From Myxococcales bacterium (GTDB taxonomy: Bacteria > Myxococcota_A > Polyangia > Polyangiales > Polyangiaceae): a stretch of 42,810 bases of DNA. Below the pieces are notes generated by a model. The model ran no database searches. It was given only the letters and a program-made list of their open reading frames with translations, and was not told the origin of the DNA. The DNA is taken from contig JANXVA010000112.1 of NCBI GenBank assembly GCA_025351875.1, positions 1 to 42,810 on the forward strand, in the 5' to 3' direction. Made by a program: the position numbers and the translations under genes. Every line of letters starts with the position of its first letter. The stretch's first letter is position 1. Positions 1 through 42,810 of this stretch are shown in pieces.

Positions 1-2
1 CG

Positions 3-1136
3 ACCGAGAGTCCCGCCTCCGGTCTCGACCTCGTGGTTCGAGCCATCCTCCTCGCGCCGAGCACGCTCTACCGGACGGAGATTGGCGTGTCGGAACGGCA
101 TGCCGCGGAGGCGACGCTCACGGACTTCGAGATCGCATCGCAGCTCTCGTTCTTGCTGAGCGGCAGCCGGCCGGACGAGAGCCTCCGCGCGGCCGCGGCC
201 AACGGCGAGCTGCGTGACCCGAAGAACGTCGTCGAGCACGCGAAGCGCCTCCTCTCGATGCCGCGCGCGCGCGCGCAGGTCGAGCGCCTCGTCGAGGGCT
301 GGCTCGAGCTCGGCAAGCTCGACAGGACACGCCGGAGCAAGGCGTTCTCCGAGCTCACGCCCGAGGTGCTCGTGGCCATGGCGGACGAGCTCCGCGCGTT
401 CGTCGATCACGTCGTCTTCGAGGGCACCGGGACGCTCGACGAGCTCCTCCGTTCGAGCACCTCGTATCCGGGTCCGTTGCTCGCGCCGATCTACGGCGCG
501 GATCTGCTCGCGTCGCCGCACGCAGGGGCAGCCGTCGCGCTCGACCCGACGCACCGCAAAGGCGTGCTCTCGCTGCCTGCGTTCCTGACGGGCCACGCGA
601 CCTACGACGCCACGAATCCAGTCGATCGCGGGCTGTTCGTCCGCAACCGGCTCTTCTGTCAGGAGATCGGCGCGCCGCCCCTCGCGGCCCTGGCGATGCC
701 CGTCGTCGCTGGCGCCGACGAAGGGACGACCACGCGCCAGAAATTCGAGAGCCACACGACCGACCCGCAGTGTCAGGGTTGCCACTCGCGGATGGATCCG
801 ATCGGTTTCGGCCTCGAGGCCTTCGATGCGATCGGACGCTTCCGCACGCGCGAGCACGGGCTGCCCGTCGACGACTCGGGCTACGTCACCGACGCGGACG
901 TGACCGGAGCGTTCCACGGGCCGGCGGAGCTCGCGGACATCGTCGCGCGCAGCAACGACGCTCGTCTCTGCTTCGTCGCGCAGGCTGTTCGCTTCGCCGA
1001 GGGGAGCAGCCCGCGAGCGCTGTGCGAGGTCCGCCCGCTCGAGGACGCGTTCGTCGCGAGCGGCGGACGGATCGTCGATCTGCTCCTCGCCTACGTCGCG
1101 AGGCGCGAATTCTACGTGAGGACGGTCCTGCCATGA
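3..1136 (+). CDS. DUF1592/DUF1588/DUF1585 family protein (5' partial)
   Basis: The reading frame is open from the first bases of the window, so the true start lies upstream; the first internal start codon is GTG at 33. The visible chain runs through a DUF1592-like helical part (about residues 1-130 after the GTG), then a DUF1588 segment with the heme-c-type CxxCH motif in DPQCQGCHSRMDPIGFG, and ends with a DUF1585-like tail (LCEVRPLEDAF to the end). This order is the usual one for a family common in planctomycetes and myxobacteria, normally exported and linked to cytochrome-like proteins; its reaction is not known. The stop overlaps the ATG of the DUF1552 gene (ATGA at 1133-1136), so the two are almost certainly co-transcribed and translationally coupled, the standard pairing for these families. 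Confidence 0.85.
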   Translation, partial: TESPASGLDLVVRAILLAPSTLYRTEIGVSERHAAEATLTDFEIASQLSFLLSGSRPDESLRAAAANGELRDPKNVVEHAKRLLSMPRARAQVERLVEGWLELGKLDRTRRSKAFSELTPEVLVAMADELRAFVDHVVFEGTGTLDELLRSSTSYPGPLLAPIYGADLLASPHAGAAVALDPTHRKGVLSLPAFLTGHATYDATNPVDRGLFVRNRLFCQEIGAPPLAALAMPVVAGADEGTTTRQKFESHTTDPQCQGCHSRMDPIGFGLEAFDAIGRFRTREHGLPVDDSGYVTDADVTGAFHGPAELADIVARSNDARLCFVAQAVRFAEGSSPRALCEVRPLEDAFVASGGRIVDLLLAYVARREFYVRTVLP

Positions 1137-2455
1137 GTCATCTCGTCTCTCGTCGTCAATGGCTGTCGCTCGCGGGCGCCGCGATGCTCCTTGCCCGGGA
1201 CGCACGCAACGCCGGCGAGGCACGCGCGGACGATGCTCGGCCGATGCGCCTCGTGCTCCTCATGCAGGCGAACGGCGTGAGCCAGCAGCGCTTCTGGCCG
1301 GATGCGTCTGGCTCGTCGCCGATCCTCGATCCGATCCTGTCGGACCCGCGACTGAAGGCGCGGACGACCGTGGTGAAGGGCCTCTTCAACCACTCCGGAG
1401 GGGCGGGAAATCAGCACGATCAGGGGTTCGCCGGGCTCTGGACGGGGCGCCCGAGCACCGGGACGTTCTTCGACTCATGGGGCGCGGGCCCTTCGATCGA
1501 CCAGCAGATCGCGCGGAGCACGATGCTCGACGTTCCCTTCCCGACGCTGAACTGCGGCGTCACAGCGTCGAGCACGCCGCTCTTCAAGGAGCATCGGACG
1601 TCGTTCGCCTATCTCGCCGAGCGCCAGCCGATCCCGACCGAGACCGATCCCGTGCGGCTCTTCGGACGCATCTTTGCTCCAGGAGAGACACCCGCCCTCG
1701 CGCAGCGGCGCATCAACGAGGCGCGTTCGGTCCTCGACTTCGCGTCGAAGGATCTCGCGCGCATGCGGGCGAACCTCGGGAAGGACGAGCGCGACAAGCT
1801 CGACGTCCATGCGACGGCCATCCGGGACTACGAGCGTCGCGTCGCGCTCCTCGCCGCTCGACCGCGCGCGGGCGTCTGCGTCGCTCCCGCGCGCCCGCTG
1901 GCTGGCATCGATCTCCACGCCGAGAAGAGCGTGCCCGTGCTGATGGACACGATGCTGGACCTCGTGGCGCTGGCGATCTCGTGCGACCTCGTTCGCATCG
2001 TGACCTTCCCGATCGGCGGCGCCGGGCTCACGTGGCGCTTCGACTGGCTCGGCATCGGCGAGAACTCGCACGACAACCTCGCGCACAAAGACGACGGTTC
2101 GAATGCGCACGTCACCGACCAGCTCACGAAGATCGGACGCTGGCACGCCGAGCACGTCGCGCGCCTCGCGCTCGCGCTCGATGCGCTGCCCGCGGGGCAG
2201 GGGCGTACCGTTCTCGACGACACGCTCATCGTCTGGGCGAACGAGCTCGCGACCGGTCCGCACGGCCTCGACGACATCCCGGTCGTGCTCCTCGGAGGTG
2301 CCGCGGGTCGGTTGCGCCCGGGCGGCCTGGTCGACGTGGGGCCGCAGACGCATCATCGCCTCGGGTGCACCGTCCTCCAGCTGATGGGAGCACCGAGCGC
2401 CGGCTTCGGCGAGGCGGCCACGTGCGGGCCGCTGCGCGGTCTCACCCTCGCGTGA
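1133..2455 (+). CDS. DUF1552 family protein, Tat-exported
   Basis: Protein of 440 residues starting at the ATG that overlaps the previous stop. The N-terminus carries a twin-arginine motif (SRRQWLSLAGAA) followed by a hydrophobic stretch and a small-residue region, so folded export by Tat is likely. The body matches the DUF1552 pattern: an early VLLMQANGVSQQRFWP segment, a Gly/His-rich middle (HSGGAGNQHDQGF, then TGRPSTGTF), the DYERRVALL helix, and a late NSHDNLAHK stretch with LIVWANELATGPHG. DUF1552 proteins are distantly reminiscent of sulfatase/alkaline-phosphatase-like DUF1501 proteins, but no activity has been shown for them. It is the standard partner of the upstream DUF1592/1588/1585 gene. 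The following gene is convergent, with only 4 bp between the two stops. Confidence 0.85.
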   Translation: MSHLVSRRQWLSLAGAAMLLARDARNAGEARADDARPMRLVLLMQANGVSQQRFWPDASGSSPILDPILSDPRLKARTTVVKGLFNHSGGAGNQHDQGFAGLWTGRPSTGTFFDSWGAGPSIDQQIARSTMLDVPFPTLNCGVTASSTPLFKEHRTSFAYLAERQPIPTETDPVRLFGRIFAPGETPALAQRRINEARSVLDFASKDLARMRANLGKDERDKLDVHATAIRDYERRVALLAARPRAGVCVAPARPLAGIDLHAEKSVPVLMDTMLDLVALAISCDLVRIVTFPIGGAGLTWRFDWLGIGENSHDNLAHKDDGSNAHVTDQLTKIGRWHAEHVARLALALDALPAGQGRTVLDDTLIVWANELATGPHGLDDIPVVLLGGAAGRLRPGGLVDVGPQTHHRLGCTVLQLMGAPSAGFGEAATCGPLRGLTLA

Positions 2456-2459
2456 GTGA

Positions 2460-3170
2460 TCAGGATGGCGGGAGGGAGGTCCGCGTGGCCGTGGCGACGA
2501 GCGTCGCCAGGCGCTCCATGACGATGGCGACGATGGCCAGCATTCCCATGGCACGCAAGGGCGCCAGCAGCGCATGCACCTGCGCGGGCGACGCTGCGCG
2601 CGCGACGAGCGCGAACGCGAGCTCGAGGACGACGGCCGCGGCGAGCAGCGGACCGCCGATCGCGATCGCGAGCCCGACGCCCGCGACGATGTCCGTCGCG
2701 GCGAGCAGCAGGGGATGGCCTGGCACCTGGTAGTGCGCGAGCGCTCCTGCGGCGCGTGCCGCTCCGCCGGTGGAGAGGAAGATGACGCTCGCGAGCAGCG
2801 AGAGGAGCACACCGAAGCTCGACGGTTTTCCCTCGACCGTCGCGAGCCCCGGGCCGTCGGGCGAGCCGCGCAGGACGTCGACGAGCCCGCCGGCCATCGT
2901 GGCCGCCCACAGCGGGATGGCGGCGGCGAGCGCCACCGGCAAGCCGAGAACGATCTGCTCGAGCGCCAGCACGAACCACGGCGTCGCGCGCTCGGCGACG
3001 ACCACCGGCACCAGCGCGGGATAGATCGCCGCGGCCAGGGCGAGCCCGAGCACGCCGCGCGCGGGGGCGGGCAGCGCCTTCAGCCCGAACGCCGGCACGA
3101 TGGTCACGACGGGCATGACACGCGCCCATGCCAGACCGATGGCTGCGAGGTCGTCGAGAGGAGCGAGCAA
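2460..3170 (-). CDS. FliR/SctT-like inner-membrane export protein, isolated
   Basis: Protein of 236 residues, nearly all hydrophobic, with five to six likely membrane segments. Hallmarks of the FliR/SctT (YscT/SpaR) family are visible: a Pro-bearing VVTIVPAFGLKALPAPARG segment near the N-terminus (about 20-40), a central block ending in LWAATMAGGLVDVLRG, and a C-terminal block LLAAAVVLELAFALVAR followed by an ALLAPLRAMGMLAIVAI helix, as in the FliR region before the last helix. FliR/SctT forms part of the export gate of flagella and type III secretion systems with FliP/SctR and FliQ/SctS. No such partner, FlhA/SctV, ATPase or needle gene is nearby, so it is either one piece of a scattered system or a leftover. 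The start is TTG at 3170, the first start codon in this frame; no clear ribosome binding site was seen. The family call is from sequence pattern only. Confidence 0.65.
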   Translation of the reverse strand: MLAPLDDLAAIGLAWARVMPVVTIVPAFGLKALPAPARGVLGLALAAAIYPALVPVVVAERATPWFVLALEQIVLGLPVALAAAIPLWAATMAGGLVDVLRGSPDGPGLATVEGKPSSFGVLLSLLASVIFLSTGGAARAAGALAHYQVPGHPLLLAATDIVAGVGLAIAIGGPLLAAAVVLELAFALVARAASPAQVHALLAPLRAMGMLAIVAIVMERLATLVATATRTSLPPS

Positions 3171-3259
3171 GGCCGCTCCATCTTCCTCCGCTTCCGCCTC
3201 GTGGCCAAGGGGCGACTCGACTGTTGACGGAGGCCCGTCGTCCGTCGCATACCGCGCCC

Positions 3260-4108
3260 ATGCCCCTGGACCTCTCGCTCGTCGGCAAGGAAAGCGCCCC
3301 TTCCACGTTCACGTATGGCTGGAAGGACACGGTGCTCTACGCGCTCGGCATCGGCGCGAAGAAGGAGGAGCTCGACTTTCTCTACGAGGGCCGCGGTCCC
3401 AAGGTCATCCCGAGCTTCGCGGTCGTGCCGATGTTCGCGTCGATGTTCGAGCTCGTCGGGCAGACGGGCGGCGACCTCGCGATGGTTGTGCACGGCGCGC
3501 AGCGCGTGCGGCTCCAGGCAGCGCTTCCTCCGTCGGGCACCCTCGTCACGACCGCGAAGGTGCGCGGGATGTACGATCTACGACGGCTCGCCGTCGTGCT
3601 CGTCGACACCGAGACGAAGGACGACAAGGGGAACAAGCTCTTCGACGCCACGTCGCAGATCATCTTTCGCGGCGAGGGCGGCTTCGGGGGAACGACACCT
3701 CCGCGCGAGGAGAAGGTCGCCGAGATCCCGAAGGACAAACCCGCCGACTTCCGCGTCGAAGAGGCGACGACTCCCGAGCAGGCTCTCCTCTATCGCCTCT
3801 CCGGAGATCTCAACCCGCTCCACGCCGACCCCGACTTCGCGGCCAAGGTCGGCTTTGCGCAGGGACCGCTCCTTCACGGCCTCTGCACGTACGGGCACAT
3901 GGTCCGTCACGTCGCCAAGGGCGCGTGCGGTGGCGATGCAACGAAGGTGACGGGCTTCGAGGCGAAGTTCGTGAAGCCCGTGTGGCCCGGCGACACGCTG
4001 GTCACCGAGGGATGGCGCGTCGCGCCCGGCATCCTCGCGCTCCAGGTCAGCGTGAAGGAGCGGTCGGAGGTCGTGATCGGTGGCGCGTGGGCGACCGTGC
4101 GGGACTGA
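3260..4108 (+). CDS. MaoC-family (R)-specific enoyl-CoA hydratase (hydratase 2)
   Basis: Protein of 282 residues, the usual length of double-hotdog hydratase 2 enzymes. The N-terminal pseudo-hotdog half (about 1-140) begins with KDTVLYALGIGA, typical of the hydratase 2 domain of peroxisomal multifunctional enzyme type 2. The C-terminal half contains the full hydratase 2 signature YRLSGDLNPLHAD, with likely catalytic Asp183 and His188, followed by GFAQGPLLHGLCTYG. It should hydrate trans-2-enoyl-CoA to (R)-3-hydroxyacyl-CoA in the cytosol. The ATG at 3260 is chosen because it gives the canonical N-terminus; the frame stays open further upstream but that part overlaps the divergent SctT-like gene. 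A thiolase follows about 0.6 kb downstream, consistent with a short acyl-CoA or polyhydroxyalkanoate-related role, which is inference. Confidence 0.9.
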   Translation: MPLDLSLVGKESAPSTFTYGWKDTVLYALGIGAKKEELDFLYEGRGPKVIPSFAVVPMFASMFELVGQTGGDLAMVVHGAQRVRLQAALPPSGTLVTTAKVRGMYDLRRLAVVLVDTETKDDKGNKLFDATSQIIFRGEGGFGGTTPPREEKVAEIPKDKPADFRVEEATTPEQALLYRLSGDLNPLHADPDFAAKVGFAQGPLLHGLCTYGHMVRHVAKGACGGDATKVTGFEAKFVKPVWPGDTLVTEGWRVAPGILALQVSVKERSEVVIGGAWATVRD

Positions 4109-4111
4109 GGC

Positions 4112-4573
4112 TCAGTTGTTCGTGATCGCGTTCACGCACGCGCCGATGAGCGAGAGGCTGATGAAGATCGCGGCGATGGCGAGGCGCACCCAGAAGAACG
4201 TGCTCCAGCCGCTGCCGAAGCCCCACGAGCGATTGACCTGGGGCCCGTAGCCGGGCGGGTACCCTTGCATGGGGTACTGCCCGGGCGCAGGACCGCCGTA
4301 CGGGTTCTGCTGTCCGTAGGGATTGGGCCCCGGAGCTCCATACGGATTCGGCGCGCCGTACCCTGGCGGCGCGCCGTAGGGCTGCGGAGCGCCGTAGCCC
4401 TGTTGTTGCGGAGGCGGGTAGCCCTGCGGAGGAGGGGCATGGCCGTGCGGGCCTCGCGGAGATTGTCCGTACGCGGCTTGTCCGAGCGGCGTCCCGCAGA
4501 ACCTGCATTGCGCGTCGCTCGGGTTGATCGACAGGCCACCGCATTTCGGGCACGTCGGAGCGCCGGTGTTCAT
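4112..4573 (-). CDS. Zinc-ribbon protein with Pro/Gly/Tyr-rich linker and one membrane segment
   Basis: Protein of 153 residues. An N-terminal zinc ribbon is formed by CPKC (residues 8-11) and CRFC (23-26). It is followed by about 80 residues of low-complexity sequence built of short Gly-Ala-Pro, Pro-Tyr-Gly and Gln repeats, and then one hydrophobic helix near the C-terminus (FFWVRLAIAAIFISLSLIG). The layout suggests a tail-anchored membrane protein with a cytoplasmic metal-binding head and a flexible, possibly self-associating linker. No enzyme motif is present and no function can be assigned. It is convergent with the hydratase gene (3 bp between stops) and divergent from the thiolase gene. 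Confidence 0.75.
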   Translation of the reverse strand: MNTGAPTCPKCGGLSINPSDAQCRFCGTPLGQAAYGQSPRGPHGHAPPPQGYPPPQQQGYGAPQPYGAPPGYGAPNPYGAPGPNPYGQQNPYGGPAPGQYPMQGYPPGYGPQVNRSWGFGSGWSTFFWVRLAIAAIFISLSLIGACVNAITNN

Positions 4574-4681
4574 CGCTTCGAAGGCTAGAGCACAGCCGTC
4601 GCTCTCGCCAGGCCTGGCGCCCCGGCGCCATCGGCACTAGGTTTCCCGGCTCAAAGCCCCGAGTTTCCAGGAGAGAACGTC

Positions 4682-5875
4682 ATGGCCAAGCTTGCGAAGT
4701 CGATCGTCATCGTGGGAGCGAAGCGCACTGCATTCGGAGCGATGCAGGGGAGCCTGAAGGGCGTGAGCGCCACCGATCTCGCGGTTCATGCCGCCAAGGC
4801 CGCGCTCGCGCAGTCGAACATCGCGCTCGACGCGATCGGCCACGTCATCATCGGCAACGTCATGCAGACGAGCCCGGACGCGATCTACTGCGCCCGCCAC
4901 GTCGGCCTCAAGGCTGGCCTGCCGATCACGACCCCCGCGGTCACCGTCAACCGCCTCTGCGGCTCCGGCTTCGAGGCGATCATCCAGGGCGCGCACCAGC
5001 TACTCCTCGGCGAGCACGACGCGGTGCTCGTCGGCGGCACCGAGAACATGACGCAGGCTCCGCACATCCTCCGCGGCAGCCGCGAGGGCTGGGCCTTCGG
5101 CAAGGCGCCCGCCGTCGAGGACTCGCTCTGGAGCGCCCTCACCGACAGCTACACCGGCACGCCGATGGCCGTGACCGCCGAGAACCTCGCCACGAAGTAC
5201 GGCCTGACGCGCGCCGAGTGCGACGCGTACGCGCTCCTGAGCCAGCAGCGCTGGGCCGCGGCCAACGAGAAGGGCGTCTTCAAGGACGAGATCGCGCCGC
5301 TCGAGATCGTCAGCAAGAAGGCGACGATCCAGTTTGCCGTCGACGAGCATCCCCGCCCGCAGACCACGCTCGAGACGCTCGCCAAGCTGCCGCCTGTCTT
5401 CAAGAAAGACGGCGTGGTCACCGCCGGTAACGCGTCGGGCATCTGCGACGGCGCCGCATGCCTCGTCGTGACCACGGAGGAGTACGCGAAGGCCAAGGGC
5501 TTGAAGCCGCTCGCGCGCCTCGTGAACTGGGGCGTCGCGGGCGTCGACCCGGCGATCATGGGCATCGGCCCGGCGCCGGCGATCCAGAACGCGCTCGCGC
5601 GCGCCGAGCTGAAGCAGTCCGACATCGACCTCTTCGAGGTGAACGAGGCGTTCGCGCCTCAATACCTTGCCGTCGAGAAGGAGCTCGGCCTCCCGCGCGA
5701 CAAGACGAACGTGAACGGCGGCGCGATCGCCCTCGGTCACCCCCTCGGCGCGAGCGGTGCGCGCATCACGGCGCACCTCGTCTACGAGCTCGCGCGTCGC
5801 AGCGGTCGCTACGCGGTCGGCAGCGCGTGCATCGGCGGCGGTCAGGGGCTTGCCGTGGTGCTCGAGCGGATCTAG
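4682..5875 (+). CDS. Thiolase (acetyl-CoA C-acyltransferase)
   Basis: Protein of 397 residues, the full length of a thiolase. The acyl-accepting cysteine is Cys93 in NRLCGSGFEA; the C-terminal catalytic pair is His353 in GHPLGASGAR and Cys383 in CIGGGQG; the NEAFAPQ motif is also present. The overall sequence resembles the animal mitochondrial ACAA2 type as much as PhbA, so it may act in beta-oxidation or in acetoacetyl-CoA metabolism. It is a soluble enzyme. The ATG at 4682 is supported by an AGGAGAG ribosome binding site at 4669-4675. The next gene begins 12 bp after the stop, so the two could share a transcript. Confidence 0.93.
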   Translation: MAKLAKSIVIVGAKRTAFGAMQGSLKGVSATDLAVHAAKAALAQSNIALDAIGHVIIGNVMQTSPDAIYCARHVGLKAGLPITTPAVTVNRLCGSGFEAIIQGAHQLLLGEHDAVLVGGTENMTQAPHILRGSREGWAFGKAPAVEDSLWSALTDSYTGTPMAVTAENLATKYGLTRAECDAYALLSQQRWAAANEKGVFKDEIAPLEIVSKKATIQFAVDEHPRPQTTLETLAKLPPVFKKDGVVTAGNASGICDGAACLVVTTEEYAKAKGLKPLARLVNWGVAGVDPAIMGIGPAPAIQNALARAELKQSDIDLFEVNEAFAPQYLAVEKELGLPRDKTNVNGGAIALGHPLGASGARITAHLVYELARRSGRYAVGSACIGGGQGLAVVLERI

Positions 5876-5887
5876 TCGCCTGGCTCC

Positions 5888-6418
5888 GTGAAGAACGACG
5901 ACGAGAACGACAAGCCCAAGCCGCTCGCGCACCCGCCGAAGCTTCCCGATCGGGGGATCTACGACGGCCCTGCGCGAGCGGCACCCTATGGGCTCAGCCG
6001 CCTTGCGCCGTCGTTCTCGCTGGTCGACGTTGCCGGGGAAATCGAGAAGGCCGATTCGATGCTCGCGACGACGACGGGCGGAAAACTCGGCTTGATTGCG
6101 AACCAGATTCGCCACTTGCAGGCCCAGGCGAGAGGGCTGCTCGAGCGCGCGCAGCGCGACGCAGAGCTCCATCGCGCGCGGTGCGCCTTCGAGAAGAAGC
6201 CCGGCGGCGTCTACCACCTCTATCGAACCGACGCCGACGCGCAGCGCTGGTTCTCGCTCCTCGCGCCCGAGGAGTGGCTCCGCCCGCAGCCGCAGACCTT
6301 CGAGGGCACGTACCGCCTCGAGGGCGACATGGGTTTCACACGCCTCGACGTGGTCGAGGACGAACCTCGCCCGGATCTCGAGCTGGTGAGGGCGCTCCTT
6401 GGTTCCGGGAAGCGTTAG
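5888..6418 (+). CDS. DUF2452 (C1orf50-like) family protein
   Basis: Protein of 176 residues with a GTG start 12 bp after the thiolase stop. The core matches the DUF2452 family typified by human C1orf50: LVDVAGEIEKADSML, then KLGLIANQIRHLQAQAR, then LLERAQRDAELHRARC, then KKPGGVYHLYR and FSLLAPEEW, ending with a GTYRLEGDMGFT segment. The helical first half is probably a coiled coil and the second half a small beta-rich part that reads Tyr-His-Leu-Tyr. The molecular function is not established. The N-terminal 30 residues are charged and Pro-rich, probably disordered. The family is best known from eukaryotes, so the bacterial copy is notable. The family call is by recall of the C1orf50 pattern and is fairly sure. 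Confidence 0.8.
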   Translation: MKNDDENDKPKPLAHPPKLPDRGIYDGPARAAPYGLSRLAPSFSLVDVAGEIEKADSMLATTTGGKLGLIANQIRHLQAQARGLLERAQRDAELHRARCAFEKKPGGVYHLYRTDADAQRWFSLLAPEEWLRPQPQTFEGTYRLEGDMGFTRLDVVEDEPRPDLELVRALLGSGKR

Positions 6419-6525
6419 CGGCGAGGTCGAAATCGACCCTGCGGGGAATCCAACCCTCGGCGTCGCGAGAAAAAGCCGAGTCTTTTCAGGAACCGGCCCG
6501 AGGTGGCACCCCGGAAACGCGCGAA

Positions 6526-7077
6526 TCAGGCATTCTGTTCGATGAGGACGGCGCCGCTCTCGCGGGCGGCATCGATGCTCGGCCACTCGTGGCCGGCGAC
6601 GATGCACCACTCGATCGCGTTTCGCATCGTCTTCACCGCATCGAGGGCGGTGCGCAAGCTCGGAAATGCCCACGAAAGAGGGCCTGGCTCGACATTTTCC
6701 CAGCCGTAGACGAAGAGCGTGACGGCGCTGGCCTCGAGCTGCGCTGCGGCGGCGGCGGCCTCGACTGCAAACTCCGGCGAGCTCCGACGGCAAACGAAGA
6801 CGTCGGAATCTCCGTCCTCGACGTCCGCGGTGCCGGTCCGAGACTCGACGACGTCGGGCGTGACGACGGCGGGATACGTGCCAATCTCACGCACGATCGG
6901 CATCTCGTCAGTGCGCGCGAGATCGACGAGATCGACCTGCAGGGGGGGGAGGACCTGCGGGACCTGCGGGACCTGCGCGACCGGCTCCGTCACCTGCTCC
7001 ACCTCCGCCGCGAGCGCAGCGCTGCTGCGGCGCGATGCCGACGGTTTGGAGATTTTCGAGCGACCGAAAATGCGCAT
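6526..7077 (-). CDS. Hypothetical protein with Pro/Val repeat segment
   Basis: Protein of 183 residues starting MRIFGRSKISKP. The ATG at 7077 is preceded by GAGAGG at five bases spacing, which supports it over more distant starts in the same frame. The N-terminal 30 residues are basic and Ser-rich. A short repeat follows (VPQVPQVLPPLQV), produced by a GGACCTGCG direct repeat at about 6951-6980 on the plus strand. A small, acidic and probably folded C-terminal part contains LFVYGWENVEPGPLSWAF and AIEWCIVAGHEWPS. No known domain was recognised, and no signal peptide or membrane segment is visible. It is transcribed divergently from the histidine-kinase pair across a 157-bp spacer that contains a long palindrome. 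Confidence 0.65.
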   Translation of the reverse strand: MRIFGRSKISKPSASRRSSAALAAEVEQVTEPVAQVPQVPQVLPPLQVDLVDLARTDEMPIVREIGTYPAVVTPDVVESRTGTADVEDGDSDVFVCRRSSPEFAVEAAAAAAQLEASAVTLFVYGWENVEPGPLSWAFPSLRTALDAVKTMRNAIEWCIVAGHEWPSIDAARESGAVLIEQNA

Positions 7078-7171
7078 TACAGCCTCTCGCTTTTGAACCT
7101 TCTTCGGGTGAACGACAAGGGCAGAACTTCGAAATCGTACGGCGCGGCGCGTCGTAAGTTGCTCGCCCACA

Positions 7172-7216
7172 TATACTGATCGATCTCGGGCCGCGTGACT
7201 CACGCGGCACGAGATC
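7172..7216 (+). promoter_or_regulatory. -10-like hexamer and 35-bp inverted repeat before kinase pair
   Basis: TATACT at 7172-7177 is a good -10 match, without an evident -35. It is followed by a near-perfect inverted repeat: left arm 7182-7198 (GATCTCG-G-GCCGCGTGA) and right arm 7200-7216 (TCACGCGGC-A-CGAGATC), matching at 16 of 17 positions around one central base. If transcription starts about seven bases after the hexamer, the palindrome begins at the start site. It would then be either a dimer operator or a strong leader hairpin just before the AAGG ribosome binding site and the ATG at 7235. The repeat is seen directly; its function is inferred. Confidence 0.6.
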
Positions 7217-7234
7217 ACGAAGGTCGCTCAGCGC

Positions 7235-8833
7235 ATGACTTCTCCAGCCGGCTCTGGCGGCGCGGGTGCTACCGCATCGGATGCGCGAACAGCGCAAAGC
7301 GATGTGATGGCATCGATCGTTCCGCGACCGTCGGCCTCACCTTCGCCGCGGCCGTTCGCGGGCCTCGCGGGCAGAGGCTGGCCGTTCGTCCCGCTCGCCC
7401 CGCTGGTCGTCGTGTTCGTCGGTCTCGCCGTCGCGCTGGGCATCGGGCTCGTCGGTCTGGATCACCTCGCGCGCGCGGGCGACGAACACGCCAGCGCGCG
7501 CGCAGAGCTCGTCGCGGCCACGGTCGCTGCTCGGCTGTCGCAGCTGCCCGTTGAGCGCCGTCTGGACGCGACCCAGCTCGCCGCACGCCGGACCGCCGCG
7601 GGGATCCTCGTCGTCACTCCCGACGCCCGCGTCGTCCACGACGTGACCCTCGGCGCGCCGGACCGCGCCGCGCTCGAGAAGATGCTCGCGGAGGGTAAAG
7701 GCGTCGCGCAGCTGCGCCTCGGCCGCGCCCGGTTCGCCGTTCGGCCGATCGGCGCGGCAGGAGATGCGCCACGTCTCGTCGTGCTCGTCGCCGAGCCGCC
7801 GACCTCGCAGGGCGCACCCGGACTCGTGACGGCGCTGCTCGCGCTCGCCGTGCTGCTCCTCGGCGTCGCCGCCGCGGTCGCTTACGCGGTGTCGCGCGAC
7901 GTGACGCGCGACGTCGACTTCGTCACGCGTCGCATCGATGGCATGGCGCAGGTGCGCACCGAGCCCACCGGTGAGCTCATTCCCGCCCGCACGATGGACG
8001 AGGTCGGCCTCCTCACGACCGCGTTCAACAAGCTCGTCGGGCGATTCGGAAAAGCGGAGAAGGCCTATCGCCAGGATCTCACGCGCGCGAGCGCCGCCGA
8101 CCGCGAGCGCGCGGCCTTCCTCGCGGCCGTCAGTCACGAGCTGCGCAGCCCGCTCAACGCCATCCTCGGCTTCGCCGACATCCTGATGGAGGAGGTCGAC
8201 GGGCCGCTTTCGGCGTCTGCCCGCGAGGAGGTCGAGCAGATCCGCGGCTCGGGCGCCCACCTCCTCACGCTCATCAACGACATCCTCGAGTTCTCGGCCC
8301 TCGAGAGCGGTCAGCTGAAGCTCACGCGCGGTCGCGTCGACCTCACGGGCCTCGCGAACGAGGTCGTGCGCGAGGCGCGAGGCCTGGTCGGCGAGAAGCA
8401 GCTCACGGTGCGCGTCGAAGGCGAGCCGTCACTCGTCGCCCGCGTCGACGGCCGCCGCGTTCGCCAGATCCTCGGCAACCTCGTCAACAACGCGATCAAG
8501 TTCACGCAGCGCGGAGAGGTCATCGTGCGCGTCGCGCGCGAGGGCCCGCTCGCTTCGTTCAGCGTCACCGACACGGGCCCCGGGATCTCGCCCCAGGAGC
8601 GCGCCGTCATCTTCGACGAGTACAAGCAGGCCCGGAGCGAGCGCATGAAACGCCGCGGCACGGGCCTCGGCCTGGCGATCGCCCGCCGGCTCGTCACGCT
8701 CCACCACGGAAAGATCCAGGTCGAGAGCGAGCTGGGACGCGGCTCGACCTTCAAGGTCCTCCTACCGGTCGGCAACATCGACGCGGCGCCGTCGATCAAG
8801 GCACCTCCGCGCAACGTCGAGGTGCCACGATGA
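7235..8833 (+). CDS. Membrane sensor histidine kinase (HAMP, HisKA, HATPase)
   Basis: Protein of 532 residues. A Ser/Pro/Ala-rich N-terminus precedes a first membrane helix (about 51-75), a periplasmic region of about 115 residues with no recognised sensor fold, a second helix (about 197-220) and a HAMP linker. The HisKA helix carries phospho-acceptor His301 in SHELRSPLNA. The ATPase domain is complete: N-box NLVNNAIKF with Asn419, G1 box DTGPG with Asp446, F-box-like IFDEYKQ and G2 box GTGLGL (475-480). It should therefore be catalytically active. It overlaps the next kinase gene by four bases (ATGA at 8830). No response regulator is encoded nearby, so its partner is elsewhere. Confidence 0.93.
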   Translation: MTSPAGSGGAGATASDARTAQSDVMASIVPRPSASPSPRPFAGLAGRGWPFVPLAPLVVVFVGLAVALGIGLVGLDHLARAGDEHASARAELVAATVAARLSQLPVERRLDATQLAARRTAAGILVVTPDARVVHDVTLGAPDRAALEKMLAEGKGVAQLRLGRARFAVRPIGAAGDAPRLVVLVAEPPTSQGAPGLVTALLALAVLLLGVAAAVAYAVSRDVTRDVDFVTRRIDGMAQVRTEPTGELIPARTMDEVGLLTTAFNKLVGRFGKAEKAYRQDLTRASAADRERAAFLAAVSHELRSPLNAILGFADILMEEVDGPLSASAREEVEQIRGSGAHLLTLINDILEFSALESGQLKLTRGRVDLTGLANEVVREARGLVGEKQLTVRVEGEPSLVARVDGRRVRQILGNLVNNAIKFTQRGEVIVRVAREGPLASFSVTDTGPGISPQERAVIFDEYKQARSERMKRRGTGLGLAIARRLVTLHHGKIQVESELGRGSTFKVLLPVGNIDAAPSIKAPPRNVEVPR

Positions 8834-10722
8834 ACCCCCGCGCCGCACGCCTCGTCGCGCGCCTCGTCGCGCTTCAGCTCGCCGTGCACACCGTGACCTT
8901 CCTGCTCACGGCTGCCTTCGCGCCACGCGTGCTCCTGCTCGAGCCCGCGGCCTCGTCGGCATCGCTGCTCGTGGTGCTCGTGATCGGCCTCCTCTGCGCG
9001 GCGTTCTCGACCGCTGCGACCTTCGTGGTCACGCGTCGCCTCCGTCCCGCGCTCCAGTCGCTCGCGGTCGGGGCTTCGTCCGTCGACAGTGCCGACGTCC
9101 TCGCGCTCTACGGGGTGCCCGCGCGTCTCGCGATCACCAGCGCGGCGTTCGCGCTCGTGCTCTCGCTCGCGACGGTCGTCCCGCAGCTCAGGCCGCAGGC
9201 TCTCGACACGTACACCGATCTCACGCTGGTACTGCTGATGCTCACGATGGTGAGCACGGCGGCGCTGCCGGCGTACGTCACCATGCGTGCTTCGATGGCT
9301 CGAGTCCTCGAGCTCGCGCCGCCGCACATCGCGCACGAGGCGCTGCGCAGCCTCGGTCGCGGCGCGCTCGGTCGCGTGCGCAAGCGGTTCGTCGCCGCCG
9401 TAGCGGCGCCGGTCGCGTTCGTCGCGCTCGGCGCGTCGCTCCTGGTCGACGCGCATTCGCGCACGTACGACCGCGATGCGCGCGTCGCCGACGCCACGGA
9501 CGTCGCCCGTGCCGCCTTCGAGCCGATCGAGGGCGACGTGCGCGGACGCGCCGAGGCCATCGAGGCCGCCGCTGCCCTCGGGTTTCGCGTGCACATCGAT
9601 CCGGCGTACGACGGTGAGCGCGTCGTTCGCCACGGCGACGAAGGAGAGACCCAGGTGACGGTGCCGACCTACCCGGGAGCGGCGCTCGTTCGCTTCGGGA
9701 CGTCGCGGCTCTCTCCGGTGACCGGTATCTACGTGCTGCTCGCCCTCGTCGCCGTCGCGCTCGCGGGGCTTCTCGGCACGCGCATCGGCGTGGCCTTCGA
9801 GGCTGACATCGCGCTCGCCACACGCGAGATGAGACGTGCTGGCGTCGCGGAGGTCATGCGCGGCACGATCATCCAGCACGAGGCACGATTCGCGAACATC
9901 AGCGCGCTGCTGGAGGCCGTCGATTCGCTCGGCGGCGTCTTCCGCGAGTTCGCGGGCGCGCAGCAAAAATCGATCTCGGCTCGCGAGGCGACCGAGCGCA
10001 TGCGCGGCCTCCTTCTCGCCTCGATGAGCCACGATCTGAAGGCGCCGCTGAACGCCGTGCTCGGTTTCGCCGAGCTCGTCAGTCGCAATCCGCTGAGCGA
10101 GCCGCAGAAGGAGAGCCTCGCGATCATCGAGCAGCGCGGACGCGAGCTCCTCATGCTGATCGACACGATCCTCGACAGCGCGCGCGTCGAGGCCGGGGAG
10201 CTCGAGGTGTCCCCGGAGCCGACGCATGTGGGCGACGTCGTCATGTCGTCCGTGCTCGAGGCGCGCGATCTCGCGGTCGGCACGGACGTCAAGATCCAGG
10301 GCGAGGTCCAGCCTGGAATGCCGACGCTGCTCGTGGACGGCACGCGCATCGTGCAGGCCCTCACCGCCGTGGTGATGACTGCTGCGCGCTTCACCGACAA
10401 GGGAGTCGTCCCCGTGCGCGCCACGCTCCCGGACACGGGCGAGCGTCTTCGCATCGAGGTCGAGACGAGCGGCGAAGGTCTCCCCGTCGGTGAGCGCGAG
10501 AAGATCTTCGACGCGTTCAAGAGCGCGGAGAGCGCCCGTCGTCACGGCGGTCTCGGTCTCGGTCTCCAGCTTGCGCGATCGATCCTCGAGATCCACGGCG
10601 GCACGATCGAGGTCGACAACACCGACCGCGGCGGAATGGTTTTCCGCGTCTGGCTTCCGGTGCGAAACGACCGCGACTCGATCCGCGCGCGGGCGAGCAA
10701 GCCGACGCTGCCTCCTACGTGA
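8830..10722 (+). CDS. Histidine-kinase-like membrane protein with degenerate ATP-binding domain
   Basis: Protein of 630 residues. The N-terminal half has several membrane segments (about 12-35, 45-66, 100-118, 131-150, 187-206 and 299-316) with an extracytoplasmic loop at about 207-298. A HisKA helix keeps the phospho-acceptor as His401 in SMSHDLKAPLNA. In the ATPase domain the N-box reads QALTAVVMTAARF, with all Asn positions replaced (Ala513, Met516, Thr517). The G1 box reads VETSGEGLP, with Thr546 where the ATP-binding Asp belongs. Only the G2 box (GGLGLGLQLAR) is intact. Loss of both key residues predicts weak or absent kinase activity, while the His could still be phosphorylated in trans. 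Coupled translation with the intact kinase upstream suggests a heteromeric sensor. Confidence 0.88.
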   Translation: MNPRAARLVARLVALQLAVHTVTFLLTAAFAPRVLLLEPAASSASLLVVLVIGLLCAAFSTAATFVVTRRLRPALQSLAVGASSVDSADVLALYGVPARLAITSAAFALVLSLATVVPQLRPQALDTYTDLTLVLLMLTMVSTAALPAYVTMRASMARVLELAPPHIAHEALRSLGRGALGRVRKRFVAAVAAPVAFVALGASLLVDAHSRTYDRDARVADATDVARAAFEPIEGDVRGRAEAIEAAAALGFRVHIDPAYDGERVVRHGDEGETQVTVPTYPGAALVRFGTSRLSPVTGIYVLLALVAVALAGLLGTRIGVAFEADIALATREMRRAGVAEVMRGTIIQHEARFANISALLEAVDSLGGVFREFAGAQQKSISAREATERMRGLLLASMSHDLKAPLNAVLGFAELVSRNPLSEPQKESLAIIEQRGRELLMLIDTILDSARVEAGELEVSPEPTHVGDVVMSSVLEARDLAVGTDVKIQGEVQPGMPTLLVDGTRIVQALTAVVMTAARFTDKGVVPVRATLPDTGERLRIEVETSGEGLPVGEREKIFDAFKSAESARRHGGLGLGLQLARSILEIHGGTIEVDNTDRGGMVFRVWLPVRNDRDSIRARASKPTLPPT

Positions 10723-10787
10723 TCACGCCTTTGGCGAGCCGCAGGTTTGAGCTACTGGCGCCAACCTCACGGAGTGGGGCTCACCGA

Positions 10788-10937
10788 ATGCCTCGCAAGA
10801 GCAAATCCAGCACGGACGAGGTCCTGACGATCCTTCGGGAAGTCGCCAACGGAGCGACAGTTCGTGCAGTGTGCAAGCGGAACGGCTTCACGGAGAAGAC
10901 GTTCTACCGACGGCGAGCCGTTTCGGCCTGGCACTGA
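10788..10937 (+). pseudogene. IS3-type OrfA transposase fragment (HTH)
   Basis: A 49-codon frame starting MPRKSKSSTDEV, followed by a helix-turn-helix of the HTH_Tnp_1/OrfA type: ILREVANGATVRAVCKRNGF, then TEKTFYRRRA. Complete OrfA proteins are near 90-100 residues and are followed by an OrfB integrase. Here the frame stops right after the recognition helix and no OrfB follows. GGAGTGGGG at 10771-10779 could serve as ribosome binding site, so a short HTH protein might still be made. No terminal inverted repeats or target duplication were found. It is best read as a decayed insertion-sequence remnant between the kinase pair and the efflux operon. Confidence 0.55.
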
Positions 10938-11182
10938 CGACGCTGAGCGGCGCGCCTCGGGACCGAGACGGGCGCTGAGCTGACGCGGCGCGCGTCGCCA
11001 GCGGCGATTCGTACCGCGAGCAAGCTCTGGCGATCGCGACGGACCAATTTCTCGAACCCGCGACCCCGATCCGCGCGCTCGTGCCCTTTGCCGATGCTAC
11101 AGTCTCGCGAGAGGACGAAGACGGCGAGCACGGAAGAGAGGCTTCGACCGAGGCGTCATCCAGCACGAGCCGCCAACCAGGC

Positions 11183-11629
11183 ATGAGCCCCGAACGAGGA
11201 CGCGACAAAGACAGAGGGCACCTCGCGTCGCGGGCCATGGCTGCGCTCGTCGCCTTCGTCACGCTCGTGGCGGTGCTGCGGGCGGGGTCGAGCTACGTCT
11301 ATTGCCCAAGCATGCAGCGCGTCATGGACGCTCCCTGTTGCGCTGGCGATTCTCTCACCGCGGGCGACGACGACGACGGCGACACCGCGACGGAGCTGCG
11401 CTCGCGCGACTGCTGCGAGCACCACGTCCTCGGGAGCCTCCCGTCCGTCGGCTCGCTCGGCTCGCCGCCACATCGTCTCGCCTCGCCGATCCTCGCCGTG
11501 CTCCCGGCGCCGACTGTCGCTCTTCATCGAAGCGCGCCGTTCGCGGCTCTTCGTCTCCACCACCAGGGTCGGGCCGGCCCGATGGTGTCCGCGCGCCATC
11601 GCGCCGAGCTGATGGTCTCTCTGAGCTGA
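11183..11629 (+). CDS. Small Cys/His-rich membrane protein leading the efflux operon
   Basis: Protein of 148 residues from the ATG at 11183. Another ATG at 11237 would start directly at the hydrophobic helix. One membrane or signal segment (MAALVAFVTLVAVLRAG) is followed by an exported portion with paired cysteines and histidines: YVYCPSMQRVMDAPCC (about 36-51), an acidic loop rich in Asp, and DCCEHH. A His/Arg-rich tail with several Met residues ends the protein. It shows no catalytic domain. The Cys/Met/His spacing would suit binding of soft metals such as Cu(I) or Ag(I). Small proteins of this kind placed ahead of CusCBA-like genes are typical of myxobacterial efflux operons, as far as I recall. 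The next gene starts about 100 bp downstream. Confidence 0.65.
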   Translation: MSPERGRDKDRGHLASRAMAALVAFVTLVAVLRAGSSYVYCPSMQRVMDAPCCAGDSLTAGDDDDGDTATELRSRDCCEHHVLGSLPSVGSLGSPPHRLASPILAVLPAPTVALHRSAPFAALRLHHQGRAGPMVSARHRAELMVSLS

Positions 11630-11727
11630 GGTGACCCGGAGCGCGCTTGCTGCGCTCCGTGAAGGGCGGACCGGCGCACGTGCGCGTCGGGTCCTGGTCA
11701 TCCCTCCTTTTCATCGAAAGAGAAATC

Positions 11728-13062
11728 ATGTCGACGTTCACTCCCTTCCGGGGCGTGGCGCTCGGAGTCGTCTGGGTCGCGCTGTTCGCGTCGACCCGAG
11801 CGGCTGCCGACGAGCCTCTGCCCGGCCCGATCGATCGCGCCACGGTCGTTCGCGCAGCCGTGGCTGGCCATCCAGGCGTTCACGCCGCGCAGCAACGCGC
11901 GCATGCGACGTCACTCGCGGCCGCGTCGACCGGAGCCCTGCCTCCACCCGAGGTCATGCTCCAGATCTGGCAGGTGCCGATCGCAAAGCCCTACGCGATC
12001 GGCGAGGCGGGTATGGTGATGGTCGGGCTCGGGCAGACGTTCCCGGCGCCCGGTGCACGCGGCGCGCGCGCCCGAGCCGGCGAGCAGATGGCCGCTGCCG
12101 AGCGTGCCATGGCGACCGACCGCATGCGGCTCATCCAGCGCGAAGCCGACCACGCGTTTGCCGACTACGTCGAGGCGAGCGCTCGGCACGCGATTCACGT
12201 CGAGCATCGAGCGATCGCGGAGCGGGCTCTCGGGCTCGCGCGGGCCAGGCATGCAGGAGGCGCCTCTCTCTCCGACGTCACGCAGGCCGAGGTGGAGCTC
12301 GCGCGCGTCGACGCCGACGTCATCGGTGATCGCACGCGTGTGCTCGGCGCCCGCGCACGACTCAACGCACTGATGGCGCGCGAGCCACTGGCTCCGCTCG
12401 GCCCGCCGATCGCGGGGGAGCCGGAGATCGCCGTGTGGGATCTTCCGACGTCGATCGCGAAGGCGCAGGAGTCACGCTCCCAGCTGCGAGCCGCCGACGC
12501 CGAGCGCGATGCACGCACGGAGGAGGCGCGCGCGGCTGCCCACGAGGCGGCGCTCCCTTCGTTCAGCGTCGCGGCCCTCTACTTCGCGCCCGTCGGGCCC
12601 GTGCCCGTCCACGGCTACGGCGCGAATGCCTCGATGAGCCTCCCGTGGATCTGGGGCGAAGCGAGCGCGCGTCGCGACGCCGCCAAGGAGCAGGCCGAGG
12701 CAGCTCGCTCCGAGGCACGCGGCGCGAGCATTCCCGTGAAGGCGGAGGTCGCCATGGCAGACATGAACATGCGGGCGGCGGCGCTGCGCCTCCAGGCGCT
12801 GCGTGACCGCGCGCTCCCCGCGAGCAAGCGCTCCTTCGAGGCCGTCTGGGCTGGCTACGAATCAGGGCGAACGGACGTCCTCACGCTGCTGATGTCCCGG
12901 CGAACGGTGGTCGACGTCGAGAGCGAGATCGTCGTCGCCAGGGCGACGCTCGATCACGCGCTCGCAGAGCTCGAGGCATCGGTCGGTACGGAGGTCCCGC
13001 GCCGCCCGCTCGGCCCGCTCGACCCGTCGATTCTCGGAGAGGGAGGCACCCATGACCGCTGA
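11728..13062 (+). CDS. cusC: Outer-membrane efflux factor, TolC/CusC family
   Basis: Protein of 444 residues. A signal peptide (cleavage probably near STRAAA-DE) precedes the duplicated outer-membrane efflux protein fold: long Ala/Arg/Glu-rich helices with heptad character (about 130-215 and 260-430), separated by short strands. It forms the outer-membrane channel of a tripartite heavy-metal pump together with the next two gene products. There is no lipobox, so anchoring by lipid is unlikely. The ATG at 11728 gives the signal peptide; the frame is open further upstream without a better start. Its end overlaps the adaptor gene by 11 bp, a sign of translational coupling. The symbol is given by operon role, not by close identity. 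Confidence 0.88.
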   Translation: MSTFTPFRGVALGVVWVALFASTRAAADEPLPGPIDRATVVRAAVAGHPGVHAAQQRAHATSLAAASTGALPPPEVMLQIWQVPIAKPYAIGEAGMVMVGLGQTFPAPGARGARARAGEQMAAAERAMATDRMRLIQREADHAFADYVEASARHAIHVEHRAIAERALGLARARHAGGASLSDVTQAEVELARVDADVIGDRTRVLGARARLNALMAREPLAPLGPPIAGEPEIAVWDLPTSIAKAQESRSQLRAADAERDARTEEARAAAHEAALPSFSVAALYFAPVGPVPVHGYGANASMSLPWIWGEASARRDAAKEQAEAARSEARGASIPVKAEVAMADMNMRAAALRLQALRDRALPASKRSFEAVWAGYESGRTDVLTLLMSRRTVVDVESEIVVARATLDHALAELEASVGTEVPRRPLGPLDPSILGEGGTHDR

Positions 13063-14479
13063 AGAAAAGGTGACGCCGGACCCCGAGCACGACCCGATGC
13101 CCGAAGGCGAGGAGGCGCCCCCGCGTGGCGTGAAGATGATGGCCGGCGTGCGCTGGGTCATCGTCATCGCCGCTGCGGTGCTGGCGGCGTTCATGTGGCT
13201 CTCGTTCGCGCGAACGCAGCTCTCCACCGCCCAGTCCGGCGCGAGCGCGCACGCGCCGAAGTACCACTGCCCGATGCACCCGCAGATCGTCTCGGATGAG
13301 CCGGGCGAGTGCCCGATCTGTCACATGACGCTCGAGCCGTTCACGGCGGCGCGCGCGACGCCCGCTCCGATCGCGCCCGTGCCGGTCGCACGTCCGATCG
13401 ATCCGCTCGACCTCGCCGCTGTCGATGCGGGCGCGCTCCTTCCCGGCAGCCTCCCGCCGGGGACGACGCCCGTGACGCTCGCGCTCGACCGCATCCAGTC
13501 GATCGGCGTACGCACGGCCGTCGCCGAGGACGGCGCGCTCGCGTCGAGCCTGCGCGTCACGGCTCTGGTCATGGCGCCCGAGCAGGGCGTCAGCGAAGTG
13601 CACGTCCGCGTGCCAGGCTTCGTCGAGACGATGCACGTCGACCAGACCGGCGTGGCGGTTCGCGCCGGACAACCCATGCTCGCCGTTTACAGCCCGGAGA
13701 TCTTGCAGGCAGAGAACGAGCTCCTCGCGACGAGCCAGTGGGCAGGACCGGATGGCGGCGCACCTGCCGGCTCGCCCTCCTCCTCCGCCCGACGGAAGCT
13801 CGAGCTGCTCGGCATGTCGAGCGCGGAGGTGGAGCGCGTGCTCGCGAAGCGCGAGCCCATCCGCGCGATCACCGTCGCCGCGCCGCACGGCGGGTTCGTC
13901 ACGAAGAAGAACGCAGTGCTCGGTTCGTACGTGACACCGGAGATGGCGCTCTTCGAGATCTCCGATTTGTCGAAGGTCTACGTCGTCGCCGACGTCTTCC
14001 TGGCGGACGTCGGAGCCGTGGGCATCGGCGCTGAGGGGCGCTTCGTCCCGTCCGGTCACCCCGAGCGCGCTTCGACCGCGAAGGTCGACCTCGTCTATCC
14101 GCTCGTCAACGCCGAGGCGCGCACGCGGCGCGTTCGCATGCAGCTCCGCAACGACGCCACGAAGGCGTACGCCCCAGGTGAATTCGGGACGGTCGAGCTC
14201 GCCGTCACCGCGCGACGAGGTGTCTCGATCCCTCGCGATGCGCTCGTCGACACCGGGACCGCGAGCTACGTCTTCGTCGTCGAGGCCGAGGGCCGCTTCA
14301 CTCCCCGCGTCGTCGCGACGTCCGGCAGCGACGAGCAGCACGTCGTCGTGCGCTCGGGGCTCGTTGCCGGCGAGCGCGTCGTCTCCGGGGCGACCTTCCT
14401 GATCGACTCCGAGAGTCGCCTGCAAGCGTCCATCGCGCAGGCCGTACAGGCGCCAGCGCCGTCGGGGAAGACGCCATGA
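13052..14479 (+). CDS. cusB: Periplasmic adaptor with heavy-metal-binding domain, CusB type
   Basis: Protein of 475 residues with a GGGAGG ribosome binding site at 13041-13046. A short cytoplasmic tail and one membrane helix (about 33-51) are followed by a heavy-metal-binding domain at about 71-96: YHCPMHPQIV and ECPICHMTLEP, with Cys73, His76, Cys87, Cys90, His91 and two Met residues as likely ligands. The rest is a membrane-fusion protein: beta-barrel and lipoyl-like segments (VRVPGFVETMHVDQTGVAV, GGFVTKKNAVLGSYV) around a short helical hairpin. It should link the RND pump to the outer-membrane factor and may hand metal to the pump. The stop overlaps the pump ATG (ATGA at 14476). Confidence 0.92.
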   Translation: MTAEEKVTPDPEHDPMPEGEEAPPRGVKMMAGVRWVIVIAAAVLAAFMWLSFARTQLSTAQSGASAHAPKYHCPMHPQIVSDEPGECPICHMTLEPFTAARATPAPIAPVPVARPIDPLDLAAVDAGALLPGSLPPGTTPVTLALDRIQSIGVRTAVAEDGALASSLRVTALVMAPEQGVSEVHVRVPGFVETMHVDQTGVAVRAGQPMLAVYSPEILQAENELLATSQWAGPDGGAPAGSPSSSARRKLELLGMSSAEVERVLAKREPIRAITVAAPHGGFVTKKNAVLGSYVTPEMALFEISDLSKVYVVADVFLADVGAVGIGAEGRFVPSGHPERASTAKVDLVYPLVNAEARTRRVRMQLRNDATKAYAPGEFGTVELAVTARRGVSIPRDALVDTGTASYVFVVEAEGRFTPRVVATSGSDEQHVVVRSGLVAGERVVSGATFLIDSESRLQASIAQAVQAPAPSGKTP

Positions 14480-17400
14480 TCGGCTGGATCATCGAGCTGT
14501 CGGCGCGGTACCGCTGGTTCGTCTTCCTCGTCTATGGGGCGCTCGTCGTCGGCGCCTGCGCGTCGGCGAAGCGCGTTCAGCTCGACGCCATCCCGGATCT
14601 GTCCGATCCGCAGGTCATCATCTTCACCGAGTACAAGGGGCGATCGCCCACGCTCGTCGAGGATCAGATCACGTACCCGATCGCGAGCGCGCTCCTCGCC
14701 GCGCCGCACGTGACGGCCGTGCGCGGCTACTCGATGTTCGGCATGTCGTTCGTCTACGTGCTCTTCGACGAGGGCACCGACGTCTACTGGGCGCGCTCGC
14801 GCGTGCTCGAGTACACGAGCTCGCTCCGCGCGAAGCTTCCTGCCGAGGTGTCGCCGGTGCTTGGGCCCGACGCGACGGGGATCGGCTGGATTTACGAGTA
14901 CGCGCTCGTCGACCGTACGGGAAAGCACGACCTCGCCGAGCTCCGCACGCTGCAGGACTTCACGCTTCGCTACGCCCTCGAGAGCGTCCCGGGCGTCGCG
15001 CAGGTCGCGAGCGTCGGCGGCTACGAGCGTCAGTACCAGGTGACGCTCGACCCCGCGAAGCTCCGCGCGTTCGGGGTCCAGGTAGAGGAGGTCGCGAGCG
15101 CGATCCGGAGATCGAACGGAGAGGTCGGCGGCCGCGTCCTCGAGATGAGCGGTCGCGAGTATTTCGTCCGCGGCCGCGGCTACGTGGAGAACCTCGGTGA
15201 TCTCTCGCGCGTCGCCATTCGCGCCGGCCCCGACGGGACCCCCGTCCGCGTCGGCGACGTGGGGACTGTGCAGTTCGGCGGAGACATACGCAGGGGGCTC
15301 GCCGAGCTGGACGGCAAGGGAGAGACCGTCGGAGCCATCGTGATGGCTCGCTACGGCGAGAACGCCCTCGACGTCATCGCGCGCGTGAAGACGCGCATCG
15401 GCGAGCTCGGCCCAGCGCTGCCCCCGGGCGTCGAGATCGTGCCGACCTACGATCGGGCGACGCTCATCGAACGCGCGATCGCCACCCTCCGGGGCTCTCT
15501 CACCGAGGAGGCGATCGTCGTCAGTCTGGTCATCATTCTGTTCCTCCTCCACTTCAGGAGCGCGCTCCTCCCGATCATCAGCCTGCCCATCTCCGTCGCC
15601 ATGGCGTTCATCCCGATGTACCTGTTCGGGATCCCCGCGACGATCATGAGCCTCGGTGGGATCGCGATCGCGATTGGCGCGACCGTCGACGCCGAGATCG
15701 TGATGATCGAGGCCTGTCACAAGAAGCTCGAGCACGCTCCGCCGAACCTCGACTCGAGGTCACGCGCGAAATTGCTCCACGAGGCTGCGAAGGAGGTCAC
15801 CCCGGCGATCTTCTTCTCCCTCGTCATCATCGCGCTCTCGTTCGTTCCGGTCTTCGGACTGAACGGGCAGGGCGGGCGCCTCTTCAAGCCGCTCGCCTAT
15901 ACGAAGACGTTCGTCATGCTGTCGGCGGCCGTCGTCAGCATCACGCTGGCTCCTGCGCTCCGCGATCTGCTCGTTCGCGGCAAGATCCGCACGGAGAAAA
16001 ATCACCCTGTTTCCAGGGCGATCATGGCGGTCTACCAGCCGTTCGTCTACGTCGCGCTCCGCAACCCGAAGACGACGCTCGCCATTGGCCTCTTCGCTCT
16101 CCTGTCCGCGATCCCCGCGTACCTGAAGCTCGGCAGCGAGTTCATGCCGCCGCTCAACGAGGGCGACATCCTCTACATGCCCACGACGCTCCCGAACCTC
16201 TCGATCGAGGAGGCGAAGCGTCAGCTCGAACGGCAAGACCGGATCATCGCCGCCTTCCCCGAGGTGAAGAGCGTGTTCGGCAAGATCGGGCGCGCAGAGT
16301 CGGCGACGGATCCGGCGCCGCTCTCGATGGTCGAGACCATCATCCAGCTCCGCCCAAACCACGAGTGGCCGATGGTGCACCACGAGCGCTGGTTCAGCGG
16401 GGCTCCCGGCATCGTGAAGGCGCCGCTGCAGCTCCTGTGGCCAGAGGACGAGCACGAGAGCTGGGACGAGCTCGTCGCGAAGATGAACGCTGCCCTCCAG
16501 CTGCCCGGCTGGACGAACGCGTGGACGATGCCGATCAAGACACGCGTAGACATGCTCACCACGGGCGTACGTACGCCCGTCGGCATCAAGGTCTTCGGCT
16601 CCGATCTCCCGTCGATCGAGGCCGCCGGCACGGAGCTCGAGACGACGCTGCGCGGCGTCCCCGGGACGCGGAGCGTGCTCTACGAGCGATCCCTGGGGGG
16701 GGTCTACGTCGACGTGGTCCCGAACCGCGAGGCGCTCGCGCGTTACGGCATGCAGGTCGAGGATCTCAACGACGTCGTCTCGACGGCGATCGGTGGCGAG
16801 CCCGTCACCACCACGGTCGAGGGTCGACGGCGCTTCACCGTCAACGTTCGCTACAAGGAGGACTTTCGCGCCACCCCCGAGCGTCTTCGTGAGGTGCTCA
16901 TCCCGCTGCGCGGCGGCAAGGGAACAGCGATCCCGCTCGGCGAGCTCGCCGACGTGCGCGTCGTCGAGGGTCCGCCGATGCTGCGCGACGAGGCAGGCTT
17001 GCTCGTCGGCTACGTCTACGTCGACATCGAGCCTTCACGTGACATCGGCGGCTATGTCGACGACGCCAAGGTTGCCGTCGCCGCCGCGCAGGCGCGCGGG
17101 CAGGTGCGGCTCGCGCCGGGGATGTACCTGCGATGGACCGGGCAGTACGAGCTCCTCGAGGGGATGCGCGAGCGCATGCGGATCCTCATCCCGCTCGCGC
17201 TGCTCTCCATCGCGGTGCTCCTCTACATGCAGTTCCGGCACCTCACGGAGGTGCTGATCGTCTTTCTCTCGATCCCGTTCGCTCTCGTCGGGAGCGTCTG
17301 GCTCCTCTACTTGCTCGACTATCGGATCTCGACAGCGGTCCTCGTCGGCGTCATCGCGCTCGTGGGGTTGGCGGCGCAGACGGGCGTTGTGATGATCGTC

Positions 17401-17745
17401 TACATCGACCATGCGTTCATCCGGCGGCTACGCGCCGGGAAGATCCGCGATCTCAACGACATCATCCACGCCCACACAGAGGGCACCGTTCAGCGCGTGC
17501 GACCGAAGGTCATGACCGTCTCGACGATGCTCTTCGGCCTGGTGCCGCTGCTCTGGGCACACGGCAGCGGAGCGGACGTGATGAAGCGGATCGCCGCGCC
17601 GATGGTCGGCGGCCTCCTCTCGAGCGCCTTTTTGACCCTCGAGCTGATCCCCGTCGTCTACACGTACTGGCGCTACGCCCAGCTCAAGCGCGCGCAGCGT
17701 ACCAACACTCCGCTCGCGGAGGTGTGCGGCATCGACCTCGGCTAG
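14476..17745 (+). CDS. cusA: Heavy-metal RND efflux pump, CusA type
   Basis: Protein of 1089 residues, full length for the HME-RND family, with twelve predicted membrane helices and two large periplasmic loops. The helix-4 signature reads GATVDAEIVMIEACHKK, the monovalent-metal (Cu/Ag) version rather than the CzcA type. Three methionines match the E. coli CusA metal-binding triad by context: Met568 in DILYMPTTLP, Met618 in PLSMVETIIQ and Met693 in RVDMLTTGV. The pump would use the proton gradient to export Cu(I)/Ag(I) from periplasm or cytoplasm through the adaptor and outer-membrane factor. No metal-responsive regulator (CueR, CusRS or CopY type) is adjacent. Its TAG stop lies in a CTAG that also provides the stop of the convergent gene. 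Confidence 0.95.
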   Translation: MIGWIIELSARYRWFVFLVYGALVVGACASAKRVQLDAIPDLSDPQVIIFTEYKGRSPTLVEDQITYPIASALLAAPHVTAVRGYSMFGMSFVYVLFDEGTDVYWARSRVLEYTSSLRAKLPAEVSPVLGPDATGIGWIYEYALVDRTGKHDLAELRTLQDFTLRYALESVPGVAQVASVGGYERQYQVTLDPAKLRAFGVQVEEVASAIRRSNGEVGGRVLEMSGREYFVRGRGYVENLGDLSRVAIRAGPDGTPVRVGDVGTVQFGGDIRRGLAELDGKGETVGAIVMARYGENALDVIARVKTRIGELGPALPPGVEIVPTYDRATLIERAIATLRGSLTEEAIVVSLVIILFLLHFRSALLPIISLPISVAMAFIPMYLFGIPATIMSLGGIAIAIGATVDAEIVMIEACHKKLEHAPPNLDSRSRAKLLHEAAKEVTPAIFFSLVIIALSFVPVFGLNGQGGRLFKPLAYTKTFVMLSAAVVSITLAPALRDLLVRGKIRTEKNHPVSRAIMAVYQPFVYVALRNPKTTLAIGLFALLSAIPAYLKLGSEFMPPLNEGDILYMPTTLPNLSIEEAKRQLERQDRIIAAFPEVKSVFGKIGRAESATDPAPLSMVETIIQLRPNHEWPMVHHERWFSGAPGIVKAPLQLLWPEDEHESWDELVAKMNAALQLPGWTNAWTMPIKTRVDMLTTGVRTPVGIKVFGSDLPSIEAAGTELETTLRGVPGTRSVLYERSLGGVYVDVVPNREALARYGMQVEDLNDVVSTAIGGEPVTTTVEGRRRFTVNVRYKEDFRATPERLREVLIPLRGGKGTAIPLGELADVRVVEGPPMLRDEAGLLVGYVYVDIEPSRDIGGYVDDAKVAVAAAQARGQVRLAPGMYLRWTGQYELLEGMRERMRILIPLALLSIAVLLYMQFRHLTEVLIVFLSIPFALVGSVWLLYLLDYRISTAVLVGVIALVGLAAQTGVVMIVYIDHAFIRRLRAGKIRDLNDIIHAHTEGTVQRVRPKVMTVSTMLFGLVPLLWAHGSGADVMKRIAAPMVGGLLSSAFLTLELIPVVYTYWRYAQLKRAQRTNTPLAEVCGIDLG

Positions 17746-20700
17746 GCCGCCGGTGGCTTCCGGGAGCCCGTTGGCCGGTCTCGCACCAGGAGCGGGGGTC
17801 CGTCGATCACGCGCGGCGAGCTCTCGCGGTCGTCGCGGAACGCCTCCACCCAGGCGGTCCACAGGACCACCTGACGCGCGAAGAGGAGGCGGTCGAGATC
17901 GAGCGATGCCGGCGGCTCGGAGAGCGGCTTGCCGCGCACGACCCCTCGAGTGGTACCCGTGCCGTGGAGCGCGTAGATGACCTCGCTCTCGTAGCCCTCG
18001 CCCGGCCAGACGACGAGCCCGTCTGCGGAGATGTCGTAGGCGGTCCCGGGGCCGAGCAGCGACTCGACCTGCTCGCGCACGATGTCGACGCCCGCGCGCT
18101 TGTAGAGGCCCGCGAGAGCAATCTCGAACGTCGCGTGTTGATCTGCAGGGAGCTGGTCGAGGAAGCCGGCGGTCGCGACCGACGCGACGAGCGAGCCCGA
18201 CTGCTCTTCGAACTGTAGCCAGGCGATCTCGGCAGCGACGCTCGGGCATGCGATCCCGATCCGGATCCTGTTCGACCCGACCTCGATCGCGTGGACCTCG
18301 AGCTCGCCGGCGCGCCAGCGCTTCGCTTGCCGCAGCAGGCCAATGAGCTCGCGCTCGACGAACGTCTCGATGGCGTGCTCCACCTCGTGGATCTGCTGGC
18401 GATAGACGTTCACCTTCGACGTCCGCCTCTTCGCCGCGCGCCGGAGCTTGGCGTAGAGCTTCGGCACGGTCCCCTGGTGGAAGCCGAGGACGAGGAGGCC
18501 GTTCATCGTCTCGCCGTGGTGCCCGATACGCACCGGGTCGAGCGTCTTCGAGCGGTTCTGGTCGTAGAGATTCCAGTTTGCCTTCAGCTCCCATACGAGA
18601 AACCCGAACACGCCAGGCAGCAGAAATACGGTGCTCCCCGCGATCGCGTTCGACGCGACCGGCCCCAGGGCCGCGAGCGGCGGCCGGATCGCCCCGAGGA
18701 TGGTCGGGCTCATCGGGAGGATGATCTTGTGCGAGACGGTGACCACCGGAAAATGCTTGATCGGGTTGACCTGCGGCTCGATGAGCAGGTTCACGTAGAT
18801 GCGAAGGAGGTACGTCGCGAAGAACCATACGACCGCGAGCGCACCCTTGCTCGCGAGCGAGAAGCGCGACTGACCTTCCTTGAAGGTCAGCCATTCGTCG
18901 ACCGTGTAGATGCCGCGCTCGACGCGCTCGACGAAGATGCGAAAGACGTCGACGATGAACGCGAACAGGCCGGGCAGCGCGCGGTGCGAGAGCTGGCGTA
19001 TTCGTCGGAGGACGAAATCGCTGAAGAGCTCCTCCGCATGGCGACCGAGCGGCGTCGCGAGGAACGACGCCGTGACCGCAGCGATGACCGCGGTCGCGAT
19101 CAGGGACGGCGTGCGGTCGAGCCCGGCACGCCGGGTCACGAGGTACACGAGGCCTGCAAGCACCAAGGGCTTCGTCACGAGCGAGACGAGCCGGCTGCGC
19201 GTGAGGGCGCGCACGGGGGGCCAGGAGAGAACCCAGGATGGAATGTCGATGAAGACGTTGCGAAGCACCTCGCCGACGCCTCGGGCCGCCGTGCGCGCCC
19301 CCTTGCGGAACGAGACGCTGTGGATCAAGCCGTAGAAGAAGAGAGCGAGCGCGATGAAAGACGGTGGACTGAGCAAGTGAACGTGCGGGTGCCCGAGCGC
19401 TCTGCCAATCGGGTGTGCGACGTGCTGGAGCCCTTCGAGCAGGACGAACGACAGAAGCACCGGCAGCGCGACGTGCAGGGTGATCACGCGTCCGAGCCAC
19501 GTCCCGAAGGCGATCGAGCTCACCTTTTGCAGGAAGCGTAGATAGATCTCGCCGCGCCGGTAGACGCCGTCGAGCCGCGTCGCGAGGAGCGCATCGGCGC
19601 GGAGAATCGGGTCGCCGAAGACGAGCTCCGCGGGCGCGAGCTTCGAGAGCTTGAGGTTGCTCCGCGAGAGGGCATCGCGCAGCGGGGACAGGCCGAGTGA
19701 GCCACGCGCGATCACGACATCGAGAATCTCCTCGCAGAGCTTCTCGCGGGCGACGCGCTCGGGCACGCTCTTCGGTCCGAGGCCCACCTCGTCGAGGACC
19801 TCCTCGAGGGCCGGCTTCACCGTCGCTCGCGCGTTGTCGATGGCACGCGAGATCGCCGCGCGGAAGACCTCCTCGAGCTTGGCTCGCTCCGTCTTGGAGA
19901 GCGCAGCCCGGTGCGAGCTGTCGAACGCGTGTCGCAGGTGCCGTGCCACACGCACGACGGCAACGGTCGGCAGCGGTCGTACGATCGGCCTCTTGAACAT
20001 GGAGGTCAGCCACGTCACGACGTCGACCGCGTTGCGGCGGCGCTCGGCATCGACGCAGGTCTTCTGGAGATCGTGGAGGACGCGAGCCTCGAGCGCGCGC
20101 GGGGAATCGGAGCGCGCCGCGGCCTCGGCAAGCGCCAGGATCACGTCGCGCCACGCTTCGGCCGACGGCGCCGGATGGTGTGCGCCCGGCGGTTCGGGCA
20201 GCGCGGCATGCAGGCGCGCCGCGAGCTCGTCGGCGTCGTCCGCGGCGTCCTCGCCGGCGCGCATCCGAACGAGCATCGAGCGAACGACGTTGCCCTTCCG
20301 TTTCGCATCGCTCGCGCTCGGATCGCGCTCGGTGCGCGAGGTCCGAGCCACCGGCGGCAGGCTCCGAGGTGCGAGCGACGCCAGCTTGAGCGTCGCCGCG
20401 GGCGAGAGCTCGGCGGCGCCGTCGGGCCTGCAGCCCTCGAGCAGAACGAGACCTTCCACGTCGAGCGCGAGGGTCTCCTCGATGGCCTTCGAGTCGCGGA
20501 TGCTCGGGAAGAACTTCTCCACGTGGTCAGGGTCGAAGTGTGAGAGCTCGAGGTGGAAGGCCGCGAACTCGATGTACGCCTCGCGATCGTCGCCGGACGA
20601 GAAGAGGAGGTTCTCCCCGCGGAGCACGGCTCGGATCTCGTCGAACTCCATCTGGCCGATGCGGTGGATCCGCTCGCGCACCGCGGCTTCGGTGAGTGTC

Positions 20701-20987
20701 CCGGCGCGCACGCGGTCCTCGAGGTGGTGATGGACGTGGCCGTGGAACGCTCGCCGCCACACCGCGCGGACGTCCTCGCGCTCGGGACGCGCCACGAGGA
20801 CGATCGTGGCGGGCAGATCGGCGGACTTCTTCCCGAGCTCGGACTCGCTCACGATCCGCAGGAGCGCCGCGCGTTCGATCACGCAGCAGTGACCGTGGGG
20901 GACCTGGAGACCGAACCCGGACAGACCGCGCTGCTGCTTCAGCACCCGTCGAACGAGCCGTGCGTCGGCGACGACGTGAGCGATCAC
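17742..20987 (-). CDS. Very large multi-pass membrane protein of unknown function
   Basis: Protein of 1081 residues with a GTG start. AAGGG lies six bases upstream, and the start sits in a perfect palindrome GATCACGTGATC at 20982-20993. About 480 N-terminal residues are soluble-looking, mixed charged helices. A membrane region (about 500-830) follows, with about seven hydrophobic segments, including VITLHVALPVLLSFVLLEG, FIALALFFYGLIHSV, LATPLG-bounded helices and AIAGSTVFLLPGVFGFLVWEL. A conserved-looking block reads NPIKHFPVVTVSHKIILPM. The last 230 residues are soluble and contain a His-rich start (MNGLLVLGFHQGTVPKLY). No catalytic motif, nucleotide-binding loop or transporter signature was recognised. 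It is convergent with cusA (overlapping stops) and is probably monocistronic. Confidence 0.8.
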   Translation of the reverse strand: MIAHVVADARLVRRVLKQQRGLSGFGLQVPHGHCCVIERAALLRIVSESELGKKSADLPATIVLVARPEREDVRAVWRRAFHGHVHHHLEDRVRAGTLTEAAVRERIHRIGQMEFDEIRAVLRGENLLFSSGDDREAYIEFAAFHLELSHFDPDHVEKFFPSIRDSKAIEETLALDVEGLVLLEGCRPDGAAELSPAATLKLASLAPRSLPPVARTSRTERDPSASDAKRKGNVVRSMLVRMRAGEDAADDADELAARLHAALPEPPGAHHPAPSAEAWRDVILALAEAAARSDSPRALEARVLHDLQKTCVDAERRRNAVDVVTWLTSMFKRPIVRPLPTVAVVRVARHLRHAFDSSHRAALSKTERAKLEEVFRAAISRAIDNARATVKPALEEVLDEVGLGPKSVPERVAREKLCEEILDVVIARGSLGLSPLRDALSRSNLKLSKLAPAELVFGDPILRADALLATRLDGVYRRGEIYLRFLQKVSSIAFGTWLGRVITLHVALPVLLSFVLLEGLQHVAHPIGRALGHPHVHLLSPPSFIALALFFYGLIHSVSFRKGARTAARGVGEVLRNVFIDIPSWVLSWPPVRALTRSRLVSLVTKPLVLAGLVYLVTRRAGLDRTPSLIATAVIAAVTASFLATPLGRHAEELFSDFVLRRIRQLSHRALPGLFAFIVDVFRIFVERVERGIYTVDEWLTFKEGQSRFSLASKGALAVVWFFATYLLRIYVNLLIEPQVNPIKHFPVVTVSHKIILPMSPTILGAIRPPLAALGPVASNAIAGSTVFLLPGVFGFLVWELKANWNLYDQNRSKTLDPVRIGHHGETMNGLLVLGFHQGTVPKLYAKLRRAAKRRTSKVNVYRQQIHEVEHAIETFVERELIGLLRQAKRWRAGELEVHAIEVGSNRIRIGIACPSVAAEIAWLQFEEQSGSLVASVATAGFLDQLPADQHATFEIALAGLYKRAGVDIVREQVESLLGPGTAYDISADGLVVWPGEGYESEVIYALHGTGTTRGVVRGKPLSEPPASLDLDRLLFARQVVLWTAWVEAFRDDRESSPRVIDGPPLLVRDRPTGSRKPPAA

Positions 20988-21084
20988 GTGATCCCTTCGA
21001 GCCTCCCCATGAAGGGATGATCGCTGGGCTACGTAGCGGAAGCCAGGGGTAACTCGAGCGATCGGCCGTATGCCGCGAAGCGCG

Positions 21085-22215
21085 CTACTTCAGGGCGATC
21101 GTCCGGTTGAACACCAGCGACTCGCCGTCGAACGGCGTCATCTGCTGCGCCGAGAACTTGTTCTCGATGCACGTCGCCTGCGTCGGCGTTGCCTGCGCCC
21201 GCGCCGCCATGAGGCGCGCGGAGAGCTGGCCGTCCGACGAGATCGTGATCGCGACGGACGCCGTCGCGCCCTTTGCCTTTGGATCCCTGCAGGCAGCGAC
21301 GCTGTTCACGGCGGCGGCGAGCGTGCGCGTGAGCGCGGCCGGGTCGGCCGGGCGCGCGGGCGCCGTCATCAGCTCGGGCTGGTACGCGGCGAGTAGCTTC
21401 TTGAGGCCTTCGGCGAACGTGTCCATCGTGCCGTCCATCGCACGGCGCAGCCAGAAGCCGATCACGGTCTTGGTGACGTTGCCCTCGACACCGGCGTCGA
21501 AGCCGTTGTCGTAATAGAAGTTCGCGGCCTTCGGCGCGTTGTCGCAGAAGTACGGGTTCATGAAGAAGAACCAGCGCTCGTAGTAGTCCTTCGGCAGCTT
21601 CTTCTTCGCGATGAGGTCGGCATAGGCCGCCTTCTCGCGCTTGAAACAGGTCTGATCGGCGTGGGCCTTCGCGTGGGTCTTCCAGAAGATCTCCGCAAGC
21701 GGCTTCATGTGTGAGTCGTAGTACGGCTGGGTTGCCTTCTGCGCTGCGCTCCCGCGCTCGGGCGGACTGGCCTTGTCGACGAGCCAGCGGACGAACGCCA
21801 GGTTGTACTGGCCGAAGTCATTGGCGGCATCGAGCTTCAGCGCGTCGGCGGTGTGCGGGCCTTTCGTGAAGATGTCGACGCCTGCGAGCTCACGGACGCT
21901 CGCGATCGTCACGCGGCCCGGCCGATGACACCAGAAGCTCTGGAGGCCACCGTTGGGGTGGTAGTCGAACTCCGAGCACTGCGTCTTACGCGTCCACTCC
22001 TTGAGGGCGGTCTCGAACGGAGAAGCCGGAGGCGGGGCCGGAGCGACGCTCGCGTCGACCCGGACGATCGGTGCCGGCTCCGGGATGGGCTCGCGCGCCA
22101 TGGGCGTCTCGACCGGGGCGAGGATCGGCGAGGTGCCCGGCTGCGGCGCCGGCGAGCAGGCGGCGGAGGCGACAAACCCGAGCAGCCCGAACCCCAGATG
22201 GCGGCGTAGAATCAT
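21085..22215 (-). CDS. Lipoprotein with TonB-C-like C-terminal domain
   Basis: Protein of 376 residues from the ATG at 22215; a GTG at 22224 would add three residues. The signal peptide ends in a lipobox (VASAAC, with lipidated Cys at about 20), followed by a Pro/Ala-rich flexible linker to about residue 65. The middle domain is rich in aromatic residues and in Cys/His (for example [39 protein letters not shown]), probably disulfide-bonded in the periplasm; it was not recognised. The final 75 residues read like the TonB-C/AgmX-type beta-alpha fold common in myxobacterial lipoproteins: [18 protein letters not shown], then two Cys flanking it. Only 23 bp separate its start from that of the divergent VF530 gene. 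Confidence 0.72.
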
Positions 22216-22238
22216 CGACGCCACGCTACCCCATTCCG

Positions 22239-22472
22239 ATGACGCAGCCGAAGAACCCCCTTCACGGAGTCACGCTCGAGGCGATCGTGACCGAGCTCGT
22301 CGCGCACTACGGCTGGCCGGAGCTTGGCGAGCAGGTGAAGATTCGCTGCTTCACCCACGACCCGAGCATCACTTCGAGCCTCAAATTCCTGCGCCGCACC
22401 CCCTGGGCGCGGGAGAAGGTCGAGAGTCTCTACTTGTTCGTGCAGCGCGAGCGCGCGCGCCAGGTGCGGTGA
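22239..22472 (+). CDS. VF530 family (DUF2132) small DNA-binding-like protein
   Basis: Protein of 77 residues that matches the VF530/DUF2132 pattern along its length: [20 protein letters not shown], then [13 protein letters not shown], then [20 protein letters not shown] and VESLYLF. The family is a compact four-helix fold described as double-stranded-DNA binding on structural grounds; its biological role is not established. The start is the ATG at 22239. It is divergent from the lipoprotein gene, with the two starts only 23 bp apart, so the promoters must overlap coding sequence. A small Lys/Ala-rich gene follows 26 bp downstream. Confidence 0.88.
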
Positions 22473-22498
22473 GCGGCACGGCGCCTTATGCTCCTTGG

Positions 22499-22963
22499 AT
22501 GGGGTTCTGGAAGGGGCTCGTCGACAAGGTCGCGCAGAAGAAGGAAGAGCTCGAGGAGGAGGCCAAGAAGCGCGCAGCGAAGAAGGCCACCGAGATGGCG
22601 CTCGACACCGGCAAGGCCGCCGCGAAGGCCGCGGTGAAGAACGCAGGCAAGACGCTCGACTACGCCGGCAAGAAGCTCGAGGAGGCCCTCTTCGGGGAGT
22701 CGAGATCGCGGGAGTCGAGATCGCGTGACGCGACCCCCGACGAAGCTGCGCCGCCCTCGTCCTCGAAGCCGATCAAGAAGGCCGACAAACCCGAGAGGGG
22801 CCCCGACCCGTTCGCGAAGCTCAAGGCCGACGAGGTCGCTCGCAAGGAACGCGACAAGGCGGACAAGACCGCCGCGAAGTCGCGCGAGGAAGCCCGCGCG
22901 AAGACCGAGCGCGAAGTCGATGACGAGCTCGCAGCGCTGAAGAAGAAGATCCGCGGCAAGTAA
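22499..22963 (+). CDS. Lys/Ala/Glu-rich coiled-coil protein
   Basis: Protein of 154 residues starting MGFWKGLVDKVAQKKEE. It consists of two highly charged helical stretches (about 5-68 and 105-152), rich in Lys, Ala and Glu, joined by a Ser/Pro/Arg linker. The second stretch alternates acidic and basic residues (RKERDKADKTAAKSREEARA), as in single alpha helices or coiled coils. The linker holds a five-residue duplication (ESRSR twice) from an exact 15-bp tandem repeat. No domain was recognised; the base composition and good codon usage support a real gene. It is convergent with the arrestin-like gene, 9 bp between stops. Confidence 0.65.
   Translation: MGFWKGLVDKVAQKKEELEEEAKKRAAKKATEMALDTGKAAAKAAVKNAGKTLDYAGKKLEEALFGESRSRESRSRDATPDEAAPPSSSKPIKKADKPERGPDPFAKLKADEVARKERDKADKTAAKSREEARAKTEREVDDELAALKKKIRGK
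22696..22725 (+). repeat. Exact 15-bp tandem duplication inside a coding region
   Basis: GGAGTCGAGATCGCG occurs twice back to back (22696-22710 and 22711-22725). The unit is five codons long, so it keeps the frame and gives the duplicated ESRSR in the linker of the coiled-coil protein. It is probably a recent slippage event. Confidence 0.8.
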
Positions 22964-22972
22964 GCCGCCCGC

Positions 22973-24790
22973 CTACCGGTACGGCATGTCCTGGCGGCGC
23001 TCGCCGCGCGCCTCGAGGACCCACTCGAAGAAGGTCTCGATCGCCGAGAGGAGCGCGCGCGGGTCGGGCGTCCACTCCGGGCGGTCGAGCGTCGCGCCGT
23101 TGCCTTGCGCCATCACGTGAGCCGACGGGAAGAGCGCACGCACGGCGCGGATACGTTCGCTCGGTGTCTCGCTCTCGAGCTCTGCCCAGGCGGCCTTGGG
23201 CAACGGCGCGCTTCGCAGGTCGACGTCGATATGGGTGGTCGGACGGCCCTTGGTCCACCTCGTGCGGATCGCAGCGCCGATCATGCGCTCCTCACCGTCG
23301 AGCACGCGCGCGCGGAACGTGAGCCCGTGGAGCGAGGGCCCGAGCGGCACGAGGAACGCGCCCTGCTCGGCGGCCGTTGCGAGCCACGCGGGTCGGGATG
23401 CCGCGACCGAGTCGGGGAAGGGGAGACGGGCGACCGCGTCGGCGATTGCCGTCGCCTTTGCATGCGCCGAGCGCGCGATCCCGATCATGCGCGGCAGCTC
23501 GTCGTTGGGGATCGGCAGGTGGACGCCGAGGTGGTGGTCGGAGAGTCGCAAGGACTCGGAACGCGCGAGGTCGCCGAGCAGCACGTCGATGAACGCGGAG
23601 ATGACGGTGTCCTCGACGGGAGGTCGCCCGTCGTCCTTCCCGCAGCGCAGCAGATAGCCCGTCGCGACGGCCGCGGGCAGTAGCGGTGAGCTGCGAAATC
23701 CGTCGAGCGCGCCCAACGGTCGAAACGCGATCCCGAGCTCGAGATCCGGAAACACGATGTCGACGTCGACGCCGAGCTTCGCGTCGCGCGGAGCGTCGGT
23801 GATGCGGACCGCAATCGGACCTGCCACGGCGCCCTCGACGAGCGTGGGCGGATGCCCCTCGCGGAGGCCGGTGTTCTGCGCCATCTCGCGCGCGATGCGA
23901 CGCAGGCGTTCGCTACCGACGACGGTCTCGCCGGCGGTCCCCAGGAGCGTCGAGCCGGGCGGAAGCACGTCGAGCAACAGCTCGAACCGAGGGTCCGTGG
24001 CCCACGGGATGTCGACGCTCACGCCGAGGATGACGTCGTGATCGATGAAGGAGCTGCGGAACGACGGCGAGATCTGGTCCGCCGTCGGCGGCATCCGGAA
24101 CGGTACGGCCGCGCCGCTGCGAAGTGCCTCGGCGGGGATGCGGAGGGTGAAGGCCGCACCGAGCCGGCTGTCGCGGCGAGCCATCGTGATCCTCGCGGAG
24201 GCGCCCAGGCGCAGCTCGACCGCGTCGAACCGTGCGGAGTGTCCGCTGCGGAGCGCGACGTGTCCGCTGAGCGGCTCGTCGTGGGCGATGACGGACGACG
24301 CGAGCGTCACCTCGAGGACGATGCTCTCGTGGAAGTGGAGCGGCGAGCGTGTGGTGAGCGGCGCGCGCGTGCCCGTGCGCGGGAGTAGCGCGACGGCCGG
24401 GTTGAGCCTACCGGTCGGGTCGATCGCCCAGTCGACGTCCACGCGCGTCTCGATCGCGTGGACGATCGAGCAGTCGTCGCCCTGGTAGGCCGGGGGCAGC
24501 CACGCGGGGAGATCGAGCGCGAACGGGAAACGAGACTCGCCCGGGCCGAGCGTACCCTCGGGCAGATCGACCCTGAAGGGCGACTTGAACATCACGCGCC
24601 GCTCGATGGTCCGGCTCTTCCCCGAGCCGTATCCGGCCTCCGCGGTGCTCGTGAACACGAGGTCGACGTGCTCGGCGCGCGGGATCGGCTCCGGCGCCGT
24701 CACGACGAGCGTCCCGTCGACCCGGGTACCCGGCATGAGGACGCCGCCGGTCACGAGCAGCTGGAACGAGGCCTTTGGGAAGAGCGCCAT
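22973..24790 (-). CDS. Arrestin-fold (Spo0M-like) protein
   Basis: Protein of 605 residues without signal peptide or membrane segment. The first 290 residues read as two arrestin-type beta sandwiches. The N-domain has GGVLMPGTRVDGTLVV, a VDLVFTSTAEAGYG strand pair, FRVDLPEGTLGPGESRFPF and LPPAYQGDDCSIVHAIETRV. A second domain begins at LEVTLASSVIAHDEPLSGHV and contains the VPFRMPP element and RSSFIDHDVILGVSVDI. This strand order and the Pro-rich PF..LP....P.Y.G motif are typical of arrestin_N/arrestin_C and Spo0M proteins. The remaining 300 residues are a mixed alpha/beta region ending in a helical tail, not recognised. In eukaryotes arrestins are trafficking and signalling scaffolds; what the protein binds here cannot be told. 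The fold call is inference from pattern. Confidence 0.68.
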   Translation of the reverse strand: MALFPKASFQLLVTGGVLMPGTRVDGTLVVTAPEPIPRAEHVDLVFTSTAEAGYGSGKSRTIERRVMFKSPFRVDLPEGTLGPGESRFPFALDLPAWLPPAYQGDDCSIVHAIETRVDVDWAIDPTGRLNPAVALLPRTGTRAPLTTRSPLHFHESIVLEVTLASSVIAHDEPLSGHVALRSGHSARFDAVELRLGASARITMARRDSRLGAAFTLRIPAEALRSGAAVPFRMPPTADQISPSFRSSFIDHDVILGVSVDIPWATDPRFELLLDVLPPGSTLLGTAGETVVGSERLRRIAREMAQNTGLREGHPPTLVEGAVAGPIAVRITDAPRDAKLGVDVDIVFPDLELGIAFRPLGALDGFRSSPLLPAAVATGYLLRCGKDDGRPPVEDTVISAFIDVLLGDLARSESLRLSDHHLGVHLPIPNDELPRMIGIARSAHAKATAIADAVARLPFPDSVAASRPAWLATAAEQGAFLVPLGPSLHGLTFRARVLDGEERMIGAAIRTRWTKGRPTTHIDVDLRSAPLPKAAWAELESETPSERIRAVRALFPSAHVMAQGNGATLDRPEWTPDPRALLSAIETFFEWVLEARGERRQDMPYR

Positions 24791-25010
24791 CCGCCGATGC
24801 TAGACCGACCGGAAGTGAGAGCGCCGCCCACCTTTCGAGAAAATCGAAAAACTGCGCGGGTTTCGGGGCCTTGCGCGGAGGCGGAAAAACTTATGCGAAT
24901 CTGTCGCGTACGAAGCCTGGAATGATCATCGTTAGTCGACCGTCGAAGGAAGCGCGCCGGAGCGCCGACGTAGTAGTTTCGAGAGCGACAGCGCAGCCCA
25001 GGGAGGCCAC

Positions 25011-25400
25011 ATGACCGCGAGGCAGAAGATCGAAGGGCTCACGAACAGCTATTACGGGTACGCCGTCTTCGGCGCGGTCCTGTCGCTGTGGAACAATGGC
25101 ATCGGCTTCTTCTCGCTGGTCGGGACGGCCTTCTCGTTCGTCTTCTCGATCCTCCTCACATGGTTCATCGGGCGCCGTCTGCTCGCGAAGTCGTCGCTCA
25201 CGCGTGTGCTCCTCGTGATCGTAACGGCCATCGGAGGCCTCTTCGGGGCGATCGGCGCCGCGAAGATGGGCTGGACCTTCGTGCAGACGATGTCGCTCTC
25301 GGCCCTCCTCTACACGGGCCTCGTCGCCGTGGGCGCGTACATGAACATCAAGGCGTTCCGCGTCCTCACCGAGTCGTCGGTGAAGGCGTATTTCTCCTGA
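25011..25400 (+). CDS. Small four-helix membrane protein, unknown function
   Basis: Protein of 129 residues with a strong GGGAGG site at 25001-25006. Four hydrophobic segments are visible: about 15-32, 36-53, 65-85 and 93-112. Polar loops are very short; the N-terminus (MTARQKIEG) and a central RRLLAKSS loop are basic. No transporter or enzyme signature was recognised. It may be co-regulated with nothing else: the next gene (trpE) is convergent, 1 bp away. The 220 bp upstream contain several A-tracts (for example near 24839-24855 and 24892-24897), unusual in this GC-rich window and a likely promoter zone for this gene and the divergent arrestin-like gene. Confidence 0.7.
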   Translation: MTARQKIEGLTNSYYGYAVFGAVLSLWNNGIGFFSLVGTAFSFVFSILLTWFIGRRLLAKSSLTRVLLVIVTAIGGLFGAIGAAKMGWTFVQTMSLSALLYTGLVAVGAYMNIKAFRVLTESSVKAYFS

Positions 25401-25401
25401 G

Positions 25402-26940
25402 CTACGGGCCTGGGCCGGGCACGTGCTGAGAAGCCGGCGTGCCCGAGGCAGCCTCGATCGCGCATAGGACGGCGCGCGCCTTCGAGCGCGTCTCGTCCGC
25501 CTCTGCCTGGGGGTCGCTCGCCTCGACGATCCCTGCGCCGGCGGTGACCTCGAAGGTGTCGCCCTTCTCGACCATCGTCCGGATGGCGATCGCGAAGTCG
25601 AGGTCGGCCGTCGTGGCGACGTAGCCGATCGCGCCGCCGTAGATCCCGCGGGGCCTCGCCTCGAGCTCGCGGATGATCTGCATCGCGCGGATCTTGGGGG
25701 CGCCCGAGAGCGTGCCCGCCGGGAACGCGGCGCGCACGACCTCGAGCGGCGGCGTCGTCTCGGCGACCTTGCCGCGCACCTCGCTGACGATGTGCATCAC
25801 GTGGGAGAAGCGCTCGATCTCCATGCACTTCACGAGCTCGACGGAGCCAATCTGCGCGACCCGGCCCACGTCGTTGCGTCCGAGGTCGATGAGCATGACG
25901 TGCTCGGCTCGCTCCTTCGGATCGGCGAGGAGCTCCTCCTCCAGCGCGAGGTCCTCCTCGGGGGTCTTTCCGCGGCGCCTCGTTCCCGCGAGCGGACGCA
26001 CGGTCATCGTGCCGCCCTCGAGCCGGACCATCGTCTCCGGGCTCGCCCCCGCGATGCGTGTTCGGTGTGTCTCACCGGGCGCGGGCGGCAGATCGAGGAA
26101 GTACATGTACGGCGACGGATTGAGCAGCCTCATCGCGCGGTAGACGTCGAACGCGTCGCGCCCGGCGCGCGGCACCGAGAACGTGCGCGCGAGGACGATC
26201 TGGAACGCGTCGCCAGCGGCGATGTACTCCTTCGCCTGGTGAACGCGCGTCTTGTACTGCTCGTCGCTCAGGTCGACGGTGACATCGCGCGGGATGCGCG
26301 TGCGGTCGGGGGGCGTGAGGTTCGAGAGGCGCGGCGCGCGCGAGAGATCCTGGAGCGCGCGATCGATCGCCTCCTCCGAGGAGGCTGCGATCGTCACCGT
26401 CTGCGCGAGGGCGTCGAAGACGACGATTGTCGCCCCGCCGAGGAAGCGAGCAAGCGGTAGAAAGTGGCGATCCCACGTGGCCTGATCGCCGGGCGGCACC
26501 TTCTCGATGAGGTGCACGACGTCCCAGGCGAGGTACCCCACGTGGGCGGCTGCGAAGCGCGCGGCCTGGCTCTCGAGCTGCGCGGCGTCTCGGTCACGGC
26601 CTCCGATGGAACGAAAGAGCGGCTCGATCGCGCGCAGGGCGTCCTGCGCGTCGGCGAGAGAGAGAGGCTTCGGGCTCCCGGGTTCACGCGCGGGCGTCTT
26701 CAGGTCCGGGAGGACCGAGTCCGCGAGCACGCCGGAGCCGGGACGCACCTTCCACCCGGTGCGATCGAGGATGGCCTCGTACGTGGGCCGGTAGCCGAGG
26801 ATCGAGAAGCGGCCCCAGCGCTCTCCGCCGACGACGCTCTCGAGGAGGAACGAAGCGCCGTCTGCGTCGGCCGCGCGTAGCGCCGCGTAGGCGCCGACCG
26901 GCGTGAGCCCGTCGGCGACGAGCGTGCGGGTCGCGATCAA
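25402..26940 (-). CDS. trpE: Anthranilate synthase component I
   Basis: Protein of 512 residues, full length for TrpE. The N-terminal feedback-inhibition half contains the LLES element ([17 protein letters not shown]). The chorismate-binding half has the family motifs [53 protein letters not shown] and YGGAIGY. It makes anthranilate from chorismate with ammonia from a TrpG amidotransferase. No trpG, trpD or other trp gene is next to it, which is unusual. The start is TTG at 26940, overlapping the TGA of the upstream gene (TTGA at 26937-26940), giving a normal TrpE N-terminus; no in-frame ATG fits. It therefore appears translationally coupled to the Kal-Kce fusion. Confidence 0.93.
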
Positions 26941-28268
26941 GCCGGCGCCTTGGATAGCAGCATCGTGCGTGCGCGTGCCGGGTCGACCGGCGTGCGCCCG
27001 ATGCTCCGCGCGTACGCCGCGGCGCGCGCCACGAGCGGCGCGCTGCCCTCGGAGAGCACGCCCTTCGAGAGGTAGATGTTGTCCTCGAGCCCGACGCGCG
27101 CGTGCCCGCCGAGGCGCATCGCGAGCTCGGTCATCGGCTGCTGGAAGCGCCCGACGGCCGCGACGGCCCAGGAGGCGTCGCTCGGGACGAGGGACGCCAT
27201 GAAGCGGACGTTGCGCTCGCTGGCGCTGATCCCGCCCGGAACGCCGAGGACGAACTGGAAGTGGAGCGGGCGCTGGATGATGCCCTTCTCCGCGAGGGCG
27301 ATCGCCTCCTCGACGTGGCCGACCTCGTAGCACTCGAGCTCCGCGACGGCGCCCGATGCAACGAGGCGCACCGCGATGTCCTTGATCTGCGGGCGGGTGT
27401 TGACGAAGACGTCGTCGCCAAAGTTGAGCGAGCCACAGTTGAGGGTTGCCATCTCCGGCTTGCACGAGAGGGGGCCCACGCGCTCCTCGATCGACATGCC
27501 GACGGCGCCGCCCGTAGATACTTGTATGATGCAATCAGTCTTGGCGCGGATTCGCTCGATCGTCTCCGCGAAGCGGTCCTTCGACTGGGTCGGCGTACCG
27601 TCGTCCTCGCGCACGTGCAGGTGGATGACCGCGACCCCCGCGTCGCGGCAGCGCGCGGCCTCGTCGGCGATCTCCTGGGGCGTGATGGGCAGGTACTTCG
27701 TCTGCGCGCGGGTGATCTCGGCGCCGACGATCGCGGCGGTGAGGATGATCTCGGGCGCATGCGACTCGGTCGTCGGGAGCGTGCGCGGTCCGCCGCCCTC
27801 CGAGGGCGGGGTGACGACGGGGCCAGGCACCGCGGGGTGGGCCATGGGCAGCGCCGTCATGTAGAGGCCCTTCTCCCTGCGCTGCATCTCCTTCGGTGTG
27901 ACGCACGTACCCACCGCGCGACAGACGACGACGGGATCCGGGAGCACGTCGGCGGCGCTCGGCGCCATCCCTCGCTCGCGGACGTTGGCGATCACCTTGC
28001 GCGCCTCGAAGCGGATCTGACGGCTGGTATTGCCGATCTTCACGAGCTCGCCGGTCGCCTCGATGTAGTCGCCGGTGAAGACCGGCGCGAGGAACTCGAC
28101 GTTTTCGTAGGCGCGGAACAGCCCTTCGTCGCCGTCGAGGCGGATGAGGAGCTCGGTGGCGACATCGCCGAAGAGGGCGAGCATGCGTGCTCCGTCGACG
28201 AGCTCACCCGCGTAGTGCGCGTCGTGAGCTCCCATCCGGAGGCGGACCGTGACCTTCGTTCCGATCAT
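26937..28268 (-). CDS. Kal-Kce fusion: 3-aminobutyryl-CoA ammonia-lyase and 3-keto-5-aminohexanoate cleavage enzyme
   Basis: Protein of 443 residues. Residues 1-140 match Kal, a single-hotdog 3-aminobutyryl-CoA ammonia-lyase: [50 protein letters not shown] and [19 protein letters not shown] Pro/Gly linker (about 143-165) leads to a complete BKACE/DUF849 domain of the Kce type (172-443), with the zinc-binding HLHVR (His216, His218), the STGGAVGMS loop and the GLEDN motif with Glu395 as the probable third ligand. Kce converts 3-keto-5-aminohexanoate and acetyl-CoA to acetoacetate and 3-aminobutyryl-CoA; Kal then releases ammonia to give crotonyl-CoA. Both are steps of anaerobic lysine degradation and are usually separate proteins. 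The ATG at 28268 is preceded by AAGG and gives the normal Kal start. The stop overlaps trpE. Confidence 0.88.
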
Positions 28269-28424
28269 GATCGCCTTCGTACCAGAGTGGCGCGATGGGG
28301 CGAAGGGCACGTGCGACGACTCGTGCGCTAGTGTGGGGTCGTGGGTCACGACGGGGCCAGCAGACGTGGCGTGGTTGCCTCATCTTCGGGGGGGTAGGTT
28401 ACCCTTTCTCGAGGAGGGCTTCCC

Positions 28425-29249
28425 ATGCTTGCTCTGAGGCGCACGGTGGTGTTTGGGTTCGTATTCGGTGTTGCCGTGGCTTGCGGAGGGAGCTCGGGCT
28501 CGAACGTCGGCGCGGGCGGGACCGGCGGTGCGTGCGCCGCGGACGTTGCCGCCGCTTGCGGCGCCCAGAAATGCGACGCCGCCCTGGGCTGCGTCACATG
28601 CCTCGCGGACACCGATTGCGCGGCAGGCGCGCCGTTCTGCGTTCGCGGCGATTGCGAGACGTGTCGCACGAACACCGACTGTGGAGCCGCTGCGCCGGCC
28701 TGCTGGCCTGGCGACCACAAGTGCCACGCAGCATGCTCCGCGACAGCGCCGTGTCCTACGCTGCAAGGCCAGGGTCAGAAGGCGCTGCTCTGCAACACCA
28801 CCACCGGCGCGTGCGTCGGCTGCAACACCGGCGCCGACTGCGCCGCGCCGCGGCCGATCTGTGATTCGGTCACGGCGCGCTGTGTCGGCTGCGCATCGAA
28901 CACGGACTGCGGAGTGGCTGCGCCTCGCTGCGATCTCACCGAGGGCCACTGCGTCGTCTGCCTGACCAACGCCGATTGCCCGGCTGCGACCCCGCGCTGC
29001 GAGCCGGACGGCAAGACGTGCCGCGCGGCGGGCTGTACGACCGACGCGCAGTGCAGCGGCGCGACGCCAAAGTGCGATCTGGCCGATGGCTCGTGTGTGC
29101 AGTGCGTCGGTAACGTCGACTGCACGGCGACCCCGGCCACGCCTGTCTGCGGTGACAACAACCACTGCGCGCAGTGCAAGGACAACCCGGACTGCGCCGC
29201 GACTCCGGCCACGCCGAAGTGCGACAACGGCACCTGCGTCGGAAAGTGA
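28425..29249 (+). CDS. Cysteine-repeat lipoprotein
   Basis: Protein of 274 residues with a strong GAGGAGGG site at 28411-28418. A short signal peptide ends in the lipobox VAVAC (Cys20), then a Gly/Ser linker. The rest consists of about eight cysteine repeats of 20-24 residues with the pattern C-x2-5-(T/A)DC-x5-7-P-x-C-x5-7-C, for example VGCASNTDCGVAAPRC and VVCLTNADCPAATPRC. The cysteines are expected to form disulfides at the cell surface or in the periplasm. Such modules are widespread in myxobacterial surface lipoproteins; no ligand is known. Charge is low and Thr/Ala content high, which would suit a stalk-like protein. Confidence 0.85.
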   Translation: MLALRRTVVFGFVFGVAVACGGSSGSNVGAGGTGGACAADVAAACGAQKCDAALGCVTCLADTDCAAGAPFCVRGDCETCRTNTDCGAAAPACWPGDHKCHAACSATAPCPTLQGQGQKALLCNTTTGACVGCNTGADCAAPRPICDSVTARCVGCASNTDCGVAAPRCDLTEGHCVVCLTNADCPAATPRCEPDGKTCRAAGCTTDAQCSGATPKCDLADGSCVQCVGNVDCTATPATPVCGDNNHCAQCKDNPDCAATPATPKCDNGTCVGK

Positions 29250-29273
29250 CGAGACGCTGACTCTGCGGCGCGG

Positions 29274-29300
29274 CTCGCCCGTTCGATTCGAACGGGCGAG
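29274..29300. terminator. Perfect palindrome between convergent genes, likely bidirectional terminator
   Basis: Arms CTCGCCCGTTCGA (29274-29286) and TCGAACGGGCGAG (29288-29300) are perfect complements of 13 bp around a single T, between two convergent stops (29249 and 29303). It has no T-tract on either strand, so intrinsic termination is not certain, but position and symmetry fit a shared transcription stop. Confidence 0.6.
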
Positions 29301-29302
29301 GC

Positions 29303-30052
29303 TCAGCGCGGGAGACCGCTCACGTCGCGGCCCGTGACGTCGACGAGCACGTAGCGAAAGCGCGCGCGTGCGCCGCCGACGGCCTTCGTGAACGCGCCGA
29401 TCGACGACGCGGGCAGGACCTGGCAGCCGACAGCTGCGGGCGCGCCCCCTTCGCCTTGGTGGAAGAGCACGTCGGTCAGCCCGTCGGTGCGACGTTCGGA
29501 CGCGGCACGCTCGTTGGCCGTGAGGACGCCGTCGTGGTCCGTGTCACGCCATCCGGGCAGCTTGCCGGCGCCCGTTGCGTGGAGCGTGACCGCGAACGAG
29601 GCCTGCCCCGCGATCGTGCGGTCGCGCCCCGCAACGTCGTAGACGCCCGGTCGGATCATGCCGACGTCCGCGATGCGATCGCCGTCGACGTCGGGAACAC
29701 CAGGTACGCCGTCGAGCTCGAACGGATGCGTCGAGGCAGGGAAGCGCTCCACCGTTCCGTCTGTCCGCAGCACGACGACCGTGTCGTCGAACGCGTGAGC
29801 GTACCGGGTCTCGTGGACCTCGCCTTGGTACGACAGCCCGCGCAGGCCGAGCACGGTGACGGCGCCCGGCGCGGGCGTGGCGCCGCCTTCTCGAGCAAGC
29901 TCGCCGTAGATCCGGTAGGCCTCCGACGAGAGGGCTGCGCCGGAGCTCGTCTCGGACGAATCGCCGGAGCTCTCGTCGGACGCCGGGGTCGCGCAGCCGA
30001 CCGCCACGACGACCAGCGGCAACAGGAGGAGTCGGCAGGCACGCGAGACCAT
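29303..30052 (-). CDS. Lipoprotein with EF-hand-like loop and GCQ motif
   Basis: Protein of 249 residues. The signal peptide ends in the lipobox VAVGC (Cys20), followed by a Ser/Glu/Asp-rich linker to about residue 45. The folded part contains GLRGLSYQGEVHETRYAH, a VDGDRIADVG loop, and DTDHDGVLTANE (a calcium-binding DxDxDG loop), then LFHQGEGGAPAAVGCQVLP near the C-terminus. The FHxG...GCQ spacing is reminiscent of YkuD-like L,D-transpeptidase-like and related wall-associated proteins, where the Cys is catalytic, but the rest of that fold was not recognised, so activity is only a suggestion. It is divergent from uppS and convergent with the cysteine-repeat lipoprotein. Confidence 0.7.
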   Translation of the reverse strand: MVSRACRLLLLPLVVVAVGCATPASDESSGDSSETSSGAALSSEAYRIYGELAREGGATPAPGAVTVLGLRGLSYQGEVHETRYAHAFDDTVVVLRTDGTVERFPASTHPFELDGVPGVPDVDGDRIADVGMIRPGVYDVAGRDRTIAGQASFAVTLHATGAGKLPGWRDTDHDGVLTANERAASERRTDGLTDVLFHQGEGGAPAAVGCQVLPASSIGAFTKAVGGARARFRYVLVDVTGRDVSGLPR

Positions 30053-30118
30053 CGAGCCTGCTCACGCACAGCCCGAGCCGGCGTCAGCTAGCCTTCCAAG
30101 TGCATGAAATTACACATG

Positions 30119-30158
30119 CCCACCCACGGACCTCAACCCCAGGAGGGTCTTGGGTGGG
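30119..30158 (+). promoter_or_regulatory. Long interrupted hairpin upstream of uppS
   Basis: CCCACCCA (30119-30126) pairs with TGGGTGGG (30151-30158). Inside, GACCTC (30129-30134) pairs with GAGG-G-TC (30143-30149) with one bulged G, enclosing a loop of AACCCCAG. About 14 pairs in total, 100 bp before the uppS start. Just before it GCATG (30102-30106) and CATGC (30115-30119) form a small inverted repeat. It may be a leader structure for uppS or a terminator for transcription arriving from elsewhere; no T-tract follows. Confidence 0.4.
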
Positions 30159-30258
30159 GAAATGTATTACCAGTGGCGTGATCCAGCCGCCTCGAGCGGT
30201 CGCGGGCCGGCGGTGACTGGTCGAATGCGCGCGGTGCGTCAGACGTCTTTGCGAGCGA

Positions 30259-31068
30259 ATGCCCATCATGGTACCCAACGCCACCTCCGTGAACACGCTC
30301 GTCGAAGCGCGCAATCTCCCTTCCCACGTCGGCATCATCATGGACGGCAACGGGCGCTGGGCGCAGCTCCGCGGCAGTCCACGCGCCGAAGGACACCGCG
30401 AGGGCTCGCGCGCCGTCCGGCGTATCGTCCGTACTGCCCGCCGTCTCGGCCTCAAGGCGCTGACGCTCTACGCGTTCAGCGAGCAGAACTGGGAACGCCC
30501 CGACGAGGAGGTGGACACGCTCATGCTCCTCCTCCGCGATTTTCTCCTCTCGGAGCGTGATGAGCTCTTGCACAACGGCATCCGCCTCAACGCCGTCGGC
30601 AATCTCGGGCGCCTGCCGGGGATCGTGCGCGCCGTCCTCGACCCGCTGCGCAAGGAGAGCGAGACGCAAGGGCAGATGACCCTCACGCTCGCTCTCAGCT
30701 ACGGCGGCCGCGAGGAGATCGCCGCGGCCGCACGCGAGCTCGCCACGGACGTCGCCAACGGCAAGCTGCGCCCCGAGGACGTGACCGCCGAGGCGCTTCA
30801 CGGTCGCATGCCGAGCCTGCGCGTGGGCGATCCCGATCTCGTCATCCGGACCGGAGGCGAGCGGCGCATCTCGAACTTCCTTCTCTACGGGCTCGCGTAT
30901 GCGGAGCTGCACTTCGCCGACGTTCTCTGGCCGGATTTCGCCGAGGCGGATCTCTACGAGGCGGTCGCCAGCTACCAGCGTCGTGAGCGGCGCTTCGGGC
31001 TCGTGGGCAAGCCCGCCGTCCCCGGGTCGGACGGCAAAGCGCCGCCCGCGCTTCGGCTCGTCGGCTAG
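30259..31068 (+). CDS. uppS: Isoprenyl transferase (undecaprenyl diphosphate synthase type)
   Basis: Protein of 269 residues. All hallmarks of cis-prenyltransferases are present: HVGIIMDGNGRWA with the catalytic Asp, GHREG, the TLYAFSEQNWERP segment, LSYGGREEI, and the C-terminal DLVIRTGGERRISNFLL. It condenses isopentenyl diphosphate on farnesyl diphosphate to make the C55 lipid carrier for cell-wall synthesis, in the cytosol at the membrane. The ATG at 30259 is taken; a second ATG at 30268 is equally possible, and no strong ribosome binding site is seen before either. cdsA follows after 40 bp, the usual order in many bacteria. Confidence 0.95.
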   Translation: MPIMVPNATSVNTLVEARNLPSHVGIIMDGNGRWAQLRGSPRAEGHREGSRAVRRIVRTARRLGLKALTLYAFSEQNWERPDEEVDTLMLLLRDFLLSERDELLHNGIRLNAVGNLGRLPGIVRAVLDPLRKESETQGQMTLTLALSYGGREEIAAAARELATDVANGKLRPEDVTAEALHGRMPSLRVGDPDLVIRTGGERRISNFLLYGLAYAELHFADVLWPDFAEADLYEAVASYQRRERRFGLVGKPAVPGSDGKAPPALRLVG

Positions 31069-31108
31069 GGCCAGGACGAACGGCGGCGACCGTGCTAGCT
31101 CTCCGAAG

Positions 31109-32005
31109 GTGACGCCGTCCGAAGCCAACGTTCCGGTCGCCGATCCTCACGCCGGCAAGGGCAAGGACGACACGAAGAAGGCGAACTCGAACCTCGCGGT
31201 GCGCATCGCCACCGCAGCGGTCGGCGCGCCGCTGATCATCTGGCTCCTCTACAAGGGCGCGCCGTGGGGCTTCTACTTGCTCGTCCTTCCCGCGACGCTC
31301 ATCGGCGCGTGGGAGCTCTTCAACATGACGCATCCGGGCGACCGGAAGGCCCAGTGGATGGGCGTGGGCATGTCGGCTGTCGCGTCGCTCGCCACGTATG
31401 TCTCGGACGGTGACACGCGCGTGCTCCTGACGATGATCGTTGCCGTGCCGCTGGCGGGGCCGCTCCTCACGCTGGTGCGGCTCGGCGACATGCGGACGGC
31501 CGCGCTCCGTGCGAGCGCGATGGGCTTCGGGCCGCTCTACATAGGCATCCCGCTCACGTTGCTCGCGGTCCTGCGTCGGGACCTCGGAGCGGACGGACCG
31601 GCCTACGTCGTCCTCACGATCATGTTCGCCTGGTTCGGCGACACGGGCGGGTACTTCGCGGGGAGATTCCTCGGCCGTCACAAGCTCTACGAGGCCGTCT
31701 CGCCGAAGAAGACCATCGAAGGCGCGATCGGCGGCCTCGGTGGCAGCGTCGTCGGCGCGCTGCTCGCTCACTTCTGGTTCCTGCCGTCGCTGCCGCTGGT
31801 GCACGGCGTCCTGCTGGCGCTCGTGGCTGGGGCGCTCGGCCAGGCGGGCGATCTCGGCGAGTCCGTGCTCAAGCGGTCGACGGGCGTGAAGGACTCCGGT
31901 GCGATCGTCCCCGGCCACGGAGGGATCCTCGATCGCGTCGACGCGCTGCTCGTGACGAGCGCCGTCACGTTCCTCTATTCGATCTGGTTCTTGCCGCGCC
32001 GATGA
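31109..32005 (+). CDS. cdsA: Phosphatidate cytidylyltransferase
   Basis: Protein of 298 residues from the GTG at 31109. A short charged N-terminus is followed by about eight membrane segments. The CDP-diglyceride synthase signature is complete near the C-terminus: KRSTGVKDSGAIVPGHGG followed by ILDRVDALL. Also present are SPKKTIEGAIGG and the FGDTGGYFAGR motif. It forms CDP-diacylglycerol from phosphatidate and CTP for phospholipid synthesis. It belongs with uppS in one transcript. The upstream frame is open but only the GTG gives a sensible N-terminus. dxr and rseP, often next in this cluster, are not here; gdhA follows instead, with its own promoter region. Confidence 0.93.
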   Translation: MTPSEANVPVADPHAGKGKDDTKKANSNLAVRIATAAVGAPLIIWLLYKGAPWGFYLLVLPATLIGAWELFNMTHPGDRKAQWMGVGMSAVASLATYVSDGDTRVLLTMIVAVPLAGPLLTLVRLGDMRTAALRASAMGFGPLYIGIPLTLLAVLRRDLGADGPAYVVLTIMFAWFGDTGGYFAGRFLGRHKLYEAVSPKKTIEGAIGGLGGSVVGALLAHFWFLPSLPLVHGVLLALVAGALGQAGDLGESVLKRSTGVKDSGAIVPGHGGILDRVDALLVTSAVTFLYSIWFLPRR

Positions 32006-32008
32006 AAC

Positions 32009-32062
32009 ACGTAACGCACGAGTGAGTGACGAACAGCTTACGTCTATAAATAGGACGTAACG
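32009..32062 (+). promoter_or_regulatory. Inverted and direct repeats around a -10-like box before gdhA
   Basis: TTACGTC (32038-32044) and GACGTAA (32054-32060) are perfect 7-bp inverted arms around TATAAATAG, whose TATAAA (32045-32050) is a good -10 match and the most AT-rich stretch nearby. ACGTAACG also occurs as a direct repeat at 32009-32016 and 32055-32062. No good -35 was found. The layout, a symmetric site covering the -10, fits a repressor or autoregulatory operator for gdhA. Confidence 0.55.
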
Positions 32063-32124
32063 ACGCGCTGCGGCGAAAGGTTTTCGCGCGGTGCTCGCGT
32101 CCAAATGGGCTAAGTAAGGCGGCG

Positions 32125-33477
32125 ATGACACCCGCCGATCCCCCGTCTGAAACGCTCCGCACGTCGTCAGCTCAGACCAGCACGATCCCGCTCGCGCCTG
32201 GTTCGTCGCGCAGCATCCTCAAGGAGTACGACTTCTTCAAGGTGGTCCAGGACTACCTCGATCGTGCTGCCAAGACGATCGACCTCCAGGAGTTCGTCCG
32301 CACGATCCTGAGCCAGCCGAAGAACGAGCTCATCATCAACTTCCCCGTGAAGATGGACAACGGTGAGGTCCGTCTCTTCAAGGGCTACCGCGTCCAGCAC
32401 AACAACCTGCTCGGGCCGTTCAAGGGCGGAATGCGCTTCCACCCGTCCGTCACGCTCGACGACGTGAAGGCGCTCGCTGCGATGATGACGTGGAAGTGCG
32501 CGCTCATGCGCATCCCGTACGGCGGCGGCAAGGGCGGCATCAAGTTCGACCCGCACTCGGTCTCGAAGGGCGAGCTGCAGCGCATCACGCGTCGCTTCAC
32601 GCACGCGCTCGGCGAGAACATCGGCCCCGAGTACGACATCCCCGCGCCGGACGTCGGCACGAACAGCCAGACGATGGCGTGGATGATGGACACGTATTCG
32701 AACATGGTCGGCGCTGCGAACAAGCAGACCGTCAAGGGCGTCGTCACCGGCAAGCCCGTCGCGAGCGGCGGCACGCTCGGTCGCGCAAAGGCCACCGGCC
32801 AGGGAGCCGTCTTCTGCATCGTCGAGTGGGCGAAGGAGAAGGCGTTCGACCTCGAGGGCTCGACGATGTCCGTGCAGGGCTTCGGCAACGTCGGCTCTCA
32901 CCTCGCCGTCATCCTCTCGCGGCTCGGTGTATCGACGGTCGCCGTCGGCGATCACTCGGGCTACCTCTTCAACCCCGAGGGCTTCAACGCCCACAAGCTC
33001 CAGGACTGGGTCGAGGAGCACGGCTCGATCGCGGGCTACCCCGGCGGCAAGCCGATCACGCGCGAGGAGTTCTTCAAGCAGAAGGTCGACATCTTCGCGC
33101 CGTGTGCGCTCGAGAATCAGATCGGCGAGAGCGAAGCGAAGTGGATCGACTGCAAGATGGTCGTCGAGGGCGCCAACGGACCGTGCAACCCGGCGGGCGA
33201 GAAGATCGTCCTCGAGCGCGGCATCGACATCATCCCCGACGTCCTCGCCAACTCCGGCGGCGTCACCGTCAGCTACTACGAGTGGGTGCAGAACAAGCGC
33301 TCGGAGAGCTGGACGGAGGAAGAGGTCGACCACAAGCTCGAGAAGGCGATGACCCGTGCGTACCGCGAGGTCGCCGACTTCGCGCGCCAGAACAAGGTCG
33401 ACCGCCGCATCGCCGCGTATGCGATCGCGCTGGCGCGGATCGAGGCGGTCTACAAGGAGCGCGAGATCTTCCCGTGA
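32125..33477 (+). CDS. gdhA: Glutamate dehydrogenase
   Basis: Protein of 450 residues, somewhat longer at the N-terminus than the family core because of a Ser/Thr/Pro-rich leader of about 30 residues. The Glu/Leu/Phe/Val dehydrogenase fold is complete: GPFKGGMRFHPSVT, the catalytic Lys in IPYGGGKGGI, the DVGTN motif (PAPDVGTNSQTM), TGKPVASGGTLGR, and the nucleotide-binding VQGFGNVGSH. It interconverts glutamate and 2-oxoglutarate with ammonia. Coenzyme preference cannot be fixed from what I can see. The ATG at 32125 has AAGG eight bases upstream. Region upstream contains a symmetric operator-like site. Confidence 0.95.
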   Translation: MTPADPPSETLRTSSAQTSTIPLAPGSSRSILKEYDFFKVVQDYLDRAAKTIDLQEFVRTILSQPKNELIINFPVKMDNGEVRLFKGYRVQHNNLLGPFKGGMRFHPSVTLDDVKALAAMMTWKCALMRIPYGGGKGGIKFDPHSVSKGELQRITRRFTHALGENIGPEYDIPAPDVGTNSQTMAWMMDTYSNMVGAANKQTVKGVVTGKPVASGGTLGRAKATGQGAVFCIVEWAKEKAFDLEGSTMSVQGFGNVGSHLAVILSRLGVSTVAVGDHSGYLFNPEGFNAHKLQDWVEEHGSIAGYPGGKPITREEFFKQKVDIFAPCALENQIGESEAKWIDCKMVVEGANGPCNPAGEKIVLERGIDIIPDVLANSGGVTVSYYEWVQNKRSESWTEEEVDHKLEKAMTRAYREVADFARQNKVDRRIAAYAIALARIEAVYKEREIFP

Positions 33478-33793
33478 CAGGGTAGAGCGGTCGCTCGTGA
33501 TGAAGCCCTCGCAGCGTTCGCGCCGCGGGGGCTTCGCGCTTTCAGGGCCAGTGCGGGCGGACCGGCCGTCGCATCCAGCGGCAGCTTCGTGACGGTGATC
33601 ACGACCGGTCCGACCGACGCGCTGCGCCTCTCGAGCTTCACGGGGACCGCATCGTCTTGCTCTGCATGACGAACACCGGCTTGCCCGTTTCGCCGGCCGT
33701 GAGCGTGGCAATTCTCCCCACGCGCTCGGTTGCGGCGCTGCCGTCCGACACTAGCGCAACGCGCGCGGCGCCGCAGGCGCGCGTGTAGTGGAA
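33450..33793 (-). pseudogene. Frame-disrupted remnant after gdhA
   Basis: On the minus strand two adjoining frames look coding by codon bias. The first reads FHYTRACGAARVALVSDG, then RVGRIATLTAGETGKPVFV, and stops at 33638. The second begins with GTG overlapping that stop (GTGA) and reads KLERRSASVGPVVITVTKLP before degenerating. Joined by one frame change they would give a single short beta-rich protein. No start codon fits upstream and the end runs into the 3' end of gdhA. It was not recognised. This covers the 336 bp between gdhA and the transposase gene, which otherwise holds nothing I can identify. Confidence 0.28.
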
Positions 33794-33813
33794 TCCCGCA
33801 ATGCCTGGCCGCG

Positions 33814-34545
33814 TCAGCGATCGGCGGGGAGCTCGGCGGGGTGGAGCAGGCCGCGGATGCGCCAGCCCTCGTCGAGGAGCCACGTGCGTGCCCGTCGGGG
33901 CTGCCATGGAATGCGTGTCGGCAGACTCACGACCGGGAGACGCCAGCCGTCGAAGCGAGGCGCGGACGACCGATGGTCGACGATGGGGCCGCCGTACGTG
34001 ACGGCCCCGTGCTTCCTGAAGTTCTGCAGAACGTAGACGAGCGCGCTCCGCACCTCGGCGGGCGTCTTCAGATCGCGCGCGTGATAGCGACTGCCCCACA
34101 CCTTGCCCGTGAGCCGCCCGAGGAGCGCGTTCAGCCGCTTGGCGAACGCGATCACGAGGCCGCTCACGCCTGACCGCATCGTGCGCTTGTCCGTCGCCTC
34201 GACGATGACGTGCAGGTGGTTCGACTGGATCGAGAAGTGGACCACCTGGAAGTCGTCGCGATAGCGGCGCACGAGTTGCCGCGCGAGCACGCCTTGCAGC
34301 ATCTGCTGGATGGTCTGCTGACGAAAGGAGGGGAGGCCCTTCTTCGCGCGCAGCGTCACGTGCACGGGATGGCGCTTCTTGTGCACCGGACGCGCGACGT
34401 GCGCCACGAACGTGCGCTGTCGCTCCGACTTGCGCGGCCGGCCGGCACCGCGACGCTTGCCTCCCCAGGTGCGCGCCTCCAGCTGCTCCGGCGCCTCGAG
34501 GATCGCCTTCATCTCGACCTGGCGCGAGTGAGGACGGCGAGCCAT
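33814..34545 (-). CDS. REP-associated tyrosine transposase (RAYT / Y1-HUH family)
   Basis: Protein of 243 residues. A basic, AT-hook-like stretch (GGKRRGAGRPRK, about 28-39) precedes the Y1 transposase domain: HPVHVTLRAKKGLPSF, the HUH motif as His110-Leu-His112 in FSIQSNHLHVIVEA, and the nucleophile candidate Tyr171 in LVYVLQN. These enzymes cut and join single-stranded DNA at hairpins; RAYTs are usually single-copy and not flanked by insertion-sequence ends. The tail (FDGWRLPVV, then RTWLLDEGWRIRG) is typical of the group. The ATG at 34545 is next to a perfect CTTGAATTCAAG palindrome (34546-34557). No REP hairpin array was recognised nearby. It lies between two broken genes. Confidence 0.88.
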   Translation of the reverse strand: MARRPHSRQVEMKAILEAPEQLEARTWGGKRRGAGRPRKSERQRTFVAHVARPVHKKRHPVHVTLRAKKGLPSFRQQTIQQMLQGVLARQLVRRYRDDFQVVHFSIQSNHLHVIVEATDKRTMRSGVSGLVIAFAKRLNALLGRLTGKVWGSRYHARDLKTPAEVRSALVYVLQNFRKHGAVTYGGPIVDHRSSAPRFDGWRLPVVSLPTRIPWQPRRARTWLLDEGWRIRGLLHPAELPADR

Positions 34546-34557
34546 CTTGAATTCAAG
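34546..34557. repeat. 12-bp perfect palindrome at the transposase start
   Basis: CTTGAATTCAAG directly precedes the ATG of the transposase gene and is AT-rich for this window. It could be an operator or a substrate-like hairpin; chance is possible. Confidence 0.4.
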
Positions 34558-34612
34558 CGATAGTAACTCTTGCTGCGCCTCCCGCAAGGCCCGTGCGGCC
34601 GATTTCGAAGGC

Positions 34613-35162
34613 TCACGCGCTCTGGATGTTCGAGGGGTGCACGGTTACCGTGGTGACGCTGGCCCGACACTCCCACGGGAGCGTCGCGGTCTTGACGACC
34701 GTCCTCCGGGTCGAACCATCGCTCGAACCACTCCGCGAAGGCATCCTCCGCGACCGAGGGCGGGGCGCCCGCCATCCGACCTGCACGTGGTTCCACGTGA
34801 GGCCGTCGATTTCGAATCCGGGCCTCTCCTCGCCGCCCCTCCGCGCCCGTTGCACGTCAGAGCGCACATTGTCGAAGGAGGCGAACTGCAGGCCACCGAA
34901 TGATGAAGCGTGGACTTGCAGACATCGCAGTCTTCCGCGCAGAGCACGAAGGCCCACAGACGCCGGAAGAACACACCTCCCGTCGCACCTTCGAACCGCG
35001 TGACCACCCGCTGCCGGTCTCGGACGGGCGATCGCACGTCACGGCCGTGTTCCCGTCGCAGTGGTCGACGAAGCCTTCTTCGCAGTGATCATCCGTGATC
35101 GTGCAGGCGACCGCGAAGTAGAGGACCACGCAGGCAACGATCGCAGTTGGATGAGCTCGCAT
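34613..35162 (-). pseudogene. Broken Cys-rich lipoprotein gene with several frame changes
   Basis: Frame 1 starts at the ATG 35162 (MRAHPTAIVACVVLYFAVAC): a signal peptide with a lipobox and then HCEEGFVDHCDGNTAVTC and KVRREVCSSGVC, a cysteine pattern typical of myxobacterial lipoproteins. Near 34965 the coding signal moves to a second frame (AFVLCAEDCDVCKSTLHH, SVACSSPPSTMCALTC). From about 34825 a third frame takes over (GFEIDGLTWNHVQVGW), briefly swaps to another (SVAEDAFAEWFERWFD) and returns (VVKTATLPWECRASVTTVTV) to a TGA at 34613. At least three small indels would restore one chain, or possibly two genes. Each piece has normal GC-rich codon use. A sequencing artefact is possible but several in 550 bp is unlikely. 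Confidence 0.55.
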
Positions 35163-35213
35163 GGCAGGAACGTGGCCCTCGGTTGTTGTGGTCGCAACCG
35201 GGCAGAAGCCCAT

Positions 35214-35382
35214 GTCAGCGGGTGTCAGCTCGGCTCACGACCGAGCCACCGAGGTCGCTCCGGAACGAGGTCTTTGACTCTCGGCAGGAGCGAATGCCAG
35301 CGGCGTGCGTGCGCTGCCTCGACGATCGCCTCCGGGTCCGCGCTTCTCCGCGACCATAATGTGTACACTCTCCGCCTCGCCC
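35214..35382 (+). promoter_or_regulatory. Promoter region of the hydrolase gene
   Basis: CATAAT (35355-35360) is a fair -10, directly followed by the palindrome GTGTACAC (35361-35368), 15 bp before the ATG at 35383. A weak hairpin (GCTCGG/CCGAGC, 35228-35246) lies further upstream. No clear -35. The rest of this stretch holds no gene I can support. Confidence 0.35.
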
Positions 35383-36204
35383 ATGCCCTACGTGCGCACG
35401 CGGCTCGGCCGCCTCTTCTACGACGAATACGGTAGGACGCAGCACGCCGGCGATCCGGCGATGGTGCTTCTCCACGGGCTGCTCTTCGACGGTGGGAGCT
35501 GGCGCGGTCAGATCGAGGCGCTCTCGGCGCTCGGCCGCGTCATCGTGATCGACGGCCCGGGCCACGGCAAGAGCGAGCCGCCGCCGAAGTTCACGCTCGA
35601 GGAGCACAGCGACGCGCTGCTCGATGCCTTCGGCGACCTCGATATTCCGCGCGCGCTCGTCATCGGGCTCTCGTGGGGCGGAATGATCGGCATGCGCCTC
35701 GCGCTCCAGCACCCCGCGAAGGTCGCAGGCCTCGCCCTCCTCGATACCAGCGCCGAGAAACAAACCATCGGCGAGCGAATCCGCTACCGCGCCTTCGTCG
35801 CCCTGCACCGCCGCGTCGGAATGCCCTACAGCCTCTATCTGAACAAGGTCGCGCCCGAGCTCTTCGGGGCGCGCACGCTCCGCGAACGGATGGATCTCGT
35901 CGACGCCGCCTACCGCCGCACGATGGGCTTCGATCGCGAGGGCGTCGCTCGGGCTTCGCTCGCCGTCGTCGTGCATCGCACCGACATTCTCACGAAGATC
36001 GAACGCATTCGCGCGCCCACGCTCGTCCTCTGCGGCCGCGAAGACCGCGCGACCACGCCCGACAAGGCCGAGAGCATCGCGCGCGCGATCCCGAGCGCCC
36101 GACTCGTCATGATCGAAGGCGCCGGTCACATGTCCGCCCTCGAGGAGCCCGCGGCCGTGAACGAGCACCTCGTCCCGTTCGCGCGCAGCGTCGTCTCTGC
36201 GTAG
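35383..36204 (+). CDS. Alpha/beta hydrolase
   Basis: Protein of 273 residues with a single-domain alpha/beta-hydrolase fold. Visible elements are the oxyanion segment LLHGLLFDGGSW, the GPGHGKSEPP loop, the nucleophile elbow GLSWGG with Ser, the acid in CGREDRATTP, and His in EGAGHMSALEEP. This is the order of the haloperoxidase/3-oxoadipate enol-lactonase/BphD-like group; the true substrate cannot be inferred. No signal peptide, so it is cytosolic. The ATG at 35383 (MPYVRTRLGR) gives the usual start; an ATG at 35359 would add eight residues and overlap the GTGTACAC site. Confidence 0.9.
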   Translation: MPYVRTRLGRLFYDEYGRTQHAGDPAMVLLHGLLFDGGSWRGQIEALSALGRVIVIDGPGHGKSEPPPKFTLEEHSDALLDAFGDLDIPRALVIGLSWGGMIGMRLALQHPAKVAGLALLDTSAEKQTIGERIRYRAFVALHRRVGMPYSLYLNKVAPELFGARTLRERMDLVDAAYRRTMGFDREGVARASLAVVVHRTDILTKIERIRAPTLVLCGREDRATTPDKAESIARAIPSARLVMIEGAGHMSALEEPAAVNEHLVPFARSVVSA

Positions 36205-36222
36205 CGGCCACGCGGGCTGCCT

Positions 36223-36810
36223 TCACGCGTCGGGGAACACCTCCTCGGCCCACATCGCCATGTAGTCGGGCCGCCCCGTCACATGGTGGCCGCGGTCGCG
36301 CGTCGCCGCGACCGCGAGGCTATTCGGCACCGCGATGCAATCGCCCGCCCGCGCCCGCGCCTCCGCGGTCTCGAGAGACGTGCAAAGGAAGACCTCGCGA
36401 GAGCAGCCGTCACACCGACGCGCGTCCGGATTCGACCCGGGCGCGAGGCTCTCCCAGCTGCGCGCGCACTCGAACGCGAAGCGCACGCGCGGGGGCTCGT
36501 TCGCGGCCGCCCCGCAGTTGCGGAGGGGCGCGACCTGCGCCATCGCACGCCACCACGAGCGAGTACCTCGCCTCTCGAGCAGGACCCGCGCTCGCTCGCG
36601 GAGCGCGGCAAGCTCGACGGTCTCGCCGCCGTGCGTCGGGCGGGTCATGAGCTCCTCGAGCTCGAAGAGCTCCGCGCGCGGGTCACCTCGCTCCGTGAGC
36701 CACGCGCGATAGGCGGAGCGCGCCTCGGCACCGCGCGTGGTCCGGAGCATCTCGAAGAAGAGCGCCCGCTCGTCGCCCTGCGGAAGCGTCAGCAAGTCCT
36801 CGGACGCCAT
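36223..36810 (-). CDS. TIGR02996-domain protein with C-terminal Cys motif
   Basis: Protein of 195 residues. The N-terminal part carries the repeat-companion motif of TIGR02996 (AYRAWLTERGDPRAELFELE, about 33-52), typical of large-genome myxobacteria and planctomycetes. The C-terminal part has a recurring myxobacterial module: CARSWESLAPGSNPDARRCDGC, then REVFLCTSLETAEARARAGDC and a short hydrophobic run. The CxxC in DARRCDGC may bind metal. The role is unknown. It is convergent with the hydrolase gene, 18 bp between stops. Confidence 0.82.
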   Translation of the reverse strand: MASEDLLTLPQGDERALFFEMLRTTRGAEARSAYRAWLTERGDPRAELFELEELMTRPTHGGETVELAALRERARVLLERRGTRSWWRAMAQVAPLRNCGAAANEPPRVRFAFECARSWESLAPGSNPDARRCDGCSREVFLCTSLETAEARARAGDCIAVPNSLAVAATRDRGHHVTGRPDYMAMWAEEVFPDA

Positions 36811-36854
36811 GAGCCCATGGTAGCGCGCCCAGGTTCGTGCTCACGAGAGTCTCA

Positions 36855-37781
36855 CTAGAGCTCCTTCGCCACCTCCGCGATGAGCGCGCGCAGCCACGCG
36901 TGTGCTGCGTCCGCGTGCTGGCGCTCGTGCCACACCATCATCATGGAGAACCCCTCGAGCCCGATCGGCGGTGCGAGCTGCCGAAGTCCGAGCAAGGGGC
37001 CGAGGCTGTTCGCCACGCGCGCGGCGAGCGTGAGCACCACATCCGTCTCGCGTACGACGTGCGGCGCCACGAGGAAGTGCGGGACCTCCACGGCGACCCG
37101 TCGCTTCTTCCCGAGCGCAGCGAGCGCCGTATCGACGACGCTCCCCGACTCCCCGCGCGGCGCCACGAGCGCATGCGGCAGCGCGACGAACTCGTCGAGT
37201 GACAGCCGCTTCTTCACCGTTGGATGCCCGTCGCGAACGACGCATACGAAGCGGTCAGAGACGAGCCGCTTCGTCCGGATCCCTTGCGGCGCCTCGGGGG
37301 CGCCAAAGGAGCCGACGACGCCCATCGCGAGATCGATCCGCGCCTCCGCGAGGTCTTCGTTCGAGCGCGCCTCGAGGTTTCGCACCCGCACGTCGATTCC
37401 CGGCGCCTCGCGCCAGAGGCGTGCGAGCAGGCGAGGAAACAGCACGAGCTCCATGTAGTCGTTCGTCGCGATCCGGAACTTGCGCGTCGACCGCGCGGGG
37501 TCGAACGCATCAGGAGACGCCAGCACGCGCCCGAGGTCCTCGAGTGCGCGCTCGAGGGGAACGGTCATCGCCTCGGCACGCGCCGTCGGCTGCATTCCGC
37601 TCGAGGTCCGCACGAGTAGGGGATCGCCGAGGAGCGCACGCAGCCGCGCGAGCGCGTGGCTCATCGCCGGTTGCGAGAGCCCGACCCGCGCTGCCGCCTT
37701 CGTCACATGACGCTCCGCGAGCAGCGCGCGCAGCGCCACGAGGAGGTTCAGGTCGAGTCCTTCGAGATTCGTGGCCTGCAT
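36855..37781 (-). CDS. LysR-family transcriptional regulator
   Basis: Protein of 308 residues. An N-terminal winged helix-turn-helix (LDLNLLVALRALLAERHVTK, then AAARVGLSQPAMSHALARLR) is followed by the two-lobed periplasmic-binding-like effector domain from about residue 90 (RKFRIATNDYMELVLFPRLL, DLAMGVVGSF, FVCVVRDGHP). The sequence style matches the NodD/PcpR-like group. It is divergent from the NmrA-type gene, the classic arrangement in which the regulator controls its neighbour and itself. The ATG at 37781 is chosen; a further ATG at 37799 would add six residues. Confidence 0.93.
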   Translation of the reverse strand: MQATNLEGLDLNLLVALRALLAERHVTKAAARVGLSQPAMSHALARLRALLGDPLLVRTSSGMQPTARAEAMTVPLERALEDLGRVLASPDAFDPARSTRKFRIATNDYMELVLFPRLLARLWREAPGIDVRVRNLEARSNEDLAEARIDLAMGVVGSFGAPEAPQGIRTKRLVSDRFVCVVRDGHPTVKKRLSLDEFVALPHALVAPRGESGSVVDTALAALGKKRRVAVEVPHFLVAPHVVRETDVVLTLAARVANSLGPLLGLRQLAPPIGLEGFSMMMVWHERQHADAAHAWLRALIAEVAKEL

Positions 37782-37856
37782 GGTGCGTATGTCTACCATC
37801 GATTGGGCGAATGACTCCCTCGGTCCTAGCTTGAGCGGCGTCCCAGGAGGTTTCTC
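37782..37856. promoter_or_regulatory. Divergent LysR-controlled intergenic region
   Basis: A 75-bp gap shared by the LysR and NmrA-type genes. It contains the short inverted pair ATT-GGGCG-AAT (37802-37812), compatible with but too short to prove a LysR box, and an AGGAGG site at 37845-37850 for the plus-strand gene. Confidence 0.4.
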
Positions 37857-38726
37857 ATGTACGTCATCGCCGGTGTCTCTGGAAATACGGGCTCGATCGT
37901 CGCCAACGCGCTCCTCGAGCAAGGCAAGAAGGTCCGCGTCATCGTCCGCGACGCGACGAAGGGCGAGGCCTGGAAGGCGCGCGGAGCCGAGGTCGCGGTG
38001 GCGTCCGTCGAGGACGAGGACGCGCTGACGAAGGCCCTCGAAGGCGCGACGGGCGCCTACTTCCTGTCGCCGCCGGATGCCGTCTCGCAGGACTTCATCG
38101 AGGCGCGTCGCGCGACGGTCGAGACCATCGCGCGTGCCGTCGAGCGCAGCAAGCTCCCGTACGTCGTCTTCCTCTCGTCGGTCGGCGCGCAGCGCGAGAC
38201 GGGCACGGGCCCGATCCTCACCGTCCACTACGCCGAGGAGCGCCTCGCGAAGACGCCCGCGAAGACCACCTTCGTCCGCGCCGCCTACTTCCTCGACAAC
38301 TGGGCGAGCGTGCTCGGAGCCGCCGCGCACGGCAAGCTGCCGACGTTCCTGCCGGCGGACCTCGTCGTGCCGATGGTCTCCACGAAGGACATCGGGCTCG
38401 TCGCGGCGAAGGCGCTCCTCGCGCCGCCGAGCGGAAAGAGCGAGATCATCGAGCTCTCCGGGCCGCGCGACTACTCGTCGCGTGAGATTGCGGGCGTGCT
38501 CGGAAAGATCGTCGGCAAGACGGTCGAGGTCGAGGCCGCTCCACTCGCGGCGGTGGTCCCGGCGTTCGAGAGCTTCGGCTTCAGCGCGAACCTCGCCGGT
38601 CTCTACCACGAGATGTACGCCGGGCTCGCGGACGGTACCGTCGTGTTCGAGGGCAAGGGTGCGCGCCAAGTGCGCGGCAGCGTCGACGCCGAGTCAGCGC
38701 TCCGCGCTCTCGGGGCAGGGAAGTAG
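37857..38726 (+). CDS. NmrA-family NAD(P)-binding oxidoreductase
   Basis: Protein of 289 residues with an ideal AGGAGG site six bases before the ATG. The Rossmann start reads MYVIAGVSGNTGSIVANALL, with the GxxGxxG loop; then VRVIVRD, the atypical-SDR ATGAYFLSPPD segment, VVFLSSVGAQ, and VRAAYFLDNW. It lacks the Tyr-x3-Lys active site of classical short-chain dehydrogenases and resembles YtfG/QOR2 and NmrA proteins, which reduce quinones or sense the NAD(P)+ state. Its expression is probably set by the divergent LysR regulator. Confidence 0.9.
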   Translation: MYVIAGVSGNTGSIVANALLEQGKKVRVIVRDATKGEAWKARGAEVAVASVEDEDALTKALEGATGAYFLSPPDAVSQDFIEARRATVETIARAVERSKLPYVVFLSSVGAQRETGTGPILTVHYAEERLAKTPAKTTFVRAAYFLDNWASVLGAAAHGKLPTFLPADLVVPMVSTKDIGLVAAKALLAPPSGKSEIIELSGPRDYSSREIAGVLGKIVGKTVEVEAAPLAAVVPAFESFGFSANLAGLYHEMYAGLADGTVVFEGKGARQVRGSVDAESALRALGAGK

Positions 38727-38783
38727 CTCGCTCAGGTCATCCGGCGGCGGCGCGACCTGACCCTCGCGAGGGCCGCTGCGAGT

Positions 38784-38815
38784 CTCCACAATGCTACATG
38801 TGTGCCAATGTGGAG
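38784..38815. promoter_or_regulatory. Inverted repeat containing a sigma-54-like site on the minus strand
   Basis: CTCCACA (38784-38790) and TGTGGAG (38809-38815) are perfect arms; ACATGT in the middle is also self-complementary. Read on the minus strand the stretch 38808-38792 is TTGGCACACATGTAGCA: GG and GC are exactly 12 bases apart, as in -24/-12 promoters, with TTGGCAC matching perfectly and TAGCA in place of TTGCA. It would direct transcription toward lower coordinates, antisense to the 3' end of the NmrA-type gene. Confidence 0.4.
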
Positions 38816-38937
38816 GTTTGCAAACTAGGCGTTAACGCAACGGAAGGCCTCCGCGTGGCCGAGGACGGGTGAACCGCCGATCCGCGACGAGGGTGTCGCT
38901 CCCGTTGGCCCTCGGACTGATCCAGCCGCTGGCGCGG

Positions 38938-39042
38938 TTGCGCACCGGCACGCGCACACGGCGCCGTTTTTCGCTTCTCGGGTCGCGCGGCTCGTTGCCC
39001 GGATTGCGCAAGCCTCGGCGCACCTCGGTCGTCGTTGCGCAA
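38938..39042. repeat. Three TTGCGCA sites before the FHA regulator gene
   Basis: TTGCGCA occurs at 38938-38944, 39004-39010 and 39035-39041; the last two are perfect TTGCGCAA palindromes. The remainder of the 381-bp spacer (38727-39107) holds no gene I can support. The sites look like operators for the regulator gene that starts at 39108. Confidence 0.5.
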
Positions 39043-39107
39043 CCCGCGGTCGCCGCCTTGGCTGGCAGGGCAAGTGCACATCTCGAAGCCAGAACGGAGA
39101 GTCGACC

Positions 39108-40595
39108 ATGACGTATGCTCTACTCGAGGCAAAGATGGCGTCCGGTGATCACGAAGGAACCGATCCGAGTGCATTGACGGACCTCACGGCCGATATCCGC
39201 TCCGATGCCGAGCGCGAGAACCAGCCGCGCATCCAGGCCTTCTGGGAGGGCGGCTCGTTGACGCGCCCGCTCCCGCCGAGCGGCACGTTGACGATCGGTC
39301 GCTCGACCTCGTGTGACATCCGGATCGACCACTCGTCGGTCTCCCGCAAGCACGCGATCCTGCATCTCGGCGCTGTCCCCAAGGTGGAGGACGCAGGCAG
39401 CCAGAACGGCACGCGAATCGCCGGTCGGATGGCGGCGTCGGGCGCGCAGGTCCCCGTCGCGCCCGGCGAGATCATCGAGATCGGGCAGGTCGTCCTGGTC
39501 ATCCAGGGTGGAGATGCATCGGCCGCAGCGCGCACCTCGGGCGTTCGCGGCGCGGCCGCTCCCGCGACGCGCATGCCGCTCGTTCCGCCCTCGACGCCCA
39601 CGTTCTCTCAGAAGCCCGCGTCCGCGCCCTCGCAGACGATCGCGCCGCCGGGCGCGCGTGGGAACGAGTCGCCGATGCAGCGCGTCGAGCGGCTCGTCCG
39701 GCTGGTCGCGGCCGGCAACATCCATGTCCTCGTGCTCGGCGAAACGGGCACCGGCAAGGAGGTCATCGCGGAGCGGATCCATCGCTCGTCGCGCCGTGCG
39801 GCCGGTCCGTTCGTGCGCGTCGATGGCGCTTCGCTCACCGAAGCGCTGCTCGAGCGTGAGCTCTTCGGTGAGGGCGGCGGGGGACAGGGGGGCGGCAGTC
39901 AGGTCGACCAGCCGGGGCTCTTCGAGACGGCCGATGGCGGTACGTTCTTCCTCGACGAGGTCGCGGAGCTCCCGCTCGGCATCCAGGCGAAGCTCGTTCG
40001 CGTCCTCGAGCGCCGCGAGGTGCAGCGCATCGGAACGACCCTCGCGCGCGAGGTCGACGTTCGCTTCATCGCCTCGACCAACCGCGATCTGCGCGCGCTC
40101 GTCGCCGAGGGCGTCTTCCGCGAGGACCTCTACTTCCGCCTGAACGGCATCACCATCGAGATCCCGCCGCTCCGCGAGCGTCAGTCCGAGATCGAAGGCA
40201 TCGCGCGCGTCCTGCTCACGAAGGCTTGCGCCGACGCCGGCCGCCCGCTGCTCGACCTCGGCCGCGAAGCCGTCGCGCGCCTCGAGAGCTACGAGTGGCC
40301 GGGCAACGTGCGCGAGCTCAAGAACGCGATCGAGCGCGCCGTGCTCCTCTCTGCCGGCGATACGATCGACGCGAACGCGGTGCCCGCGGGCGAGCACGTC
40401 GGCGATGCTGCCGCCGGCGCGCGCCTCCGTCAGGATCTCGCGACCTTCGAACGCCAACGCATCGCGGAGGCGCTCGAGCGGTGCGCCGGCAACCAGACGA
40501 AGGCCGCCCAGCTCCTCGGCATTTCGCGCCGTACGCTCGTCTCGCGCCTCGGTGAGTACAACCTGCCGCGCCCGCGCGGCGGCGGTACCAAGTAG
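39108..40595 (+). CDS. FHA-AAA+-Fis regulator lacking GAFTGA
   Basis: Protein of 495 residues with a GGAGAG site at 39096-39101. An N-terminal FHA domain (about 40-135) has the phosphothreonine-binding [19 protein letters not shown] and GSQNGTRI. A Pro-rich linker leads to a sigma-54-activator-type AAA+ domain: Walker A GETGTGKE (211-218), ELFG, Walker B GGTFFLDE (277-284), [10 protein letters not shown] and the sensor-2 region [15 protein letters not shown]. Where GAFTGA should follow ELFG the sequence is [12 protein letters not shown] (255-266), so loop 1, which contacts sigma-54, is replaced by a Gly/Gln linker. A Fis-type HTH closes the protein ([20 protein letters not shown]). It can bind DNA and perhaps ATP, but sigma-54 activation is doubtful. 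A Ser/Thr kinase gene follows 58 bp on. Confidence 0.92.
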
Positions 40596-40614
40596 CGAAA
40601 ATCGCGGGTTTTCG
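40596..40614 (+). terminator. Short inverted repeat after the FHA regulator gene
   Basis: CGAAAA (40596-40601) and TTTTCG (40609-40614) flank a GC-rich loop, directly after the stop codon. It could give partial termination before the kinase gene; the stem is short and AT-rich, so this is weak. Confidence 0.3.
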
Positions 40615-40653
40615 GCCTTGTCGGGCACATGTGGTACCTTTTCCAGAGGCCGC

Positions 40654-42168
40654 ATGGGCGAGCATCAACCAGCCTCGAGGGGCCGTCTCGTCGGCCGCTA
40701 CGAAGTGCACGACCGCATCGCCGCCGGAGGCATGGCCACGGTGCACGTCGGTCGACTGCTGGGCGCTGCGGGCTTCTCTCGAACCGTCGCCATCAAGCGC
40801 CTGCATGATGCCTATGCGAAGGACCCCGAGTTCGTCGCCATGCTGCTCGACGAGGCACGGCTCGCAGCGCTGATCCGGCACCCCAACGTCGTTCCGACGC
40901 TCGACGTCGTTGCCGAGGACGACGAGCTCCTCGTCGTCATGGAGTATGTCGAGGGCGACTCCGTCGCGCACCTGACCAAGGTCGCGCAGGGCGCCGGGCA
41001 GCGCGTTCCGGTCCCGTTCGCGGCCGCCATCGTCGCGCAGGCGCTCCACGGCTTGCACGCCGCACACGAGGCGCGCGACAAGAAGGGGGAGGCGCTCGGC
41101 ATCGTTCATCGCGACGTGTCCCCGCAGAACATCCTCGTCGGCGTCGACGGGGTCGCGCGCGTGCTCGACTTCGGGATCGCCAAGGCGGCGTCGCGCGCGA
41201 CGTCGACCGAGGACGGACAGGTCAAGGGCAAGACGGCGTACATGGCGCCCGAGCAGCTGCAGCACGGCGCCGTCGACCGGCGGACGGACGTCTTCGCCGC
41301 GGCGGTGGTGCTCTGGGAGCTCCTCTGCGGCCGGCGCCTCTTCCTCGGCGACTCCCCCGCAGAGACGATGTCGCGGGTCCTGACGCTGCCCATCGACTCT
41401 CCGCACAAGTACGCCCCCGACCTCCCGGGAGCGCTCGTGTCGATCACGCTGCGAGGTCTCGACCGAGAGGCGGCGAACCGGTTCGCTACCGCCGAGGAGA
41501 TGGCGCTCGCGATCGAAGAGTCGATCCCGATGGCACGCTCGAAGGACGTCGGCGCGTGGGTCGCGGCGACTGCGAAGGTGGTCCTCGAGGGTCGCGCCCA
41601 GCTCGTGAAGGCCGTCGAGGTGGCCTCGCACAGGATGCCGAGCGCGCAGCTGTCGTCGGGACCCGGGCTCGCGCGAGCGATCGAGGAGGCGGAGCGGCGT
41701 CGTGAGAATGCGGAGCTGCCTACCGACGTCGGAGCTGTCGCGCCGCGGGCGCCGATCGTGGAGGAGGGGACCGCGCTCTCGACCGTGCAGAGCACGTCCA
41801 CCGAGGTCGTGCTGCCTCCGCGACGTTCGCGCGCCGCGCTCGCGCTGGCGATCGGCGGCGGGCTGTCGCTCGCGCTCGCGCTCGGCGTCGCCGTCGCGCT
41901 CTCTCGCGGAGCGCTGTCGCCGACGCGTGGCGATGCCCCGCCCGCGGCGGTCACGCTCACCGAGCCTGCGCAGAGCGCTCTCGCGGTCACGCCGTCGACC
42001 AGCGCGACCGCGTCCGCGGCTCCCGCACCGTCGACGACGACCGCGACGAAGGTGGTCGTCAAGCCACCGGTCGTCCCGAAGCCTCCGCCGAAGAAGGCCT
42101 GCGAGATCCCCTACATCATCGATGCGAAGGGGCAGAAGCACTTCAAGCCGGAGTGCGTCGACAATTGA
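40654..42168 (+). CDS. Transmembrane serine/threonine protein kinase
   Basis: Protein of 504 residues from the ATG at 40654. A complete Hanks-type kinase domain (about 16-275) has AAGGMATVH, VAIK (Lys48), HRDVSPQNIL (152-161), DFGIAK (172-177) and APEQ (198-201). The HRDVSPQN form and the domain style are typical of myxobacterial kinases. A low-complexity juxtamembrane part leads to one membrane helix (about 385-412, LALAIGGGLSLALALGVAVAL) and an extracytoplasmic Ala/Thr/Pro-rich stalk. It ends with the disulfide-type motif CEIPYIIDAKGQKHFKPEC, a recurring tail of such kinases. The FHA protein upstream is a plausible partner, since FHA domains read phosphothreonine. The stop overlaps the next start. 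Confidence 0.95.
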   Translation: MGEHQPASRGRLVGRYEVHDRIAAGGMATVHVGRLLGAAGFSRTVAIKRLHDAYAKDPEFVAMLLDEARLAALIRHPNVVPTLDVVAEDDELLVVMEYVEGDSVAHLTKVAQGAGQRVPVPFAAAIVAQALHGLHAAHEARDKKGEALGIVHRDVSPQNILVGVDGVARVLDFGIAKAASRATSTEDGQVKGKTAYMAPEQLQHGAVDRRTDVFAAAVVLWELLCGRRLFLGDSPAETMSRVLTLPIDSPHKYAPDLPGALVSITLRGLDREAANRFATAEEMALAIEESIPMARSKDVGAWVAATAKVVLEGRAQLVKAVEVASHRMPSAQLSSGPGLARAIEEAERRRENAELPTDVGAVAPRAPIVEEGTALSTVQSTSTEVVLPPRRSRAALALAIGGGLSLALALGVAVALSRGALSPTRGDAPPAAVTLTEPAQSALAVTPSTSATASAAPAPSTTTATKVVVKPPVVPKPPPKKACEIPYIIDAKGQKHFKPECVDN

Positions 42169-42810
42169 AGCCGGGCGTTCGCGGCATCGTCTCGCTCGGC
42201 GCGCTCCTCGCGGTCGTCCCGCTGACGGCGGCGGCCGCCCCGCCTGCGAAGCCCGGCGGCGGTGCGAAGACCGCCTGCCTCGCTTCTCACGAGGAGGCGC
42301 TCGCCCTGCGAAGCCAGAAGAAGCCGCACGCAGCACTCGAGAAGTTCGTCGCGTGCGCGCGCGTGGAGTGTCCGACGGTCGTGCGCAAGGAGTGCGGTGA
42401 GCAGGTCGCGCTCGTGGAGAAGGACGCGCCCACCGTCGTCCTCGAGGCACGCGACGAATCCGGTGCCGATACGACGGCCGTGAAGGTCTCGATGGATGGG
42501 AACGCCATCGCGTCTCGCCTCACCGGCGCTGCTGTCGACGTCGAGCCGGGCGAGCACCTGTTCCGGTTCGAGCGCGCCTCCGGCAAGGCGATCGAACAGC
42601 GCGTTCTCGTCGTGGAGGGGGAGAAGAACCGCAAGGTGGTCGCAGAGTTCGCTCCACCCGTCGCGAAGCCTCCGCCGGGCGAGAGTGGGCCGCCGCCGTC
42701 GCCGCACGAGTCGAAGCATGTGCCTGTCGTCGCTTACATCGTCGGCGGCGTCGCCGTTCTAGGGCTCGGATCCTTCGCGTTCTTCGCGCTCTCCGGGAAG
42801 GGCGCCGAGA
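42165..42810 (+). CDS. Secreted/membrane-anchored protein (3' partial)
   Basis: A frame open to the end of the window, beginning with TTG in a TTGA overlap with the kinase stop (42165-42168). It starts MKPGVRGIVSLGALLAVVPL, a clear signal peptide, followed by an AAAAPPAKP cleavage-like region. The next part is a helical Cys-bearing segment (ALEKFVACARVECPTVVRKEC), as in TPR-like starts, then a PEGA-like beta region (VKVSMDGNAIASRL, VDVEPGEHLFRFE), a Pro/Ser linker and a membrane helix (VVAYIVGGVAVLGLGSFAFF). This architecture is common in proteins encoded next to myxobacterial kinases. Its C-terminus and function are outside view. Confidence 0.8.
   Translation, partial: MKPGVRGIVSLGALLAVVPLTAAAAPPAKPGGGAKTACLASHEEALALRSQKKPHAALEKFVACARVECPTVVRKECGEQVALVEKDAPTVVLEARDESGADTTAVKVSMDGNAIASRLTGAAVDVEPGEHLFRFERASGKAIEQRVLVVEGEKNRKVVAEFAPPVAKPPPGESGPPPSPHESKHVPVVAYIVGGVAVLGLGSFAFFALSGKGAE

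Follow-up and report, generated by a model that had tools for sequence, protein, structure and literature searches.

Fused Kal-Kce protein of a myxobacterium close to Labilithrix, lysine-pathway genes in the same genome, and a sister clade with replaced active-site positions

The beta-alanyl-CoA:ammonia lyase catalyzes the same type of reaction as the 3-aminobutyryl-CoA ammonia-lyase, Kal; its substrate differs from 3-aminobutyryl-CoA in having no such methyl group. A lysine degradation pathway in which Kal and the 3-keto-5-aminohexanoate cleavage enzyme, Kce, are separate proteins is outlined in PMC8473912. In Candidatus Cloacamonas acidaminovorans the aminotransferase Kat replaces Kal, according to an excerpt of PMC3149608. 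The Kal-Kce architecture is not new, i.e., a curated family (NCBIfam NF052389) exists, and the protein described here is a further member of it. Among the papers listed by a literature search that reached few subscription papers, no title or abstract opening names a Kal-Kce fusion.

The stretch of DNA analyzed, termed the window, is 42,810 nt, and its host is a myxobacterium close to Labilithrix (Polyangia). The fusion gene starts with an ATG at position 28268 and reads on the minus strand to the stop codon at 26937–26939, with no internal stop. The first-pass annotation had placed a single 443-residue chain at 26937–28268, which translation confirms; it left the strand unstated, and on the plus strand the corresponding frame is interrupted by a stop. 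An alternative start, a GTG at 28349, would extend the protein to 470 aa, but the ATG start of the 443-aa protein aligns with the starts of several relatives. The features of the window discussed here are the following.

26937..28268, minus strand: kal-kce fusion gene, predicted bifunctional 3-aminobutyryl-CoA ammonia-lyase / 3-keto-5-aminohexanoate cleavage enzyme (translation; NF052389, 819.8 bits)
27876..28268, minus strand: Kal hotdog domain, residues 1–131 (NF052388, 181.9 bits, cut-off 160; 43% identity to 4mtu, TM 0.85 by target length)
27768..27869, minus strand: flexible linker, residues 134–167 (pLDDT below 50; length 11–51 in relatives)
26940..27755, minus strand: Kce/BKACE TIM-barrel domain, residues 172–443 (PF05853, 316.2 bits; 52% identity to 2y7e, TM 0.95 by target length)
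25402..26940, minus strand: trpE-like gene (PF00425, 301.8 bits; best NCBIfam match TIGR00564, 436.9 bits, under the cut-off of 517.7)
32125–33477, plus strand: Glu/Leu/Phe/Val dehydrogenase gene

The domain borders first proposed were close: 172–443 holds for Kce, and the Kal part, given as 1–140, ends near residue 131.

A search of titled genome records for Kal loci gave at least 592 matching stretches and at least 515 confirmed relatives, of which the best 80 were kept. These 80 comprise 42 fused loci, many of them from metagenome-assembled genomes, 24 loci with separate kal and kce, and 14 with kal only, some at contig ends. The host genome is a draft in 805 contigs, which would fit a joint made by a frame or assembly error. 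The recurrence of the fused frame in 42 of the best 80 loci, including the complete chromosomes of Sorangium cellulosum and Minicystis rosea, leaves that reading practically no probability, and it was rejected on the ground that independent complete chromosomes carry the identical fused frame.

The assignment of the two domains to Kal and Kce, made in the first-pass annotation without database searches, is borne out by family models and by fold. Pfam finds BKACE (PF05853) at residues 174–437 and 4HBT at residues 26–90 (27.7 bits). The fusion model NF052389, with a cut-off of 725, aligns over profile positions 1–438 of 440 with residues 2 to 441. The Kce equivalog model NF052387 gives 366.3 bits, just below its cut-off of 382; an unfused Archangium Kce scores 381.3 on the same model, which indicates that this cut-off is tight for myxobacteria. 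The AlphaFold model of the fusion has a mean pLDDT of 88.5 and a pTM of 0.63. Among the Foldseek matches listed for the C-terminal domain, the closest is the Kce structure 2y7e, and characterized Kce structures show 50–52% identity compared with at most 36% for other BKACE-family structures; these matches gave no sign of a BKACE subgroup with unrelated substrates. A second BKACE protein of the same genome (contig C778, L002) has no fusion partner, and its 241.7 bits on the Kce model fall short of the cut-off.

The Pfam label 4HBT could mean that the domain joined to BKACE is an acyl-CoA thioesterase of the usual kind, and a plain thioesterase lacking Kal residues was looked for. The closest fold to the N-terminal domain among the matches listed is the beta-alanyl-CoA:ammonia lyase 4mtu at 43% identity, whereas thioesterases among the 50 matches listed show 15–20% identity with TM values of 0.55–0.78. 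The domain also aligns with Acl2 across 130 residues, and scores 181.9 bits on the Kal equivalog model NF052388, over the cut-off of 160. A plain hotdog thioesterase is very improbable and was rejected, as the kinship is to 4mtu and not to acyl-CoA hydrolases.

An alignment to 2y7d places residues E184, H216, H218, Y314, E395 and D396 at CcaKce E14, H46, H48, Y145, E230 and D231, and all six are identical. This numbering supposes a six-residue tag in the 2y7d chain, and we take E14, H46, H48, E230 and D231 to be zinc-ligand and catalytic positions. Y145 is thought to be catalytic, according to part of PMC12871164. In keeping with the first-pass annotation, which saw no obvious loss of key residues, the protein also passes a check at 12 sites (see below). 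By its sequence, the window protein is an intact Kal hotdog domain joined to an intact Kce/BKACE domain, with the active-site positions retained.

The fused arrangement can be compared with loci where the two genes are apart. In Archangium and Myxococcaceae kal and kce are separate and mostly downstream of kamD. The order kamD-kamE-kal-kce in close proximity is seen in the unfused relatives G041 and Archangium L136, and kamD-kdd-kal-kce in L129. In L127, L128 and L155 kal and kce overlap by 4 nt. By analogy with these other myxobacteria, the fusion most likely arose when a neighboring kal and kce with overlapping ends were joined in frame.

The Kce tree (59 of 84 rows) brings all 26 fused rows used, together with one split Sandaracinus row, into one group with support of 100/98. 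This tree is read most economically as a single fusion within the Polyangia lineage, which is also the most likely course, and one later split; Polyangia includes both Labilithrix and Sandaracinus. The Kal tree (58 of 83 rows) has poor resolution and fails to recover a single fused clade. Its best version requires three changes, and supported branches force two or more, so a single origin is not confirmed by Kal. Fused loci of other families of the class (L178, L181 and L184) have shorter linkers of about 12 to 20 residues. Independent fusions in other classes were considered on the basis of equal Kal and Kce open-frame lengths and rejected: the 16 stretches concerned have 13 separate pairs and three Kce only. 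Fourteen of these are from the phylum outside the class (13 with separate kal and kce, one with Kce only and no fusions), and the two inside the class, G247 and G096, have Kce only. The split genes of the Sandaracinus genome G041 (L126) may represent a fusion undone by insertion. Between its kal and kce, this metagenome-assembled genome has an open frame of 315 aa that gives no Pfam match (L080:4527–5474).

The linker, measured from the last Kal motif to the first Kce strand, varies from 11 to 51 residues with a median of 37.5 (34 of 36 fused rows). Mean conservation is 0.83 for Kal, 0.58 for the linker and 0.80 for Kce. A linker that is disordered in the model and variable in length favors tethering and argues against a rigid tunnel between Kce and Kal. 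Channelling of 3-aminobutyryl-CoA, which the first-pass annotation took the fusion to suggest, may occur.

The fusion may also be neutral, with the same two activities in independent domains, no channelling and at most a fixed 1:1 ratio. The variable disordered linker and the pTM of 0.63, the unfused and overlapping neighbors in other myxobacteria, and what looks like a later split, with a further frame lying between the two genes, are all consistent with this. Retention of the fused form across many genera of the class, with both domains conserved, argues against neutrality. We give neutrality an even chance; it differs from the explanation preferred below only in the role of the tether, and the chemistry is compatible with both.

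The first-pass annotation noted that the other genes of the pathway are absent nearby and proposed that the fusion may serve another route. This is not supported, as kamD, kamE and kdd are found in the same genome on other contigs. KamD is encoded on contig C253 (764 bits to PF09043; NF052384, 730.8 bits, cut-off 600). KamE immediately adjoins it and is assigned from its dimerization domain only (PF16554, 89.8 bits). Kdd is on contig C425, with 215.4 bits on NF052381 (cut-off 200), a model identified through a neighbor gene in L129. NF052386 had been tried as the Kdd model and was wrong, since it represents the KamB reactivase; a KamB search with it had no discriminating power, with matches in none of 58 genomes and none of 14 controls.

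The homologs elsewhere in the genome that the first-pass annotation thought worth looking for are thus present for kdd and are less certain for kamA. Two KamA-family candidates for the lysine 2,3-aminomutase score 388 and 261.7 bits on the AblA model, and no protein of the genome is above its cut-off of 525.4. Two aspartates kept in both are, we assume from an alignment to 2a5h, the substrate-binding D293 and D330. Both kinds of candidate are also present in genomes without kamD, so that a phylogenetic profile singled out neither. Contig C310 (L070:186–2162) encodes a 658-aa radical SAM protein of the KamA family with a long extra N-terminal part; AblA-model matches of this type also occur in relatives without kamD.

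The presence of these genes was compared in 58 genomes. Intact Kal plus Kce, either fused or split (G041), is found in 22 and is missing from 36. Genomes were first labeled intact by visual inspection, and the label was then verified at 12 sites in all 22: no genome differs at 11 of the sites, among them H15, H18, Y19, E184, H216, H218, Y314 and E395, whereas G012 and G027 have E at D16. The gene kamD is present in 20 of the 22 genomes with intact Kal plus Kce versus 1 of the 36 without, kamE in 21 versus 1, and kdd in 17 versus 1. When only genomes at least 90% complete are taken, the values are 16/16 for kamD, 16/16 for kamE and 14/16 for kdd, against 1/31 for each. Fisher p values for the co-occurrence range from 2e-9 to 1e-13, in a test that ignores shared descent.

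The exceptions are as follows. Despite intact Kal plus Kce, searches found neither kamD nor kamE in G018 (83% complete) and no kamD in G028 (81% complete). The kdd search gave no match in G005, G007, G012, G014 and G027; two of these, G014 (96% complete) and G027 (97%), have the fusion and kamDE. The sole exception among the 36 is G020 (95% complete), which has kamDE and kdd without an intact Kal-Kce.

The co-occurrence bears on the proposal of another route, in which the BKACE domain would use some other beta-keto acid, with the hotdog domain acting on the resulting CoA product. The BKACE family is promiscuous, according to part of PMC4922564, the Kce half is just under its equivalog cut-off, and for the KamA step both candidates are below the AblA cut-off. 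Set against this are the greater identity to Kce than to other solved BKACE-family structures among the matches listed, the low scores on other equivalog models (219.9 with a cut-off of 430, and 205 with a cut-off of 350), and the association with kamDE and kdd. After the search of this genome and its relatives for pathway genes, a different route is judged unlikely.

The explanation that best fits the results as a whole, and that we hold to be very probably correct, is a bifunctional enzyme of lysine degradation via 3,5-diaminohexanoate, with tethered domains and a single fusion in Polyangia. The substrate 3-keto-5-aminohexanoate would come from KamDE and Kdd, whose genes lie on other contigs. 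The zinc-dependent C-terminal Kce domain would convert it with acetyl-CoA to acetoacetate and 3-aminobutyryl-CoA, and the N-terminal Kal domain would release ammonia from the latter to give crotonyl-CoA, which would reach acetyl-CoA through beta-oxidation. The flexible linker would hold Kal and Kce near each other with no fixed tunnel, in a chain that presumably goes back to adjacent, overlapping genes joined in frame once in the Polyangia lineage. We infer the catalysis, the direction of flux, the first step by KamA and any gain from proximity.

The trpE-like gene starts with a TTG (26940) that overlaps the kal-kce stop (TTGA); from 10 codons before to 40 after, no other start codon occurs. 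The arrangement suggests that the two genes are probably cotranscribed, and we know of no metabolic link between them. Gene neighborhoods were compared in 32 other loci with crude gene calling; L091 and L112 repeat L054 and L056, and values without these two repeats are given in parentheses. The trpE-like gene is near the fusion in 6/32 loci (6/30), the Glu/Leu/Phe/Val dehydrogenase gene in 19/32 (18/30), a CDP-diglyceride-synthase-like gene, as we presume it to be from its sequence, in 19/32 (18/30), and undecaprenyl diphosphate synthase in 14/32 (14/30). The last three are not read as pathway partners. Elsewhere in the window, a reading frame of 1081 aa shows strong codon bias and has no Pfam match (17742–20987, minus strand), and positions 2460–3170 (minus strand) encode a bacterial export family 1 protein (PF01311, 72 bits), presumably of the FliR/SctT kind.

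Four genomes of the same family as the window genome have divergent full-length Kal-Kce fusions.

L064:7752–9179: divergent fusion, genome G033
L066:8215–9672: divergent fusion, genome G026
L199:4367–5887: divergent fusion, genome G025
L210:1459–2976: divergent fusion, genome G324

The Kce tree unites them with support of 100/100, on a long branch (1.24). All four carry other residues at H15, H18 and Y19 of Kal and at E184, H218 and E395 of Kce; H216 is also lost in G025 and G026, and Y314 in G033 and G324. D35, E39 and D396 are retained in all four, and the proteins bear an acidic proline-rich C-terminal tail. A search for kamD, kamE and kdd in G025, G026 and G033, three of the four genomes, found none; the G324 genome is 73% complete. 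The same three genomes have neighbor gene families in common with the loci of Sorangium and Polyangium, which points to decay in place.

The Nei–Gojobori comparison of G033 and G324 gives a dN of 0.211 and a dS of 1.08, a ratio of about 0.2 from one pair with dS near saturation. An intact pair, L113 and L117, has values of 0.131 and 0.58, near that ratio. The divergent fusions are thus apparently under purifying selection, as judged from substitution patterns. The simplest reading is that the lysine pathway was lost and the protein then retained for another task. More tentatively, and with somewhat less than an even chance, the clade may represent a non-catalytic two-domain protein under purifying selection, perhaps a CoA-ester binder or a scaffold, with its acidic proline-rich tail. 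It amounts to a natural experiment, in that the absence of kamDE and kdd accompanies active-site loss in Kal and Kce (three genomes).

The fusion as such is no surprise; what merits further attention is the pathway's occurrence in this group and the decayed clade. The lysine "fermentation" route is thereby placed in a large myxobacterial group, where its genes lie on separate contigs and can therefore be missed by searches based on gene clusters. The natural linker range in 34 proteins offers a ready test of whether tethering aids flux.

Among known systems, Clostridia, Bacteroidota and others have Kal and Kce as separate proteins, with the same two activities by family and the same kal-then-kce order. 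These are two chains whose genes, in several loci, cluster with kamD or kdd, whereas the window has one chain with its partners on other contigs. The Kce of Candidatus Cloacamonas acidaminovorans (2y7d–2y7g) is 50–52% identical to the window Kce, with TM values of 0.91–0.95 by target length, and shares the active-site positions; it has no hotdog domain, unlike the fusion. The beta-alanyl-CoA:ammonia lyase of Clostridium propionicum (4mtu, 4mzq) has the same hotdog fold as the window Kal, with 43% identity, but is not fused. The closest system is the NCBIfam family NF052389 itself, with the same domain order and length as the window protein and nothing essential that is different.
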